Shown here piece after piece: positions 1 through 64,000 of a stretch of DNA of 64,000 nucleotides. The translations under genes were made by a program, and so were the position numbers. This DNA comes from Bacteroides caecimuris (GTDB lineage: Bacteria; Bacteroidota; Bacteroidia; Bacteroidales; Bacteroidaceae): the NCBI RefSeq assembly GCF_001688725.2, contig NZ_CP015401.2:682001-746000 (forward strand), read 5' to 3'. A model generated the notes under the pieces. That model was not told the origin of the DNA and ran no database searches. It worked only from the letters and a program-made list of their open reading frames with translations. Every line of letters begins with the position of its first letter. The stretch's first letter is position 1.

Positions 1-85
1 CGACAATCCGTTTGGTTTCGGTGTATCGTTCGTTGGCACCGATATTAATTTTGAGCCATTCGGGCTTACGTACTCTGTCCGTCAT
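1..85 (-). CDS. lipA: Lipoyl synthase, N-terminal fragment cut by window edge
   Basis: Only the first 28 codons are inside the window. They read MTDRVRKPEWLKIN and continue to a KRIV segment, which resembles the start of Bacteroides lipoyl synthase, the radical-SAM enzyme that inserts two sulfurs into protein-bound octanoyl groups. The Fe-S cysteine motifs lie outside the window, so the call rests on this N-terminal signature alone. The start codon overlaps the stop codon of the upstream peptidase gene (TAATG), which suggests translational coupling within one minus-strand operon. Confidence 0.72.
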   Translation of the reverse strand, partial: MTDRVRKPEWLKINIGANERYTETKRIV

Positions 86-2295
86 TATAAGTTATTCAAG
101 AAAAAGTTGGTCAACCGTGTGTATAGGTGTTGGCGGGTATTGCCACCATATATTCCATGATTACGGTTTGTATACACTTGCATATCAAATTGTTTTCCAA
201 GTTGAACCAATTGTTCGGCATATTCCGCACAATTTTGGAAGTGCACATTATCGTCTGCCATGCCATGCACCAACAACAAGTTTCCATGCAGTTTGTCAGC
301 GCGGGTGAAAGCTGATGATTCCTTATAGCCTTCTGCGTTCTCTTTCGGAGTACGCATGAAGCGTTCTGTGTAGATAGTATCATAGAAACGCCAGTCGGTG
401 GGTGCAGCCACTGCTACTCCTGCTTTGAATACGGGGGTTCCTTCGCTCATACTCATGAGAGTCATGTAGCCGCCGTAGCTCCAGCCCCAGATACCGATGC
501 GATTTTTATCCACGTATGGTTGTTTGCCGAGATACAAGGCTGTTTCTACTTGATCTTTGGCTTCTTTGACTCCGATTTTAAGATAAGTACATTTCTCGAA
601 AGCCTCTCCACGACCTCCTGTGCCGCGACCGTCTACACATACTACGATATAACCGAGGCTTGCCATGTATGTCTCCCAACTGATTTCCCAGGTATCCAAT
701 ACCTGTTGAGAGCCCGGACCGCTATATTGATACATCAGTACCGGATATTTTTGGGATGCGGAGAAATTAACCGGTTTCATCATCCAACCGTTCAACTTCA
801 CGCCATCTGTGGTTTGGAAAGTAAAAAACTCTTTTTGTGGCATTACATATCCGGACAATGTTTGTTTCAATTTGTCATTGGTAATAAGTGTTTTGAGTAT
901 TTTGCCCGAATTATCATTCAGTGTAACCGTCATCGGAGTATTCAAGTTGGAGAACTTGTTCATGTAATACTTCATCGATTTGCTGAAGAGCGGTGTATTG
1001 GTTCCTACCTGTTGGGATAGTTTAATCTTTTTGCCCTTCTTGTCTGTTTTATAGACAGCTTTGCGCAGAGGGCTTTCTTCATTGCTGGTGTAATAGAAAG
1101 AACCGTCTTCTTCATCATATCCCAGAAAATCTTTCACCTCAAATTTACCGTTAGTAACCTTTTTAATCAGATTACCTCCCATACTGTACCAATAGAGGTG
1201 GCTGTAACCGTCACGTTCGCTAAGCAGGCTGAAATATTCCGGATAGAACTGGATGTTATCGAAAATCTTCTCTTTGATGTAATAAGGAGACTCATCGCGA
1301 AGTATTAGTTTGCAAAGTGTGGAACGAGGATCGGCAAAGTAAAGATCAAAACGGTCTTGATGGCGGTTCAATGTCATGATAGCCAATTTGTTGGCATCCT
1401 TTGTGAAGCGTATACGCGGAATGTATCCGTCTGCATCCAACGGAAGTTTCATTGTACGGGTGACATGTGATTTGATGTCATACGTACGTACCTCTACTTT
1501 CGAATTCGGATATCCGGCTTTCGGATACTTGTATGTATATTCGCCCGGATAATCTTTTAAAGCATCAATGTGGGGTGCCTGTCCGGCAAATACCGGGAAA
1601 GAGTAGGAGGGAACTTCCGACTCGTCGAAACGGATAAAAGCAATCAGCGTATTGTCGGCGCTGAATTCCAAAGCACGGTTGAAGCCGAATTCTTCTTCAT
1701 ACACCCAGTCAGGAATACCGTTGATTACAGCATTCTGTTTGCCATCTTCTGTGACCTGGCTTTCGCTATTGCCATAAAGCAGCTTAACAAGAAATATGTT
1801 ATTGTTGCGGACAAATGCAATCATGGTACCGTCCGGAGAGAAGACGGGGACCTGTTGAGGTCCACCGTCAGACAGCCGTTCAATAATGTTGTTTGTCGTA
1901 ACACCCTTGTCATTTCGTTTCAAAGGGTAAATGTAATGTACAGCTGTGTATGAATGCCTGTAAATAGGTGTTGTTTTGGTAGCAATCAGCAATTTCTGAC
2001 CGTCGGGCGAGAATTGGTAACTGTCGAAGTTCTTGAAGTCACATTCGCGTGTAGTATTTACATCGAAAATTACTTCTACTTTCTCGCCTGTCTTGAAAGA
2101 GTATTTAATGATTTGCGTGCCGTCAGCGTTCATCTGTGTGTAGTGTTCGCCATCAGGCATAGGGATTACTCCCTGAATATTTTCCGGGCGGAAACGTCCG
2201 GAGGTAATATCTTTTAAATCGAGTGCCTTTTGTCCTTGTGCCATTCCGGTCAGACAGAGAAGGCAGAGTAATAAAGTGATGCTGATCTTTTTCAT
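85..2295 (-). CDS. Dipeptidyl peptidase IV-type S9 serine peptidase, exported
   Basis: A 736-residue exported peptidase. Residues 1-19 form a signal peptide ending at MAQ. The N-terminal two thirds form the DPPIV_N beta-propeller and carry the WVYEEE motif, whose glutamates bind the free amino terminus in true DPP IV enzymes. The C-terminal part is an alpha/beta hydrolase domain with GWSYGG (nucleophile near Ser606), ADDNVHF (Asp near 681) and NHGI (His near 713), so the catalytic triad is complete. It should cleave Xaa-Pro dipeptides from peptides in the periplasm or at the surface. A two-element promoter lies about 40 bp upstream, and lipA follows with a 1-base overlap. The family assignment is firm; the exact substrate preference is inferred. 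Confidence 0.93.
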   Translation of the reverse strand: MKKISITLLLCLLCLTGMAQGQKALDLKDITSGRFRPENIQGVIPMPDGEHYTQMNADGTQIIKYSFKTGEKVEVIFDVNTTRECDFKNFDSYQFSPDGQKLLIATKTTPIYRHSYTAVHYIYPLKRNDKGVTTNNIIERLSDGGPQQVPVFSPDGTMIAFVRNNNIFLVKLLYGNSESQVTEDGKQNAVINGIPDWVYEEEFGFNRALEFSADNTLIAFIRFDESEVPSYSFPVFAGQAPHIDALKDYPGEYTYKYPKAGYPNSKVEVRTYDIKSHVTRTMKLPLDADGYIPRIRFTKDANKLAIMTLNRHQDRFDLYFADPRSTLCKLILRDESPYYIKEKIFDNIQFYPEYFSLLSERDGYSHLYWYSMGGNLIKKVTNGKFEVKDFLGYDEEDGSFYYTSNEESPLRKAVYKTDKKGKKIKLSQQVGTNTPLFSKSMKYYMNKFSNLNTPMTVTLNDNSGKILKTLITNDKLKQTLSGYVMPQKEFFTFQTTDGVKLNGWMMKPVNFSASQKYPVLMYQYSGPGSQQVLDTWEISWETYMASLGYIVVCVDGRGTGGRGEAFEKCTYLKIGVKEAKDQVETALYLGKQPYVDKNRIGIWGWSYGGYMTLMSMSEGTPVFKAGVAVAAPTDWRFYDTIYTERFMRTPKENAEGYKESSAFTRADKLHGNLLLVHGMADDNVHFQNCAEYAEQLVQLGKQFDMQVYTNRNHGIYGGNTRQHLYTRLTNFFLNNL

Positions 2296-2333
2296 CTGCG
2301 TTTATAATCGGTTTTGGTTTTAATTCGTACTTG

Positions 2334-2364
2334 CAAAAGTAACAATAAACTTAGATTCAACAAA
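2334..2364 (-). promoter_or_regulatory. Bacteroides-type promoter for the DPP IV gene
   Basis: On the minus strand a -33 TTTG (2361-2364) is followed after 19 bp by TACTTTTG (2334-2341). The latter matches the Bacteroidota -7 consensus TAnnTTTG exactly. The expected transcription start is about 10 bp further on, roughly 30 nt before the ATG at 2295. Confidence 0.75.
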
Positions 2365-2450
2365 GCTTGACCGATTTTTATATAGATTTGATAAGGATTA
2401 TTGGGTGAGATTCAATATCTTTGTGAAAAGGACTTTAAACATTATCTTAA

Positions 2451-3353
2451 TTATAATTGTAAAGATTGACGGAGGTACGCTAGTATCTCCGTTTCTTGTT
2501 CCGGGTGGAACCATTTTATTTCTTCATCTCTTTTGAACCAGGTCATCTGTTTACGCGAATAAATGCGGGAGTTTTGCTTGATTTTGTCTATAGCAAAGGA
2601 GAGTTCCCATTCTCCGTCCAGATATTTGAACAGTTCTTTATAGCCTACTGTATTGAGTGAATTGAGGTGACGATAGGGAAGTACGGAGCGTACTTCTTCC
2701 AATAATCCTTCCTCCATCATCTGGTCTACCCGACGGTTGATACGGTCATAAAGTTCTTCCCGATCACGAGTCAGGCCGATTTTCAGAATATGGAAAGGGC
2801 GCTGTTTTTTTTGTTGGGTGCGAAAAGAAGTATAAGTGCGTCCGGTCATATAGCAAATCTCTAACGCATGAATCACCCGCTTGGGATTCTTCAGATCTAC
2901 CATCCGGTAATATTCCGGATCTAACAGGCGAAGTTCTGCGCAGAGTTGTCCAAGGCCTTCCTCTTCATACTTTTGTAGCATGAGTTGACGGGTTTCCGCA
3001 TCAACGGTAGGAATATCGTCAATTCCCTTACAGATAGCGTCTACGTACATCATTGAGCCACCAGTGAGAATCACGACTTCGTGTTGCGTGAATAATTTCT
3101 CCAGAATCTCCAGTGCCTCTGTTTCGTATTGGGCAGCGCTGTAATAGTCTGTGAGGTGGAGCGTGCCGACCAGTTGATGGGGGACACGTTTGAGTTGGTC
3201 GGGAGTAGGAGCTGCCGTGCCTATTTTTAATTCGGCATAAAGCTGCCTCGAATCGGCAGATACAATGCTTGTCTGAAATGTTTCTGCCAAGCGCAGGCTC
3301 AACTCCGTTTTCCCCACACCTGTAGGACCTATAAGAACAATGAGAGTAGGCAT
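2451..3353 (-). CDS. miaA: tRNA dimethylallyltransferase
   Basis: A 300-residue enzyme that transfers a dimethylallyl group from DMAPP to N6 of A37 in tRNAs reading UNN codons. The P-loop GPTGVGKT is at residues 9-16 and the conserved SADSRQLY follows at 32-39. Length and the GYKE segment near the C-terminus fit the family. It lies at the 3' end of the lpx gene series, 122 bp below the preceding gene, and a heptanucleotide repeat fills much of that gap. Bacteroides genomes can carry more than one miaA-like gene, so this may be one of two paralogues. Confidence 0.95.
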
Positions 3354-3361
3354 AGATTTTT

Positions 3362-3482
3362 AAGTATTTAAGTATAGAAGTATTAAGTATTAAAGCGTAC
3401 GGGACTAAAAAAATATTAGGTATTAACTGCCTGATACTACATAGCAATTAATACCTAATACTTGATACTTAATACTTAATAT
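3362..3482. repeat. Heptanucleotide stop-rich array between miaA and its upstream neighbour
   Basis: The clearest block, 3448-3482, is five 7-bp units on the plus strand: TTAATAC, CTAATAC, TTGATAC, TTAATAC, TTAATAT. The last unit includes the stop codon of the minus-strand gene that ends at 3476. On the coding strand the unit reads GTATTAA, so each exact copy carries TAA. A looser inverted block (AAGTATT units) occupies about 3362-3395. The two blocks could pair. No gene is visible in this spacer. Confidence 0.7.
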
Positions 3483-4030
3483 TTTTCTTCTTCGTATGGG
3501 TTGCTAGTGCCACCACCTATGTCAAATCCTTCCTGATCGAAGTCTTCCATGTCGAAGTCCTGATCCCCATAGAAGTTTTCATCCAGATCAAGAGAACTTC
3601 CGGTAGCAGCCATTTCCTCAAAGTCTACGGTTTGTTTGGGAGCCTCTCCTGATTTTTTGGTACATTTGGCACCATTCATATCTTTTCCGGTGATAATTTC
3701 TGATAGTTCGATGAAGAAACAACGTTCTGTCATGTAATCGAATACATACAACAGTTTTTGTTTTTCATCTTCTACCAGTTCGCTGATAGTAGTTTCTTTC
3801 ATTACCCAGCTATCCATTTCCGGATTGTCGTCCATTTCTTCCAAGGTTACTTCTTTTTCTTTTTCCCAATCATCATCGCAAATAAAGAAAGAAGTCATCT
3901 GGTCGTTTGCGTACCCTGCTGATTTCAGTATTGCTTCATGGAAGTCATAAAAAGTTGCTTCCGGATCAATTTGTATTTCTCTGACAAAATCGTCAACTTC
4001 ATCAGATATGATAGTAAATCTGTATATCAT
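3476..4030 (-). CDS. Acidic pRiA4b ORF-3-like protein
   Basis: A 184-residue acidic protein. The first ~100 residues (MIYRFTIISDEV, then ATFYDFHEAILKSAGY and SFFICDDDWEKE) resemble the plasmid pRiA4b ORF-3 / IS1096 TnpR-like family. The C-terminal ~60 residues are rich in Asp, Glu and Gly and probably disordered. No catalytic motif is visible and the function is unknown. It is placed 21 bp after lpxA and upstream of miaA, so it is probably co-transcribed with the lipid A genes. The family name carries transposon associations, but nothing here looks mobile. Confidence 0.75.
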   Translation of the reverse strand: MIYRFTIISDEVDDFVREIQIDPEATFYDFHEAILKSAGYANDQMTSFFICDDDWEKEKEVTLEEMDDNPEMDSWVMKETTISELVEDEKQKLLYVFDYMTERCFFIELSEIITGKDMNGAKCTKKSGEAPKQTVDFEEMAATGSSLDLDENFYGDQDFDMEDFDQEGFDIGGGTSNPYEEEKY

Positions 4031-4051
4031 AATATGACTATTTTGAACTGT

Positions 4052-4819
4052 TTATTTAATAATACCACGTTCTGAATTACGGATAAAATTGACTATATAG
4101 TCAATTTCCGGACTCTTTTCGAATTCATCTTCTATTTTCTTCAATGCTTCTGTCGTGTTCAAACCACTTTGGTAGATGATACGATATGCATTGTGAATAT
4201 TTTCGATCACTTCATTGGAGAAGCCACGACGGCGCAAGCCGATGATGTTGATTCCGCTGAAAGCAATCGGTTCGCGCCCTGCAATAATGTAAGGAGGAAT
4301 ATCTTTACTGAAACGGCATCCCCCCTGAATCATTACATGGCTGCCTACATGACAGAATTGGTGCATTAATACATTGGCACTGACAATCGCGTTATCATCA
4401 ATGACAATCTCACCTGCCATTTTGGTAGAGTTGCCGATGATACATCCGTTACCAACCAATGCGTCGTGTGCTACGTGTACACCTTCCATCAATAAATTGT
4501 TATTTCCCACAATCGTGCGCCCTTTAGCTGCCGTACCACGGTTGATTGTTACATTTTCACGGATCAGATTATTATCTCCGATTTCGGCTGTCGATTCTTC
4601 ACCGCGAAACTTAAGGTCTTGCGGAATGGCTCCGATAACGGCACCCGGAAAAATCGTGTTTCCGTTACCGATACGTGAACCGTATAAAATATTGGCATTA
4701 GCCATAATTTTATTGTTGTCGCCGATAACTACGTTCTTATCTATAAAAACAAAAGGCGCAATTTCTACATTTTCCCCAATCTTAGCTTCGGGATGGATAT
4801 ACGCTAAAGGACTTATCAT
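4052..4819 (-). CDS. lpxA: Acyl-ACP--UDP-N-acetylglucosamine O-acyltransferase
   Basis: The first enzyme of lipid A synthesis; it acylates the 3-OH of UDP-GlcNAc in the cytoplasm. The protein is 255 residues if it starts at MISPLAYIHPEAKIG. An in-frame ATG five codons upstream (4834) is possible, but the family alignment begins at the second Met. The body is hexapeptide repeats of a left-handed beta-helix (IGENVEI, IGNGNTI, IGDNNLI), with the conserved GVHVAHD segment holding the catalytic histidine and a helical C-terminal domain. It follows lpxC-fabZ within about 20 bp in one operon. Confidence 0.94.
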   Translation of the reverse strand: MISPLAYIHPEAKIGENVEIAPFVFIDKNVVIGDNNKIMANANILYGSRIGNGNTIFPGAVIGAIPQDLKFRGEESTAEIGDNNLIRENVTINRGTAAKGRTIVGNNNLLMEGVHVAHDALVGNGCIIGNSTKMAGEIVIDDNAIVSANVLMHQFCHVGSHVMIQGGCRFSKDIPPYIIAGREPIAFSGINIIGLRRRGFSNEVIENIHNAYRIIYQSGLNTTEALKKIEDEFEKSPEIDYIVNFIRNSERGIIK

Positions 4820-4837
4820 GCTTTTAAATATCAATTA

Positions 4838-6223
4838 TTACTTATTTTTTACTATTTGTGCCATGAACTCTGCTTCGCAAACAACTTTCTCGCCGACAAA
4901 CGCGTATCCTTTCATGGTAGAAACACCGCGGCGGATAGGTGCAAGCAGTTCTACACGGAAGATGATTGTATCTCCCGGCACTACTTTCTGACGGAATTTC
5001 ACTCCGTCTATTTTCATGAAATAGGTAGAATAACGTTCTGGTTCATCGACAGAATTCAAGACGAGCAAGCCTCCGACTTGTGCCATTGCTTCCACTTGAA
5101 GTACTCCCGGCATAACGGGTTCCTGTGGAAAATGTCCCTGGAAGAAAGGTTCGTTGGCTGTGATGTTTTTAATACCTACAATGTAGTTGGCACCTATTTC
5201 AATTACTTTGTCCACCAGTTGGAAAGGATAGCGGTGCGGCAACAATTCGCGGATACGGTTTACATCCATTATCGGTTCACGGTTGCAGTCGTAACTTGGT
5301 GCCTGTATTTCGTGCAGGCGGATTTCTTTCCGCATCTGACGGGCAAATTTATTGTTTATGGTGTGTCCCGGACGAGTAGCGATGATACGACCTTTAATCG
5401 GTTTTCCAATTAGAGCGAGGTCACCGATGACATCAAGCAGTTTGTGGCGGGCACATTCATTGGGCCAAACCAACGGTTTGTGATTGATATAGCCTAACTG
5501 ATCGGCATCCATGTGAGGTACTCCCATCACATCAGCCAACTTGTCGAAGCTTTCTTGTGACATTTTACGTTCGTAGATTACGATTGCATTGTCCAAGTCA
5601 CCGCCTTTAATTAATCCGGCAGAGAGCAACGGCTCTATTTCGCGAACAAAGACGAAAGTACGGCTGGCAGCCACTTCGTCTTTGAATTTATGCATATCTT
5701 CAAGGGTAGCAAACTGATTCGGGATAATAGTCGAATCGTAAGAAACCAGTACATTCAGACTGAAATTCTCGTCAGGTAGTACAATGATAGAAGAGCCAGT
5801 TGTTTCATCCCGGAACTCAATTTTAGACTTGATAATATAAAAGTCTTTGACGGCATTTTGTTCTACTGTTCCTACACGTTCTATTTCTTGTACGTAATAT
5901 TGTGCACTACCATCTAAAATAGGAAATTCCGGTCCGTTAACTTGGATCAGGCAGTTATCAATGCCCAATGCGTAAAGGGCTGCCATACCATGTTCAATGG
6001 TGCTTACTTTGACTCCATTTTTCGACAAAACAGTACCACGAGTGGTTTCTGTTACATTGTCGGCTACTGCGTCGATAGTTGGTTGTCCTTCTACGTCAAT
6101 GCGTTGGATTTTATATCCGTGATTGTCCGGAGCTGGATTGAATGTTACAGTGAGATCAAGTCCAGTGTGAAGACCTTTCCCGCTCAGTGAAAAGCTATCT
6201 TTCAGCGTTTTTTGTTTCAGCAT
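4838..6223 (-). CDS. lpxC-fabZ: Bifunctional UDP-3-O-acyl-GlcNAc deacetylase / 3-hydroxyacyl-ACP dehydratase
   Basis: A 461-residue fusion. Residues 1 to ~300 are LpxC, the zinc deacetylase committing UDP-acyl-GlcNAc to lipid A; the zinc-site segments TIEHGMAALYALG and CARHKLLDVIGD are present. Residues ~310-461 are FabZ, the hot-dog fold dehydratase, with LLPHRYPFQLVDKV and the catalytic GHFPQEPVMPGVLQVEAMAQ. The fusion is typical of Bacteroidota and joins the two enzymes that share the hydroxyacyl-ACP pool. It is separated from lpxD by 3 bp. Confidence 0.96.
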   Translation of the reverse strand: MLKQKTLKDSFSLSGKGLHTGLDLTVTFNPAPDNHGYKIQRIDVEGQPTIDAVADNVTETTRGTVLSKNGVKVSTIEHGMAALYALGIDNCLIQVNGPEFPILDGSAQYYVQEIERVGTVEQNAVKDFYIIKSKIEFRDETTGSSIIVLPDENFSLNVLVSYDSTIIPNQFATLEDMHKFKDEVAASRTFVFVREIEPLLSAGLIKGGDLDNAIVIYERKMSQESFDKLADVMGVPHMDADQLGYINHKPLVWPNECARHKLLDVIGDLALIGKPIKGRIIATRPGHTINNKFARQMRKEIRLHEIQAPSYDCNREPIMDVNRIRELLPHRYPFQLVDKVIEIGANYIVGIKNITANEPFFQGHFPQEPVMPGVLQVEAMAQVGGLLVLNSVDEPERYSTYFMKIDGVKFRQKVVPGDTIIFRVELLAPIRRGVSTMKGYAFVGEKVVCEAEFMAQIVKNK

Positions 6224-6226
6224 TGG

Positions 6227-7267
6227 TTACTTATTTAATAGTTGTTTTAATTCTTCTACTTCTTTGCGCAGGTTATGCAGTTCTTTCTGCATATCCGGCA
6301 GGTTTCTTTGTACAATGGATGATTTGAAATATTGTTTCAGTTCCATAGGAGGGGTTCCGATAAGTTGGCTACCGGACTTGATGTTTCCCGGCACACCTGA
6401 TTGTGCACCTAAACTTACTTTGTCTCCTATTTTAGAATGTCCTGCAATACCTACCTGGCCACCGATCATACACCACTCACCCACTTTGGTAGAACCGGCA
6501 ATTCCGGCTTGCGCAGCCATAACGGTATGTGAACCTATTTCATCATTGTGTGCTATTTGTATCAGGTTGTCCAACTTGACACCGCTGTGTACTACCGTAG
6601 CTCCCATTGTTGCACGGTCTACACACGTATTAGCACCTATATCTACTTTATCTTCCAGAACAACAATTCCGATTTGCGGAATCTTATCGTATCCGTTCGG
6701 AGTGGGAGCAAAACCAAATCCGTCAGCTCCGATCACTGCACCCGAATGAAGGATACATTCATTACCTATGCGGCAATCATGATAAACATTAACATTGGAG
6801 TAAAGCAGGCAATTGTTGCCTATCTTCACGCCGTCTCCAACGAAAGTGTGCGGGTAAATTAGAGTATTATCTCCGATCACGGCATTTTCACCGATATAAG
6901 CAAAAGCACCGATGTATACGTTTTCGCCAATTTTGGCGCTGGGAGCAACGAAAGCTAATGAATCTATCCCTTGTTTCTTGGGCTTGCTCATCTCATAAAG
7001 ATTAAGCAGTTTAGCCAAACTTTCGTATGCATTGTCTACTTTGATAAGAGTCGTTTTGATTTCGTGTTCGGGAATGAAGTCTTTATTAACCAAGACAATG
7101 CTTGATTGTGTCTCGTAGATATAAGGTGTATATTTGGGATTTGACAGGAAAGAAATTGCTCCGGGCATTCCCTCTTCAATTTTAGCGAATGTGTGTACCG
7201 TAGCGTTTTCGTCTCCAATGATTTCCCCTTGGATAAATGCTGCAATTTGCTTAGCCGAGAACTCCAT
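6227..7267 (-). CDS. lpxD: UDP-3-O-(3-hydroxyacyl)glucosamine N-acyltransferase
   Basis: The third step of lipid A synthesis, adding the N-linked 3-hydroxyacyl chain. The 346-residue protein has the LpxD N-terminal uridine-binding domain (residues ~1-100), a hexapeptide-repeat beta-helix ([20 protein letters not shown] and later coils), [10 protein letters not shown] with the catalytic histidine, and a C-terminal coiled helix rich in Leu, Lys and Glu. The stop codon is 3 bp before lpxC-fabZ. Confidence 0.95.
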
Positions 7268-7349
7268 GTCTTTTATTTAAAATTTAATTAGTTCACAAAT
7301 AACGGATTTTTTTTTCAGATTTCCGTGTTATTGCATGAATATTTTATAC

Positions 7350-8579
7350 TTATCTGTGTAATCTCTGATAGCAGAGATAGTATTTCTTTACCTTTTTGGA
7401 CAATAATGAGATGTTCAGCATGTCCGATGCTTCGGCAATATTTTTAATAGTGCCGTCTTTGTAGATAATATCAATACTGTCATCTGCCGGGTCATACATA
7501 TTCTTTTCGATGCTGGGGGTAGAGACAAAATAGTTCGCTTCGGAAAGGGTTATGCCTAGTTGCTGGCTGATGTGCAAAGTTAATTCTTTTTTTCTGTCCT
7601 CACTAATAGGTTCCGACGAAATTTCCACTTTAAAGATATTTCGGTTTATCATTCCCGTGCTTAAAGTGGAAAGTACCTTATCTGTGTGGGTGCTCCACAC
7701 TTTCAAGGCTGTCCATATATCATTGTCGTCCAGCTGGATAAAATTCTCCAGACAGTCGGGATTGTTATAGAATTCCGTAGGATTGATATCATTGTAAAGG
7801 AAAAAACGCAATGCGGGTGATGCAAACAGTTCCACTCCTTGTGAAGCCAGTTCTTTGGCACGCAATAGGGTACTAATCAGCATCTTTTCGTATGCAACGG
7901 ACGTCTTATGCAGGTATACTTGCCAGTACATCAGGCGACGTGCCGTGAGGAAATTCTCGATAGAATAGATTCCTTTGGATTCGACTACCAGTCGGTCATC
8001 CGCTACATCAAGCATTTTGATAATTCGGGCGGAGCCGATGTTACCTTCCGTTACGCCTGTATAAAAGCTGTCGCGGCGAAGATAATCAAGCCGGTCCATA
8101 TCCAACTGACCGCTTACAAGTTGATGCAGAAAGCGTTTCGGGTATTCGTCTTTAAAGATTTGGATGGTAAGACTCAGCTGACCGTTCATCTCTTTGTTCA
8201 TCCGTTCCATCAGCATAAGAGAAATCTCTTCGTGTGAGACTCCTTTTACAATCGTGTCTTCCAGTACATGCGAGAAAGGACCGTGTCCTATATCATGCAA
8301 CAGGATGGCAGCCTGCACGGCTTCCGCTTCACTATCAAAGATAAAATTGCCTTTGGAAGCCAGTTGGGTGATAGCTTCACTCATCAGGTGAAAAGCACCT
8401 AAGGAGTGTTGGAAGCGGGTGTGTTGTGCACCGGGGTACACAACAGATGATAATCCTACTTGCTTGATGCGGGTAAGACGCTGCAAAAGGGGATGCCGTA
8501 CTATATCGTACAGTAACCCCTTTGGAATATTGATGAACCCGAATACGGGGTCGTTAATTATCTTTCTTTCGTAAGGCAT
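7350..8579 (-). CDS. HD-domain phosphohydrolase
   Basis: A 409-residue HD-superfamily metal-dependent phosphohydrolase. The metal ligands are visible in QHTRFQHSLGAFHL, HDIGHGPFSH and LDMDRLDYLRRDS, spaced as in the dGTPase/YdhJ-like group. No regulatory or transmembrane domain is apparent. The substrate could be a nucleotide, but sequence alone does not settle it. It sits between pyrF and lpxD, 31 bp from the former, so it is probably part of the same transcript. Confidence 0.85.
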   Translation of the reverse strand: MPYERKIINDPVFGFINIPKGLLYDIVRHPLLQRLTRIKQVGLSSVVYPGAQHTRFQHSLGAFHLMSEAITQLASKGNFIFDSEAEAVQAAILLHDIGHGPFSHVLEDTIVKGVSHEEISLMLMERMNKEMNGQLSLTIQIFKDEYPKRFLHQLVSGQLDMDRLDYLRRDSFYTGVTEGNIGSARIIKMLDVADDRLVVESKGIYSIENFLTARRLMYWQVYLHKTSVAYEKMLISTLLRAKELASQGVELFASPALRFFLYNDINPTEFYNNPDCLENFIQLDDNDIWTALKVWSTHTDKVLSTLSTGMINRNIFKVEISSEPISEDRKKELTLHISQQLGITLSEANYFVSTPSIEKNMYDPADDSIDIIYKDGTIKNIAEASDMLNISLLSKKVKKYYLCYQRLHR

Positions 8580-8610
8580 TCGTTTTCTTTAGAGATCCTT
8601 TTTTCCCTTT

Positions 8611-9435
8611 TCAGAGAATTGCTTTGAGTTGTTCAGCCATTTGAGCCTGCACTTCTTGTGCGGCGGTGCGGGCAGCTTCTGCAAATTTCTCTGTTTTATC
8701 GACGTAGATAATACCACGTGACGAATTAACAATTAATCCGCATGTACTGTTCATACCATATTTGCAAACTTCTTCGAGTGAACCGCCTTGTGCTCCCACA
8801 CCTGGTACGAGAAGGAAATGGTTTGGGACAATCTTGCGGATGTCCTCAAAAGCACGTCCTTGAGTAGCACCTACTACATACATCATGCGGTCATCGCCGG
8901 CCCATTCCTGTGATTTGCGTAATACTTTCTCGAACAGACGTTCGCCGTTTATATCTTCTGTCAATTGGAAGTCATGAGAGCCTTTGTTGGAAGTCAATGC
9001 CAACAGGATCACCCATTTACCTTCGTAAGTAAGGAATGGAGTAACGCTGTCTTCACCCATGTACGGAGCTACTGTTACAGAGTCGATATCCAGTTCTTCA
9101 AAGAATGTGCGGGCATACATTGCAGAAGTATTTCCGATGTCACCACGCTTTGCGTCAGCGATGATGAATTGATCCGGATAGTTATCTTTGATATATTTTA
9201 CTGTCTTTTCAAATGCGATCCATCCTTTTACACCCATGCTTTCATAGAAAGCCAGATTAGGTTTGTAGGCGATACACAAATCTGCTGTCGCGTCAATGAT
9301 TGCTTTGTTGAACGCGAAGATCGGATCTTCTTCTTTCAACAGATGTTCCGGGATTTTCTTGATATCAGTATCAAGTCCTACACAAAGGAATGATTTTTTG
9401 CGCTTTATGTTTTCAAATAATTGTTGCTTATCCAT
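8611..9435 (-). CDS. pyrF: Orotidine 5'-phosphate decarboxylase
   Basis: The last step of UMP synthesis, decarboxylating OMP. At 274 residues it belongs to the longer type 2 OMP decarboxylases. The catalytic [13 protein letters not shown] motif, the N-terminal FLCVGLDTD segment and the phosphate-binding region VVGATQG / [10 protein letters not shown] are all present. It lies 96 bp downstream of prfA, with tandem 7-bp repeats in the gap. Confidence 0.95.
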
Positions 9436-9436
9436 C

Positions 9437-9527
9437 TTGTTATTTACTATTTTGCAATTTACTATTTACTATTTTAAGAAACCGTTCTCAACTCTCAACT
9501 CTCAACTCTCAATTCTCAACTCTCCAC
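9437..9527. repeat. Heptanucleotide arrays between prfA and pyrF
   Basis: Two arrays are adjacent. At about 9442-9475 the plus-strand unit is TTTACTA (three copies, one interrupted). At 9486-9527 there are six units: TCTCAAC three times, TCTCAAT, TCTCAAC, TCTCCAC. On the coding (minus) strand the second unit reads GTTGAGA, most copies of which contain TGA. The array ends 4 bp from the prfA stop codon. Confidence 0.75.
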
Positions 9528-9531
9528 TTCT

Positions 9532-10644
9532 CTAAAGTTCGCTTTCTTTCAGGCGTTCTGCATTTTCCGCTACGATCAGATGGTCGATACAATCCTGGAT
9601 ATCTCCGTCCATGAAGGCTGCCAGATTATAAATTGTATAGTTGATGCGATGGTCGGTGATACGTCCCTGAGGATAATTGTAAGTCCGTATTTTTGCCGAA
9701 CGGTCTCCGGTAGATACCATTGTCTTACGTTTAGAGGCAATGTCATCGATATATTTCTGATGTTCTTTGTCGTAGATAAACGTACGGAGACGTGCCAAGG
9801 CGCGCTCTTTGTTTTTCGGCTGGTCGCGTGTCTCGGTACATTCGATAAGGATTTCTTCAGCAATGCCTGTGTTCGGGTTCTTCCAGATATAGCGTAGACG
9901 TACTCCGGATTCTACCTTGTTTACATTCTGTCCGCCGGCACCGCCACTTCGGAAAGTGTCCCATTTGATTTCTCCTTCGTTGATGACTACATCGAATTCT
10001 TCTGCTTCAGGAAGCACAGCCACTGATGCGGCTGAAGTGTGAACACGTCCTTGTGTTTCCGTAGCAGGAACACGCTGTACGCGGTGTACTCCCGATTCGT
10101 ATTTTAAAATTCCGTATACATTATCGCCTGTCACACTACAAACAATTTCTTTGAATCCGCCGGCTGTTCCTTCGTTTGCATTGGAGACTTCCATTTTCCA
10201 ACCTTTGGTTTCACAGAATTTGGCATACATACGGAAGAGGTCACCGGCAAAGATAGCTGCTTCGTCGCCTCCTGCACCTCCGCGGATTTCGAGAATAGCG
10301 TTCTTGCTGTCTTGCGGGTCGGCAGGAACAAGCATCAGTTTGATTTCTTCTTCCAACGCCGGGAGTCGCTCTTGGCTATTGTCCATTTCTTCTTTCGCCA
10401 TTTCGCGCATTTCAGCATCCGATTCATTGGCAAGGATATTTTTAGCTTCTTCAATATTACCCAGTAATTGGACATATTCTTTCCTTGCTTTCATCAAGTC
10501 GTCTAATTCCTTATATTCTTTAGTCAACTTGACATAACGTTTCTGGTCGGCAATCACTGCCGGGTCTGTGATAAGGGTAGATATTTCTTCAAAACGGGCT
10601 ACGAGTCCGTCTAATTTTTCTAGTATGGTACTATTGTCTGCCAT
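9532..10644 (-). CDS. prfA: Peptide chain release factor 1
   Basis: A 370-residue class I release factor that terminates at UAA and UAG. The anticodon-mimic segment PATETQGR has a PxT tripeptide as in RF1, and the hydrolysis motif GGQ is in RSGGAGGQNVNKVESG. There is no programmed frameshift, as expected for RF1 rather than RF2. It starts 3 bp after purM and is probably translationally coupled to it. Confidence 0.96.
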   Translation of the reverse strand: MADNSTILEKLDGLVARFEEISTLITDPAVIADQKRYVKLTKEYKELDDLMKARKEYVQLLGNIEEAKNILANESDAEMREMAKEEMDNSQERLPALEEEIKLMLVPADPQDSKNAILEIRGGAGGDEAAIFAGDLFRMYAKFCETKGWKMEVSNANEGTAGGFKEIVCSVTGDNVYGILKYESGVHRVQRVPATETQGRVHTSAASVAVLPEAEEFDVVINEGEIKWDTFRSGGAGGQNVNKVESGVRLRYIWKNPNTGIAEEILIECTETRDQPKNKERALARLRTFIYDKEHQKYIDDIASKRKTMVSTGDRSAKIRTYNYPQGRITDHRINYTIYNLAAFMDGDIQDCIDHLIVAENAERLKESEL

Positions 10645-10647
10645 TCT

Positions 10648-11814
10648 TTAATATCTAAATTCTCCGAATTCGCTCTTAATGATTAATTCTGTTTGTTCAC
10701 ATGCCTCAACACGTCCTACAATCTGTGCCGGGATACCGAATGATTCGGAGATAGCTATCACTTCTTCCGCATGTTCTGGTGACAGGTAGACTTCGAGGCG
10801 ATGTCCCATATTGAATACCTTGTACATCTCTGCCCAGTCCGTACCGCTTTGTTCTTGGATCGTTTTGAATAAAGGAGGAACAGGGAAAAGATTATCTTTT
10901 ACTACACGTACGTTCTCTACAAAATGCAGAACTTTAGTTTGTGCACCACCGGAGCAGTGTACCATTCCGTGGATTTCCGGGCGCAATGCATCAAGTAATT
11001 TTTTGACTACCGGTGCGTATGTACGGGTAGGAGAGAGTACTAACTTTCCAGCATCAACCGGAGAATCTTCCACGCTGTCTGTTAGTTTTAACTTACCGGA
11101 ATAAACCAATTCTTCAGGAACTGCAGCATCATAGCTTTCCGGATATTTTTCAGCAAGATATTTGCTGAATACGTCGTGGCGGGCACTCGTCAAACCGTTG
11201 CTGCCCATACCGCCATTGTATTCTTTTTCGTAAGTAGCTTGTCCGTAAGAAGCCAGACCAACGATCACGTCATCCGGACTGATATTGGCATTGTCGATAA
11301 CGTCTGAACGTTTCATGCGGCAAGTTACGGTAGAGTCAACGATGATGGTACGTACCAAATCGCCGACATCAGCAGTTTCACCACCGGTTGCATATACGCC
11401 TACACCCATTTCACGGAGTTCGGCCAGCAATTCGTCTGTTCCGTTGATGATGGCGGAGATTACTTCTCCCGGAACCAACAGTTTGTTACGTCCAATAGTA
11501 GATGAAACAAGGATATTGTCTACGGCACCTACACAAAGCAGGTCGTCGATATTCATAATCAATGCATCCTGTGCAATACCTTTCCAAACGGATAAGTCAC
11601 CCGTTTCTTTCCAGTACATATAAGCAAGAGATGATTTGGTTCCGGCACCATCGGCATGCATAATGTTGCAATATTCCGGGTCACCTCCCAATATATCGGG
11701 AATAATTTTACAGAATGCTTTCGGGAAGATTCCTTTGTCGATGTTCTTGATGGCGTTGTGCACATCTTCTTTCGATGCGCTTACTCCACGCATCATGTAT
11801 CGTTGATTACTCAT
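10648..11814 (-). CDS. purM: Phosphoribosylformylglycinamidine cyclo-ligase
   Basis: A 388-residue PurM/AIR synthase family ATPase that closes the imidazole ring of AIR in purine synthesis. The N-terminal AIRS domain carries HADGAGTKSSLAY and the DDLLCVGA segment; the C-terminal domain follows from about residue 200. It is slightly longer than the enterobacterial enzyme. The PurM family also includes selD, thiL and hypE, but the whole-protein layout fits PurM best. A TACTTTTG -7 box lies at 11844-11851, about 30 bp upstream, making this the likely first gene of the purM-prfA-pyrF series. Confidence 0.88.
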   Translation of the reverse strand: MSNQRYMMRGVSASKEDVHNAIKNIDKGIFPKAFCKIIPDILGGDPEYCNIMHADGAGTKSSLAYMYWKETGDLSVWKGIAQDALIMNIDDLLCVGAVDNILVSSTIGRNKLLVPGEVISAIINGTDELLAELREMGVGVYATGGETADVGDLVRTIIVDSTVTCRMKRSDVIDNANISPDDVIVGLASYGQATYEKEYNGGMGSNGLTSARHDVFSKYLAEKYPESYDAAVPEELVYSGKLKLTDSVEDSPVDAGKLVLSPTRTYAPVVKKLLDALRPEIHGMVHCSGGAQTKVLHFVENVRVVKDNLFPVPPLFKTIQEQSGTDWAEMYKVFNMGHRLEVYLSPEHAEEVIAISESFGIPAQIVGRVEACEQTELIIKSEFGEFRY

Positions 11815-11843
11815 GAGTTATAGAATTATTTTGTATACGGCTA

Positions 11844-11851
11844 CAAAAGTA
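11844..11851 (-). promoter_or_regulatory. -7 promoter box for purM
   Basis: TACTTTTG on the minus strand matches TAnnTTTG and sits 30 bp before the purM start. No convincing -33 TTTG is seen at the usual distance. Confidence 0.55.
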
Positions 11852-11950
11852 CAGCTTTTTTTTGGTACAGCCAACTAGGTGCTAGTAAATGTTAATCATT
11901 AACTTTTGTACTTTGGGTTATTCTATTGAAAAGGAGAAGAATAATAGAAA

Positions 11951-11999
11951 ATTAAGAGTTAAATTCATAATAATGAAAACTATGAATTTAACTCTTAAT
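11951..11999 (-). terminator. AT-rich perfect hairpin downstream of the LemA gene
   Basis: A perfect 19-bp inverted repeat (11951-11969 and 11981-11999) with an 11-nt loop. It lies 86 bp after the LemA stop codon, and on the minus strand it is followed by a T-rich stretch. It is the likely terminator of the TPM/LemA operon, although the stem has few G-C pairs. The rest of the 270-bp gap holds only the purM promoter. Confidence 0.55.
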
Positions 12000-12084
12000 A
12001 TAGAAGTGTTTTATCTAATGAAAAAATGCCGAGATAAATATCTCAGATGATATCAGATCTCTCTTTGGGTAAATCAAATCTTTT

Positions 12085-12666
12085 TTAGAATTCTACCTTC
12101 GGAGCTTTCTCGCTTCCTTCTTCTGCTTCAAAGTATGCTTTCTTGTCGAAGCCGAACATTCCTGCAAAGATATTCTTCGGGAAACGGCGGATATTGATGT
12201 TATAAGCTTGTGCAGCATCATTGAAGTTTTTGCGTGCTACATTGATACGGTTTTCCGTTCCTTCCAGTTGAGCTTGAAGTTCCAGGAAGTTTTGGTTAGC
12301 TTTCAGGTCCGGATAATTCTCGGTGATGGCTAATAACTTGCCCAATGCTGATGTTACAGCACCTTGTGCTTTTTGATATTGCGTCAGCTTTTCCGGTGTC
12401 AGGTCGGCAGCGTCTACTTTGATTTGAGTAGCCTGGCTACGTGCGGCAACAACTCCTTCCAAGGTTTCCTTTTCATGCGTTGCATATCCTTTCACTGTGT
12501 TTACCAAGTTAGGAATCAAGTCGGCACGACGTTGGTATTGAGTTTCTACATTTGCCCATTGGCCACTTACATTCTCCTCCATGGTTACTAGACCGTTATA
12601 TACACTTACTGCCCATATCGCAAGGATAGCCACAACGGCTAAGATGATAATAATTGACTTCTTCAT
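12085..12666 (-). CDS. LemA family protein
   Basis: A 193-residue protein with an N-terminal membrane anchor (IIIILAVVAILAIWAVSVY), then an extended helical domain with the LemA signatures VETQYQRRADLIPNLV and FNDAAQAYN, followed by RRFPKNIFAGMFGF. LemA proteins form long helical bundles outside the cytoplasmic membrane; their role is not well defined. The next gene upstream encodes a TPM-domain protein, a pairing common in bacteria, and the two are about 50 bp apart. Confidence 0.93.
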   Translation of the reverse strand: MKKSIIIILAVVAILAIWAVSVYNGLVTMEENVSGQWANVETQYQRRADLIPNLVNTVKGYATHEKETLEGVVAARSQATQIKVDAADLTPEKLTQYQKAQGAVTSALGKLLAITENYPDLKANQNFLELQAQLEGTENRINVARKNFNDAAQAYNINIRRFPKNIFAGMFGFDKKAYFEAEEGSEKAPKVEF

Positions 12667-12715
12667 GTTTCTTGTTTTTATAGAATTTGATAATTTGTTT
12701 TTTTACTTGTTTTCT

Positions 12716-13615
12716 TTAGAAGCGAGAGCCGGCACCACCGCCTCCGCCCATTCCTCCGCCGAAACTGCCCCCACCGAAACTACCTCCGCCAAAACCCCCG
12801 ATAAAAGGACCGCCTCCACCATCTCTCCGGTGATGGTAGTCATTATCATAACTTTGTTGGCGGCGTATGATAGTATGTCCGCAGTTTCTACATGTATAGG
12901 TGACATCTTCTGTCTTCACTCCATGAATCCGGGATACGACTCTGCTTCCGCTTCTTTGCAATTGATGTTTACCACAATTCGGACAGCGACTTTGTTTGCG
13001 TGCCGAAAAGAAAGCAAGACCTCCGCCAATGGCGATAAAACAAAGGATGGCAAGAATAAAATCAAAAGAACCACCGCTGTTAGAATCGGAGAGAGCGTCA
13101 TTTTCCATCGAACCGTCGAGTCGCTGGCAAGTCGCTTTTAGACCAGCCACCATTCCTGTGTCCCAATTCCCGTTTTTCAGGTAAGGAAGCATATATCTTG
13201 TTTGAATCCTTTTGCAGATAGCATCGGGAAGTACTCCTTCCAGACCATAACCGGTATAGAACTGTATACAGCGTTGATCGGTGACTAATAAAATGACCAA
13301 TCCGTTGTTTTTGCCTTTTTTTCCTACACCCCATTGGTTAAGAAGTTGGTGACAGAAGTCGAAACAATCTTCTTCTCCGATTGAGGGAACTACGGCAACC
13401 ACTGTTTCAATTCCAGTTTGTTGTTCCAAAGCATAAAGCATGGAGTCTATACTGTCACAAGCAGCCTGTGAAAGTATTCCGGCTGGGTTGCAAACATATT
13501 GCATTTTGTTTTGCAGGTGAACTTTCGGAAGGTTGTCTACCGTATATACTTTCTCTTGAGCTTGTAGTGGGAACAGAAGAAAAGTAGCTAATATAAAAGT
13601 AAATATTGATTTCAT
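12716..13615 (-). CDS. TPM-domain (YgcG-like) membrane protein with zinc ribbon and Gly-rich tail
   Basis: A 299-residue protein. It has a signal peptide to LQAQ (residue 19), a TPM/YgcG domain (about 35-170), a hydrophobic segment at about 180-200 (FILAILCFIAIGGGLAFF), a zinc-ribbon-like segment with two CxxC pairs (CPNCGKH and CRNCGHT), and a C-terminal tail of Gly-Gly-Ser-Phe repeats ending GGGGGAGSRF. The Gly-rich tail is typical of this family. It is co-transcribed with the LemA gene; the pair is thought to act at the cell envelope. Confidence 0.88.
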   Translation of the reverse strand: MKSIFTFILATFLLFPLQAQEKVYTVDNLPKVHLQNKMQYVCNPAGILSQAACDSIDSMLYALEQQTGIETVVAVVPSIGEEDCFDFCHQLLNQWGVGKKGKNNGLVILLVTDQRCIQFYTGYGLEGVLPDAICKRIQTRYMLPYLKNGNWDTGMVAGLKATCQRLDGSMENDALSDSNSGGSFDFILAILCFIAIGGGLAFFSARKQSRCPNCGKHQLQRSGSRVVSRIHGVKTEDVTYTCRNCGHTIIRRQQSYDNDYHHRRDGGGGPFIGGFGGGSFGGGSFGGGMGGGGGAGSRF

Positions 13616-13687
13616 AACGATTATTTTACGTGTACAAATATAGAGACTTTTTCTGTTATGAATCTTAAACTCCTTGTTATAATAGGT

Positions 13688-14638
13688 TTAATGAATATAT
13701 TGTCCGACGAATGTACGAACTCGGTCGGTATATTCCTGTTTATTCTCTTGGTACGAAACGGCATGAGCAGCTCCAGGCACAATCCACAGCTCCTTGGGCT
13801 CCGGTTTGGCTTCGTAGAGCGGGTATACCATCCAGGTAGGCACATACGTGTCCTTGTCCCCGTGGATAAATAACATTGGAAGTTGTGATTTGGCTACTTG
13901 TTTCAGTGAAGAAGCTTCTTTGAAATTCCATCCATATTTCTTTTCGCAAAGCCAGCTTGTGGTGTACATAAGTGGAAAAGGAGGAAGATGGAAACTGGCT
14001 TTAAGTTCGTGAGAGAATTCGTCCCATACGCTGGTATAGCCGCAATCCTCTACAAAGCATTTGACAAATGGCTTTTGTTCCTCACCAGATACCATCATGG
14101 TGGTGGCACCTCCCATTGAAATTCCGTGTACAACCATTTGCGTGCTGTCTCCAAAGATTTCATTGGCGATGTTCATCCATTGCAATACATCTAGACGGTC
14201 TTTCCAGCCCATTTGAATGGCTGGGCCTTCACTTTCTCCCTGATGTTGCAGGTCGGGGAGTAATATATTATATCCTAAATCACGATTATACAGATAACCG
14301 ATCATAAACATGCGGATAGCATTATCCGTATATCCGTGTACAATGACTGCGGTCTTGTTGGTAGGTTGGGGAGCAGCCACATAATACGCATGTAGTTGTA
14401 TACCGTGTGGGTTTATGATAAAAGTGTCTTTCAGTGCATCCGCTTGTTTCAGACTATCCACCCATGGACGCAAAAAAGGGTAGTTTTTATACATGAAAGG
14501 ATAAGAGTCCGCATCTTTAGACAGAATTTTGCCATTCGGAGTCAATGAGAAGTTTAACATATAAAAACTTCCTCCGATGGTGCAGCCGGTCAATGCCAGC
14601 ATGATAATAATGATGCTATATACTACTTTTTTCCTCAT
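13688..14638 (-). CDS. Lipoprotein alpha/beta hydrolase
   Basis: A 316-residue alpha/beta hydrolase of the serine aminopeptidase/acyl hydrolase type. The N-terminus (IIMLALTGCTIGG) has a lipobox with Cys19, so it is probably a lipoprotein. The nucleophile motif is GISMGGAT, the acid is in FIHGDKDTYVP and the base in PGAAHAVS, so the triad looks complete. The oxyanion segment VIVHGYTDN is also present. The substrate is unknown. It starts 18 bp after aroE and probably shares its transcript. Confidence 0.85.
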   Translation of the reverse strand: MRKKVVYSIIIIMLALTGCTIGGSFYMLNFSLTPNGKILSKDADSYPFMYKNYPFLRPWVDSLKQADALKDTFIINPHGIQLHAYYVAAPQPTNKTAVIVHGYTDNAIRMFMIGYLYNRDLGYNILLPDLQHQGESEGPAIQMGWKDRLDVLQWMNIANEIFGDSTQMVVHGISMGGATTMMVSGEEQKPFVKCFVEDCGYTSVWDEFSHELKASFHLPPFPLMYTTSWLCEKKYGWNFKEASSLKQVAKSQLPMLFIHGDKDTYVPTWMVYPLYEAKPEPKELWIVPGAAHAVSYQENKQEYTDRVRTFVGQYIH

Positions 14639-14656
14639 AAAAACTACTTTTAATCC

Positions 14657-15403
14657 TTATTTATGCCATATCTCCCAGGCGGCAAATGCCTGAAGCAGGA
14701 GCATTTCCAGACCGTTTTTCACAACAGCCCCTTGCGCTTCTCCTTTTTTCATGAACAGCGTAACGTTCGGATTATATAACAAATCGTAGAGCAAATGGTT
14801 TGGTGTCAGAAGTTCATAAGGGATATTAGGGCAGAAATCTACCTTAGGAAACATTCCTACGGGGGTACTATTGACAATGACTGTGTATTCTGCCATAATT
14901 TCGGGAGTCAGTTCTTCATAAGTCAGCATACCATCGGCTTTGTGGGTGCGCGATACGAAGATGCTTTCGATACCTAGATTTTTCAGACCGTGATAGACTG
15001 CTTTGGAAGCTCCGCCGGTACCCAAAATCAGCGCTTTCTTGTGATGAGGTTGCAACAAAGGTTGGATGGATTGAGTGAATCCAATGATATCGGAGTTATA
15101 CCCCACCAGTTTGACTTTTCCTTTGGGCTGACGGATAATTTTAATCACATTGACTGCACCTATCTTTGCAGTGTCACGATCAAGCTCATCCAGAAAAGGA
15201 ATCACTTGTTCTTTGTAAGGGATGGTGACATTGAGTCCGCATAGGTTGGGATTCTCTTCGATCACTTCCATGAAGTTATTGATACTGGGAATCTCAAAAT
15301 TCACATACTCTGCGTTGATTCCTTCGGATTTGAACTTCTCATTAAAGTACCCGATAGAAAATGAATGTCGCAGAGGATAGCCGATTAAACCATATTTTTC
15401 CAT
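14657..15403 (-). CDS. aroE: Shikimate dehydrogenase
   Basis: A 248-residue NADP-dependent enzyme converting 3-dehydroshikimate to shikimate. The substrate region IGYPLRHSFS and the catalytic lysine in NVTIPYKEQ are at the N-terminus; the nucleotide loop LGTGGASKAV and NSTPVGMFP follow. It is slightly shorter than the E. coli enzyme. It is in a minus-strand series menG-aroE-hydrolase with short gaps. Confidence 0.94.
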   Translation of the reverse strand: MEKYGLIGYPLRHSFSIGYFNEKFKSEGINAEYVNFEIPSINNFMEVIEENPNLCGLNVTIPYKEQVIPFLDELDRDTAKIGAVNVIKIIRQPKGKVKLVGYNSDIIGFTQSIQPLLQPHHKKALILGTGGASKAVYHGLKNLGIESIFVSRTHKADGMLTYEELTPEIMAEYTVIVNSTPVGMFPKVDFCPNIPYELLTPNHLLYDLLYNPNVTLFMKKGEAQGAVVKNGLEMLLLQAFAAWEIWHK

Positions 15404-15442
15404 AATATAATAAGGGGTAAATTAATTATTCACAATGAATTA

Positions 15443-16180
15443 CTATTTTGTTGCAGTATAAAGCGTGCAGATGCCAAAGGTCAGCCGTTTGAAGTTGACT
15501 TCGCTAAATCCGGCTCGGGCGATGACTCCTTTCATCACTTCCCCTTGAGGAAATACTTTGATGGTGTCCGGCAGATAGCGGTAGGCACTCTTATCTTTGG
15601 AGAGCAGTTTGCCTAATAATGGAATGACGACTTTTGAGTAGATGGAAAATAACTGTTTCATCGGGAAGCGGTCCGGAGTGGTAAGTTCCAGAATCACAAG
15701 ATGACCTCCCGGTCTCAATACACGGCACATTTCGGAGAGTCCTTTGTCGAGGTCTTCGAAGTTGCGGATCCCGAAAGCCACGGTGATGGCGTCAAAATCA
15801 TTGTCGGCAAAAGAGAGTGAAGTACAGTCCTCCCGGGCAAAAGAAATCTTGTCTGACAGTCCTTCCTTTTTTACTTTTTCACGTCCCACATTCATCATAC
15901 CTTCCGAGATATCCGTGCCGATCAGTTCGGCAGGCTGTAGTTTGCGGCAGGCGAGGATAGCAAAATCTCCTGTGCCGGTAGCTACATCCATCATACGCTG
16001 CGGTTGGAAAGGGCGTAACCAGGCAATCGCTTTTTTGCGCCAGCTGCGGTCGATACCTAAAGATAAGGTATGGTTCAGCTTATCGTATGTATGCGCGATG
16101 TTGTCGAACATTCGTTCCACTTGCTCGGTCTTTTTTCCTTCTTCGTCGTAAGGTTTGATATGTTGTTGTGGGTAGTCCAT
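15443..16180 (-). CDS. menG: Demethylmenaquinone methyltransferase
   Basis: A 245-residue class I SAM-dependent methyltransferase of the UbiE/MenG family. Motifs seen: [20 protein letters not shown] near the N-terminus, the SAM loop [10 protein letters not shown], and [13 protein letters not shown]. Bacteroides makes menaquinone, so the demethylmenaquinone to menaquinone step is the likely reaction. It lies downstream of purC across a 160-bp spacer filled with heptanucleotide repeats. Confidence 0.93.
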
Positions 16181-16190
16181 TCTTTTTAAT

Positions 16191-16350
16191 TGATAGTTGA
16201 TAAATGATAGTTGGAAGATGATAGTTGATAAATGATAGTTGGCGGATAATTAAGGTAAGGTTGAAGTTATATGCAATGAATTGCATACGAACTGTTATTT
16301 ATTATCTGTCAACTATCATTTATTATCTGTCATTTGTTGACTATCAACGA
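16191..16350. repeat. Paired, inverted heptanucleotide arrays between purC and menG
   Basis: The left array (16191-16253) is about nine 7-bp units alternating TGATAGT with TGATAAA, TGGAAGA or TGGCGGA. The right array (16295-16350) is eight units, including TTATCTG, TCAACTA and TCATTTA, and runs through the purC stop codon (16344-16346). The two arrays are inverted relative to each other (left GATAAATGATAGTTG, right CAACTATCATTTATTATC), so a long imperfect hairpin or cruciform is possible. Many units contain TGA, TAA or TAG on the coding strand. Confidence 0.75.
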
Positions 16351-17288
16351 TTCAAGAACGTTTCAACGTTTTTGAATATGCGTTCAGCGATGTTGGTAGT
16401 ATCTTCTTTCACAAACTTCTCACCGGTGATGTTTTCGAACAATTCGATGTAACGGTCACTGATGCTTTGTACGATAGCCGGAGTCATCTCAGGCACTTCC
16501 TGACCTTCTTTGCCCTGAAAACCGTTTTCCATCAACCATTCGCGAACGAACTCTTTAGAAAGTTGTTTCTGTGGTTCGCCTTTTTTGAAACGTTCCTGGT
16601 AACCTTCAGCATAGAAATAACGGCTTGAATCCGGAGTGTGGATTTCGTCCATCAGGTAGATGGTACCGTTGTGCTTGCCGAATTCGTATTTTGTATCTAC
16701 GAGAATCAGTCCGCGTTCTGCTGCTATTTCAGTACCGCGTTTGAAAAGGGCTAATGTATATTTTTCGAGGATTTCATACTCTTCCGGAGTAGCCAATCCC
16801 TGTTTCAGGATTTCTTCTTTAGAGATGTCTTCGTCGTGCAATCCCATTTCTGCTTTCGTAGTCGGAGTGACGATCGGTTCAGGGAATTTTTGGTTTTCGC
16901 GCATTCCGTCCGGCAATTTCACGCCGCAAATCTCGCGGACACCGCTTTTATAGGCCCGCCATGCGCTACCGCACAGGTAACCACGCACAATCATTTCCAC
17001 CGGAAAACCTTCACACAACACACCCACTGTCACCATTGGGTCCGGAGTAGCCAGTTTCCAGTTCGGACAGATGTCAGTAGTGGCATCAAGGAATTTTGCT
17101 GCAATTTGGTTCAGCATTTGTCCTTTGTAAGGAATACCTTCAGGCAGTACTACGTCAAAGGCCGAAATACGGTCGGTTGCTACCATGACGAGTTTTTCGC
17201 CGTTGATGTTGTACACATCGCGCACTTTTCCGTGGTACACACTTTTCTGTCCCGGAAAGTTGAAATCTGTTTTTGTTAATGCTTTCAT
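16344..17288 (-). CDS. purC: SAICAR synthase
   Basis: Phosphoribosylaminoimidazole-succinocarboxamide synthase, joining aspartate to CAIR in purine synthesis. From the ATG at 17288 ([14 protein letters not shown]) the protein has 314 residues, the length of the eukaryote-like longer PurC type. An upstream in-frame start at 17372 would extend it by 28 residues that overlap the phoH-family gene and look unrelated. Motifs: [16 protein letters not shown] and LVDTKYEFG. It lies 13 bp after the phoH-family gene. Confidence 0.94.
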
Positions 17289-17301
17289 AATGATATATAT
17301 A

Positions 17302-18249
17302 TTAAAATTTCGCTTCTTTATCGAACTTTTCGTAAGCATCCACGATACGTTCCACCAGTTTATGGCGTACAATATCTTTCTTATTCAGTTCAACAAAACT
17401 AATCCCTTTCACTCCCTTCAAGATGCGGAGGGCTTGCACCAATCCCGATGTTTGTGAAGCGGGAAGGTCAATCTGTGTCATATCTCCCGTCACAATCATC
17501 TTGGTGTTCATACCCATACGGGTGAGGAACATTTTGATTTGTTGGGCGGTAGTATTCTGGGCTTCGTCCAATATGACGACTGCGTCATTCAGCGTACGTC
17601 CGCGCATGAAGGCTAACGGGGCAATCTGGATAATGTTCAATTCCATGTATTCCTTTAACTTGGCGGCAGGTATCATATCTTGCAGGGCATCGTATAAAGG
17701 TTGCAGGTATGGATCGATCTTATCTTTCATGTCGCCGGGCAGGAAACCGAGTTTTTCTCCGGCTTCTACGGCGGGGCGGCTAAGAATGATTTTTTTGATT
17801 TCTTTGTTTTTCAATGCACGCACGGCAAGGGCGATAGCGGTGTATGTTTTTCCCGAACCTGCCGGACCGATGGCGAACACCATATCGTTCTTTGCGAATC
17901 CTTCCACCAGTTTCAACTGATTTTCACTTCGGGGGATGATAGGCTTTCCCGTGACGCTGAACACAATCACGTTTCCTGTCTGTTCCGCTTGCGGAGCATT
18001 TCCTTTTATAATGTCAATGATAACTTCTTCTTTCAGTGAATTATATTCGGCGCAGTACTTTTCAAGTTTGGTGATATTTTCCTCGAAGGCACACATTTCC
18101 TCCTCGTCGCCCAGCACTTTGATGACATTGCCACGGGCAACGATACGCAGCTTTGGATGTAAAGCTTTAATTAATTGCATGTTGGCGTTGTTTACACCGT
18201 AAAAAATAACAGGATCAACATCCTCAAGAACAATTGCTTTCTCTATCAT
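17302..18249 (-). CDS. PhoH-family ATPase (PhoH-like/YbeZ)
   Basis: A 315-residue PhoH-family P-loop protein. The N-terminal ~100 residues form the KH-like region typical of PhoH-like proteins; the ATPase core has the Walker A loop [15 protein letters not shown] and Walker [10 protein letters not shown]. Members are linked to RNA metabolism, often beside ybeY. Here the next gene is purC instead. A nucleotide-dependent RNA-related role is inferred from the family only. Confidence 0.9.
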
Positions 18250-18323
18250 TAAGTTGTATTAAAGAAAAATTTCTGCAAATTTAATCAAACGTTTTGGATT
18301 CTCTGATTGTTTGGAGGTGAATT

Positions 18324-19880
18324 TTATTGCAAATCTTCTACTATCCACTTTTCGATGTTTCTTGTTTCATTACTGAAATTGATGCCTATTTTAAATATTT
18401 GTCGCTTGTCGGCAGTAAACGCTTGTGCATAATGTTTATCATTGATTTGTTGCAGAGCCTCTTCGGCAGTTCCTTCCAGTTTGAATTCCATCACATAGAT
18501 GAAATGATCGGTTTGCAGGACGAGGGCAATGCGCCCTTGTGAGGTATGATATTCTGCTTTTACATAGAATCCAATGAGTTTAAATACGATGAAGAGTACA
18601 TTTTGATAATGTAGTTCCAAATCGCGTACCAATTCGTAAGGTGTATCGGCAAAGAAACTTTGCAGGCGGCGGAAAAAGGCATCATAATCACCTTGTTCCA
18701 CTTCATCGACAAACTGCCGTATTTGGAAAGGAGATTCGATTACGTCTATATTGGTATAGAACGGAAGGAGGTATTTTACAAAACCTTCTTCTACTTCTCG
18801 ATTGGGAAATCCTAGTCGATAAATTTCAAAGCGATTGTCAAATCCTTTGATCGTTAGATATCCGCTTTGATAGATAACCGGAATAGGATTTCGGGACGTC
18901 GAATCAATGCTGTTCAGTACATCTGCATCCGTTTCTTCATGCGTGATACGTTGGAGATTATAATTAGATTTCTTTAGTAATTCTACCAGATAAGTCGGGG
19001 TGCCGGTCTCAAACCAGTAACTACCGAATTTCATCTTGTAGAATGTGTTGAGCAAACTGAATGGATTGTATATTCCTATGGAATTTTCTACGAAATGATA
19101 ACCATCATAACATTCTTTCAGTTCGGAGCATACCTCTTCATAAGTCATTTTTTGCTTATCAGCCAAGATATGCAAGTCTTCTTCCATATTGTCGTGGATT
19201 TCTTTCTCTGTGATACCGCAGAGTTCCACGTACTGTTCATCCATTGAAATATCAATCAGATTGTTCAGGTCGCTGAATACACTGACTTTTCCGAATTTGG
19301 TAACACCTGTAAGGAATCCGAGTTTGATGCATCCGTCTTTACTCTTTAATGCTCCATAGAAAGGCTTTAGTGTGTTTCGGTAATATTTTTGCAGTTCTTC
19401 GTTTCCGATGGCTTGCAGCATCGGTTTGTCATATTCGTCTACAAGGATAACGACACGTTGCCCGGTCTGTTCGTAAGCCCGCTGTATGATGCCTGCAAAG
19501 CGTAAAGAAAAGGAAACTTCCGACGGGCGTGTGCCATACAGGCTTTCCCAATGTTCCAGATTGTCATTGAGTATTTGGTCCAGACTTTCGGGAGTATCAT
19601 ATTTCTCGATATTTAAATCAAGGTGTAATATCGGATGTTTGATCCAGTCTTTTTCCAGTTGTTCGATAGCCAATCCTTCGAATAGTTCTTTCTTTCCCTG
19701 ATAGTATGCTTCAAGAGTAGATATTAGCAGACTTTTCCCAAAGCGGCGGGGGCGGCTAAGAAAATAGTAACGACCGGTTTTTACTAATTGGTAAATGAGT
19801 CGGGTTTTATCTATATAAAGATAACCGTCGTTACGGAGACTTTCAAAATTCTGTATGCCGATAGGATATAGCTTGCTCAT
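18324..19880 (-). CDS. AAA-ATPase-like protein with PD-(D/E)XK nuclease-type C-terminus
   Basis: A 518-residue protein of a family abundant in Bacteroides. The N-terminus reads YPIGIQNFESLRNDGYLYID; a P-loop-like SRPRRFGKSLLISTLEAYY lies near residues 43-60, and a Walker B-like VVILVDEYDKPM near 143. The C-terminal ~100 residues (IALVLQTDHFIYVMEFKLEG) match the PD-(D/E)XK superfamily core. The family often occurs in many copies per genome and its role is unknown. It stands alone with its own two-element promoter. Confidence 0.85.
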   Translation of the reverse strand: MSKLYPIGIQNFESLRNDGYLYIDKTRLIYQLVKTGRYYFLSRPRRFGKSLLISTLEAYYQGKKELFEGLAIEQLEKDWIKHPILHLDLNIEKYDTPESLDQILNDNLEHWESLYGTRPSEVSFSLRFAGIIQRAYEQTGQRVVILVDEYDKPMLQAIGNEELQKYYRNTLKPFYGALKSKDGCIKLGFLTGVTKFGKVSVFSDLNNLIDISMDEQYVELCGITEKEIHDNMEEDLHILADKQKMTYEEVCSELKECYDGYHFVENSIGIYNPFSLLNTFYKMKFGSYWFETGTPTYLVELLKKSNYNLQRITHEETDADVLNSIDSTSRNPIPVIYQSGYLTIKGFDNRFEIYRLGFPNREVEEGFVKYLLPFYTNIDVIESPFQIRQFVDEVEQGDYDAFFRRLQSFFADTPYELVRDLELHYQNVLFIVFKLIGFYVKAEYHTSQGRIALVLQTDHFIYVMEFKLEGTAEEALQQINDKHYAQAFTADKRQIFKIGINFSNETRNIEKWIVEDLQ

Positions 19881-19909
19881 AATCTGATTTTTTTAGCGTT
19901 GGATTCATA

Positions 19910-19940
19910 CAAAGATAGCTGTTTTCCATCTTAACGCAAA
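19910..19940 (-). promoter_or_regulatory. Promoter of the AAA/PD-(D/E)XK gene
   Basis: On the minus strand -33 TTTG (19937-19940), a 19-bp spacer, and -7 TATCTTTG (19910-19917), exactly as in the Bacteroidota consensus. The start codon is 30 bp downstream. Confidence 0.75.
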
Positions 19941-19993
19941 ATTTACCTTGAAGGTTTTATGATATGCTGGTCAAAAATTTTGAAAAAAGGTAT

Positions 19994-20671
19994 TTATCGG
20001 GCGGTGATATGGAAACATCCTTGCTTTAATTCATATTTAATATAGCATTTTTCCGCTTTCCGCAAGTCCCTTAATACCTCAGACAGAACGAGTTTCAGAG
20101 TATCTGAGCTTACGTCCTGTAAGGGACGTCCGTCTTTGTCTTCTACCTTTTTGAAGCGTTTCCAACTGACGTCGAAAGTGGCTCCGAAGCAATGTGCCGA
20201 GTTTGCCGAAGCATTTCGGTTGCGACGACGGAGGCGTTTCACATCGTTTTCGGTACGCAACACCGAAGTAACGATTACCTGATTCGGATTCAAGCCTTTG
20301 GCAGTCAATGAATCGAGGAAATTGGAACCGATCGTATCGAGTAGCGCGCTGGCACAAGGAACGAGATAGGGGATGGAGTGTGTCAGTGAATCTACTACAT
20401 AAAACTCATTGTCGGTAATATGAGTTAGCTTTTCTTTCATAGCTTCTGCTGCCTCCCGGTCTGCCAATGGACGGATCCCAGTCTTTTTGGCTGCTTCCAG
20501 ATGTGCATCGTTCAAATCAGGGAAAGAACGTTTGTAGCTGACTACGCCACGAACATTGCGCGGCTCGTTCAGTTTCAGCGACATGTCTTTCTTTTTGCAA
20601 CCCGAAGTAAGCGTTGTAAGCCCGATAACTAGTAAAGATAGCGGTAATATGCGAAGCTTATAAATAGTCAT
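19994..20671 (-). CDS. DUF5715-type lipoprotein, possible M15-like peptidase fold
   Basis: A 225-residue lipoprotein: signal segment LPLSLLVIGLTTLTSGC with the lipid-modified Cys at 25. I place it in the DUF5715 group of Bacteroidota. The C-terminal half resembles zinc D,D-carboxypeptidases of the M15/hedgehog fold: TSVLRTENDVKRL, then NSAHCFGATFDVSWKRF (SxHxxGxxxD), then GCFHITAR at the extreme C-terminus where the last zinc ligand would sit. If this is right, it would act on peptidoglycan in the periplasm. The start is supported by a -7 box 18 bp upstream. Confidence 0.7.
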   Translation of the reverse strand: MTIYKLRILPLSLLVIGLTTLTSGCKKKDMSLKLNEPRNVRGVVSYKRSFPDLNDAHLEAAKKTGIRPLADREAAEAMKEKLTHITDNEFYVVDSLTHSIPYLVPCASALLDTIGSNFLDSLTAKGLNPNQVIVTSVLRTENDVKRLRRRNRNASANSAHCFGATFDVSWKRFKKVEDKDGRPLQDVSSDTLKLVLSEVLRDLRKAEKCYIKYELKQGCFHITAR

Positions 20672-20688
20672 TTTATATTTTTTGTTCG

Positions 20689-20717
20689 CAAATATACGCT
20701 ATTTTTTCATACATTTG
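20689..20717. promoter_or_regulatory. Divergent -7 boxes between the DUF5715 and small Cys-protein genes
   Basis: TATATTTG on the minus strand (20689-20696) faces TACATTTG on the plus strand (20710-20717). Both match TAnnTTTG and serve the divergent genes starting at 20671 and 20764. No clear -33 element is seen for either. Confidence 0.55.
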
Positions 20718-20763
20718 TAGCGATTTATAAAAATAGGTCACTTTCCCACTAAACATAATACAC

Positions 20764-21201
20764 ATGAAAACTGATTTCGATTACAATTCTATGCCCGTTA
20801 GCTTCGCTCATTGCTTGAACGGACATTGTTTGCGTGCGGACAAATGTCTGCGACGACAAGTATCTCTCCGAATGCCGAAAGAGCGGGCTACTGTAATGGT
20901 TATTAATCCCGAACATATCGCTTCCGATGGTGGGGACTGTACGTACTTTATTGATGAAAAGCCGGTGCTCTTTGCACGGGGCATGAAACATTTGCTGGAC
21001 CAGGTGCCGCTGGCTGATGCCACCGTTATCAAACGACAGATGATGGCCTACTTCGGCAAAACGATCTATTACCGTTGTTGCAACAAGGAACGGCTGATTA
21101 AACCGAAGGAGCAGGAATACATACAGGGACTTTTCCGCAGGCGGGGAATTACCGAAATGCCTCAATTTGACGAATATGTAGAATACTATGATCTTGGGTA
21201 A
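20764..21201 (+). CDS. Small Cys-containing protein (DUF6078-like)
   Basis: A 145-residue protein found in Bacteroidales; I think it is the DUF6078 family, though the name is from memory. It has four cysteines in the first third (AHCLNGHCLRADKCLRR, DGGDCTYF) and a CC pair later (IYYRCCNKERLIKPKEQEYI), suggesting a metal or disulfide site. The C-terminal FRRRGITEMPQFDEYVEYYDL looks like a folded end. No enzyme motif is visible. It is monocistronic and is followed by the palindromic element at 21222. Confidence 0.7.
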   Translation: MKTDFDYNSMPVSFAHCLNGHCLRADKCLRRQVSLRMPKERATVMVINPEHIASDGGDCTYFIDEKPVLFARGMKHLLDQVPLADATVIKRQMMAYFGKTIYYRCCNKERLIKPKEQEYIQGLFRRRGITEMPQFDEYVEYYDLG

Positions 21202-21221
21202 GTATATCCGTTAGTTCCATT

Positions 21222-21333
21222 AGTCCCATATATTGTGGGAAAGTATTCCCTCATATTATGGGAATTTGTTCCCACAAAATGAGGGAATAAATTCCCACCG
21301 GCTAGGGAATCTTTTCCCACAATATGTGGGACT
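21222..21333. repeat. Nested palindromic element with three-way-junction layout
   Basis: Outer arms 21222-21243 and 21311-21333 pair over about 20 bp with one G-T wobble. Inside are two further hairpins: 21244-21254 with 21279-21289 (perfect 11 bp), itself enclosing TGGGAA/TTCCCA (21259-21264 and 21269-21274), and ATTCCC/GGGAAT (21291-21296 and 21305-21310). The whole 112-bp unit is built around GGGAA/TTCCC. It lies 20 bp after the small Cys-protein gene, between convergent genes. Confidence 0.75.
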
Positions 21334-21432
21334 ATCTGATTCTGTAATCCCCTGATAATAGTTGACTACCTTTTTCCCTTATCTTCGGGTTGGGTTGACA
21401 TTGATTAGATAGGTATTATATAGCAGTCCCGG

Positions 21433-21590
21433 TATGAGAAATGCATGATGAAGGTATGAGAAATGCCTGTTTTTTATGGCATTTCAGGCAAAATACTATG
21501 AGAAATACCTTTTTGGAAAGTATTTCTCATAGTGTTAATCTTTTGAATTATAGATGATTATCCCGCAAAGTATGAGAATATGAGAAATGA
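21433..21590. repeat. TATGAGAAAT repeat cluster with a perfect 14-bp inverted repeat
   Basis: TATGAGAAAT occurs at 21433, 21455, 21497 and 21579 on the plus strand and inverted at about 21522-21531. The third and inverted copies form a perfect 14-bp palindrome (21495-21508 and 21520-21533, 11-nt loop). A shorter TGCCTG/CAGGCA hairpin lies between (about 21464-21490). The cluster ends 27 bp from the stop codon of the minus-strand ATPase gene, so it could terminate transcription from either side. Apart from this and the element at 21222, the 415-bp gap contains no gene that I can support. Confidence 0.7.
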
Positions 21591-21616
21591 TTTCGAAAAA
21601 TCTTTTCTAGTGCATA

Positions 21617-22747
21617 TTAGATTACTGCATCTTTCAGCCATTTTCCGAAAAAACGGTCATAGACAATATACCCATCTGGTGTATTATATATCAGTTCTTT
21701 ATTTAGTAAGGATTTTAGTGCTACGTTAACGCTACTGGGCGTTTTTAGATGGTGCTTTTTGATGAAGTCATTGGCATTTATGTTTTTTATACAGCCTTCT
21801 GTGGCAATAGCTTTCAATAAATCTACTTGATTGTTGGTTAGTAGAGTCAGGTTACTTTGATATATGGTTTCCTGTTCATCTAAAATGTCATTTATACATC
21901 TATCTACCAGTCGGTTATCAATGGGGCTGATTTTCTTTTCATACAATCGGTTGAGTATACTTTGGACGTACCATGTGTGTCCGTTTTCAAGTTGGTACAA
22001 ATAGGAAAATGTTTCTAGTGTCAATTCTCTTTTTTTCTTAGCAAAGAATGAGTGTGCGAACGAATAATAATTCTCCAGTGGGATTTCCGTTAATACAATG
22101 ATTTGGGTACTTTGATAAAAAGGACGTTTTGCAGAAGTAAACATTTCCTCCATTACATGTTTTTTACTTCCGGAAAAGATAAAGTGTACATTGGGCATGA
22201 ATTGGATATGAGAGCGGAGCAATGCTTCTACACCTTTTTCCGGATATTCTGTAATTTGTTGGAATTCATCAATGGCAAGATAACATTGCTTCTTTGAGGC
22301 TACCATATAATTGAGTATTTCTTTCAATGTTTGTTCAGCGTGGGTGGGAGCAAAGTCTAATGTTATGGTAGGCATACCACTTCTTTCGTCAGCACTGATA
22401 ATAGGACGGCAAGATTTGAAGAAAGCAGTCATTTGCCGGAGTATGTTTTGGGACAGAGTATCTAATTCTCCAAGTACATTTTGAGCAAGTAACTGGATGA
22501 ATGCTTTTAAATCACGTGTAGAGTAAATGTCCATATAAAAATAGGCAGCATTCGGATTATTTTCCCGCTTCATTCGATAGAATACATTTTTGATGAGTCC
22601 CGTCTTTCCCATGCGTCGGGGGGATATTAAGGTCAGGTTACGTTCATTTAGTAAAGCTGAAATCATTTTATCAGTTTCTTTCTCCCGATCGCAAAAGTAT
22701 TCGGGACTGTTGTAACCGTATACAAGGAATGGATTGTATGGCTTCAT
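21617..22747 (-). CDS. AAA ATPase of the archaeal-type ATPase family
   Basis: A 376-residue ATPase: N-terminus NPFLVYGYNSPEYFCDREKE, Walker A region ISPRRMGKTGLIKNVF near residue 40, Walker B-like CYLAIDEFQQI near 155, sensor-like HFIFSGSKK, and a winged-helix-like C-terminus (from about 310: KAIATEGCIKNINANDFI). These STAND-like ATPases are widespread in Bacteroides and their roles are unclear. Upstream is a 14-bp direct repeat (TTACATATTTTACG then TTACATATTTTATG, about 22754-22781) that may be regulatory. Confidence 0.85.
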   Translation of the reverse strand: MKPYNPFLVYGYNSPEYFCDREKETDKMISALLNERNLTLISPRRMGKTGLIKNVFYRMKRENNPNAAYFYMDIYSTRDLKAFIQLLAQNVLGELDTLSQNILRQMTAFFKSCRPIISADERSGMPTITLDFAPTHAEQTLKEILNYMVASKKQCYLAIDEFQQITEYPEKGVEALLRSHIQFMPNVHFIFSGSKKHVMEEMFTSAKRPFYQSTQIIVLTEIPLENYYSFAHSFFAKKKRELTLETFSYLYQLENGHTWYVQSILNRLYEKKISPIDNRLVDRCINDILDEQETIYQSNLTLLTNNQVDLLKAIATEGCIKNINANDFIKKHHLKTPSSVNVALKSLLNKELIYNTPDGYIVYDRFFGKWLKDAVI

Positions 22748-22835
22748 GACTTATTACATATTTTACGTTACATATTTTATGTAACACAAAGAACGTAATA
22801 AATTGGGAATATTCAAAGATTTATTTGAATTATAT

Positions 22836-22886
22836 AAAAAAACAAACGCTGATGAGAACAAGCGATCATTCTTTTCTCATCAGCGT
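22836..22886 (-). terminator. Intrinsic terminator of the NfeD/flotillin operon
   Basis: A perfect 13-bp stem (22846-22858 with 22874-22886, ACGCTGATGAGAA and its complement). On the minus strand it is followed by a T-rich run (TTTGTTTTTTTATA). It sits 27 bp after the flotillin stop codon. Confidence 0.85.
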
Positions 22887-22912
22887 ATATTATGTCGGAT
22901 TACAACTATTTC

Positions 22913-24559
22913 TTATCTTTTTTCTCCGTCAGCTTTGGTTGCAGGCTTTTCCTCCGTTTTGCTTTCCGGATTGATAATACCTTTCACTGTTTCACCGATA
23001 GGAAGCTTGTCTAATACGCCAAGGCTTGGAGCTACTGTTTTTACTAATGTATTCAGGAAATTACTTGTACTGCCGTTTCCTCCGTCGAATACGGTGATAT
23101 TTCCTAAGTTCATGTGTTCGAACGCCTTCACCTGTTCGCCGGCGATTTCCTTCCATTGGTCTACCATCTTATATTGGATAGCGATAGCCGGATTCGATTC
23201 GGCTGCTCTTACCATTGCTTCGAAACCTTCCGCTTCAGCAAGCAATGACCGTTTCTTACCTTCCGCTTCTGCTTCCAGTTTCATTTGAATAGCTTTTGCT
23301 TCCGCTTCGGCTTGTGCTAAAGTAGCCTTTGCGCGTGCTTCCGCTTCGCGGGTAATCTTTTCGGCGATGGCATTTGCTTGCAGGATAGCTTCCTGTCTGG
23401 CGATTTCCGCAGGAACAATCTTTTCAGCCTTCAATGAAGATTCTACTTTCCGTGCCTTAGCTTCTTCCACTTCCTTTTGTGCAATTTCGCGTGCAGTTTG
23501 TATGGCAGCCTCTGATTTTGCGGCAGCTTCACCTGCTTGCTTATCGGCATTGGCTTGTGTTACCGCCAGTTCTGCATTGGAAAGTGCTACCTCTTTCTGT
23601 GCGTCATTTCGTCCGATGGCAGCTTTCTTGGCAGCTTCCGCCTGTTTGATTTCCATATCCGAGTTTAGTTCGGCAACGCGGCTTTCTTTTTCTGTATTTG
23701 CCTGCTCGATACGGATACTCTTTTCAGCCTCAGCCTTTGCTACTTGTGATTCTTTTTCTGCATTGGCAATGGCTACTTGTGAGATTCTGTCTTTATCTGC
23801 ATTTGCAACGGAAATTTCCTGTAGTTTTTTGGTTTCCGCAATAGCAATATCCTGGTCTTTGCGGGTTTCCGCTACTTTCGTTTCACGCTCCTTTATCTGG
23901 TTGGCAATTTTGATAGCACCCAGCTTTTCCTGTTCTTCAATGTTAGCCTGTGCTTCGTTCAGTGCTTTACTTTCAGCTTCCTTACCTAAATTGACAATGT
24001 AGTTGGCAGCGTCGCGAATGTCACTGATGTTGATGTTCATCAGATATAAACCGAATTTGCGAAGTTCGGTATCGATGTTGTCTTTCACTTTAGCCAGGAA
24101 CTTATCTCGGTCTGAATTTAATTCTTCGATAGTCATATCGGCGATCACCATACGCATCTGACCATATACTACATCAGTGATTAAGTTCTGCTTGTCATCC
24201 ATCGTTAATCCCAGCATACGTTCAGCAGCGTTTTGCATCACTTCAGGATCGGTGCTGATAGCTACAGTGATGGTAGTCGGCACATCTACACGAATGTTTT
24301 GAGCGGATAGTGCACCGGTCAGTTTACATTCGATCTGCATCGGTTTCATGGACAGGAATTCGTATCCCTGAATAATCGGCCATACAAAAGCCGCGCCACC
24401 ATGATATAGCTTTGCCGACTTTTTATCTCCTCCTGTTTTACCATATACAACGAGGACTTCATCACTCTTACATTTGCGGTAGCGCGAAAGGATACCAATA
24501 AAAGTAAGTAGGATGACTGCCACTAATATAGCAGCCATGATTAACATTTCTTGTGTCAT
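22913..24559 (-). CDS. Flotillin family membrane scaffold protein
   Basis: A 548-residue flotillin. Residues ~5-25 are a membrane anchor (LIMAAILVAVILLTFIGIL), followed by the SPFH/band-7 domain (about 30-200, with AERMLGLTMDDKQNLITDVV), then a long Ala-Glu-rich coiled coil (about 210-450) and a C-terminal oligomerisation region rich in Asn and Gly. Flotillins organise membrane microdomains and often partner with NfeD proteins. The gene upstream (20 bp) is an NfeD-like protein, so the pair is likely functional together. Confidence 0.93.
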   Translation of the reverse strand: MTQEMLIMAAILVAVILLTFIGILSRYRKCKSDEVLVVYGKTGGDKKSAKLYHGGAAFVWPIIQGYEFLSMKPMQIECKLTGALSAQNIRVDVPTTITVAISTDPEVMQNAAERMLGLTMDDKQNLITDVVYGQMRMVIADMTIEELNSDRDKFLAKVKDNIDTELRKFGLYLMNINISDIRDAANYIVNLGKEAESKALNEAQANIEEQEKLGAIKIANQIKERETKVAETRKDQDIAIAETKKLQEISVANADKDRISQVAIANAEKESQVAKAEAEKSIRIEQANTEKESRVAELNSDMEIKQAEAAKKAAIGRNDAQKEVALSNAELAVTQANADKQAGEAAAKSEAAIQTAREIAQKEVEEAKARKVESSLKAEKIVPAEIARQEAILQANAIAEKITREAEARAKATLAQAEAEAKAIQMKLEAEAEGKKRSLLAEAEGFEAMVRAAESNPAIAIQYKMVDQWKEIAGEQVKAFEHMNLGNITVFDGGNGSTSNFLNTLVKTVAPSLGVLDKLPIGETVKGIINPESKTEEKPATKADGEKR

Positions 24560-24579
24560 AAAATAGTGTATTTGAATAG

Positions 24580-25077
24580 TTATTGAATGAATAGTGTTCC
24601 GTCTTTGTAGCTGGTGATCATTGTTCTGTCGCCAGTCTGGTATGCTTTTCCGGATTCGGAGATGACGTCTACTTCGCGCATGGCTCCGTCCCGGGTGGTC
24701 TGTACGGTATATTTGCTGTTACTTTGTTTGAAATAGATTACACATTCCCGTCCCACCAGCTGGTCGGTCTGCTCGGAGCGGTTTACTTGTTGCAGTTGAT
24801 AAGCTTTTTTATAAAGGAACCACACGGCGAAAACAAAGAAGAGTCCAATCAGGATGGCGATGATATAGCTTTGGATTTCCGTGTTGCCTGCCAAGTACAT
24901 GTACCAGCCAAATCCGATTCCGAAATGGGTGAGTCCTTTAAAAGAAACTACGCTACTAATATCAGCATCCACGTCCATATCTGCATCTACATCTCCGAAA
25001 AAGATGGATAATACGAATTGGATAATAAAGATTCCTGTCGTAACGAGGGCGATGGTGAGGAAAATGCTACTACTCAT
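24580..25077 (-). CDS. NfeD-like (YuaF-type) membrane protein with OB-fold domain
   Basis: A 165-residue protein with two membrane segments (about 5-27, IFLTIALVTTGIFIIQFVLSI; and about 57-88, YIIAILIGLFFVFAVWFLY) separated by an Asp-rich loop, then an OB-fold-like beta domain (about 103-165: QLVGRECVIYF, AYQTGDRTMITSYKDGTLFI). Short NfeD proteins beside flotillin genes act as their membrane partners. It is the first gene of the flotillin operon; -7 box TATCTTTG lies at 25144-25151. Confidence 0.83.
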   Translation of the reverse strand: MSSSIFLTIALVTTGIFIIQFVLSIFFGDVDADMDVDADISSVVSFKGLTHFGIGFGWYMYLAGNTEIQSYIIAILIGLFFVFAVWFLYKKAYQLQQVNRSEQTDQLVGRECVIYFKQSNSKYTVQTTRDGAMREVDVISESGKAYQTGDRTMITSYKDGTLFIQ

Positions 25078-25143
25078 AATTGTAAAGTATTAGTAAATCA
25101 TGATTATTTTGTCCTGTAAATATACAGGTTTATGCGAATTATA

Positions 25144-25175
25144 CAAAGATAAATGAGATAAAATGATTAATTTTG
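25144..25175. promoter_or_regulatory. Divergent -7 boxes for the NfeD/flotillin operon and truA
   Basis: TATCTTTG on the minus strand (25144-25151) and TAATTTTG on the plus strand (25168-25175) both match TAnnTTTG. The plus-strand box overlaps an in-frame TTG at 25173. This argues that truA does not start there, because a start codon inside the -7 element would not be transcribed. Confidence 0.65.
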
Positions 25176-25205
25176 CGCGCGAAAACCCTAAAAAGAGGAA
25201 TTAGC

Positions 25206-25964
25206 GTGCAAAGGTATTTTATTTATTTGGCTTACGACGGGGCCAACTATCATGGTTGGCAAATTCAACCGAATGGGATTAGTGTGCAGGAATGCCTGAT
25301 GAAAGCATTGTCTACCTTTCTGCGTCGCGAAATAGAAATAATAGGAGCGGGTCGTACGGACGCCGGAGTGCATGCTTCTCTGATGGTTGCTCATTTTGAC
25401 TTCGATGAGCTGTTGGATGAAATATCAGTTGCCGACAAATTAAACCGTCTGTTGCCTCCCGATATTTCCATTTATCGTGTTTGCCGGGTCCGGCCGGATG
25501 CACATGCTCGCTTTGATGCGACTGCGCGAACTTACAAGTATTATGTAACGACATCAAAATATCCTTTTAACCGGCAATATCGTTGGCGGGTTTATAATCA
25601 GTTGGATTATGCGCTCATGAATGAAGCTGCACGTACCCTTTTCGAGTACACTGACTTTACGAGCTTCAGCAAACTTCATACGGATGTAAAAACCAATATA
25701 TGCCATATCACTCATGCCGAATGGACGCAAGAAGATGATGCTACCTGGGTATTTACCATCCGTGCCGACCGTTTCCTGCGAAATATGGTGCGAGCCATTG
25801 TAGGTACGCTGATTGAAGTGGGACGGGGGAAACTTACTATCGAAGGGTTCCGTAAGGTCATTGAACAACAAGACCGTGGCAAAGCGGGTACTTCTGCACC
25901 AGGAAATGCTCTTTTCCTGGTAAATGTAGAATACCCCGAAAGTATATTTGAAAGTAGTAAATAG
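25206..25964 (+). CDS. truA: tRNA pseudouridine(38-40) synthase
   Basis: Converts uridines 38-40 of tRNA anticodon stems to pseudouridine. The 252-residue protein has the catalytic aspartate in [11 protein letters not shown] and the family segments [15 protein letters not shown] and [14 protein letters not shown] chose the GTG at 25206 ([12 protein letters not shown]): it follows AAAGAGGAA by a few bases, it fits the family N-terminus, and an upstream TTG at 25173 lies inside the -7 promoter box. Its stop codon lies within a short heptanucleotide AGTAAAT array. Confidence 0.93.
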
Positions 25965-25986
25965 TAAATCTTAAAATAGTAAATAT
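25950..25986. repeat. Short heptanucleotide array over the truA stop codon
   Basis: Degenerate 7-bp units (TAAATAG, TAAATCT, TAAAATA, GTAAATA) run from the truA stop codon (TAG at 25962-25964) towards the next gene at 25991. Less regular than the other arrays, but it shares their period and their place at a stop codon between co-directional genes. Confidence 0.5.
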
Positions 25987-25990
25987 CCTC

Positions 25991-26893
25991 ATGTGGTTAT
26001 TATTAGCATTTCTCTCGGCTACTTTGCTGGGCTTTTATGATGTATTCAAGAAGAAATCGTTGAAGGATAATGCGGTACTTCCCGTTTTGTTTCTAAATAC
26101 ATTTTTTTCCAGTCTCATCTTTCTGCCGTTTATCCTGATATCCGTATATAAACCGGACCTGTTGGGAGGAACGATATTTAATGTTCCCGTTGTTGGCTGG
26201 GAACAACATAAATATATCATCATCAAGTCGTTCATCGTACTGGCTTCGTGGATATTTGGATATTTCGGAATGAAACATCTGCCTTTAACCATAGTAGGAC
26301 CTATCAACGCTACCCGTCCGGTGATGGTGCTCGTGGGGGCGATGCTGGTATTTGGCGAACGGTTGAATCTCTATCAATGGATCGGGGTAATGCTGGCTAT
26401 TGTTTCTTTCTTTATGTTAAGTCGTTCGGGGAAGAAAGAAGGAATTGATTTTAAGCATAACAAATGGATATTCTTTATCGTGCTGGCTGCTATTACAGGT
26501 GCTATCAGCGGATTGTATGACAAGTATCTGATGAAGTCTCTGAATCCGATGTTGGTACAATCCTGGTATAATGTTTATCAGGTCTTTATTATGTGTCCGA
26601 TCCTGTTATTGCTTTGGTGGCCTAAAAGAAAGTCTACCACCCCGTTTCGCTGGGACTGGACGATTATCCTGATTTCTATCTTTCTTTCGGCTGCCGATTT
26701 CGTTTACTTTTATGCATTGAGTTATGACGATTCTATGATTTCCATTGTTTCGATGGTCCGTCGGGGAAGTGTAGTAGTCTCTTTCACTTTCGGTGCGCTT
26801 ATCTTCCGTGAAAAGAATTTAAAAAGCAAAGCGATTGATCTGATACTGGTGTTAATCGGAATGATATTCTTATATTTGGGGTCTAAAAGTTAA
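25991..26893 (+). CDS. EamA/DMT-superfamily transporter
   Basis: A 300-residue integral membrane protein with about ten hydrophobic segments in two repeats, the layout of the drug/metabolite transporter EamA family. Residues 1-20 form the first helix (MWLLLAFLSATLLGFYDVFK). The second EamA repeat starts near residue 155 (FIVLAAITGAISGLYDKYL). The substrate cannot be read from the sequence. It follows truA by 26 bp and may share its transcript. Confidence 0.85.
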   Translation: MWLLLAFLSATLLGFYDVFKKKSLKDNAVLPVLFLNTFFSSLIFLPFILISVYKPDLLGGTIFNVPVVGWEQHKYIIIKSFIVLASWIFGYFGMKHLPLTIVGPINATRPVMVLVGAMLVFGERLNLYQWIGVMLAIVSFFMLSRSGKKEGIDFKHNKWIFFIVLAAITGAISGLYDKYLMKSLNPMLVQSWYNVYQVFIMCPILLLLWWPKRKSTTPFRWDWTIILISIFLSAADFVYFYALSYDDSMISIVSMVRRGSVVVSFTFGALIFREKNLKSKAIDLILVLIGMIFLYLGSKS

Positions 26894-26938
26894 AACAGTT
26901 ACATAAAATCTGTTTGCCACAGGTTAAATAAGATAGAT

Positions 26939-27604
26939 ATGAAAATAAATAAATTTGTAATCACTATATTCTTTTCTGCTGTCGGGCTCTTTGCTTCGAA
27001 CACTCTTTGGGCACAAGAAGCCAAAACGCTGTTTGTGAATATGCCGGATTCTCTAAGCCCGTTACTAACCAAAGTGAACCGGGAAGATTGTATTGACTTT
27101 CTGGAAAGTAAGATGAAAGCGCAAGTAGAGAATCGTTTTGGCAAGAAGTCGGAGATGACTGATCTAAGTAAAGATTATATCCGTATGCAGATGTCTTCTC
27201 AATCTACCTGGCAGATGAAAGTATTGGCTTTGAATGACTCTACGAACGTGATCTGTACAGTCTCTACAGCTTGTGCACCTGCCTGCGATAGCAGCATCCG
27301 TTTCTATGCAGATGACTGGAAACCGCTTACGGCATCTCTCTTTATTACCCTGCCTGTGATGGGCGACTTTCTGAATACACCGGATTCAGCAGGCGTTTAT
27401 GAGTTTGACGAAGCACGCCGTTCGGCAGATATGCTATTGATGAAGGCCGATTTTAATAAGGAAAATACAGAATTGACTGTTACATTAACCACTCCTGACT
27501 ATATGTCAAAGGAGGCGGCAGAGAAGCTGAAACCATTTCTCCGTCGTCCTATTGTCTATCATTGGAAGAATGGGGCATTTGTTAAATTGAAAACAGAGGA
27601 TTAA
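26939..27604 (+). CDS. DUF3256 family exported protein
   Basis: A 221-residue exported protein (signal peptide to LWAQ, about residue 26) of the Bacteroidota DUF3256 family, with LFVNMPDSLSPLLTKVNREDCIDF near the N-terminus and a beta-rich body. CAPACDSS contains the only Cys pair. The function is not known. It starts 45 bp after the transporter gene, and a strong hairpin follows about 87 bp downstream. Confidence 0.8.
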   Translation: MKINKFVITIFFSAVGLFASNTLWAQEAKTLFVNMPDSLSPLLTKVNREDCIDFLESKMKAQVENRFGKKSEMTDLSKDYIRMQMSSQSTWQMKVLALNDSTNVICTVSTACAPACDSSIRFYADDWKPLTASLFITLPVMGDFLNTPDSAGVYEFDEARRSADMLLMKADFNKENTELTVTLTTPDYMSKEAAEKLKPFLRRPIVYHWKNGAFVKLKTED

Positions 27605-27690
27605 AAATTGAGAAATAGGGATGATTCAATAATATCCCTGATTAAAGATTTCAAAAAAAGGCTGGCTAACAAGTCTCTCATTAATAATTT

Positions 27691-27724
27691 CACCCGCGCT
27701 ACAGATAGTTATAGCGCGGGTGAT
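27691..27724 (+). terminator. G-C-rich terminator hairpin
   Basis: A perfect 12-bp stem (TCACCCGCGCTA at 27691-27702 and its complement at 27713-27724) with a 10-nt loop, followed by TTTTC on the plus strand. It ends the truA-transporter-DUF3256 transcript and may also serve the convergent kinase gene. Confidence 0.75.
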
Positions 27725-27813
27725 TTTCAATATTTAAAGCTCGCTAGACAGCTCCTTATATTTTAAATTCTGAGAATCTCTCAAAATAGCTGCGCCATCG
27801 CGTAGCTTATTTT

Positions 27814-28902
27814 TTAATTTAACAAGCAATCGTTGATGAATGCGATCATTTCCGGTGTGTTTGCTTCCACACTTTGAAGTAATTTGAATTGTGCTTTAGT
27901 ACGAACCAAATTATGTTCCGGATATTTGATTTTATAATAAGTATCTCCATTGATATAGTCTGCCAAGAATCGTACACACTGCATGTATGGGAATAAAGCG
28001 GCTGCATAAGGGAGATTCTCAATCTCAATTGGAGTCAGGAATGATTTGGCTCCTTTCAGATAACCTTTAGTAAACGCTTTGAATATTTCCATATTGAGGT
28101 TTACGCGATCAAGGTCTTTATCGTCTTCATCACCCGTGTTGGCGCCTGTACGAAGGAAATCGCCATAATCGGAGAAGATAAAGCTGGGCATTACTGTATC
28201 CAGGTCGATAACGCAAAGCACTTTACCATTTTCGTCGAACATCATGTTATTCACTTTCGTATCGCAGTGGCAAACACGTTTGGGGAGTTTTCCTTCGCGA
28301 TATAAACGTTCTGCTTTGCACATTTCATCTGCACGCTTCTCTATTTCATCCAGATAGTATTTCATTTCTGCTACTCGTCCGGCAGCATCTTTTGCAACAG
28401 CTTCGCGTAGTTGTTTGAGGCGGAACTCCATGTTGTGGAAGTCAGGTATGGTTTCACCCAATGTTTCCGGGATATCTGCCAGCATGGCTTGGAAGTTACC
28501 AAATGCTTCTCCAGCATAATTTGAATATTCGGGATTCACCGTCTCATACGTTTTGGCACGTGGAATGAATACCATCACACGCCAATAGTTATCACCGTCG
28601 AACCAGTATGTCTTACCCTCTTCTGTTTCAAGGAAGCTCAACACTTTGCGTTCTATATCCGATTCTCCTGCTTCCGCCAGTTTTTTGCGAATATGATTGG
28701 TGACAGCAGTAATATTGGATTGAAGCATTTCTACGTTTTGAAAAATGGCATGATTGATGCGTTGCAAAACGTAGTCGGGAGCATCTGTTTCTTTGGTGTT
28801 TACTTTGTAAGTGTCGTTGATTAGTCCTGCACCCAAAGGTTTGATTTCTTCTACTGTACCTTGGACTTTAAATTTAGCTACAATGCTAGATAAATCTTTC
28901 AT
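27814..28902 (-). CDS. APH-fold kinase, possible N-acetylhexosamine kinase
   Basis: A 362-residue aminoglycoside phosphotransferase-fold kinase. The catalytic loop is CHCDTKVNNMMFD (HxDxxxxN, about residue 215) and the metal site is VIDLDT. The overall layout resembles NahK-type N-acetylhexosamine 1-kinases rather than drug-resistance enzymes. It sits 30 bp after a GH2 beta-galactosidase and near a GH109 protein, so a sugar released by that cluster, perhaps GalNAc, is a reasonable substrate. That is inferred; the sequence itself shows only the fold. Confidence 0.72.
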   Translation of the reverse strand: MKDLSSIVAKFKVQGTVEEIKPLGAGLINDTYKVNTKETDAPDYVLQRINHAIFQNVEMLQSNITAVTNHIRKKLAEAGESDIERKVLSFLETEEGKTYWFDGDNYWRVMVFIPRAKTYETVNPEYSNYAGEAFGNFQAMLADIPETLGETIPDFHNMEFRLKQLREAVAKDAAGRVAEMKYYLDEIEKRADEMCKAERLYREGKLPKRVCHCDTKVNNMMFDENGKVLCVIDLDTVMPSFIFSDYGDFLRTGANTGDEDDKDLDRVNLNMEIFKAFTKGYLKGAKSFLTPIEIENLPYAAALFPYMQCVRFLADYINGDTYYKIKYPEHNLVRTKAQFKLLQSVEANTPEMIAFINDCLLN

Positions 28903-28932
28903 GGGTTTTTTCTTTAAAAATTTATACTAAGG

Positions 28933-32346
<3,414 letters not shown>

Positions 32347-33237
32347 TTATTTTACTTTGATATGATCGAATCCTTCTCCATAAACTCCGATGACAGCACT
32401 TTGTGATACAAATGCATTCGGGTCTATATCTTTAATCAACCGGAAGATGATAGGCGATTCCCTCTTCTTGGCTAATACGAACATCATCTTTACTTCTCGT
32501 CCTGTATAAAAGCCGGTTGCATTGATAATCGTAACTCCCCGGTGTGGATATTCGTTGATATGCCGTCCTATTTCTTCATATTTATTGGATATGATAAAGA
32601 ACTGTACAGATTGGCGGGCACTATTCACTACCTGGTCAAGAACGAAACTACAAATATAAAGAGTTACAAACCCATACACTACTTTTTCCCAGTCTTTTAA
32701 GACAAAATAACTGGAAGAAATAATAATCATGTCGCAGATAAGTACCACTCTTCCTAAAGTGATGTCCCGGTATTTGTTGATGATGGCGGCGATAATATCC
32801 GTGCCTCCTGTACTTCCATTAGCCGAAAAAGCAATTCCTATACCACCTCCACAGAAGGATGCTCCGATGACACATGCCATAAAGGGCTGGTCGTGAAGAA
32901 GACCGAACCCTGTTGTCAGCTTTTGGATGACAGACAGAAAGAAGGTGAGGGTAAATACTCCAAAAATAGTTTTAATGCAAAACTTCATCCCCAGCAATTT
33001 GAGGGCTAGTAGCAATAAAAAGAAGTTGATGCTGAAGTACGTATACTGTACGGGGAAACCCGTAGCCCAATATACAATAGAAGCAATACCCGGTACTCCC
33101 CCGGTAGTGATATCGTTCGGAAGTAGAAAAACGGTCCAACCGATGCCATACAAAATCATGCCGATGGCAATCATTACATAATCTCTGGCTTCACGGATAA
33201 TGCTTTGCTTAGAAGGTTTTGGAATAGCTGTTTTCAT
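32347..33237 (-). CDS. YitT family membrane protein
   Basis: A 296-residue protein with about five or six membrane segments in the first 190 residues (from YVMIAIGMILYGIGWTVFLL) and a C-terminal cytoplasmic DUF2179 domain (YTGREVKMMFVLAKKRES). YitT proteins are of unknown transport function. It sits between GH109 and beta-galactosidase genes, so it could move a sugar, but the sequence does not show this. Confidence 0.88.
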   Translation of the reverse strand: MKTAIPKPSKQSIIREARDYVMIAIGMILYGIGWTVFLLPNDITTGGVPGIASIVYWATGFPVQYTYFSINFFLLLLALKLLGMKFCIKTIFGVFTLTFFLSVIQKLTTGFGLLHDQPFMACVIGASFCGGGIGIAFSANGSTGGTDIIAAIINKYRDITLGRVVLICDMIIISSSYFVLKDWEKVVYGFVTLYICSFVLDQVVNSARQSVQFFIISNKYEEIGRHINEYPHRGVTIINATGFYTGREVKMMFVLAKKRESPIIFRLIKDIDPNAFVSQSAVIGVYGEGFDHIKVK

Positions 33238-33280
33238 AAAAGTGATTATGATAATCTATAAAATGTTCAAACACGACCTC

Positions 33281-33321
33281 ATGAATAATCTGGCTTTGGG
33301 GGAGAAGCCGGATTGGTTCAT
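33281..33321. repeat. Hairpin-forming inverted repeat between the GH109 and yitT genes
   Basis: AATCTGGCTT (33287-33296) and AAGCCGGATT (33305-33314) pair over 10 bp with one wobble that is allowed only on the plus strand, and a 5-bp ATGAA/TTCAT extension flanks it after a small internal loop. No T-run follows. The role is unknown; it may be a processing or regulatory site in the GH109-yitT transcript. Confidence 0.45.
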
Positions 33322-33351
33322 TATGTTCGTGCTAAAAGGATATATTCAGTT

Positions 33352-34764
33352 TTATTTCACAAAAGCGTGACGATAACCTTGCACTTTATTCCATCCACCG
33401 CGAGTGAAATCGGGGACTTCTACCGGAGCAGAATTGTTTTCGATAGAAAGTCTGGTAAGTTCGGCCATGCAACACCATTCTGCCAAGTCATAAACGTCCA
33501 TGTCTAATGGTAATCCATTCTGCAAGCAGTATGCCAGACGGTAGTCCATAATAAAGTCCATACCACCGTGGCCGCCTACTTTCTTGGCAGTTTCTTCCAA
33601 CTCTATGTGAATCGGATCTTTATATTTATCCATTAAGGCTTTCTTTACATTTTCAGGTACGGAACCATGTGCATTCAGATTTTCATGATTGGGTACATTT
33701 TTAGAATCAACTTGTGAAGGTCTCAGGCAATATTCTTCAATCGGATATTTACTTGCATAACCATCGGCTCCCACTATTTGATACATGCGGCTGTATGGAC
33801 GGGGTGTCATTACATTGTGCTGGATCAGCATCGTTTTGCCATTTTCCGTGCGAATCAAGGTCGAAGTCTGGTCACCGTTTTGGAAGTCGGTCACTTCTTT
33901 TCCTGTTTGTTTCTTAATGTAAGCCGGTCCGTTGACAGCTTTCGTATCCATAGATACCAATGTCTTCATACGGTCGCCACGGTGGATGTTAAGTACCTGA
34001 CAAGCGGGACCCATACCGTGAGTCGCATATACGTCACCGCGATGCAGGTGGTTATAATCCATTCGCCAGTTGTTCCAGTATTCAGGCCAGAAGTCTTCCA
34101 GATTGTGGATATATGAACCTTCTACATGAAGCACTTCTCCGAATACACCCTGTTGTGCCATATTTAAAGAAGTTAGTTCAAAGAAATCATATACACAGTT
34201 TTCGAGCTGCATACAATGTTTTCGAGTTTTTTCAGAAGTGTTGATTAACTGCCAGATTTCATCCAATGTCATAGCGGCAGGAACTTCGATGGCTACATGC
34301 TTGCCGTGTTCCATGGCATAGACACCCATTGCAGCATGATGTTTCCAGTCTGTAGCTATGTATACAAGATCAATATCATCTCGTTCGCAAAGTTTTTTCC
34401 ATGCATCTTCCTCTCCGCTGTAAGAAGCAGCTGCAGGGAGTCCGGCATTCTTCAAAATTTCTTGTGATTTTTCAACACGTTCGGGAAGCAGGTCGCATAA
34501 CGCTACAATCTTAGTTCCCGGAATATGAGTCCAGCGTGCTACGGCGCCGGGACCACGCATTCCTAAGCCGATGAAACCGACACGTACGGTATCAATTTTA
34601 GGAGTAACGAGTTGGATTACATCTTCTTGTCTAGCAGGGCGGACAGGAGTTTCTACTTTGATAGGAGTAAAGGCTTCCGGAGCTTTTGGTTGTTGGGTAC
34701 AACTGGTATGCCAGGTTAACAAAGTCAGGCCGATGGCAGTGACTGTGAGTAGTTTTTTCATCAT
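33352..34764 (-). CDS. GH109 alpha-N-acetylgalactosaminidase-like protein (Gfo/Idh/MocA fold), lipoprotein
   Basis: A 470-residue exported protein with a lipobox-like LTWHTSC (Cys21). The Rossmann NAD-binding loop is FIGLGMRGPGAV; EVPAAM and the GDVYATHGMGPACQ segment with a catalytic His follow. This combination is typical of GH109, NAD-dependent alpha-N-acetylgalactosaminidases that can remove the blood-group A GalNAc. A plain oxidoreductase is the alternative, but the export signal and glycosidase neighbours favour GH109. A -7 box (TATTTTTG, 34812-34819) lies upstream, so the cluster probably starts here. Confidence 0.82.
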   Translation of the reverse strand: MMKKLLTVTAIGLTLLTWHTSCTQQPKAPEAFTPIKVETPVRPARQEDVIQLVTPKIDTVRVGFIGLGMRGPGAVARWTHIPGTKIVALCDLLPERVEKSQEILKNAGLPAAASYSGEEDAWKKLCERDDIDLVYIATDWKHHAAMGVYAMEHGKHVAIEVPAAMTLDEIWQLINTSEKTRKHCMQLENCVYDFFELTSLNMAQQGVFGEVLHVEGSYIHNLEDFWPEYWNNWRMDYNHLHRGDVYATHGMGPACQVLNIHRGDRMKTLVSMDTKAVNGPAYIKKQTGKEVTDFQNGDQTSTLIRTENGKTMLIQHNVMTPRPYSRMYQIVGADGYASKYPIEEYCLRPSQVDSKNVPNHENLNAHGSVPENVKKALMDKYKDPIHIELEETAKKVGGHGGMDFIMDYRLAYCLQNGLPLDMDVYDLAEWCCMAELTRLSIENNSAPVEVPDFTRGGWNKVQGYRHAFVK

Positions 34765-34914
34765 CTTTTAAGTTTTTAATAGGGGTTATTTGCTGTTTTT
34801 CATTTACGTGTCAAAAATAGCAAATAATTAGTCAATTATTTATATTTATAACTGATATTTTCATCATGAGCTACCGTAATCCCAATGTGCCGCATGCTTG
34901 GTGGGCTAAGTAAA

Positions 34915-34950
34915 ACAAAAAAAGAGAATCTAATTTCTTAGATTCTCTTT
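34915..34950 (-). terminator. Terminator of the tRNA operon
   Basis: A perfect 13-bp AT-rich stem (34921-34933 with 34938-34950; loop TTTC) immediately after tRNA-Gly on the minus strand, followed by TTTTGTTTTA. This is the 3' end of the tRNA transcript. Confidence 0.85.
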
Positions 34951-34954
34951 GGAG

Positions 34955-35027
34955 AGCGGAAGACGGGGCTCAAACCCGCGACCCTCAGCTTGGAAGGCTA
35001 ATGCTCTATCAACTGAGCTACTTCCGC
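34955..35027 (-). tRNA. tRNA-Gly(TCC)
   Basis: The minus strand folds as a standard cloverleaf: acceptor GCGGAAG/CTTCCGC, D-arm GTAGCTCAGTTGATAGAGC, anticodon loop CTTCCAA (anticodon TCC, 34992-34994), and T-arm GGGTTTGAGCCCC. The discriminator base is T and CCA is not encoded. It is second in a two-tRNA transcript with tRNA-Tyr. Confidence 0.95.
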
Positions 35028-35036
35028 AGATTTTTG

Positions 35037-35119
35037 TGGGCAAAGATGGATTCGAACCACCGAAGTCGAAAGACAGCAGATTTACAGTCTGCCCCATTTG
35101 GCCACTCTGGTATTTGCCC
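35037..35119 (-). tRNA. tRNA-Tyr(GTA)
   Basis: An 83-nt type II tRNA on the minus strand: acceptor GGGCAAA paired with TTTGCCC, anticodon loop CTGTAAA (anticodon GTA, 35083-35085), a long variable arm typical of tRNA-Tyr, and T-arm with GGTTCGAATCC. The discriminator is A and CCA is not encoded. It is 10 bp before tRNA-Gly, and the operon promoter lies about 40 bp upstream. Confidence 0.95.
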
Positions 35120-35158
35120 TTTTTTGCTTTTGAGGAGGTTTGTTTCTCAATTGCGGTG

Positions 35159-35189
35159 CAAAGATACAACTATTTATTTAAACTCCAAA
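35159..35189 (-). promoter_or_regulatory. tRNA operon promoter, overlapping the end of ribH
   Basis: -33 TTTG (35186-35189), a 19-bp spacer and -7 TATCTTTG (35159-35166) on the minus strand. The -33 part lies inside the last codons of ribH (stop at 35170-35172). The mature tRNA-Tyr begins at 35119, so a leader of about 30 nt would be processed. Confidence 0.75.
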
Positions 35190-35664
35190 CAAAATCGATC
35201 ATTTTTATTGCAGAAATTGCACATTCGTCTCCTTTGTTACCCAGTTTGCCACCGGCACGATCCTCTGCTTGCTCCATTGTATTTGTGGTAATTAACCCGT
35301 AAATGACTGGTATATCGCCAGTTGCGTTTAATTCGGTAATTCCTTGTGTTGCTCCCATACAAACATAATCAAAATGTGGAGTATCTCCTTTAATTACGCA
35401 ACCAATTGCAATAATTGCATCAATATCGCAATTTTCCATCATTTGATTGGCGCCAAAAGTTAATTCGAAACTTCCCGGTACAGTTTTTACCAGAATATTT
35501 TCGTCTTTTGCTCCATGTTTTTTTAATGTATCTACTGCGCCTTTCAGTAAAGCACCGGTAATATTGAAGTTCCATTCAGATACGACAATGCCAAATTTCA
35601 TTGCTTCTGCATTCGGAACGGAATTGAAATCATATTCGGATAAGTTATGGTAAGCTGTTGCCAT
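35170..35664 (-). CDS. ribH: 6,7-dimethyl-8-ribityllumazine synthase
   Basis: A 164-residue enzyme of riboflavin synthesis that condenses the pyrimidine diamine with dihydroxybutanone phosphate. Motifs: [10 protein letters not shown] (substrate site), [34 protein letters not shown] with the catalytic His, and [17 protein letters not shown]. Length is typical of the icosahedral or pentameric enzyme. It is separated by 154 bp from the TPR gene, with a palindromic element in the gap. Confidence 0.96.
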
Positions 35665-35729
35665 AGTAAATTAAAAGTTGAGAATTATAAAATGAAGTTT
35701 TTTGGGGTATGGGGAAATTTAAGAAGAAA

Positions 35730-35794
35730 GGCACGGATTTCACGGATTTCACGGTTTGAATAGATAATCCGCTTAATCCGGTGTAATCCGTGCC
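35730..35794. repeat. GGCACGGATT intergenic palindrome
   Basis: GGCACGGATTTCAC (35730-35743) pairs with GTGTAATCCGTGCC (35781-35794). Inside, CACGGATTT is partly repeated (CACGGATTTCACGG). Elements of this kind, with a CACGGATT core, are scattered in Bacteroides intergenic regions as I remember them. Here it sits between the TPR gene and ribH, after the TPR stop codon on the minus strand. Confidence 0.6.
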
Positions 35795-35818
35795 TCGATC
35801 TCCTTATATAATAAAGTA

Positions 35819-36502
35819 TTATTTTTTCATCAATTTAGCCTGTTCGATATATTTGTCGATGTCCATAGCTTGATAAGACTGGAAGTATTTATCCTTGATC
35901 TTAGTGTAAGCGTTTATTGCATCGTCATATTTTCCTTGTTTTACCAGGATTTCTCCGGCTTGTATCAGGAAAATCGGGCTTAATGTGTTGTTGTCAGCTT
36001 TGTCTGCTGCCGATAGTAAAGTAGAAGCAGCTTTGTCCAGTTGACCAAGTTGTGCATAGCAGTTACCTGCAGCACCCAGGATTGCCGGAGCAACCATTTG
36101 GTCTTTTCCATTGAAGCTATCCAGCATCTTCACAGCTTCTTCATATTTGCCAAGTTGTGCGTAGCAAATACCAGCATAAGCTTTTGCCAAATTAGCTGCT
36201 TTTGTTCCGCTGTACTCATCAGCAACTTTCAGGAATCCTGTGTAACCGATGCTGTCACCGTTCAAAGCCTGTTCAAAAGCATCCTGCTCAAAGTATTCCT
36301 GTCCTTTGAAAAGAGCTGCTTGTGCTTTTTCTTCACGCGGTTCAGCATAGAGGTTTTTGTACATGATAAAACCTGCTACAATAATAATCACAGCAACAAC
36401 ACCGCCAATAATTGCGTTTTTGTACTTGATAAGAAATGCTTCTGATTGTGTCAGTGCATCTTCTACGTTCAGATGTTCGTTCTGATTCTTTTGTTCTGCC
36501 AT
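35819..36502 (-). CDS. Membrane-anchored tetratricopeptide protein (YfgM/BamD-like layout)
   Basis: A 227-residue protein with a cytoplasmic N-terminal ~30 residues, one membrane segment (about 31-50, AIIGGVVAVIIIVAGFIMYK), and periplasmic TPR-like repeats (AKAYAGICYAQLGKYEEAVK, NCYAQLGQLDKAASTLL). This is the layout of YfgM-like ancillary translocon/chaperone proteins, a possible but unproven role. A TACTTTTG -7 box is at 36551-36558. Confidence 0.82.
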   Translation of the reverse strand: MAEQKNQNEHLNVEDALTQSEAFLIKYKNAIIGGVVAVIIIVAGFIMYKNLYAEPREEKAQAALFKGQEYFEQDAFEQALNGDSIGYTGFLKVADEYSGTKAANLAKAYAGICYAQLGKYEEAVKMLDSFNGKDQMVAPAILGAAGNCYAQLGQLDKAASTLLSAADKADNNTLSPIFLIQAGEILVKQGKYDDAINAYTKIKDKYFQSYQAMDIDKYIEQAKLMKK

Positions 36503-36632
36503 TTTATATGATTCTTTTTGTTATTATTCACAGTTTGATATTTCGACTCGCAAAAGTAGTTTTTTTATATCTACAAATGAAATTTAGAAGCATCTTTTTT
36601 TGTTTTACACCCGAAAACCACGAAAATCTTGC

Positions 36633-36640
36633 TACTTTTG
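36633..36640 (+). promoter_or_regulatory. -7 promoter box for recF
   Basis: TACTTTTG matches TAnnTTTG and is 23 bp before the recF ATG at 36663. The upstream in-frame codon at 36600 lies before the box and so cannot be the start of this transcript. Confidence 0.6.
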
Positions 36641-36662
36641 TGAACAAATTAACGTGTGCACA

Positions 36663-37781
36663 ATGATACTGAAACGAATATCCATATTAAATTATAAAAA
36701 TCTGGAAGAGGTGGAGCTGGGATTCTCTGCCAAACTGAATTGTTTTTTCGGACTGAATGGGATGGGGAAGACGAATTTGCTGGATGCAGTGTATTTCTTG
36801 TCCTTCTGTAAAAGTTCCGGCAATCCGATTGATTCTCAGAATATTCGTCATGAACAAGACTTCTTTGTCATCCAGGGTTTCTATGAAGCGGAGGACGGAA
36901 CTCCTGAAGAGATTTATTGCGGGATGAAACGTCGTTCGAAGAAACAGTTTAAACGGAATAAGAAAGAATATAGTCGTTTCTCGGACCACATCGGCTTCCT
37001 GCCTTTGGTGATGGTTTCACCTGCCGATTCTGAATTGATAGCTGGAGGGAGTGATGAACGTCGCCGATTTATGGATGTAGTGATTTCGCAGTATGATAAA
37101 GAATATCTTGAAGCATTGATACGGTATAATAAAGCATTGGTGCAGCGTAATACATTGCTGAAGAGTGAGTTCCCGGTGGAGGAGGAGTTGTTTCTTGTAT
37201 GGGAGGAAATGATGTCTCAAGCCGGTGAAATCGTATTTCGGAAACGTGAAGCGTTTATCCGGGAGTTTATTCCTATTTTCCAATCTTTCTATTCTTTTAT
37301 TTCTCAGGATAAAGAGGCTGTGGGATTATCTTATGAGTCTCATGCACGGGATACTTCTTTGCTGGAAGTGTTGAAGCAGAGCAGGGAGCGGGATAAGATA
37401 ATGGGATTCTCTTTGCGGGGGATTCATAAAGATGAGTTAAACATGTTGTTGGGTGAATTTCCGATAAAGAAAGAAGGTTCGCAGGGACAGAATAAAACAT
37501 ATCTGGTGGCATTGAAACTGGCACAGTTCGATTTCTTGAAACGTACGGGCAGAACTGTTCCTTTATTATTATTAGATGATATTTTTGATAAATTGGATGC
37601 TTCCCGTGTAGAGCAAATAGTGAAGCTGGTGGCCGGAGACAATTTCGGGCAGATATTTATAACGGATACGAACCGGGAACATCTCGACCGTATTTTATAT
37701 AAGGTAGGTAGTGATTATAAGATATTTCGTGTAGACGAGGGTACAATTCAAGAAATGGAGGCTGACAATGAAGCGCAATGA
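36663..37781 (+). CDS. recF: DNA replication and repair protein RecF
   Basis: A 372-residue SMC-like ATPase that loads RecA at gaps with RecOR. Walker A is GLNGMGKTNLLDAV (about residues 29-42), the signature motif region is near ALKLAQFDFL, and Walker B is LLLDDIFDKLD. The start at 36663 gives MILKRISILNYKN, the standard RecF N-terminus, and lies just after the promoter box. The stop codon overlaps the next gene by 14 bp. Confidence 0.94.
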   Translation: MILKRISILNYKNLEEVELGFSAKLNCFFGLNGMGKTNLLDAVYFLSFCKSSGNPIDSQNIRHEQDFFVIQGFYEAEDGTPEEIYCGMKRRSKKQFKRNKKEYSRFSDHIGFLPLVMVSPADSELIAGGSDERRRFMDVVISQYDKEYLEALIRYNKALVQRNTLLKSEFPVEEELFLVWEEMMSQAGEIVFRKREAFIREFIPIFQSFYSFISQDKEAVGLSYESHARDTSLLEVLKQSRERDKIMGFSLRGIHKDELNMLLGEFPIKKEGSQGQNKTYLVALKLAQFDFLKRTGRTVPLLLLDDIFDKLDASRVEQIVKLVAGDNFGQIFITDTNREHLDRILYKVGSDYKIFRVDEGTIQEMEADNEAQ

Positions 37782-38055
37782 TGCCGAACAAATAGGAAAA
37801 CTGATTCAACAGTTTCTTCGTCAGGAGAGTTTGGAGTCTCCGCTGAACGAACAAAGGCTGTTGGATGCCTGGCCTCAAATCTTAGGACCGGCGGCAGCTT
37901 ATACCAACAATCTTTATATTCGTAATCAGACATTGTATGTGCATCTTACTTCTGCTGCTCTTCGGCAGGAGTTGATGATGGGGCGTGAAGTATTGGTGCG
38001 CACTCTCAATCAGAAAGTCGGTGCTATGGTTATTACAAACATCATTTTTCGTTGA
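37768..38055 (+). CDS. DUF721 protein (DciA-like)
   Basis: A 95-residue DUF721 protein (MKRNDAEQIGKLIQQFLRQE, then WPQILGPAAAYTNNLYIRNQ and LHVHLTSAALRQEL-like sequence). DUF721 includes DciA, a replicative helicase loader in bacteria lacking DnaC. It overlaps recF by 14 bp, so the two are co-translated, consistent with replication or repair work. The role in Bacteroides is inferred. Confidence 0.85.
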   Translation: MKRNDAEQIGKLIQQFLRQESLESPLNEQRLLDAWPQILGPAAAYTNNLYIRNQTLYVHLTSAALRQELMMGREVLVRTLNQKVGAMVITNIIFR

Positions 38056-38108
38056 GGAAAGGGATTCTGTCTATAATCTTTATACCCAGCTTGCGAAGTG
38101 TTTCTTCG

Positions 38109-38702
38109 TCACTTCCTGTCGCATGTTGGCAGTGGGCGGGATGGGTGTGATAATTCGTCTTCATTAATGGTTATAATTATATCCATGCGGACGTCGAATG
38201 ATTCCGCAGGGACTTCTTCCACTAATTGAAATGGGAAACAAATTCCAGCTTTATAGGCTGATGGTATGCGTGGCAGGAGACGGTCATAATAACCTTTTCC
38301 CCGTCCCAAACGGTTACCTTTAGCATCAAAAGCTACTCCGGGAACGACAATGAAGTCGATGGCTGCATAGTCTGTGAATGCTTCCCCAGTTGGTTCTTCT
38401 ATGCCATAGACACTGCAGATTGACATGTTTTCAGGTCCGGTATATATCCGAAGCTCCAAATCATCGCCTACCACTACGGGGAGCAAGATTCGCTTCTTAT
38501 TGCTCCATTTTTGGATAAATTCATGTGTATCTACTTCGTCATTTAGCGAATGGTATAATAGTACGGTATTTGCCGCCCTGAAAGCCGGGTGGGCTTCAAG
38601 GGCGGTCAGTATGTTAGCTGATTGCAGCTTTCGCATAGTCGAATCCGCATGTTGGGTCTTCAGTAATGCTATACGCTTGCGCAGTTCTTTTTTTCTTTCC
38701 AT
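38109..38702 (-). CDS. 5-formyltetrahydrofolate cyclo-ligase
   Basis: A 197-residue enzyme converting 5-formyl-THF to 5,10-methenyl-THF with ATP. The conserved segments KELRKRIALLKTQ (N-terminus), PGVAFDAKGNRLGRGKGYYDR and TGEAF are present. The start at 38702 gives the usual N-terminal helix and means the gene overlaps the end of the upstream protease by 89 bp in another frame. A later start would remove the conserved helix. Confidence 0.9.
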   Translation of the reverse strand: MERKKELRKRIALLKTQHADSTMRKLQSANILTALEAHPAFRAANTVLLYHSLNDEVDTHEFIQKWSNKKRILLPVVVGDDLELRIYTGPENMSICSVYGIEEPTGEAFTDYAAIDFIVVPGVAFDAKGNRLGRGKGYYDRLLPRIPSAYKAGICFPFQLVEEVPAESFDVRMDIIITINEDELSHPSRPLPTCDRK

Positions 38703-40365
38703 CTTTTTTGTCCTTCGTCACTTCTTCCTCCTCAACGGCTACCGGAGCTTTTGGGAAAGCTTCTCCTTTTTCAAGTATCTCAATACCTTTAATAACAGTA
38801 GCATCTGTCTTGTTAAAATATTGAAGATAAGCTTCCAGTCCAAGCATATTGTAGATGATGTTACCAAAGAGGTTTTTCTCCAATAGTTTGTATGACTTTT
38901 GAATGAGGATATTTCTTCTTTTCACTCCTTTGCTGTCGGCAAAACGGACAAACTGTTCTACCAATCCTTGATGACGAAGATAATTCAGCAATTCTTCCTC
39001 TGTTTCATATTGGCTAAGTTTCTTCCGGTTGTTGTCGGTGTACCGGAATGTGAATTGAATAGTCAATCCCCGGTTGATAACAGTAGAAAGATAAGAGGTG
39101 ACTCCCGTTGTATCTTGCGGTACGAATATATCCGGCATGATACCACCACCGCCGTAAACAGTACGTCCCAGGCTGGTGTTATAACGTTCGCTTTCATTCT
39201 GCTTGATACTGTCGCGTGAGAAGAATTCCCCATGTTCATAACGGGTATATAAATCCAGTTCGTAGTTGCGATCTTTACCGCTTTCGTATGGACGTTGGAT
39301 GCAGCGTCCGGATGGAGTGTAGTAGCGGGCGATTGTCAAGCGGATAGCTGAACCGTCACTGAAGTCGATCGGTTGTTGCACAAGTCCTTTACCAAAGGAA
39401 CGGCGTCCTACAACTGTACCCCGGTCGTTATCCTGAATAGCTCCGGTGAAGATTTCACTGGCAGAAGCAGAACCTTCGTCAATCAATACAACGAGTGGCA
39501 TTTTCTGACAGCTGCCTGTACCGTTGGCGAATTCTTCTGCACGTGGATATTTACGGCCTTGAGTGTATACAATTAATTTGCCTTCGGGCAGGAACTCATT
39601 CACCATGCGGATGGCAGCTTCCATATATCCTCCAGTGTTACCTCGGAGGTCAATGATCAGACCTTTGCATTTTTTATGGTTGAGTTGTGCCAGTGCATTC
39701 AACAATTCTACATGGCTGGTACGTCCGAATTTGCTGACTTTCACGTAACCAATGTCATCGTTTAACATATAAGCTGCATCAACGGTATTTTGAGGAATGT
39801 CTCCGCGGGTTATGTTGAAATGCAGTAAGTCTTTTTCTCCCGTTCGTTTGATACCTAATTTCACTTGTGAACCTTTCGGACCTTTCAGAGTGCGCATAGC
39901 CCGTTCGTTGGTTACTTTCTTACCGACAAACAAACTGTCGTCTACAGTAACAATACGGTCGCCCGCCATCAATCCTATCTTTTCAGAAGGACCACCCTGA
40001 ACAACTGCATTCACATGAATGGTGTCATTCTGTATGGTAAACTGGATACCGATTCCGCTAAAGCTACCTTCCAGTTCCGAGTTGACTTCTTCGAGATTTT
40101 GGGCTGGGATATACGTTGAATGTGGATCTAATTCGGCCAGAATCTGCGGCATGGCTTTTTCCACTAAATCGGTCATGTTTACAGTGTCGACGTATTGATC
40201 GTCTATAATGCGTAATAATGCGTTTAGCTTATTGGAGGAACCGTTGATAATACCCAAACGGTTGCCGGCAAAATGCTTGGCATAAAATGTCCCGATAAGA
40301 ATCCCGACTACCACGCTGACTGCTATGATGACAGGTGTAAAACGTGAAGAGTTTTTTGTACTCAT
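38614..40365 (-). CDS. S41 family C-terminal processing peptidase
   Basis: A 583-residue S41 protease: N-terminal membrane anchor (about 11-30, VIIAVSVVVGILIGTFYAKH), a PDZ domain (about 85-170, GIGIQFTIQNDTIHV and GGPSEKIGLMAGDRI), the catalytic domain with GSASASEIFTGA (Ser) and RRSFGKGLVQ (Lys), and a long C-terminal region. It degrades or trims periplasmic or envelope proteins. The last ~30 residues, rich in Lys and Arg, are encoded in the region shared with the folate gene. Confidence 0.93.
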   Translation of the reverse strand: MSTKNSSRFTPVIIAVSVVVGILIGTFYAKHFAGNRLGIINGSSNKLNALLRIIDDQYVDTVNMTDLVEKAMPQILAELDPHSTYIPAQNLEEVNSELEGSFSGIGIQFTIQNDTIHVNAVVQGGPSEKIGLMAGDRIVTVDDSLFVGKKVTNERAMRTLKGPKGSQVKLGIKRTGEKDLLHFNITRGDIPQNTVDAAYMLNDDIGYVKVSKFGRTSHVELLNALAQLNHKKCKGLIIDLRGNTGGYMEAAIRMVNEFLPEGKLIVYTQGRKYPRAEEFANGTGSCQKMPLVVLIDEGSASASEIFTGAIQDNDRGTVVGRRSFGKGLVQQPIDFSDGSAIRLTIARYYTPSGRCIQRPYESGKDRNYELDLYTRYEHGEFFSRDSIKQNESERYNTSLGRTVYGGGGIMPDIFVPQDTTGVTSYLSTVINRGLTIQFTFRYTDNNRKKLSQYETEEELLNYLRHQGLVEQFVRFADSKGVKRRNILIQKSYKLLEKNLFGNIIYNMLGLEAYLQYFNKTDATVIKGIEILEKGEAFPKAPVAVEEEEVTKDKKDGKKKRTAQAYSITEDPTCGFDYAKAAIS

Positions 40366-40395
40366 GTCTATTCCTTTTTTAAAACGTTCGTCTTC

Positions 40396-40845
40396 TTATT
40401 TATTCGGAGAGGAATGGTTATCTAATTCTGTGTAGATAACTTCAATTCCTGCCCGTTTTAATAACTCAATTCCATCTTCCAGGCGATAATGTTCGGAGTA
40501 AACTACCCGTTTGATTCCTGCCTGTATGATTAACTTCGCACATTCGATGCAAGGAGAGGCGGTGACATACATGGTAGCACCGTCGCTACTGTTGTTTGAA
40601 CGTGCAATTTTAGTAATGGCATTTGCTTCCGCATGCAGAACGTATGGTTTTGTCAGATTGTTTTCATCTTCGCATACATTCTCAAAACCGGAAGGCGTTC
40701 CATTATATCCGTCGGAGATAATCATTTTATCTTTAACAATTAAAGCTCCTACTTTACGGCGTTGGCAATAGGAATTTTCAGCCCATATACTGGCCATACG
40801 AATATAACGTTTGTCTAGTTCTAATTGTTTCTTTTCAGTGCTCAT
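40396..40845 (-). CDS. dCMP deaminase family protein
   Basis: A 149-residue zinc deaminase with HAEANAI (zinc His and catalytic Glu) and ASPCIECAK (zinc cysteines), a ComEB/dCMP deaminase layout. It would convert dCMP to dUMP. It is 30 bp upstream of the S41 protease gene and 9 bp after the lipoprotein gene, on the same strand. Confidence 0.92.
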   Translation of the reverse strand: MSTEKKQLELDKRYIRMASIWAENSYCQRRKVGALIVKDKMIISDGYNGTPSGFENVCEDENNLTKPYVLHAEANAITKIARSNNSSDGATMYVTASPCIECAKLIIQAGIKRVVYSEHYRLEDGIELLKRAGIEVIYTELDNHSSPNK

Positions 40846-40854
40846 GTTTGTTTA

Positions 40855-41370
40855 TTATTTATTACTTACTACCCGGAAAACCATACGGAAAGTTTGTTTA
40901 CCGGATGTCGGTTTGTATAAAAGGTATAAGTTGTTACTATCTCCTTCGTAAGATGTGGCTGTATTAAGTCCCTCTATAAAATTTCTGGCGAGTTGGTCGT
41001 TACCATAATTACCAGCAGTGGTAACAGTAGCTTTAAAGCTGTTGTTTTTGGCATTGGCACTCCATTTTCCTTCAAAAGTACCGGTTGCAATAATACTTCC
41101 TTTTATATTTCCGTTCATAACATCTCCATCTACTGTGCCATCAAATACGATGTTGTATGTACCGTTTTTATTAAGTTCTTTGATACTTGCTTTTTCTTGT
41201 TCCTCATTTTCCCAGAAGGGAAACATCTCATGACCTCCATCCACAGTGATATAATTTAGTTTCCACGTTTTTCCTGTAAAGATAGCGGCTACATCGTCCG
41301 AATCATTACACCCTGAAAATAAAGGAAGCAATAGTAATAATCCTACTATTTTATAGATATTCTTCTTCAT
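40855..41370 (-). CDS. Lipocalin-like lipoprotein (DUF4847-like)
   Basis: A 171-residue lipoprotein (LLLLLPLFSGC, Cys21). The body reads FTGKTWKLNYIT and continues in beta strands with repeated Gly and Thr, resembling small Bacteroides lipocalin-like proteins; DUF4847 is my best name. Function unknown. It lies between the M3 peptidase gene and the dCMP deaminase gene on the same strand. Confidence 0.65.
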   Translation of the reverse strand: MKKNIYKIVGLLLLLPLFSGCNDSDDVAAIFTGKTWKLNYITVDGGHEMFPFWENEEQEKASIKELNKNGTYNIVFDGTVDGDVMNGNIKGSIIATGTFEGKWSANAKNNSFKATVTTAGNYGNDQLARNFIEGLNTATSYEGDSNNLYLLYKPTSGKQTFRMVFRVVSNK

Positions 41371-41380
41371 GCGGTTATGT

Positions 41381-41411
41381 TTAATACTTAATACCTTATA
41401 CTTAATACTTA
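41381..41411. repeat. Heptanucleotide array ending at the M3 peptidase stop codon
   Basis: Four units on the plus strand: TTAATAC (41381), TTAATAC (41388), CTTATAC (41395), TTAATAC (41402), directly followed by the TTA that is the stop codon (TAA) of the minus-strand peptidase gene (41409-41411). The exact unit is GTATTAA on the coding strand, the same as in the array near 3448. Confidence 0.75.
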
Positions 41412-43508
41412 TTTCTTTATTCCATTTCTGATTAATAAAGCATCAATACTTGGTTCCTGTCCGCGGAAACGTTTATAAAGTACCATTGGATGTTCCGTTC
41501 CTCCTTTCGACAGAATATTATCGCGGAACGAGTCTGCAACTTCCTGATTGAATATTCCTTTTTGCTTGAACAATGAGAATGCATCGGCATCCAGTACTTC
41601 CGCCCATTTATAACTGTAATATCCTGCAGCATATCCACCGGCAAAGATATGGGAGAACTGTGTACTCATGCATGCTTCTGGTACAACCGGCAATATTTGT
41701 GCATCTTTCCAGGCTTCCTGTTCATAAGCTTTCACGTCTCCTTCAAAAGGAGTGTTGCGAGTATACCACGCCATATCAAGTAAGCCGAAACTCAGTTGTC
41801 GCAGACACGCATAAGCAATATTGAAATTAGAAGCGTCTACAAGACGTTTTATTAATTCATCCGGTAAAACTTCTCCTGTCTGATAATGACGGGCAAATGT
41901 ATTGAGGAAATCTTTCTCTATGGCGAAGTTTTCCATAATTTGCGAAGGAAGCTCCACAAAATCCCAATATACATTGGTTCCGCTTAAACTTCTGTAAGTG
42001 GAATTGGCAAACATACCATGCAGGCTATGTCCAAACTCATGCAAGAATGTTTCTACCTCATTGAATGTTAATAAAGCAGGCTTATTCTCGGTTGGCTTGG
42101 TAAAGTTCATCACAACGGATACATGCGGACGACTGTTTTCGCCAGTCTTTTTATCTATCCATTGATCTTTGTAACTCGTCATCCAAGCTCCGGAGCGCTT
42201 ACCTAAACGCGGGTGGAAGTCAGTATATAAGACGGCTAAGAATTTTCCGTTTTTATCAAACACTTCAAAGGCTTCCACTTCTTTGTGATAAACTGGGATC
42301 TCTGTATTTTTCCGGAAGGTAATTCCATATAACTTTTCTGCAAGCCCAAACACTCCTTTCTTCACTTGTTCCAATTCGAAGTAAGGGCGAAGCATTTCTT
42401 CATTGATATTGAATTTTTTGTCTTTCAATTTGTTTGAGTAATAACTCCAGTCCCAAGGCATTACAACAAAATCATTACCCTGTTCTTCGCGGGCCAGTTC
42501 TTGGATTTCTTTGTATTCCTGTTGTGCGGTAGGAGTGTATGCTTCCAGCAGTTGGTTGAGCAGCTTGTATACAGACTCGCTGTTTTCGGCCATTCTTTTC
42601 TTTAGCGTATATTCTGCATAATCTTTGTATCCCAATAGCTGGGCTATTTTCATGCGTGTATTAGCTATCTTTTTTACGATATCGATATTGTTGAATTCGT
42701 TATCATGTGTGCATTTGGTATTATAAGCCATATACAACTTCTGGCGTAAATCACGATTGTCGGAATACGTCATGAAAGGAACATAGCTTGGAGCATGAAG
42801 CGTGAACACCCATCCTTTTTTTCCTTCGCTTTTGGCTGTTTCAGCAGCAGCTTCTATGATAATTTCGGGTAATCCGGCGAGACTTTCCTTTTTTGTCAAC
42901 AGCATCTGATAGGCATTTGTTTCTTTCAGGTTGTTTTCACTGAAAGTGAGTGTCAGTTTACTCAATTCGGTAGTCAGGCGTCGGTATTCTTCCCGCGCTT
43001 CCCCTTTCAGATTGGCACCATGACGAACAAAACTGTTGTATGCATTTTCCAGTAACTGTTTTTGTTCCTGTGTCAGTTGCAAAGTCTCTTTTTGATTATA
43101 CACTTCTTTCACACGTGCGAATAATTTTTCATTCAGTGTGATATTGTTGCTGTGTTCACTAAGCAACGGCATAATCTTTTGAGCGAGTTCTTGCAAATCA
43201 TCATTCGTTTCTGCGCTCAACATATTACCAAAGACAGCAACTACCTTATCCAGTAATTCCCCTGATTCTTCGAAAGCTTCTATTGTATTGGTAAAATCGG
43301 GCTTTTCCGGATTCTGTATGATAGCCTCTATTTCTGCATTTTGCAGCTTGATTCCTTCGAGGATAGCAGGCTCATAATGCTCAGTTTTAATCCGGTCGAA
43401 CGGCACGGTTCCGTGCGGCGTATGATATTGCCCGTAGAAAGGATTCTGGGCATTTGTTATATTGTTCATAGTGCAAACTAGTATCAATGTTATTAATAAT
43501 CTCTCCAT
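41409..43508 (-). CDS. dcp: M3 family oligopeptidase (Dcp type), exported
   Basis: A 699-residue M3 metallopeptidase with an N-terminal signal segment (LLITLILVCTMNNITNAQ). The zinc motif is TFLHEFGHSLHGMF (HExxH), with the third ligand in the following helix (LPSQIMENFAIE). Length and FEEVDALFHEFGH-like context fit peptidyl-dipeptidase Dcp, which removes C-terminal dipeptides. An oligopeptidase A-like enzyme is the alternative. Confidence 0.9.
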   Translation of the reverse strand: MERLLITLILVCTMNNITNAQNPFYGQYHTPHGTVPFDRIKTEHYEPAILEGIKLQNAEIEAIIQNPEKPDFTNTIEAFEESGELLDKVVAVFGNMLSAETNDDLQELAQKIMPLLSEHSNNITLNEKLFARVKEVYNQKETLQLTQEQKQLLENAYNSFVRHGANLKGEAREEYRRLTTELSKLTLTFSENNLKETNAYQMLLTKKESLAGLPEIIIEAAAETAKSEGKKGWVFTLHAPSYVPFMTYSDNRDLRQKLYMAYNTKCTHDNEFNNIDIVKKIANTRMKIAQLLGYKDYAEYTLKKRMAENSESVYKLLNQLLEAYTPTAQQEYKEIQELAREEQGNDFVVMPWDWSYYSNKLKDKKFNINEEMLRPYFELEQVKKGVFGLAEKLYGITFRKNTEIPVYHKEVEAFEVFDKNGKFLAVLYTDFHPRLGKRSGAWMTSYKDQWIDKKTGENSRPHVSVVMNFTKPTENKPALLTFNEVETFLHEFGHSLHGMFANSTYRSLSGTNVYWDFVELPSQIMENFAIEKDFLNTFARHYQTGEVLPDELIKRLVDASNFNIAYACLRQLSFGLLDMAWYTRNTPFEGDVKAYEQEAWKDAQILPVVPEACMSTQFSHIFAGGYAAGYYSYKWAEVLDADAFSLFKQKGIFNQEVADSFRDNILSKGGTEHPMVLYKRFRGQEPSIDALLIRNGIKK

Positions 43509-43586
43509 AGAAGTACAAAGCTACTAAAATTGTAGCTTATTCAACGGATAACACGTTGCTTTTTAACAATATATAAAATGAAATGT

Positions 43587-43623
43587 ATAAAAAAAGACCG
43601 CTATGGTTTCCCGCAGCGGTCTT
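43587..43623 (-). terminator. gapA terminator
   Basis: Perfect 9-bp stem (AAGACCGCT at 43594-43602 with AGCGGTCTT at 43615-43623), a 12-nt loop, and a following T-run (TTTTTATAC) on the minus strand, 22 bp after the gapA stop codon. Confidence 0.9.
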
Positions 43624-43644
43624 CTATATGGTTCAGGCTTCTAA

Positions 43645-44745
<1,101 letters not shown>

Positions 44746-44797
44746 CAAAAATGTTTTTATATTCGCGCATTAAATTCACATTAAATATTGAAAAAAG

Positions 44798-45241
44798 ATG
44801 GGAAAGAGTACATTTTTACAGGACTTTAAGGCGTTTGCGATGAAAGGCAACGTCATCGATATGGCTGTCGGTGTAGTTATTGGTGGTGCATTTGGCAAAA
44901 TCGTATCATCATTGGTGGCTAATGTTATTATGCCTCCGATTGGTTTACTGGTTGGTGGTGTGAACTTTACAGATTTGAAGTGGGTAATGAAAGCGGCGGA
45001 AGTGGGAGCCGACGGTAAGGAGATAGCTCCGGCGGTTTCTTTGGATTACGGTCAGTTTCTACAGGCTACGTTCGACTTTCTGATTATTGCTTTTTCTATA
45101 TTTTTATTTATACGTTTGATAACGAAGTTGACAACAAAGAAAAAAGAGGAAGTTGCAGCTACGCCGCCTGCTCCTCCGGCACCTACCAAGGAGGAAGTGC
45201 TGTTGACGGAGATCCGCGACTTGCTGAAAGAGAAAAAGTAA
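44798..45241 (+). CDS. mscL: Large-conductance mechanosensitive channel
   Basis: A 147-residue channel that opens on membrane tension. N-terminal amphipathic helix and first TM ([35 protein letters not shown]), periplasmic loop, second TM ([19 protein letters not shown]) and a cytoplasmic tail with a [11 protein letters not shown] linker and EIRDLLKEK. Convergent to the Hsp70 operon with a 125-bp gap that holds no visible gene. Confidence 0.95.
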
Positions 45242-45366
45242 TGGATCCAGACCCGATGACTCGGATTCTAAAATATAAGAAGCTTGGAGTTGTCGGGTCT
45301 GAAACATGGTTGCAAGGCAAAAATTGGTGCATACCAAGTAGGGACTTATGCGTGAAAAAGGGTGGG

Positions 45367-46422
45367 TCAACTATAATTGCTGCACTTTTTATTGCATGCG
45401 TCACTGTCGCTGATTTGGATATTGTGATAATGGCAATAACCGTTGCTATAATGGTTACAGTTCGCACAACATTCCTTAGATGAACGCTTGCTGCTTTCTC
45501 CGATGATATAAAGTATGAAGTATCCTATCAGTACAATAATGAGTAGTACGACAAAGTGTGCCAGAATCAATATCGTGGATAAAGAGCCCAACAAATAGAC
45601 GGCCACGCAAAGAAAAGCCCTTGTCCACCCTCCTTTAGGGACCACTCCTTTGAATATTAATACTATTTGAATAATTTGGCATACAATGAATGCAATGGTT
45701 ACAAATGTAACAGCAACCGGGAAAAATATTCCGGTTACAATACCGGCAATAATACCGCCTACCCAAGAGTAGATTCCCCATCGTTTGTCAAAAGAACCGT
45801 AACTGTTGTATTCTACATCTTCCAGTGTGTTGAAGAAACATACGAACTGGTTGAATACCACAAAGCCGAACAACAGAAAATTGATAATCGTCCATAGCCA
45901 ACCTACAGTGTCCGGAATGCAAAACCAAATGGCATTTCCTCCCATCAATATCAAATAGACAAGCTCTGATATAGCGGTTGTCAAAAACAGTAGCCAATTA
46001 ACGGTATGTAAACCATCTTCCAATGGCGTTTCTCCTCTGCTTTTTCTGATGAAGAATAGTGCCACAGAAAGAGCGGCAATTAAATAAACCATCCATTCCG
46101 CATTGCCTGTCGCCAGGTTTAATAAGGGAAAATGGAATTTGGAGTCTGTAGGATTGGAGACCGTGCTGTTTTCCTCCACTCTCTTCAGGTATTGTGCGCT
46201 GACATACGCATAACCGTTGTCATATCCGATTTTAGCCCATCCGTCATTTATTTCATACACATCTATTTTCCCGCCTTTGTCTATTGTTCCTAACACCGGA
46301 GCCTCTTTGTCTGCGTAGCTACGGATATTCAGAAAAGTGTTGGCGGTTACTTCGTACTTTGTTTGTGCCGTGCACCACAGGCAATAACACAACAGAATGA
46401 TTGTCCATACATAAGTTTTCAT
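45367..46422 (-). CDS. SH3-domain membrane protein with Cys-rich C-terminal tail
   Basis: A 351-residue protein: signal peptide (1-20, to CTAQ), a bacterial SH3 domain (about 22-80, TFLNIRSYADKEAPVLGTID), then six or more membrane segments (about 108-310), and a C-terminal tail with nine cysteines (ECCANCNHYSNGYCHYHN, then DACNKKCSNY), which could bind zinc or another metal. Function unknown. It is last in a five-gene operon after the L,D-transpeptidase (12 bp). Its SH3 domain resembles the one in the TonB-type protein of the same operon, which suggests shared cell-wall or protein targeting. Confidence 0.8.
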   Translation of the reverse strand: MKTYVWTIILLCYCLWCTAQTKYEVTANTFLNIRSYADKEAPVLGTIDKGGKIDVYEINDGWAKIGYDNGYAYVSAQYLKRVEENSTVSNPTDSKFHFPLLNLATGNAEWMVYLIAALSVALFFIRKSRGETPLEDGLHTVNWLLFLTTAISELVYLILMGGNAIWFCIPDTVGWLWTIINFLLFGFVVFNQFVCFFNTLEDVEYNSYGSFDKRWGIYSWVGGIIAGIVTGIFFPVAVTFVTIAFIVCQIIQIVLIFKGVVPKGGWTRAFLCVAVYLLGSLSTILILAHFVVLLIIVLIGYFILYIIGESSKRSSKECCANCNHYSNGYCHYHNIQISDSDACNKKCSNYS

Positions 46423-46434
46423 AGGCTTTGGATT

Positions 46435-46971
46435 TTAGTTGTTTATTTCATCTTGTGCGGAAGGGGTTATTACTACGGTCATCGGCACGTTCAGCATGGG
46501 CACCAGTCTTTCCAAATCTTCATTCTTTAAACGGATGCAACCTTCGGTCGCTCTTGTGCCAATGGAAAGAGAATCATGCGTGCCGTGAATGCCTATGCCT
46601 TTATGTCCGGGAGTAGCCAGGCGGATGAAGAAGGGACCGTATGCCCCTTTTATTTCTCCTTTTCCATCGTGGAAGTCGTGTGTCCATTTCTGTGAATTTT
46701 GAATGTCGCAAATGGAAAAGACTCCTTCGGGTGTTTTCATGTCTCCCGGTTTTTGTTTGTTTCCATAGTTTAATCCACAAGCGATATGGGCGGCAAACAA
46801 TTCCCTTCCTTTATAATCAATCAATCTTAGCTTCATCTCCTGCTTGGATATAAGCAGGAGATTGGCGTTTTGTATGTTCTGCAATGTGTTATCGAAATAA
46901 CACTTATAAGCAAACCATGCTGCTACGGCACCTAATATGAAGCACCCTAATAATTTCGTTGTTTTTCTCAT
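46435..46971 (-). CDS. L,D-transpeptidase (YkuD family)
   Basis: A 178-residue membrane-anchored YkuD protein. Residues ~8-25 form an N-terminal anchor (LLGCFILGAVAAWFAYK). The catalytic part has GIHGTHDSLSIGTRATEGCIRL, with the His and Cys of the family and a Glu in place of the more common His before GC, as in some ErfK-type members. It would cross-link peptidoglycan or attach proteins to it. It begins 1 bp after the TonB-SH3 gene and is in the same operon. Confidence 0.88.
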   Translation of the reverse strand: MRKTTKLLGCFILGAVAAWFAYKCYFDNTLQNIQNANLLLISKQEMKLRLIDYKGRELFAAHIACGLNYGNKQKPGDMKTPEGVFSICDIQNSQKWTHDFHDGKGEIKGAYGPFFIRLATPGHKGIGIHGTHDSLSIGTRATEGCIRLKNEDLERLVPMLNVPMTVVITPSAQDEINN

Positions 46972-49284
46972 CTAAGTAAGTTTGAAAGTAATAGGCAGGG
47001 TGTATTTCACACGTATAGCTTTCCCGCCTGTTTTTCCGGGTGTCCATTTGGGCATATTTGTAACTACACGTATGGCTTCTTTGTCCAAGTATGGATCGGC
47101 ACCTCTTACTACTTTTACATCCGTGATACTACCGTCTTTGTTAACTACAAATTGCACGATCACACGCCCTTGAGTTCCATTTTCCTGTGCGATAGCCGGA
47201 TATTTGATATTTCTACTCAAATATTGCATTACTCCTGCCATTCCACCATGAGGGAATTCCGGCATCTGTTCGGCAGCATCATATATGTGGTCGTCAGAAA
47301 GATTTGTGTTTTCTTCTTCTTTTTTCTTTTCTTTGATGTTTATGGATTTAGTGTATAGTTTGGCTCCATCCATCCAGATTTCATAGTGGTATGTTCCCGG
47401 TAGATATGATTTTCCTCCGCTGCTTCCCCATCCGGTCGTTTCAAAAGTGCCTTCTTTTTCCGATAAGGTAATCTTTTGTTCAAAGGTATACCCTGCCGGT
47501 GATACTTTGCCTTTGGCAACCGTACCGTTCGGGCTTATGATTTTAACTTTTAATGTAACCGTTTCCGGAGTGGCTGATTGTCTTCTGTAAGAAACTTTAC
47601 CGATTAAATATTGCATGTCGGAATAAAGCTGCTGACCATATTCACTTGAGATGTCTCCATTGTCATCCATGTTGGCGAAAACAGTGGAAAGCACCGTCAA
47701 CTTGTTGGAAGAAACAGGTTGTGTCTCTTTCACGGGTTCTTTCTTTGTCTTTGGCGGAGTGCCGGATTCTTGATTCGAATAAGTTACTTTATACTTATTA
47801 TTCCATTTGTTGTAAGTGATGGACTTGATGTCACCTTTGACTGGTGCGTCTTCCGTATAGCGGAACACGGGTGTCTCATCCTCTTCAAAGGAATACAAAG
47901 CGAGTCTCCTGTTTCCGGTTTGATTGTCCTTCAATATGAATGCAAATTCGGTGAAGTTGTCATAACCATCGTTCAAACGAGGATACAAGACACTGTTCGG
48001 TTTTATTTCTTTGGGCTTAGCGTATAGTTGCCAAGCTGTACTTCCTGTCTTTATACCATTGTTCTTTAAATAATTTAATATAGCCAGTCTGCATTTGGCT
48101 GTGGATACGGCATCTTTGGCATCTTCATTTCCCCAGACACCATTCAGTAAATGAAATTCTTCTGAGTTCAACAAATAGTCAGAAGCGACATAACCTTTTT
48201 TCCCGTCTGCCTTGACATGAGCCCATCCGTTTTCATTGGAATAGGTAATCAGTTCCGAACCGTATGGGATGGTGGTTATCCGGTTGTATTCTACATCTGC
48301 TATGGCGGAAGAACGTAAAAAAAGATTGGTAGCGTATACATAGCTCCGCGGGGCGTTTTTGTCCCGTTTGTAGTCTTTATACCAGAATTGATAACCGGCC
48401 CAAAATATTCCGATGAGGAATAGGAACCATAAGCAACCGTGCGAGTTTTTCTCTTTCTTTCGTTCTTTTCCTTTGGTTCTAGGTTCTTCCTTTTCTCTTT
48501 TGTTTCTTTCTTCTTCCTCTTTTCTCCTGTCTTCTTCTCTTCTTTTGTTTTCTCCTTCTTCTTTTATTTTCTTGATAAATGAATTGTAAGTTTCTATCCA
48601 TTTATCAAGGATTCCTTTGTTGGCAAGTGTCCTTTGGAAAAGATCCATCTTTCCATTGCTGAAGTATTTGTCGGACAATGCTGCGAATTTCTGTACATCG
48701 GCAGCTAGTTGCGCCTCTTTACCACTGATTTGATTGGCAAAGGTAATCAGTCTTTTAATTTCAGCAGAAGGAACACTTTTTTCTGCGTTTATCATATTGA
48801 ATAACACTATGAGGAAGTCGTTTGCCACAGAATCGTAGGCCCAGATGTTGCCGGTCCACAGTTTGGACGTGGCATTGTCCCATGCTATGGTGTCCATTTC
48901 TACGATGGTTTTTCCGTTGTCTTTGGGTTGAGGACGCGGTTTTTCTTTTTCTGGCGATGACAACAGGTCTGCCGCCAGCTTCTCTTTGATGGCTACCGAT
49001 TTGAAATCGGGATTTCCGAATAGCGTTTCGCTCAATGTCAGAAAAGAGTTAAGTGCGGCGGACAGATCCGGCTTGATTCCGGCTATTCCTAAGGCAAACT
49101 CACGTAGTTGCACGATACGCTCGTTCATCTCTTTCTTTTTGACCGGACTGCTGAAAGCCATTTGTTCCAATTCGGTGAAATAGCTTTCTTGTTCATTGTA
49201 ATGGGGATCGGAGATGCCTTTGCGCACCTCCAATCTTTTGCGTTCCCATTCTTTTACTTTGTTTTCAAATACAGGAGTAACCAT
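46972..49284 (-). CDS. Trans-envelope protein with cytoplasmic domain, SH3 and TonB C-terminal domain
   Basis: A 770-residue protein with no signal peptide. Residues 1-280 are cytoplasmic and helical, ending in a Lys/Arg/Glu-rich stretch (about 240-280). One membrane helix follows (about 284-302, CLWFLFLIGIFWAGYQF), then periplasmic parts: an SH3 domain (about 315-372, NLFLRSSAIADVEY), a beta-rich region, and a C-terminal TonB domain (about 672-770, NIKYPAIAQENGTQGRVIVQ). So the TonB-like end faces the outer membrane while ~280 residues face the chaperone side. Starts 7 bp after the Hsp70 gene. Confidence 0.85.
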   Translation of the reverse strand: MVTPVFENKVKEWERKRLEVRKGISDPHYNEQESYFTELEQMAFSSPVKKKEMNERIVQLREFALGIAGIKPDLSAALNSFLTLSETLFGNPDFKSVAIKEKLAADLLSSPEKEKPRPQPKDNGKTIVEMDTIAWDNATSKLWTGNIWAYDSVANDFLIVLFNMINAEKSVPSAEIKRLITFANQISGKEAQLAADVQKFAALSDKYFSNGKMDLFQRTLANKGILDKWIETYNSFIKKIKEEGENKRREEDRRKEEEERNKREKEEPRTKGKERKKEKNSHGCLWFLFLIGIFWAGYQFWYKDYKRDKNAPRSYVYATNLFLRSSAIADVEYNRITTIPYGSELITYSNENGWAHVKADGKKGYVASDYLLNSEEFHLLNGVWGNEDAKDAVSTAKCRLAILNYLKNNGIKTGSTAWQLYAKPKEIKPNSVLYPRLNDGYDNFTEFAFILKDNQTGNRRLALYSFEEDETPVFRYTEDAPVKGDIKSITYNKWNNKYKVTYSNQESGTPPKTKKEPVKETQPVSSNKLTVLSTVFANMDDNGDISSEYGQQLYSDMQYLIGKVSYRRQSATPETVTLKVKIISPNGTVAKGKVSPAGYTFEQKITLSEKEGTFETTGWGSSGGKSYLPGTYHYEIWMDGAKLYTKSINIKEKKKEEENTNLSDDHIYDAAEQMPEFPHGGMAGVMQYLSRNIKYPAIAQENGTQGRVIVQFVVNKDGSITDVKVVRGADPYLDKEAIRVVTNMPKWTPGKTGGKAIRVKYTLPITFKLT

Positions 49285-49291
49285 TTCTTAT

Positions 49292-50764
49292 TTATCGGTT
49301 TAGTGATACACCTTTGGTGTTGATAACAAAATCAGCTGTTTTGCCTTCTATTTCACAATGTACCTTGATGATGCCATCTTTTCCTCTGTTCACGACATAC
49401 TTTAAAGGTGTTCCTTTAGGAACGGGATATCCCCATGTCACATCGCCATCTTGTAGTAGTATGGACATGGGTACTTCGCAAAGACTTTTATTGACACGGT
49501 TCTCGTAGAGAGCTACTCTTACGGATGTTTGTCCATCGTTCAAAGTAGAAAATTCATCGAAGGTTTTCTCTACACACAGATTGTCGCTCATCAGAATCAA
49601 GTTGCATACCATTTCTTTTCCGTTGACATAGGCTGCCACACCATAAGAGGCCGAGCCTTTGTCGTTGCCCAATTGTATGCCGACTTCGGTGTATCCTTTT
49701 TCTTCTTGTGCCGCATACAAAGCTGCTCCTTTGGCCACGGCGAGGTCGGGCTCAAATATACGGGGAGTGATTCCGAATTTCTTTTCAATAAATGCCTTTA
49801 CCATGGGCATGCGTGAGGAACCGCCTACAAGTAACACATCGTCCAGTTTAGGATTGCCCGCCATTTCCATGGTGGTATCGATAAGCTGGTCGGTCATCTT
49901 CATCAGTTCGATGGTGAGTTCCTCAAATTCGCTTCGGGTGATTTCTGTGTTGTGTATTCCCTTGTAGTTGTAGCGAAGGGTTGTTTTTTCCCGGCTGGGA
50001 GTGGACAGGATTTTCTTAGCCTCTTCTGCGCCTATGATCAAGGAGCCGTAGTTGGCCATATCGTGTTCTTTCAACTCTTTGCATGTAGTGTTGAAGTTTT
50101 CTTTTTGCAGGACATAGTCGACTATTTGCTCGTCCCAGTCCACACCGCCCAATTGGTGATTTCCGTTGGTGGCTAAAGTGTCCATCACTCCATTTTGTAT
50201 TTTCATGATGCTGACGTCAAACGTACCACCGCCCAAATCATATACCAGGATTGTGCGGTTCTGCCTGTTCTTGATACCGAAGGACAAGGCTGCCGCTGTA
50301 GGTTCGTTGATTAAGGAGATGACTTCCAATCCGGCACGTTTGCCGGCTTCCATGGTACGTGTCCGTTCCGCGTTTCCGAAGTAGGCCGGTACGGTGATTA
50401 CTACTTTATGTATCGGGTCTTTTCCTTCTTCGTCTTGCCGTTTTTGATTGGCGTCTCTCACTAGCTTTTTAAGGATTTCGGCGGAAACGTCTATAGGATT
50501 GATATCGATGTTTCCTATTCTCCGTTTGTAATTATCGTTAGACATCTCTCGTTTGATGAAGGAAACCGTGCGTTCCGGATCGTTTGCCATATTGGATTTG
50601 GCGGCTGTTCCCACGTATGGAGAGCCGTCTTCGTCATAAGCCACTACAGAAGGAGTGGTCAGTTGTCCTTCTTCGTTGGTGACTACCGTTACCGAGTCTT
50701 CTTCATCGATGATTGCAATACAAGAGTTGGTGGTTCCCAAGTCTATTCCGTAAAATTCTTCCAT
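49292..50764 (-). CDS. Short Hsp70 family protein (no lid domain)
   Basis: A 490-residue DnaK-like ATPase against about 640 in DnaK. The nucleotide-binding domain is complete: GIDLGTTNSCIAI (phosphate 1), VYDLGGGTFDVSIM (phosphate 2), LLVGGSSRMPMV (adenosine motif) and INEPTAAALSFG. Residues ~385-490 match only the beta-sandwich part of the substrate domain; the helical lid is absent. It starts 13 bp after the GrpE-like gene. The function is inferred as a dedicated, client-specific chaperone of this operon, not general folding. Confidence 0.88.
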   Translation of the reverse strand: MEEFYGIDLGTTNSCIAIIDEEDSVTVVTNEEGQLTTPSVVAYDEDGSPYVGTAAKSNMANDPERTVSFIKREMSNDNYKRRIGNIDINPIDVSAEILKKLVRDANQKRQDEEGKDPIHKVVITVPAYFGNAERTRTMEAGKRAGLEVISLINEPTAAALSFGIKNRQNRTILVYDLGGGTFDVSIMKIQNGVMDTLATNGNHQLGGVDWDEQIVDYVLQKENFNTTCKELKEHDMANYGSLIIGAEEAKKILSTPSREKTTLRYNYKGIHNTEITRSEFEELTIELMKMTDQLIDTTMEMAGNPKLDDVLLVGGSSRMPMVKAFIEKKFGITPRIFEPDLAVAKGAALYAAQEEKGYTEVGIQLGNDKGSASYGVAAYVNGKEMVCNLILMSDNLCVEKTFDEFSTLNDGQTSVRVALYENRVNKSLCEVPMSILLQDGDVTWGYPVPKGTPLKYVVNRGKDGIIKVHCEIEGKTADFVINTKGVSLNR

Positions 50765-50777
50765 GTTGTTGTATTTT

Positions 50778-51740
50778 TTATTGTTTTTTATCCATGTATT
50801 TGTAGCATTCCACTTGCTCGCGGCGGAATATCATGCGGTATTCTTTCAACGGATGTGCTTCTCCATTGGCTTTGGCTCTTAAAATGTAGGGTAACGTCCA
50901 AATATAACCGGGGTTTATTGTCCGACGGATCTTTTTGTCGAGCGTGATGTCATCGGTAAGGTAATCGAATGATTGCTGGGTGTGCGGGTCGAAGCGTGTA
51001 TCCTCTTCATCGTGTCGGAACACCTCTACGGAGAAGTCTCTTAAGATGAAGTCTATACTATCTATCAATTGTTCAAACTGCTTTAAGAGATAGGGGGCTG
51101 AAGTTTCCGTATCTGTCGGATTCTCTTCTACTACTTTGCGCATCATATCGCCCAAGTGGATGAATTGTTTTAAGAAAGGAGCGGTAGCCTTCAAATATGA
51201 GTCTTCTTGGAATCCTTGTAAGTCGGCTTCCTTGCGCATCAGTTTGTCTTCTACCTTATCCAGTATGCGCGTCAGTTCGTGGTTCTCGTGTTCGATCTTG
51301 CCTGATAAGGTTTCCAGAATTTGTGTAAGGTTGCTTTGCAACTCATTTTTCAGTTCGTTCAAATCAAGAGGTGTGGTAGTGGAAGGAGTGACTGTCTTTT
51401 TCTCTTCTTGCAGCTCTTTTTCTCCTTCGGCAATGTTTTGCCGGATCTCTTTTAGTTTGGCAGACAGTTCCTGATATTCTCTGTCCAAAGCCTCCTTTTC
51501 CTTTTCCTGTTTCTCCAGTTCGGCGATGGTGTCGGTCAACTTCTTGTGCGTTTCGGCCAGCTGTCTTTCTTCTTCCTCTTCTTCACCGCATTTGGGGAGT
51601 GTGATGTTCTGTTCGGACAACCATTCTGCTGTCCAGCATCCTTCTTCTTCTAAATTTGTTTGTAAAGATTTGAGGAGGCTAATCTTCTCTTTGTCAGACA
51701 TTTTGGAAACTTCTTTCTTTCCACTGATTAAAAATCCCAT
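50778..51740 (-). CDS. GrpE-like coiled-coil protein, candidate nucleotide exchange factor
   Basis: A 320-residue protein from the ATG at 51740 (MGFLISGKKEVSKM); a TTG three codons earlier is less likely. Residues ~35-175 are charged coiled coil. The C-terminal third resembles GrpE: FLKQFIHLGDMMRKVVEE, then DTRFDPHTQQSFDYL and INPGYIWTLPYILRAKA, the last two aligning with the FDP and GY regions of the GrpE beta-domain. It sits directly upstream of a short Hsp70, supporting an exchange-factor role. This is a reading by eye and needs a profile test. Confidence 0.62.
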   Translation of the reverse strand: MGFLISGKKEVSKMSDKEKISLLKSLQTNLEEEGCWTAEWLSEQNITLPKCGEEEEEERQLAETHKKLTDTIAELEKQEKEKEALDREYQELSAKLKEIRQNIAEGEKELQEEKKTVTPSTTTPLDLNELKNELQSNLTQILETLSGKIEHENHELTRILDKVEDKLMRKEADLQGFQEDSYLKATAPFLKQFIHLGDMMRKVVEENPTDTETSAPYLLKQFEQLIDSIDFILRDFSVEVFRHDEEDTRFDPHTQQSFDYLTDDITLDKKIRRTINPGYIWTLPYILRAKANGEAHPLKEYRMIFRREQVECYKYMDKKQ

Positions 51741-51815
51741 AGTATTCAATCAGTCAATCGATTCCCCTGAGTTGACATTTTAGTAAATGATTAAGTGTGG
51801 GCATATAAAGAAAGC

Positions 51816-52145
51816 GCGGGAATCTGTACCTGTCACTCGTCCCGCAACTCAAGGCCTTCGCATTGCCCAATTCTGTTGAACGAGCAACGCAGAAGCCCAC
51901 GCCGATATGTATACTCCTAGCACACTTCTCTTTCTTCACGCGAAGAGAGAAAAGTGGTAAGAAGAAAATAACATATCCCACGGACATCTATCGTTGCTTT
52001 GTTTAGACAGAATTTATATAAAACCGCGAAGTTTTGAGTTGCCTGAACAAAACGCCAAATAAACGTCTTTTCTTTAATATGTCCGTTTCCCTCCCTATCC
52101 ACCTTGTCGAGCAAGGTTTTCGGCGTAGGAAACGCGGCAAAATTA
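51816..52145 (-). promoter_or_regulatory. Promoter and structured leader of the Hsp70 operon
   Basis: A TAATTTTG -7 box lies at 52138-52145 on the minus strand, about 390 bp before the first start codon. The leader contains three hairpins: ACCTTG/CAAGGT (52101-52106 with 52112-52117), a 14-bp arm pair GGCTTCTGCGTTGC / GCAATGCGAAGGCC with G-T wobbles valid only on the minus strand (51884-51897 with 51853-51866), and GCGGGA/TCCCGC (51816-51821 with 51840-51845). Short reading frames here (such as 51754-52243) have no recognisable product. I recall similar sequence elsewhere in Bacteroides, which suggests a repeated regulatory RNA. The remaining ~400 bp towards guaA hold the guaA promoter and AT-rich sequence only. 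Confidence 0.55.
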
Positions 52146-52504
52146 ATGTTTAATTTTGAATTAATGAAATATTTGATTGTTTTTGTAGGGTAACCGCCAC
52201 GGCTTTTTTCATTTAAGAAATATGTCTTATAGGATTTGGACAAGCGTATCTCTAAAAGCAGGTTTATATATCGGTACAGAAATGAATAAGATACTCTCTT
52301 TCATATTATATGAGAGAGTATTTTACTCCAATCCGTTTTTTCAGATTAATCCGGATATTGGTAAACCATTTATGCCGACTGCATAAGAAAGTGGTGTAGA
52401 ATCTTTCAACTTCATGTGTGACGGTCTAACCTACTTATCAGCCAAAAAAAGATTTAATAGTAGATTTTTATGCCTATTCTTCTATCTCTTTGCTGACTTT
52501 TTCC

Positions 52505-52512
52505 TACTTTTG
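52505..52512 (+). promoter_or_regulatory. -7 promoter box for guaA
   Basis: TACTTTTG matches TAnnTTTG, 32 bp before the guaA ATG. A -33 TTTG at the normal distance is not clear. Confidence 0.55.
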
Positions 52513-52544
52513 CACATCATTTATTCAAAATCCAACCAATTGAT

Positions 52545-54068
52545 ATGCAGGAAAAAATAATAATTCTTGATTTCGGTTCGCAGACAACACAGCTTATAGG
52601 CCGTCGTGTACGTGAATTGGATACGTATTGTGAAATTGTTCCTTATAACAAATTTCCTAAAGAAGACCCGACTATTAAAGGAGTCATTCTCTCCGGAAGT
52701 CCTTTTTCGGTTTACGATAAAGATGCTTTCAAAGTAGATTTGAGTGAAATTCGTGGTAAATATCCGATATTGGGTATTTGTTATGGTGCACAGTTTATGT
52801 CATACACCAATGGCGGAAAAGTGGAACCGGCCGGCACACGTGAATACGGACGTGCACACTTGGCGTCTTTTTGCAAAGACAATGTGCTGTTTAAAGGTGT
52901 GCGCGACTGTTCGCAGGTATGGATGAGCCACGGCGATACGATTACTGCTATCCCGGATAATTTCAAGAAAATAGCTTCGACGGATAAGGTCGAGATTGCC
53001 GCCTATCAGATAGAAGGCGAGCAAGTATGGGGTGTACAGTTCCATCCGGAAGTGTTCCATAGTGAAGACGGAACTCAAATCTTGAAGAACTTTGTGGTAG
53101 ATGTTTGCGGTTGCAAGCAAGACTGGTCGCCGGCTTCTTTTATTGAGAGCACAGTTGCCGAACTGAAAGCCCAGTTGGGTGGTGATAAAGTCGTTCTTGG
53201 TTTAAGCGGTGGAGTTGATTCTTCCGTTGCTGCGGTGTTGTTGAACAAAGCTATTGGCAAAAACTTGACTTGTATCTTTGTAGATCACGGTATGCTACGC
53301 AAGAATGAGTTCAAGAATGTGATGGCTGATTATGAATGTCTCGGCTTGAACGTAATCGGCGTAGATGCCAGTGAGAAGTTCTTCACTGAATTGGCTGGCG
53401 TAACCGAACCGGAACGTAAGCGTAAGATTATAGGTAAGGGCTTTATTGATGTGTTCGATGTAGAAGCTCATAAGATCAAAGATGTGAAATGGCTGGCACA
53501 GGGTACCATTTATCCGGATTGCATCGAGTCATTGTCTATTACGGGCACAGTGATAAAGAGCCATCATAATGTAGGCGGTCTTCCTGAAAAGATGAACCTG
53601 AAGTTATGTGAACCACTTCGTTTGTTGTTTAAGGATGAGGTGCGTCGGGTAGGTCGTGAGTTGGGCATGCCCGAACATCTGATTACTCGTCATCCGTTCC
53701 CGGGACCCGGGTTGGCCGTGCGTATTCTGGGTGATATTACTCCGGAGAAAGTGCGCATCCTGCAAGATGCTGATGATATTTTCATTCAAGGATTGCGTGA
53801 CTGGGGATTGTATGATAAAGTATGGCAGGCAGGAGTTATCTTGTTGCCGGTACAGTCTGTCGGTGTAATGGGAGATGAGCGTACATACGAAAGAGCCGTT
53901 GCTTTGCGTGCTGTGACATCTACGGATGCTATGACAGCTGACTGGGCGCATTTGCCTTATGAATTTATGGGTAAGGTGTCGAATGATATTATTAATAAGG
54001 TGAAAGGTGTAAACCGTGTAACCTATGATATAAGTTCCAAGCCGCCTGCAACCATAGAGTGGGAATAA
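52545..54068 (+). CDS. guaA: GMP synthase (glutamine-hydrolysing)
   Basis: A 507-residue enzyme making GMP from XMP. N-terminal class I amidotransferase (GICYGAQFM with the catalytic Cys; [11 protein letters not shown] with His and Glu), ATP-pyrophosphatase domain ([16 protein letters not shown], about 215) and C-terminal dimerisation domain ending [17 protein letters not shown]. Monocistronic, with its own promoter and a terminator downstream. Confidence 0.97.
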
Positions 54069-54088
54069 TTGTTCCTGTTGATATATAA

Positions 54089-54124
54089 ATCCCAAGGCTG
54101 CAAACCGCTTTGGGATTTTTTTTG
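54089..54124 (+). terminator. guaA terminator
   Basis: A 10-bp stem (ATCCCAAGGC at 54089-54098 with GCTTTGGGAT at 54107-54116, one G-T pair) followed by eight T residues, 20 bp after the guaA stop. Confidence 0.9.
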
Positions 54125-54924
54125 TGGAAAAAGTGAGAGAATCGGCTCAACCTGATAGATAAAATGCTATTTTGGTAGTAGTTATAAAAAAAATCGGATT
54201 CTGCGGAAAATAGAAGAGACTATTCGATGTTGTGTTTGAGGTAATCAGGCATAATCTGCCTCCTTTGTTAGATGCTATTAAAATTATAATTCATGATATA
54301 GGATGAACTGCATTCTCCTTAAAACTCCACATGCAATTTGATAGCAGTTTTGCCCTCATGCTCTCACTATTCGCCTGTATCCCTTTATTCATCGATGTTT
54401 CGGGTGTGGTAGCAAGTATGAGAGCAAGTATGAGAGCAACCGCTTGCCCTCACTCTGTTACAGAGTATTACACATCGTTTTTTGGGTGTTGTTGTTTGAT
54501 TTACAGAGTGTTAATATCTGAAGTGTCAACTATTAACGATTGTCATTTCAGCCATTAATAACTGAGAAATCAGGTGTTAATAGCTGATAACTCACGCATT
54601 ATTGACCGATATGTGATTGAATGCTTCCTGAAAGATCAGGTTCATTGAAACATTTCATGCGGTCAAGTCAATCCAATCATATAGGCGAAGTGGCAGTTTC
54701 CTGCTTGGGAAACAGCAAGCCATTCAGATACAATGATATAGGAAAATCTTGGTAAGAACGGAATGAAACATCTACGTGTGATTGATGTCGCATTTTGTTA
54801 TAAGGTTAATGCTAGAAAAAAGCCTGTTTTTATTAGAGGAAAAGTTTGTATGCCGTAATATAATATCGTATCTTTACAGGAATTGAATGATAAGCAATAT
54901 TGGTAGATAAACAGATAATAAAGG
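54125..54924. other. Gene-poor remnant region with short repeats upstream of the VirE pseudogene
   Basis: No supportable gene. A tandem 12-bp repeat GCAAGTATGAGA occurs twice (54412-54435) with inverted GCCCTCATGCTCTCAC-type sequence nearby (about 54350-54366), and GTGTTAATATCTGA / GTGTTAATAGCTGA repeats lie at about 54510-54590. The TATGAGA core resembles the repeats at 21433-21590, and a related GTGAGGGCAA follows the VirE remnant. It looks like the decayed flank of an accessory element. Confidence 0.5.
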
Positions 54925-56345
54925 ATGAAAATAACTTTAATCAGACAAGACAGCGGGAGTGGAAAAGAAGCTCTAAGTATCTGCGAAGCAGGTACATTAT
55001 TCAACAAAATGAAAACGGAGACAAAATCGAGACACATTACGGCTTTGCGAAACCTGATACCGATGCTGGAAGGTACGTACAGCCGGTACGAACATATAGA
55101 CAAACTGCCATACATCTATTCTGCCGTAGCATATACCCGCACTAAAGAAGGCGAACGAAAAATGAAACATTATAACGGACTGGTACAGTTGGAAGTGAAA
55201 CGGCTGGCAGGCCCGTCCGAAATGGAATATGTGAAACGGCAGGCGGCGCTTTTGCCCCAGACTTTTGCCGCATTCTGTGGTTCCAGTGGCCGTAGCGTGA
55301 AGATATGGGTGCGTTTTGCCTTGCCGGACGACAGAGGACTGCCCAAAAAAGAAGCGGAAGCGGAATTATTTCATGCCCATGCCTACTGGCTGGCAGTAAA
55401 GTGCTACCAGCCGATGCTTCCTTACGATATTAATCTGCAAGCACCAGTGCTGACGCAGAAATGCCGCATGACATTGGACGAATCTCCTTATTATAATCCC
55501 GAAGCGGTTCCTTTCTGTCTGGAACAACCGCTCACGATGCCCGGTGAGGAAACTTTCCGGCAGCGTAAGCAGGGCGAGAAGAATCTCTTGTCGCGCCTGC
55601 AACCGGGATATGAGTCTGCGAAAACTTTCACAAAAATTTATGAAGCAGCGTTGAACAGGGCATTTCAGGAAATGGAAGACTGGAAGCGTGGAGATGATTT
55701 GCAACCTTTGCTTGTACACCTTGCCGAGCATTGTTTCAAAGCGGGCATCCCCGAAGAAGAAGCAGTGCGGCAGACGCTCATTCATTACTATCGGGAAGAA
55801 GATGAGCAAATCATACGCTCGACGATTCATAATCTTTATCAGGAATGTAAGGGTTTTGGCAAGAAAAACAGCATCGGAAGGGAGCAGCAGACGGCTTTTC
55901 TGCTGGAAGAATTTATGAACCGTCGTTACGAATTCCGCTATAACACCGTATTGGATGATCTGGAATACCGCCAGCGTGATTCCATCCACTTTTACTTTAA
56001 GCCCGTGGACAAACGTGTGCGCAACAGTGTCTCTATCTGTGCCTTGAAAGAAGGTATCAATGCCTGGGATCGTGATGTAGACCGTTTCCTGAATTCAGAA
56101 TTTGTTCCTTTGTACAATCCTGTAGAAGAATATCTTTATGATGTCGGCTGTTGGGACGGGAAAGACCGTATCCGTGCATTGGCAGGATTGGTTCCATGCA
56201 GATTCTGAATTATTTGCAGACGAAGACACGAGACAAGTTGGCTATCAATAAAGTAGCTGTGTTTGGCCGTGCGCTTCAGAAGCTGAATATTCCCTGCCGG
56301 AAGTCCGTTAAGGGGACACTTTATCATTTACTGAAAATAGAATGA
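54925..56345 (+). pseudogene. VirE-family protein with internal deletion and frameshift
   Basis: The first 427 codons (54925-56208) are intact: a VirE N-terminal/BT4734-like domain (MKITLIRQDSGSGKEAL, CGSSGRSVKIWVRFALPD, QKCRMTLDESPYYNPEAVPF), a middle primase-associated part, and the beginning of the VirE ATPase domain (YDVGCWDGKDRIRALAGLVP), where the frame stops. From about 56200 in another frame the C-terminal DUF3874-like end appears (ILNYLQTKTRDKLAINKVAV; FGRALQKLNIPC) to 56345. The P-loop ATPase core, several hundred residues in intact members, is missing. The usual accessory partner genes are not seen. The truncated 427-residue product could still be made. Confidence 0.82.
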
Positions 56346-56370
56346 ATGGTAGCAACGTGAGGGCAAACCT

Positions 56371-57063
<693 letters not shown>

Positions 57064-57121
57064 TTACTTATAATACAACACGGCTGCCAATATCTGACCC
57101 TTCTTTTTGTTTTTTTTATTG

Positions 57122-57150
57122 TTTGAATGTATAAAAATAGAGTATATTTG
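57122..57150 (+). promoter_or_regulatory. marC promoter
   Basis: TTTG (57122-57125) and TATATTTG (57143-57150) with a 17-bp spacer; the -7 element is a full TAnnTTTG match. The marC ATG is 20 bp downstream. Confidence 0.65.
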
Positions 57151-57170
57151 CAGAAAAAAAGGAGGAAATT

Positions 57171-57770
57171 ATGTTTGCAGGCTTCAATTGGCAACAGATG
57201 GTTAGTGCGTTTATCGTACTTTTTGCGGTGATAGACATTATCGGCTCTATACCTATTATAATTAACCTGAAAGAAAAAGGGAAAGATGTGAATGCAATGA
57301 AAGCTACCGTCATCTCTTTTATTTTGCTGATCGGATTTTTCTATGCGGGAGATATGATGCTGAAGCTCTTCCATGTAGATATTGAATCGTTTGCAGTTGC
57401 CGGTGCGTTTGTTATCTTCCTCATGTCCTTGGAGATGATTCTGGATATTGAGATATTCAAGAACCAAGGTCCTATCAAAGAAGCTACTTTGGTGCCACTT
57501 GTCTTTCCTTTGTTGGCAGGTGCTGGAGCTTTCACAACATTGCTTTCTCTTCGGGCGGAATATGCCAGTGTCAATATCATTATAGCTTTAGTATTGAACA
57601 TGATTTGGGTTTACTTTGTAGTGAGTATGACTGGTCGTGTAGAGCGTTTCCTGGGAAAAGGAGGTATCTATATTATTCGTAAGTTCTTTGGTATCATCTT
57701 ATTGGCTATTTCTGTAAGGTTGTTTACCGCCAATATAACGTTATTGCTTGAAGCGTTGCATAAATCCTGA
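57171..57770 (+). CDS. MarC family integral membrane protein
   Basis: A 199-residue protein with six membrane segments and the MarC family pattern (FAVIDIIGSIPIIINLKEKG near the N-terminus; LVFPLLAGAGAFTTLLSL in the middle). It is named after the E. coli mar locus, but the family has no proven antibiotic role. Monocistronic with a promoter directly upstream. Confidence 0.92.
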   Translation: MFAGFNWQQMVSAFIVLFAVIDIIGSIPIIINLKEKGKDVNAMKATVISFILLIGFFYAGDMMLKLFHVDIESFAVAGAFVIFLMSLEMILDIEIFKNQGPIKEATLVPLVFPLLAGAGAFTTLLSLRAEYASVNIIIALVLNMIWVYFVVSMTGRVERFLGKGGIYIIRKFFGIILLAISVRLFTANITLLLEALHKS

Positions 57771-57787
57771 GTATTATCTCCCCTTTT

Positions 57788-57872
57788 TTTGCTTTTTATT
57801 TGTTCTTTTTATATATTTGGCGGTTTTACTCGCATTCTCACTGAAGTGAGGTAGAAAAATAAACCGCCAAAT
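57788..57872 (+). promoter_or_regulatory. Promoter and palindromic leader of the ECF sigma gene
   Basis: TTTG (57788-57791), a 20-bp spacer and TATATTTG (57812-57819). Overlapping the -7 box is a perfect 12-bp inverted repeat, ATTTGGCGGTTT (57815-57826) and AAACCGCCAAAT (57861-57872), with an inner CTCAC/GTGAG hairpin (57837-57850). It ends 9 bp before the start codon, so it could be an operator or a translation-controlling fold. Confidence 0.6.
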
Positions 57873-57881
57873 CATTCGCAG

Positions 57882-58403
57882 ATGAAGACGCATAAAGATA
57901 GTTCGAAGATTACGATGGACGAATTTGACAGGATATATGATAAATATTATCCTCAACTCCTTTATTATGCCTATGGTTTTGTGGAAGACTCAGAGATCTG
58001 TCGTGATATTGTATCGGATGTGTTCGGTCAGGCATGGGAAAATGTAGAGCGTTTGGGAAATGCTACTGTGGGTAGTTTCCTGTATTCGTGCGTACGGAAT
58101 AAATGCATTGATTATTTGAGACATGACCAGGCTGCCCGGCAGTATGCGGAATATTTGCAAGAGGCAGTAGAAGATGAAGAAGGAATGACTCCGGAGGAAT
58201 ACGAAGAACGGATGAACAATGTGAAACAGATTATATCGGAATTACCGCCTCGTACGCGTTTTGTTTTGGAACAGTGTTATTTTAATAATAAAAAGTATAG
58301 GGAAGTAGCAGAAATTCTCGATATCACTTCGAGTGCGGTAAAGAAACACATTATGAAGGCATTGGCTATACTTCGTGAACGTTTATCTGTTATAAAACCG
58401 TAA
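57882..58403 (+). CDS. ECF sigma-70 factor (FecI-like)
   Basis: A 173-residue ECF sigma factor: region 2 (about 12-80, YDKYYPQLLYYAYGFVED, SDVFGQAWENVERL and CVRNKCIDYLRHDQA) and region 4 (about 120-170, LPPRTRFVLEQCYFNNKKYR and ILDITSSAVKKHIMKALA). The usual partner, a FecR anti-sigma, is the next gene (57-bp gap), followed by susC and susD. It should switch on this locus when the TonB receptor senses its ligand. Confidence 0.93.
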   Translation: MKTHKDSSKITMDEFDRIYDKYYPQLLYYAYGFVEDSEICRDIVSDVFGQAWENVERLGNATVGSFLYSCVRNKCIDYLRHDQAARQYAEYLQEAVEDEEGMTPEEYEERMNNVKQIISELPPRTRFVLEQCYFNNKKYREVAEILDITSSAVKKHIMKALAILRERLSVIKP

Positions 58404-58460
58404 AAAAAGTGCCTCAAAAAGGATCGACTCCGTATAAATATAAAAGACAGTTGTAGCAAT

Positions 58461-59549
58461 ATGATAGAAGATATAAACGATAAGGAAGATATTCGCCTGA
58501 TATTGGATTATAAACGTGCCATGGCTATGGATAAGGTTCCTCTTCCCAATATGGAAGAGGAGCGGAAGCGTTTTTGGGAGAAGCAAAAACAAGTACGTCC
58601 CTCTTCCCATGAAATGCAACAGAGCGTAAATGTAAAGATGTTACGTTTGAAACGCTGGTGTATTGCTGCATCGGTAGCGGCTGTACTTTTTCTCGGATTA
58701 TTTTTGGGCGCCTTCTTTTATCATCCTTCTGTAGTGCAGCTTCAAGTGTTTGCTGCCGATAAGTCGGCAGTAGATCCAAAGTTGAATTTTGGAGATATTA
58801 CTTATGTAATTAAGGAAGAAACACCGGACCGGCAGTTATATGCTCATGGAATAATTGCTACCCATAAATCTATTGATTTGAGTACAAAGAAAGCTGCCAC
58901 TTTGCCTATTGAGGAGCAATTGCAAACGTTGACCACTCCTTGCGGGCAGGATTATACGGTTACTCTTTCCGACGGGACTACTGTTTTGCTTAATGCTGCC
59001 AGTCAATTGATTTTTCCGGATGTATTTGTGAAAGAACAGCGCATTGTCTATTTGAAAGGAGAAGCCTATTTTGATGTAGCTCCTGATAAAGAACATCCTT
59101 TTATTGTAAAAACGGACTATTTTGAAACGGTAGTTCTCGGAACAAAGTTTAATGTGCGTTCCTACTCTAAACTTGATGCTCATGTTACTTTATTGGAAGG
59201 TAAAGTGACTGTTGCCAACGATATGGCGCCAGCGTTGACTTTACAGCCGGAAGAACAAGCGTCGCTGACGGAAGATGGAATGTTAAGAAAACAAGCGGTG
59301 GACATTTACCCTTATCTGGAATGGCAGAACGGCTATTTCTATTTTGATAATGTATCGCTTGTAGAGATAATGCAGGAGTTGGGACGTTGGTACAATGTAG
59401 ATGTGGTATTTGAGAATGATGAGATGCTCGATTATAAAATGCACTTTGTAGCCAGTCGTACGGAAAGTCTGATGTATGCAGTCCGCAATTTGAATGCACT
59501 TGGTATATTTTATGTAACTTTGGATGGAAACCGAATAATAATTCAGTAA
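58461..59549 (+). CDS. FecR-type anti-sigma factor
   Basis: A 362-residue single-pass protein: cytoplasmic ~70 residues (binds the sigma factor), one TM (about 71-92, CIAASVAAVLFLGLFLGAFFY), a periplasmic FecR domain (about 150-245, TTPCGQDYTVTLSDGTTVLL and YFETVVLGTKFNVRSYS) and a C-terminal DUF4974 domain (about 290-362, GYFYFDNVSLVEIMQELGRW). It senses the receptor's N-terminal signalling domain and controls the upstream ECF sigma factor. Confidence 0.93.
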   Translation: MIEDINDKEDIRLILDYKRAMAMDKVPLPNMEEERKRFWEKQKQVRPSSHEMQQSVNVKMLRLKRWCIAASVAAVLFLGLFLGAFFYHPSVVQLQVFAADKSAVDPKLNFGDITYVIKEETPDRQLYAHGIIATHKSIDLSTKKAATLPIEEQLQTLTTPCGQDYTVTLSDGTTVLLNAASQLIFPDVFVKEQRIVYLKGEAYFDVAPDKEHPFIVKTDYFETVVLGTKFNVRSYSKLDAHVTLLEGKVTVANDMAPALTLQPEEQASLTEDGMLRKQAVDIYPYLEWQNGYFYFDNVSLVEIMQELGRWYNVDVVFENDEMLDYKMHFVASRTESLMYAVRNLNALGIFYVTLDGNRIIIQ

Positions 59550-59656
59550 AATCTATTATCTATTAACTTTTTGATATTTTTCTTTTAAAATCCGGTACCC
59601 GATTATCGTTGATTACGTATTATTTGTGACTTTACATTTAAATTAGCAAATAATAT

Positions 59657-62600
59657 ATGATGAAACGATTGAATGAAGAGCGTAGAGAAAGACCGTGTAT
59701 ACAGAGTTGGAAGTATCTGGTCGGTTTCCTGTTAATGTTTGCCTTTGTTACAGGATTGGCAGCGCAGGAGAAAGAGAAAAAGGTCACGATGAAATGCGTG
59801 AATGAGAAGTTGACAGATGCTTTAAAAAGGGTAGAAAAGCAATCTGGTTACAAAATTGTATTTAGTTACAATGAACTCCACTCCATTCGTGTTAATGCTT
59901 CTATTCAGGAGTTGGCAGCTCCGGAAGCTGTGAAAAAACTCATTGCCGGTCATCCTGTTAAAAGTTCGGTTGATGGCAGGTATATCCATGTGTTTCTAAA
60001 AAAAGATAAAAAGGAAACTTTAGAGAAAGGCTTATTAAGAGGGCAGGTAGTGGATGAAAATGATGAACCGCTGCCCGGTGTGTCTGTCAGGGTGAAGAAT
60101 GGTCGTTCTACAGGTACACTGACGGATTTGAATGGCGGCTTTTCCATCCCCGTAAAGGAAGGGCAAAGTGCTATGCTGACTTTTTCTTTCATAGGTAAAA
60201 AGACTGTGGAAAAAATGGTGAATGACGGTTGGGGAGTACAGGTGAAACTGGAAGAAATGGTGAACGCAGTTGATGAGGTGGTGGTTACCGGTTATCAGGT
60301 GATGGACAAGCGTTTGATGGCAAGTGCTACCTCTACGGTGAAGATGGATGACATAAAGATACCGACTATCAATTCTGTAGATAAGATGTTGCAAGGTACT
60401 ATACCAGGACTGATGGTGCAAAACAGTTCCGGTTCTCCTAATGCAACTCCGCGTATCCGTATGCGTGGTTCCTCGACGATTTACGGTAATGCTTCTCCGT
60501 TGTGGGTGGTAGATGGGATTGTTTATGAAGATCCTATTGATTTGTCTAATGACGAACTCAATAATGTGTTGATGGGAAGCGATATGCTTGATCAGGTGAA
60601 TCAAAATGCTACTCGCAGTTTGTTAGGCAATGCGATAGCAGGGGTAAATCCCAATGATATTGAATCTATTACGTTTTTGAAAGATGCTTCAGCCACAGCT
60701 ATATATGGTACACGTGCAGCCAATGGGGTGATTGTGCTGACTACCAAGAAAGGTAAAATAGGGAAACCTTCGATTAGTTTTTCCGCATCTTTAGGATTTA
60801 CGGGACGTCCTCGCTATTCGCAGTATAATCTGATGAATTCGAAAGAGCGTGTAGGTATTTCAAGAGAAGTGGTAGAGAAAGGATATTTGTATGATTATAT
60901 GCCCTATGCTACCGGTTTCGAAGGTGCTTTGTTTGATTTTTACAGTATGAAAATTACAAAAAGCGAATTTGACGAGCAAGTGGCTAAATATGAAACAATG
61001 AATACCGACTGGTTCAAGCTTCTTTGTCGCAACGCTTTAAATCAAGATTATAGTGCCAGTATTTCAGGAGGTAACGAGAAAGTCAATTATTATACATCTA
61101 TCGGATATAATAATTCCAAGGGAACTACTAAAGGAGATAACTCAACCAGTTACAGTTTGACTTCTAATATCTCAGCCTATCTGACTAAAAAAGTCAGAGC
61201 TTATACTCGTTTAAGTTTCTCAGACCAGAAAAGTGATGGTTTTTATACCACGAATCCTTATACTTATGCGTTGCAGACTACTCGCGCTATTGGCCCTGAT
61301 GAATATTACACGACTCAGATTAATACTATTGATGGGTTATCCAATAACTATCTGTTGACATATAATATATTTAATGAGCTGGCACATACCGGTAATGAGG
61401 CAAAATCCCGTAATTTCAGTGGCAATGTAGGTATTGATGTGAAAATATGGAAAGGATTGACGCTTCAGACGCTTTTTGGTCTGCGTTATGTCAACTCTAC
61501 TAATTATCAGTGGGCGGACGAACGTTCTTATTATATTGCAGGCATTCGTGGATATGATTATGGTACGGTGATTCCCAACGGTGAAGAAGAAAAGAAAAGC
61601 AAATTGCCTCATGGAGGAATTTTGAATTATAATTCGATGAATAATGTGGGCTATACAGCTCGTGCTCAACTTTCGTATGCTACCACCTTTGGAGAGATGC
61701 AGCAACATGCCATTAATGGTATGATTGGCTATGAGGCAATCTCCAATCAATATGACGGTTTTAATGATGTGGAATATGGATATTATCCGGATCGTGGGAT
61801 GGCTGTCAGTTATGAATATGATAAGGAAAGTGCCGGAAGCGAGGTTCTGAATAATTCTTCGTTGGAAAAACATACTGTGTCTCGTAAGAATACGAAGAAT
61901 AATGCAGTATCTGCTTATGCGACTTTGGTTTATGCGTTGAAGAACCGCTATATTTTTAACGCTAATTTGCGTGGGGATGCTTCCAATCGTTTCGGACAAT
62001 ACACAAATCATAAATTTCTTCCTGTATGGAGTTTGGCAGCAAGGTGGAAGATAAATGATGAAAGTTGGTTTAGAGGCTGGAAAGCTTTAGATAATTTCAG
62101 TATACGTTTTTCTTATGGTCAACAGGGGAATATTCCTACTTCTGTAGGACCAAATCTTGTAGCACAATACATGGCGCTTGCAGTTAATCGTTTTTCTGGG
62201 AACTACCAATTGGGAATTAAACGCCTGCCTTATCCTGATTTGCGTTGGGAAAAGACGGTTACAACTAATTATGGATTGGATTTCTCTTTGTTGAACGGCA
62301 GAATCTCGGGTACTGTCGATTATTATGTGCGTAAAGGTAAGGACTTGATTTTTAATTTGCCGGTAGCCAGTGAATATGGAACAACTCAAACTTTCCGTAA
62401 TGGTGCCAGTATGAAGAATTATGGTATTGAAGTGGGATTGACTTTTATTCCTGTTCAAACGCGTGACTTTACTTGGACATTAACTCCGATTTATTCGAAA
62501 AACACCAATAATATAAGCAATACTGCAAAGCAGGATTATACTTATCTGGATTACCTGGCTGGTAATGCTTTTGAAAATGGAAAGCCGGTAAATGCACTGT

Positions 62601-63274
62601 ATGCCTGGGAGTTCAAGGGACTGGATCATGAAACAGGCCGCGCGATGTTTGAACATTGTTCGGCAAATGAATCAGAAGTAGAGAAAAGTAATGATCCGAA
62701 AAGTTATCTGAAATATTGTGGTTCGACTGATCCGAAGTTTAACGGGGGACTTTCCACTTCGTTGCGTTATAAGAATTTTATATTAAATGCTCAGTTTGCT
62801 TATGCTTTCGGGCATGTGAAACGTTTGAATTTCCTTTTCAGCGGAACGATGAAGATGCCTACTCCGCAAACAAATCTGACGACAGATTTCTTGCATTGCT
62901 GGCGGGAACCGGGCGATGAGGAGCATACTGATATTCCGGGTATTGCTTTTGATGAGGCACGGAATTATTTTGTTTATACTCCGATTGCGAATGCAACTCA
63001 ACAGAATACATACGATATGTATAATTATTCGGATGTACGTGTAGTAAAAGCCGATTTCTTTCGTTGTCGTAATCTGATGTTGACTTATACTTTGCCGGAT
63101 AAATGGCTTCAACCGTTAAATATCGCAGGTATGTCCTGTTCGTTTAATGTGACCAATCTTTTTACATTGTGTAGCTCAAAATTTAATGGACAAGATCCAG
63201 AGGTAGATTCTACTGGAAGTGTTGCATTACCTATTACACGGACTTATTCGTTCTCAGTAAGTCTTAATTTCTAA
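59657..63274 (+). CDS. SusC/RagA family TonB-dependent receptor with STN signalling domain
   Basis: A 1205-residue outer-membrane transporter. Signal peptide to about residue 36 (TGLAAQ), an STN (secretin/TonB short N-terminal) domain (about 45-115, NEKLTDALKRVEKQSGYKIV), a carboxypeptidase-like regulatory domain (about 125-200, GQVVDENDEPLPGVSVRVKN), a plug (from VVVTGYQVMDKR) and the beta barrel to the C-terminus ending SFSVSLNF. STN domains signal through FecR anti-sigma factors; the pair upstream supports this. Forms a complex with the downstream SusD. The glycan or other ligand is not indicated. Confidence 0.94.
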   Translation: MMKRLNEERRERPCIQSWKYLVGFLLMFAFVTGLAAQEKEKKVTMKCVNEKLTDALKRVEKQSGYKIVFSYNELHSIRVNASIQELAAPEAVKKLIAGHPVKSSVDGRYIHVFLKKDKKETLEKGLLRGQVVDENDEPLPGVSVRVKNGRSTGTLTDLNGGFSIPVKEGQSAMLTFSFIGKKTVEKMVNDGWGVQVKLEEMVNAVDEVVVTGYQVMDKRLMASATSTVKMDDIKIPTINSVDKMLQGTIPGLMVQNSSGSPNATPRIRMRGSSTIYGNASPLWVVDGIVYEDPIDLSNDELNNVLMGSDMLDQVNQNATRSLLGNAIAGVNPNDIESITFLKDASATAIYGTRAANGVIVLTTKKGKIGKPSISFSASLGFTGRPRYSQYNLMNSKERVGISREVVEKGYLYDYMPYATGFEGALFDFYSMKITKSEFDEQVAKYETMNTDWFKLLCRNALNQDYSASISGGNEKVNYYTSIGYNNSKGTTKGDNSTSYSLTSNISAYLTKKVRAYTRLSFSDQKSDGFYTTNPYTYALQTTRAIGPDEYYTTQINTIDGLSNNYLLTYNIFNELAHTGNEAKSRNFSGNVGIDVKIWKGLTLQTLFGLRYVNSTNYQWADERSYYIAGIRGYDYGTVIPNGEEEKKSKLPHGGILNYNSMNNVGYTARAQLSYATTFGEMQQHAINGMIGYEAISNQYDGFNDVEYGYYPDRGMAVSYEYDKESAGSEVLNNSSLEKHTVSRKNTKNNAVSAYATLVYALKNRYIFNANLRGDASNRFGQYTNHKFLPVWSLAARWKINDESWFRGWKALDNFSIRFSYGQQGNIPTSVGPNLVAQYMALAVNRFSGNYQLGIKRLPYPDLRWEKTVTTNYGLDFSLLNGRISGTVDYYVRKGKDLIFNLPVASEYGTTQTFRNGASMKNYGIEVGLTFIPVQTRDFTWTLTPIYSKNTNNISNTAKQDYTYLDYLAGNAFENGKPVNALYAWEFKGLDHETGRAMFEHCSANESEVEKSNDPKSYLKYCGSTDPKFNGGLSTSLRYKNFILNAQFAYAFGHVKRLNFLFSGTMKMPTPQTNLTTDFLHCWREPGDEEHTDIPGIAFDEARNYFVYTPIANATQQNTYDMYNYSDVRVVKADFFRCRNLMLTYTLPDKWLQPLNIAGMSCSFNVTNLFTLCSSKFNGQDPEVDSTGSVALPITRTYSFSVSLNF

Positions 63275-63297
63275 TCCTTAAAAATCTTTTGTAGATT

Positions 63298-64000
63298 ATG
63301 AATAGTAAATATATATCAATATTCCTTTCTGTATACATAATGTGTATATGTTCCTCTTGCAGTGATTTCCTGAAAGAAGTTTCGCAAGATGAGTTTGAAC
63401 CGAAAACAGCTTCTGCTTTTCAAGAATTGTTGAATGGTGAGGGATATTCAACTACCATTTGTCTCGATCCTATCACAGATGTATTGACTGATGATGTGGA
63501 GGGAGCTCAGGGACAATCTGATAATTACATAGATGAAAACTTGGCTCATCGTGCAGTCTATACGTGGCAATCTAATATGTACTTGTTGCTGGCTGATTAT
63601 GATATGACTAACCTGCTACACACCTATCAGAAACTTTATAAATGTATTATGGCCTGTAATTTGGTTATAGACGGGCTGACAGATGCGGATGGAACAGAAG
63701 ATGAAAAAATGCAGACAAGAGGTGAGGCTTTGGCACTTCGTGCTTACTATTATTTCTTATTGGTGAATTTATATGCTATGCCTTACAATTGTGCTGGGAC
63801 TAATCCGGAGAGTCTTTTGGGAGTGCCTCTAGTTATCAAACCGGAAATTAGAGATGAGGGAATTGCACGTAATACAGTTGCGGAAGTTTATACTCAAATA
63901 TGTAAGGATATTGAAGAAGCCTGTAGTTTGCTGGATGGTAAAGCTGACAACACTCTAGGATTGTTTCGTATAAATAATGTAGCAGCACATCTTCTAGCTT
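63298..64000 (+). CDS. SusD/RagB family lipoprotein, cut by window edge
   Basis: The first ~234 codons of a SusD-like lipoprotein. The N-terminus has a lipobox (IMCICSSC, Cys21) and the SusD N-terminal alpha region, with the family signature GEALALRAYYYFLLVNLYAM (about residue 140). It binds ligand at the surface over the SusC barrel. The substrate-binding C-terminal half and any downstream enzymes lie beyond the window. Confidence 0.9.
   Translation, partial: MNSKYISIFLSVYIMCICSSCSDFLKEVSQDEFEPKTASAFQELLNGEGYSTTICLDPITDVLTDDVEGAQGQSDNYIDENLAHRAVYTWQSNMYLLLADYDMTNLLHTYQKLYKCIMACNLVIDGLTDADGTEDEKMQTRGEALALRAYYYFLLVNLYAMPYNCAGTNPESLLGVPLVIKPEIRDEGIARNTVAEVYTQICKDIEEACSLLDGKADNTLGLFRINNVAAHLLA

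Follow-up and report, generated by a model that had tools for sequence, protein, structure and literature searches.

Organization of the operon

What might an Hsp70 chaperone do in an operon whose other genes encode a candidate trans-envelope protein and an L,D-transpeptidase? Hsp70s are described as dependent on J-proteins. The operon considered here consists of five minus-strand ORFs, A (first) to E (last), at 45367..51749 of a 64,000-nucleotide stretch (the window) of the Bacteroides caecimuris contig NZ_CP015401.2. Its intergenic gaps, computed from the ORF coordinates, are 13 (A/B), 7 (B/C), 0 (C/D), and 12 bp (D/E), in agreement with the first-pass annotation of this DNA, and Pfam concurred with the domains named there for genes C (SH3 and TonB_C), D (YkuD), and E (SH3). 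By comparison of neighbors in relatives, the operon lies in a segment between mscL and guaA (45242..52500, edges approximate, no strand assigned). Since mscL and guaA are directly adjacent in three relatives (G130, G132, and G133), the gene set is accessory in the genome. Canonical DnaK, GrpE, and DnaJ are also encoded in this genome, at other sites, and Rfam yielded no RNA element in 44000-53000.

The lidless Hsp70

Gene B (49292..50764, minus strand) encodes a 490-aa lidless Hsp70 (Pfam Hsp70, PF00012, 320 bits). We compared it across 15 loci, which include identical or nearly identical copies (window, L011, and L012; L048 to L051; L046 and L047) as well as two Hsp70s without the SH3 tail of gene C described below (L052 and L053) and which exclude Hsp70s of ~840 aa and L054. 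The catalytic residues D8, T11, K70, P143, E171, T199, and D201 were intact in 15/15 loci and in all 115 Hsp70 relatives retained from those listed (120 of 7995 found, minus 5 shorter than 470 aa). Arg167, the J-coupling residue, was present in 18/18 housekeeping DnaKs, in none of the 15 loci, and in 1 of the same 115 listed relatives; alignment with DnaK places Ser150 of B (codon 50315..50317, minus strand) at this position. The GrpE-signature loop (DnaK 290-295; positions 290-293 tested) was missing in 15/15 loci, as was, in B, the loop around 76-101 (DnaK numbering). The protein aligned up to DnaK residue 490 in its beta domain, where V436 of the pocket is conserved in 14/15 loci, and it stops there, with no alpha-helical lid; other versions bear short extensions only. 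The earlier description of B was therefore right about the beta domain and the lack of a lid, but the ATPase domain, called complete, is not quite so (76-101 and 290-293 are missing).

The linker is altered relative to DnaK VLLLD, reading QLGND in the window and VVVN-type in L046 and L048, with Asp393 retained in 7/15 loci, and linker and allosteric positions 148, 167, 326, and 378 were altered in 15/15 loci. These alterations are what would be expected if B were a degenerate Hsp70, acting as a non-cycling structural scaffold or nucleotide sensor as the Hsp70-like domains of CoCoNuTs may do, for which CnuD offers a precedent and for which ATP/ADP binding with very poor hydrolysis has been proposed (PMC11090510, in excerpt). 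We consider this quite unlikely, given that the catalytic positions do not vary among the 115 listed relatives and that the partner A is maintained.

No HPD motif occurs in proteins A to E. A six-frame search of the window and 24 related loci (5434 stretches), with the three J-domains encoded in this genome serving both as queries and as positive control, gave no J-domain match at E ≤ 1, which upholds the initial statement that none was visible. The case for a missing J-protein is reinforced by the lack of the J-coupling arginine in B itself, and the Hsp70 and its GrpE-like partner, judged by their sequences, apparently form a pair without a J-protein helper. Two of the best 13 genus-level Hsp70 matches (G137 and G123) occur without the tail, so the loss of J coupling is not tied to the SH3 tail.

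The specialized Hsp70s HscA and HscC also lack the GrpE-signature loop, are believed to work without GrpE, and function with dedicated J-proteins; the loop at 76-101 is missing in HscC and in many non-proteobacterial DnaKs (PMC8215388, in excerpt). B resembles them in the missing GrpE-signature loop, in the missing 76-101 loop (as in HscC), and in a presumed narrow clientele, but it differs in having a GrpE-like partner, in having neither a nearby J-protein that we could find nor a J-coupling arginine, and in having no lid. The B/A family thus apparently mirrors HscA/HscC as portrayed in those excerpts, in that a GrpE-like partner is retained and J coupling is lost. Because of this combination, a J-free trigger of ATP hydrolysis could be tested on a small, soluble two-protein system.

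The GrpE-like protein

Gene A (50778..51749, minus strand; 323 aa from TTG) encodes a coiled coil followed by a divergent GrpE-like domain; a start at ATG 51740 or 51701 is likelier than the TTG, since relatives begin MGF or MSD. Residues 132-283 (50901..51356, minus strand) matched Pfam PF01025 with 29.6 bits (cut-off, 25.8), and the last 196 residues on their own scored 32.8 bits. The cut-off was exceeded in five of seven A versions (the window; L044, 34.4 bits; L048, 27.1; L094, 26.7; and L013, 26.3) and not in those of L045 and L046, and 16 of 24 members of the A family matched GrpE at E ≤ 0.01. Direct comparison with 30 canonical Bacteroidota GrpEs was weak: hhalign gave a probability of 4-6% (E, 0.006-0.0095; reversed control, 0.31), and an HMM built from the 30 recovered 0/37 A proteins under default filtering. 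Once the filters were switched off, the best A protein reached E 0.013, and 26/37 fell under E 10, compared with 3/37 when reversed. The GrpE likeness first noted for A accordingly stands at the level of the Pfam cut-off but is weak against canonical GrpEs, and for this reason the homology of A to GrpE is put forward with modest confidence.

The GrpE fold comprises paired long helices, a four-helix bundle, and a beta domain. An AlphaFold2 model of A contained long and short helices, including one at about residues 56-118, with a mean pLDDT under 60 for residues 240-323 and a pTM of 0.28. A chance match of a coiled coil to GrpE was also considered, and we lean against it because the last 134 residues, which exclude the long helix, match GrpE (19.5 bits, below the cut-off; E, 8e-4) and no other family at E ≤ 1. 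Nucleotide exchange by A is not assured, since the loop that carries the GrpE signature in DnaK is absent from B at every one of the 15 loci.

The putative envelope protein and genes D and E

Gene C (46972..49284, minus strand; 770 aa) has the architecture cytoplasmic head, TM segment, SH3, C_mid, C_beta, and TonB_C, the names C_mid and C_beta being coined here. All of its features lie on the minus strand. The head (residues 1-283; 48436..49284) ends in a K/E/R-rich stretch and has no Pfam match over the cut-off. It is followed by a probable TM segment (48379..48435), the Pfam SH3_3 domain (48172..48327), C_mid (47755..48156), conserved after SH3 in C relatives, C_beta (47269..47739), and TonB_C (46978..47211; Pfam, 82.6 bits). 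In relatives, C_beta is present several times and can precede or follow the TM segment; against PDB sequences, the C tail had no match past SH3. The single TM helix originally assigned to C is supported by inspection and by a hydrophobic segment common to 12 aligned tails (the L048 row begins inside it), but simple hydropathy scanning did not call it at a threshold of 1.6, the highest 19-residue mean being 1.43, at residue 283. C probably crosses the cell envelope. The N-terminal TM of a TonB energy transducer bears an ExbB/D-coupling histidine (H20 in Escherichia coli TonB); the TM segment of C, CLWFLFLIGIFWAGYQFW, contains none.

We inspected the heads of all 120 C relatives listed, and for 40 chosen out of these we counted Pfam domains at E ≤ 0.01: Sel1 in 12, Pkinase in 5, zinc ribbon in 2, B-box in 2, and MORN in 1. 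The C tail is a shared chassis with exchangeable heads (kinase, Sel1, MORN, and zinc-ribbon-like).

Gene D (46435..46971, minus strand; 178 aa) encodes a YkuD L,D-transpeptidase (Pfam) with an HGT...EGCIR motif, and gene E (45367..46422, minus strand; 351 aa) encodes a protein with a Pfam SH3_3 domain, several TM segments, and a Cys-rich tail. Both are optional, each being missing from some loci.

Conservation across genomes

The tail was present in 19 of 158 Bacteroides genomes. Leaving aside G172 (whose two copies are broken or truncated) and G213 (a partial match), 17 were counted, 12 with the Hsp70 and 5 without. In 12/12 Bacteroides genomes with the Hsp70 by the SH3 tail, A, B, and C were adjacent and in the same order, in six versions, and the three were also together in this order in one Parabacteroides MAG (L013). 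Across seven loci, the identity matrices of A and B were correlated (r = 0.923; 8 of 5040 label permutations reach r), with no such correlation between A and C (r = 0.114) or B and C (r = 0.058). These results indicate that A and B co-diverge and that neither tracks the C tail.

The tail and YkuD also occurred without the Hsp70 in the Bacteroides loci L072, L073, L075, L076, and L093, where it was absent in all six frames, and the tail locus L091 had neither Hsp70 nor YkuD. The view of the five genes as one unit therefore holds for A-B-C, which stay adjacent and ordered, but not for D and E, which come and go. The chaperone is thus an exchangeable part and not the engine that defines the set. 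The neighborhood of A-B-C does not vary freely, and with the GrpE likeness of A above the Pfam cut-off, neither observation speaks against the original proposal.

The exchange of parts also bears on whether A and B are a dedicated foldase, helping C (and D and E) to fold or insert in a client-specific manner. The pair does share an operon with its presumed client, and private DnaK/GrpE pairs are known: in Myxococcus xanthus, the DnaK paralogue MxDnaK2 shares a bicistronic operon with an upstream GrpE, to which it binds (PMC11019930, in excerpt). The likeness is of a chaperone gene behind its own GrpE, as B is behind A, but MxDnaK2 is a DnaK paralogue for which excerpts of PMC11019930 mention no envelope protein. 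We regard a foldase as unlikely, since related tails carrying other heads occur with YkuD in loci free of Hsp70, and since B has lost the lid and J coupling that are normal in folding cycles, and its linker has changed.

Comparison with known systems

No description of this gene set appeared among the listed results of the literature searched (open-licence papers). The earlier claim that no such system was known must be qualified, since GAP1-N2 neighborhoods with Hsp70 and GrpE, and SH3 domains beyond a TM, have been published (PMC7159879, in excerpt). GAP1-N2 systems are predicted conflict systems centered on a GTPase (Kaur et al. 2020, PMC7159879); according to excerpts of that paper, about 14% of their neighborhoods contain Hsp70 and GrpE and about 10% contain a protein kinase, frequently accompanied by zinc ribbon, PP2C, and vWA. 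Our locus shares with them the exchangeable themes and, as in some GAP1-N2 components, SH3 domains beyond a TM. It differs in several respects: neither the GTPase (with GAP1, judged from the Pfam-scanned genes) nor the FNIII component was noticed here; our J-domain scan revealed no DnaJ fusion; and TonB_C and an L,D-transpeptidase are present, the word "TonB" being absent from the text of PMC7159879. Furthermore, the Hsp70 theme is there mainly in actinobacteria and firmicutes, whereas the present locus is from Bacteroidales, and the Hsp70-GrpE and kinase/PP2C/VWA themes, non-overlapping in the excerpted account, occur together in L044 and L045.

In L044, an STK with a zinc-ribbon-like C terminus (Pfam below the cut-off), two VWA genes, PP2C, and MORN precede A-B-C, and L045 has the same kinds of genes with one VWA. 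This resembles the TerY-P triad of VWA, PP2C, and STK-zinc ribbon (PMC11090510, in excerpt), but Pfam found no gene of the triad in the window operon. In L044, L045, and L094 we found no gene E.

The locus could accordingly be an anti-phage or anti-competitor conflict system, in which an attack would be detected by the envelope arm or by the Hsp70, and E and/or D would be the effectors that damage or seal the envelope. Its patchy distribution, the differing heads on one tail, the TerY-P-like partners, and the component themes similar to those of predicted GAP1-N2 systems (PMC7159879, in excerpt) would fit. We nevertheless hold this to be somewhat unlikely: for A, PADLOC returned only matches of the coiled-coil type, and for Hsp70 a single weak one (22.8 bits); Pfam assigned no known effector to the window operon; no GAP1-N2-type GTPase was noticed among the Pfam-scanned genes; and the putative effector E was not seen in the three loci just named. 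As to known defence families, PADLOC gave nothing convincing.

Proposed function

The reading that we favor, tentatively and at somewhat less than an even chance, treats the locus as an accessory sensor/effector module of the envelope in which A and B would form a private, J-independent ATP switch serving as one interchangeable input. C would be the inner-membrane anchor, with a periplasmic SH3/C_mid/TonB_C arm that may touch the cell wall or outer membrane, and this chassis would often be paired with a dedicated L,D-transpeptidase. The cytoplasmic input at this locus would be the private Hsp70/GrpE-like pair, with J-protein control given up: B would act as an ATP-driven clamp on the head of C or on its head-TM linker, and A would set the timing of release. 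In relatives, the chassis takes heads of other kinds (kinase, Sel1, MORN, or zinc-ribbon-like), and because such heads are carried there instead, the chaperone pair would be a regulatory switch and not a foldase. The observations behind this reading are the gene content, the conserved A-B-C set, the co-divergence of A with B, the lost J-coupling residues, the varied heads on a common tail, and the accessory position; against it speak the missing GrpE-signature loop, the modest GrpE match, the two Hsp70s that lie without the tail, and the loci lacking D or E or, in L091, both Hsp70 and YkuD. We infer the contact between the Hsp70 and C, an exchange role for A, which way signals run, and any peptidoglycan output, and action on the cell wall is a candidate function based on domain identities only. 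The head of C may be the client of B or its J-substitute, as originally suggested.

It is possible, if doubtful, that such loci represent a fourth functional class among bacterial Hsp70 machines, a J-free regulatory ATP switch run with only a private, co-evolved GrpE-like factor on a trans-envelope anchor that is interchangeable with kinase inputs. If a single envelope chassis indeed serves heads of the kinase, Sel1, zinc-ribbon-like, and Hsp70-linked kinds, Hsp70 would count as one of the signalling inputs of gut Bacteroides.

We also considered mobile elements. A plasmid or phage origin of the tail was set aside, the tail having no match in the plasmid, phage, and viral-contig collections. 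Searches bearing on a phage origin of the Hsp70 gave distant hits, at 33-34% identity among the matches listed (10 of 25 records). One record among the Hsp70 hits, labeled "Acinetobacter phage," carries a full-length dnaK behind grpE.

Gene content and conservation

All five minus-strand genes of the window operon were located with the gaps reported in the first-pass annotation, and Pfam matches bore out their domains: GrpE in gene A (29.6 bits, cut-off 25.8), Hsp70 in B, SH3_3 and TonB_C in C, YkuD in D and SH3_3 in E. The Hsp70 of the window genome and its counterpart in B. acidifaciens DSM 15896 share 100% identity. Because housekeeping DnaK, GrpE and DnaJ are encoded elsewhere in the same genome, A and B are an extra chaperone set. 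In C, a K/E/R-rich link joins the cytoplasmic head to the probable transmembrane (TM) segment, and among PDB entries its SH3 domain matched best to the corresponding domain of a cell wall hydrolase.

Next, we surveyed the genus for the tail of C (TM-SH3-C_mid onward; C_mid and C_beta are domain names coined here), which was present in 19 of 158 genomes. The neighbourhoods of all 19 were inspected, those of G127 and G175 via matching contigs (L011, L012). Free variation of the Hsp70 neighbourhood would have counted against the first-pass interpretation; A, Hsp70 and C were contiguous and in constant order in 12 genomes, amounting to six versions (G000, G127, G175, G132, G197, G240, G260, G155, G251, G196, G239 and G595). 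The five genes did not hold together as one fixed unit: D occurs in 7 and E in 9 of these 12 genomes, and in five further Bacteroides loci (L072, L073, L075, L076 and L093) the tail adjoins YkuD with no Hsp70 found in six frames. A Parabacteroides MAG locus (L013) reads A-B-C-E. The last two of the 19 genomes are G213, with a partial match to the tail, and G172, where the tail protein occurs as two copies that are broken or truncated (L074, L077), a sign of turnover.

Taking the Hsp70 as the query, we found the tail next to 11 of the best 13 matches in 149 genomes, the exceptions being G137 and G123. Outside the genus survey the tail is rare: a family-wide draw that took in Bacteroides had it in 4 of its 349 genomes and an order-wide draw in 12 of 393, each count including the window genome. 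The only one of 119 order-wide genomes in which A turned up was that of the window itself. In other genera, YkuD adjoins the tail in L092 and L154, lies one gene off in L153 and is missing from the L091 tail locus.

The position of the gene set is accessory. We recovered mscL in 19 of 26 genomes searched (own included): guaA directly follows it in three (G130, G132, G133), stands ~1.3 kb off in G124 and is parted from it by the gene set in two more, G127 and the window genome. For the remaining 13, guaA did not lie in the stretch examined (that of G119 ended at a contig edge). Loci L048 to L051 carry the set at another site, before frr and rsgA (Pfam on L048 only), with a gene recognised by eye as pyrH ahead of it in L049 to L051. 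Searches of plasmid, phage and viral-contig collections gave no match to the tail. Beyond guaA, an ORF at window positions 54925-56208 resembles, by eye, a VirE/primase-type mobile-element gene.

A putative diverged GrpE and an Hsp70 with altered J-coupling residues

The earlier claim that A resembles GrpE stood by the Pfam cut-off, and the resemblance was weak against canonical Bacteroidota GrpEs. The match persisted without the coiled coil (last 196 residues, 32.8 bits); the last 134 residues scored 19.5 bits, below the cut-off (E = 8e-4), with no other Pfam family. Four further versions exceeded the cut-off (L044, 34.4; L048, 27.1; L094, 26.7; L013, 26.3 bits), and those of L045 and L046 fell under it; A of L046 and of L047 are homologous to that of L048 (E = 5e-47 and 2e-48). 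In alignment A1, 16 of 24 members matched GrpE at E <= 0.01. Against 30 canonical Bacteroidota GrpEs, hhalign gave a probability of 4 to 6% (E = 0.006 to 0.0095; reversed control, 0.31). Of 37 A proteins, an HMM of these 30 recovered 0 under default filters and 26 with filters off (E < 10; best, 0.013; reversed sequences, 3 of 37); this result is weak, as is that of hhalign. A PDB profile search with A gave no match, and its AlphaFold2 model (mean pLDDT 69, pTM 0.28) left the C-terminal part unresolved. We regard A, with modest confidence, as a highly diverged GrpE.

We then compared B (DnaK numbering, E. coli reference residues) across 15 Hsp70 loci: L052, L053 and 13 that have the tail, several of these being identical or nearly so. 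D8, T11, K70, P143, E171, T199 and D201 were invariant in 15/15 loci and 115/115 relatives. The most surprising feature is the loss of J coupling. Arg167 of DnaK, contacted by the J-domain (PMC7289447, PMC8215388), was present in 18/18 housekeeping DnaKs versus 0/15 loci, where S, A or D replaces it; one of the 115 relatives has Arg and three have K. Gln378, Asp148 and Asp326 are replaced in all 15 loci, and the linker VLLLD is changed (QLGND in window B, VVVN-type in L046 and L048), with some positions still hydrophobic despite the changes. Asp393 is kept in 7/15 loci and 115/115 relatives. GrpE-signature positions 290-293 are gaps in 15/15 loci, which also keep K55 and E267, one of two cleft salt bridges. 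No lid follows the beta domain of B, and relatives of >= 470 aa reach at most 513 aa. Given the conserved catalytic residues and the changed J-coupling and GrpE-loop positions, B looks like a working ATPase free of J-protein control and without the standard GrpE-signature loop. This picture fits a private partner, without proving one.

The Hsp70s of L052 and L053 (G137, G123) are 45-46% identical to B, also lack Arg167, have no tail nearby and adjoin genes for large proteins. Several Bacteroides also encode a different, longer Hsp70 (~830-850 aa) at other multi-gene loci (L055, L056, L057, L058, L086), with C_beta-type domains nearby in L056, L058 and L086.

Different heads on a shared tail

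Among 120 examined of 200 C relatives found, TM-SH3-C_mid, itself part of the query, is common to all and the heads vary. At Pfam E <= 0.01, 40 hand-picked relatives carried Sel1 (12), Pkinase (5), zinc ribbon (2), B-box (2) or MORN (1). In four of the five Hsp70-less Bacteroides loci, C has a Cys-rich, zinc-ribbon- or B-box-like N-terminus, and the head of L076 is unassigned; in L093 (the only one of the four scanned) and L091, such N-termini fell below Pfam cut-offs. L044 runs STK with a zinc-ribbon-like end (below cut-off), two VWA, PP2C, MORN, then A-B-C; L045 has homologues of the L044 STK (E = 7e-179) and VWA (E = 1e-106), plus PP2C and MORN.

Across seven loci, A and B distances correlated (r = 0.923; 8/5040 permutations), and those of neither tracked the tail (A, r = 0.114, 1500/5040; B, r = 0.058, 1720/5040). 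Since this is so, A-B looks, on these distances, like a unit joined to different tails.

A Mob_Pre plasmid recombination gene (L072:8782-10182) lies immediately upstream of a Cys-rich-head C and YkuD pair; such loci in L075 and L093 border BACON_2 and CarboxypepD_reg proteins, and L093 neighbours also have Laminin_G or fn3 domains. In other Bacteroidales families (L084, L085, L155, L156), a ~300-330 aa SH3 protein, matched by C_mid too in L084, L155 and L156, has as its neighbour a 365-405 aa gene on the opposite strand, whose N-terminus is similar by eye (KIKFLGIF-like); this suggests a second conserved pair.

Relation to known systems and a possible mechanism

The gene set is a variant of an already known modular system type. 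In Kaur et al. 2020 (PMC7159879), GAP1-N2 neighbourhoods have exchangeable themes, one Hsp70 with GrpE and another kinase with PP2C and vWA, and SH3 domains past a TM. The present loci have the same logic; they differ in adding TonB_C and YkuD, in that no J-domain was found, and in having no GTPase or FNIII component evident on inspection. TerY-P triads are defined in PMC11090510, whose main text lacks GrpE. HscA and HscC have dedicated J-proteins and are thought to do without GrpE (PMC8215388), the opposite of the present arrangement; in Myxococcus, a DnaK is paired with its own GrpE (PMC11019930). We found no description of this gene set in the open-licence literature. The observation in the first-pass annotation stands, and its interpretation holds in part.

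We infer that C is held in the membrane by its probable TM and exposes SH3 and TonB_C beyond it, an arm that would sense or grip the wall or outer membrane. The Hsp70 groove may bind the head and its K/E/R-rich link: in one nucleotide state B would keep hold of the head, with A setting the moment of release. In relatives, the same tail may be set by phosphorylation or other contacts. Wall remodelling by the transpeptidase D, which is gone from several loci, is a plausible output because the HGT...EGCIR motif is kept in all ten D genes inspected.
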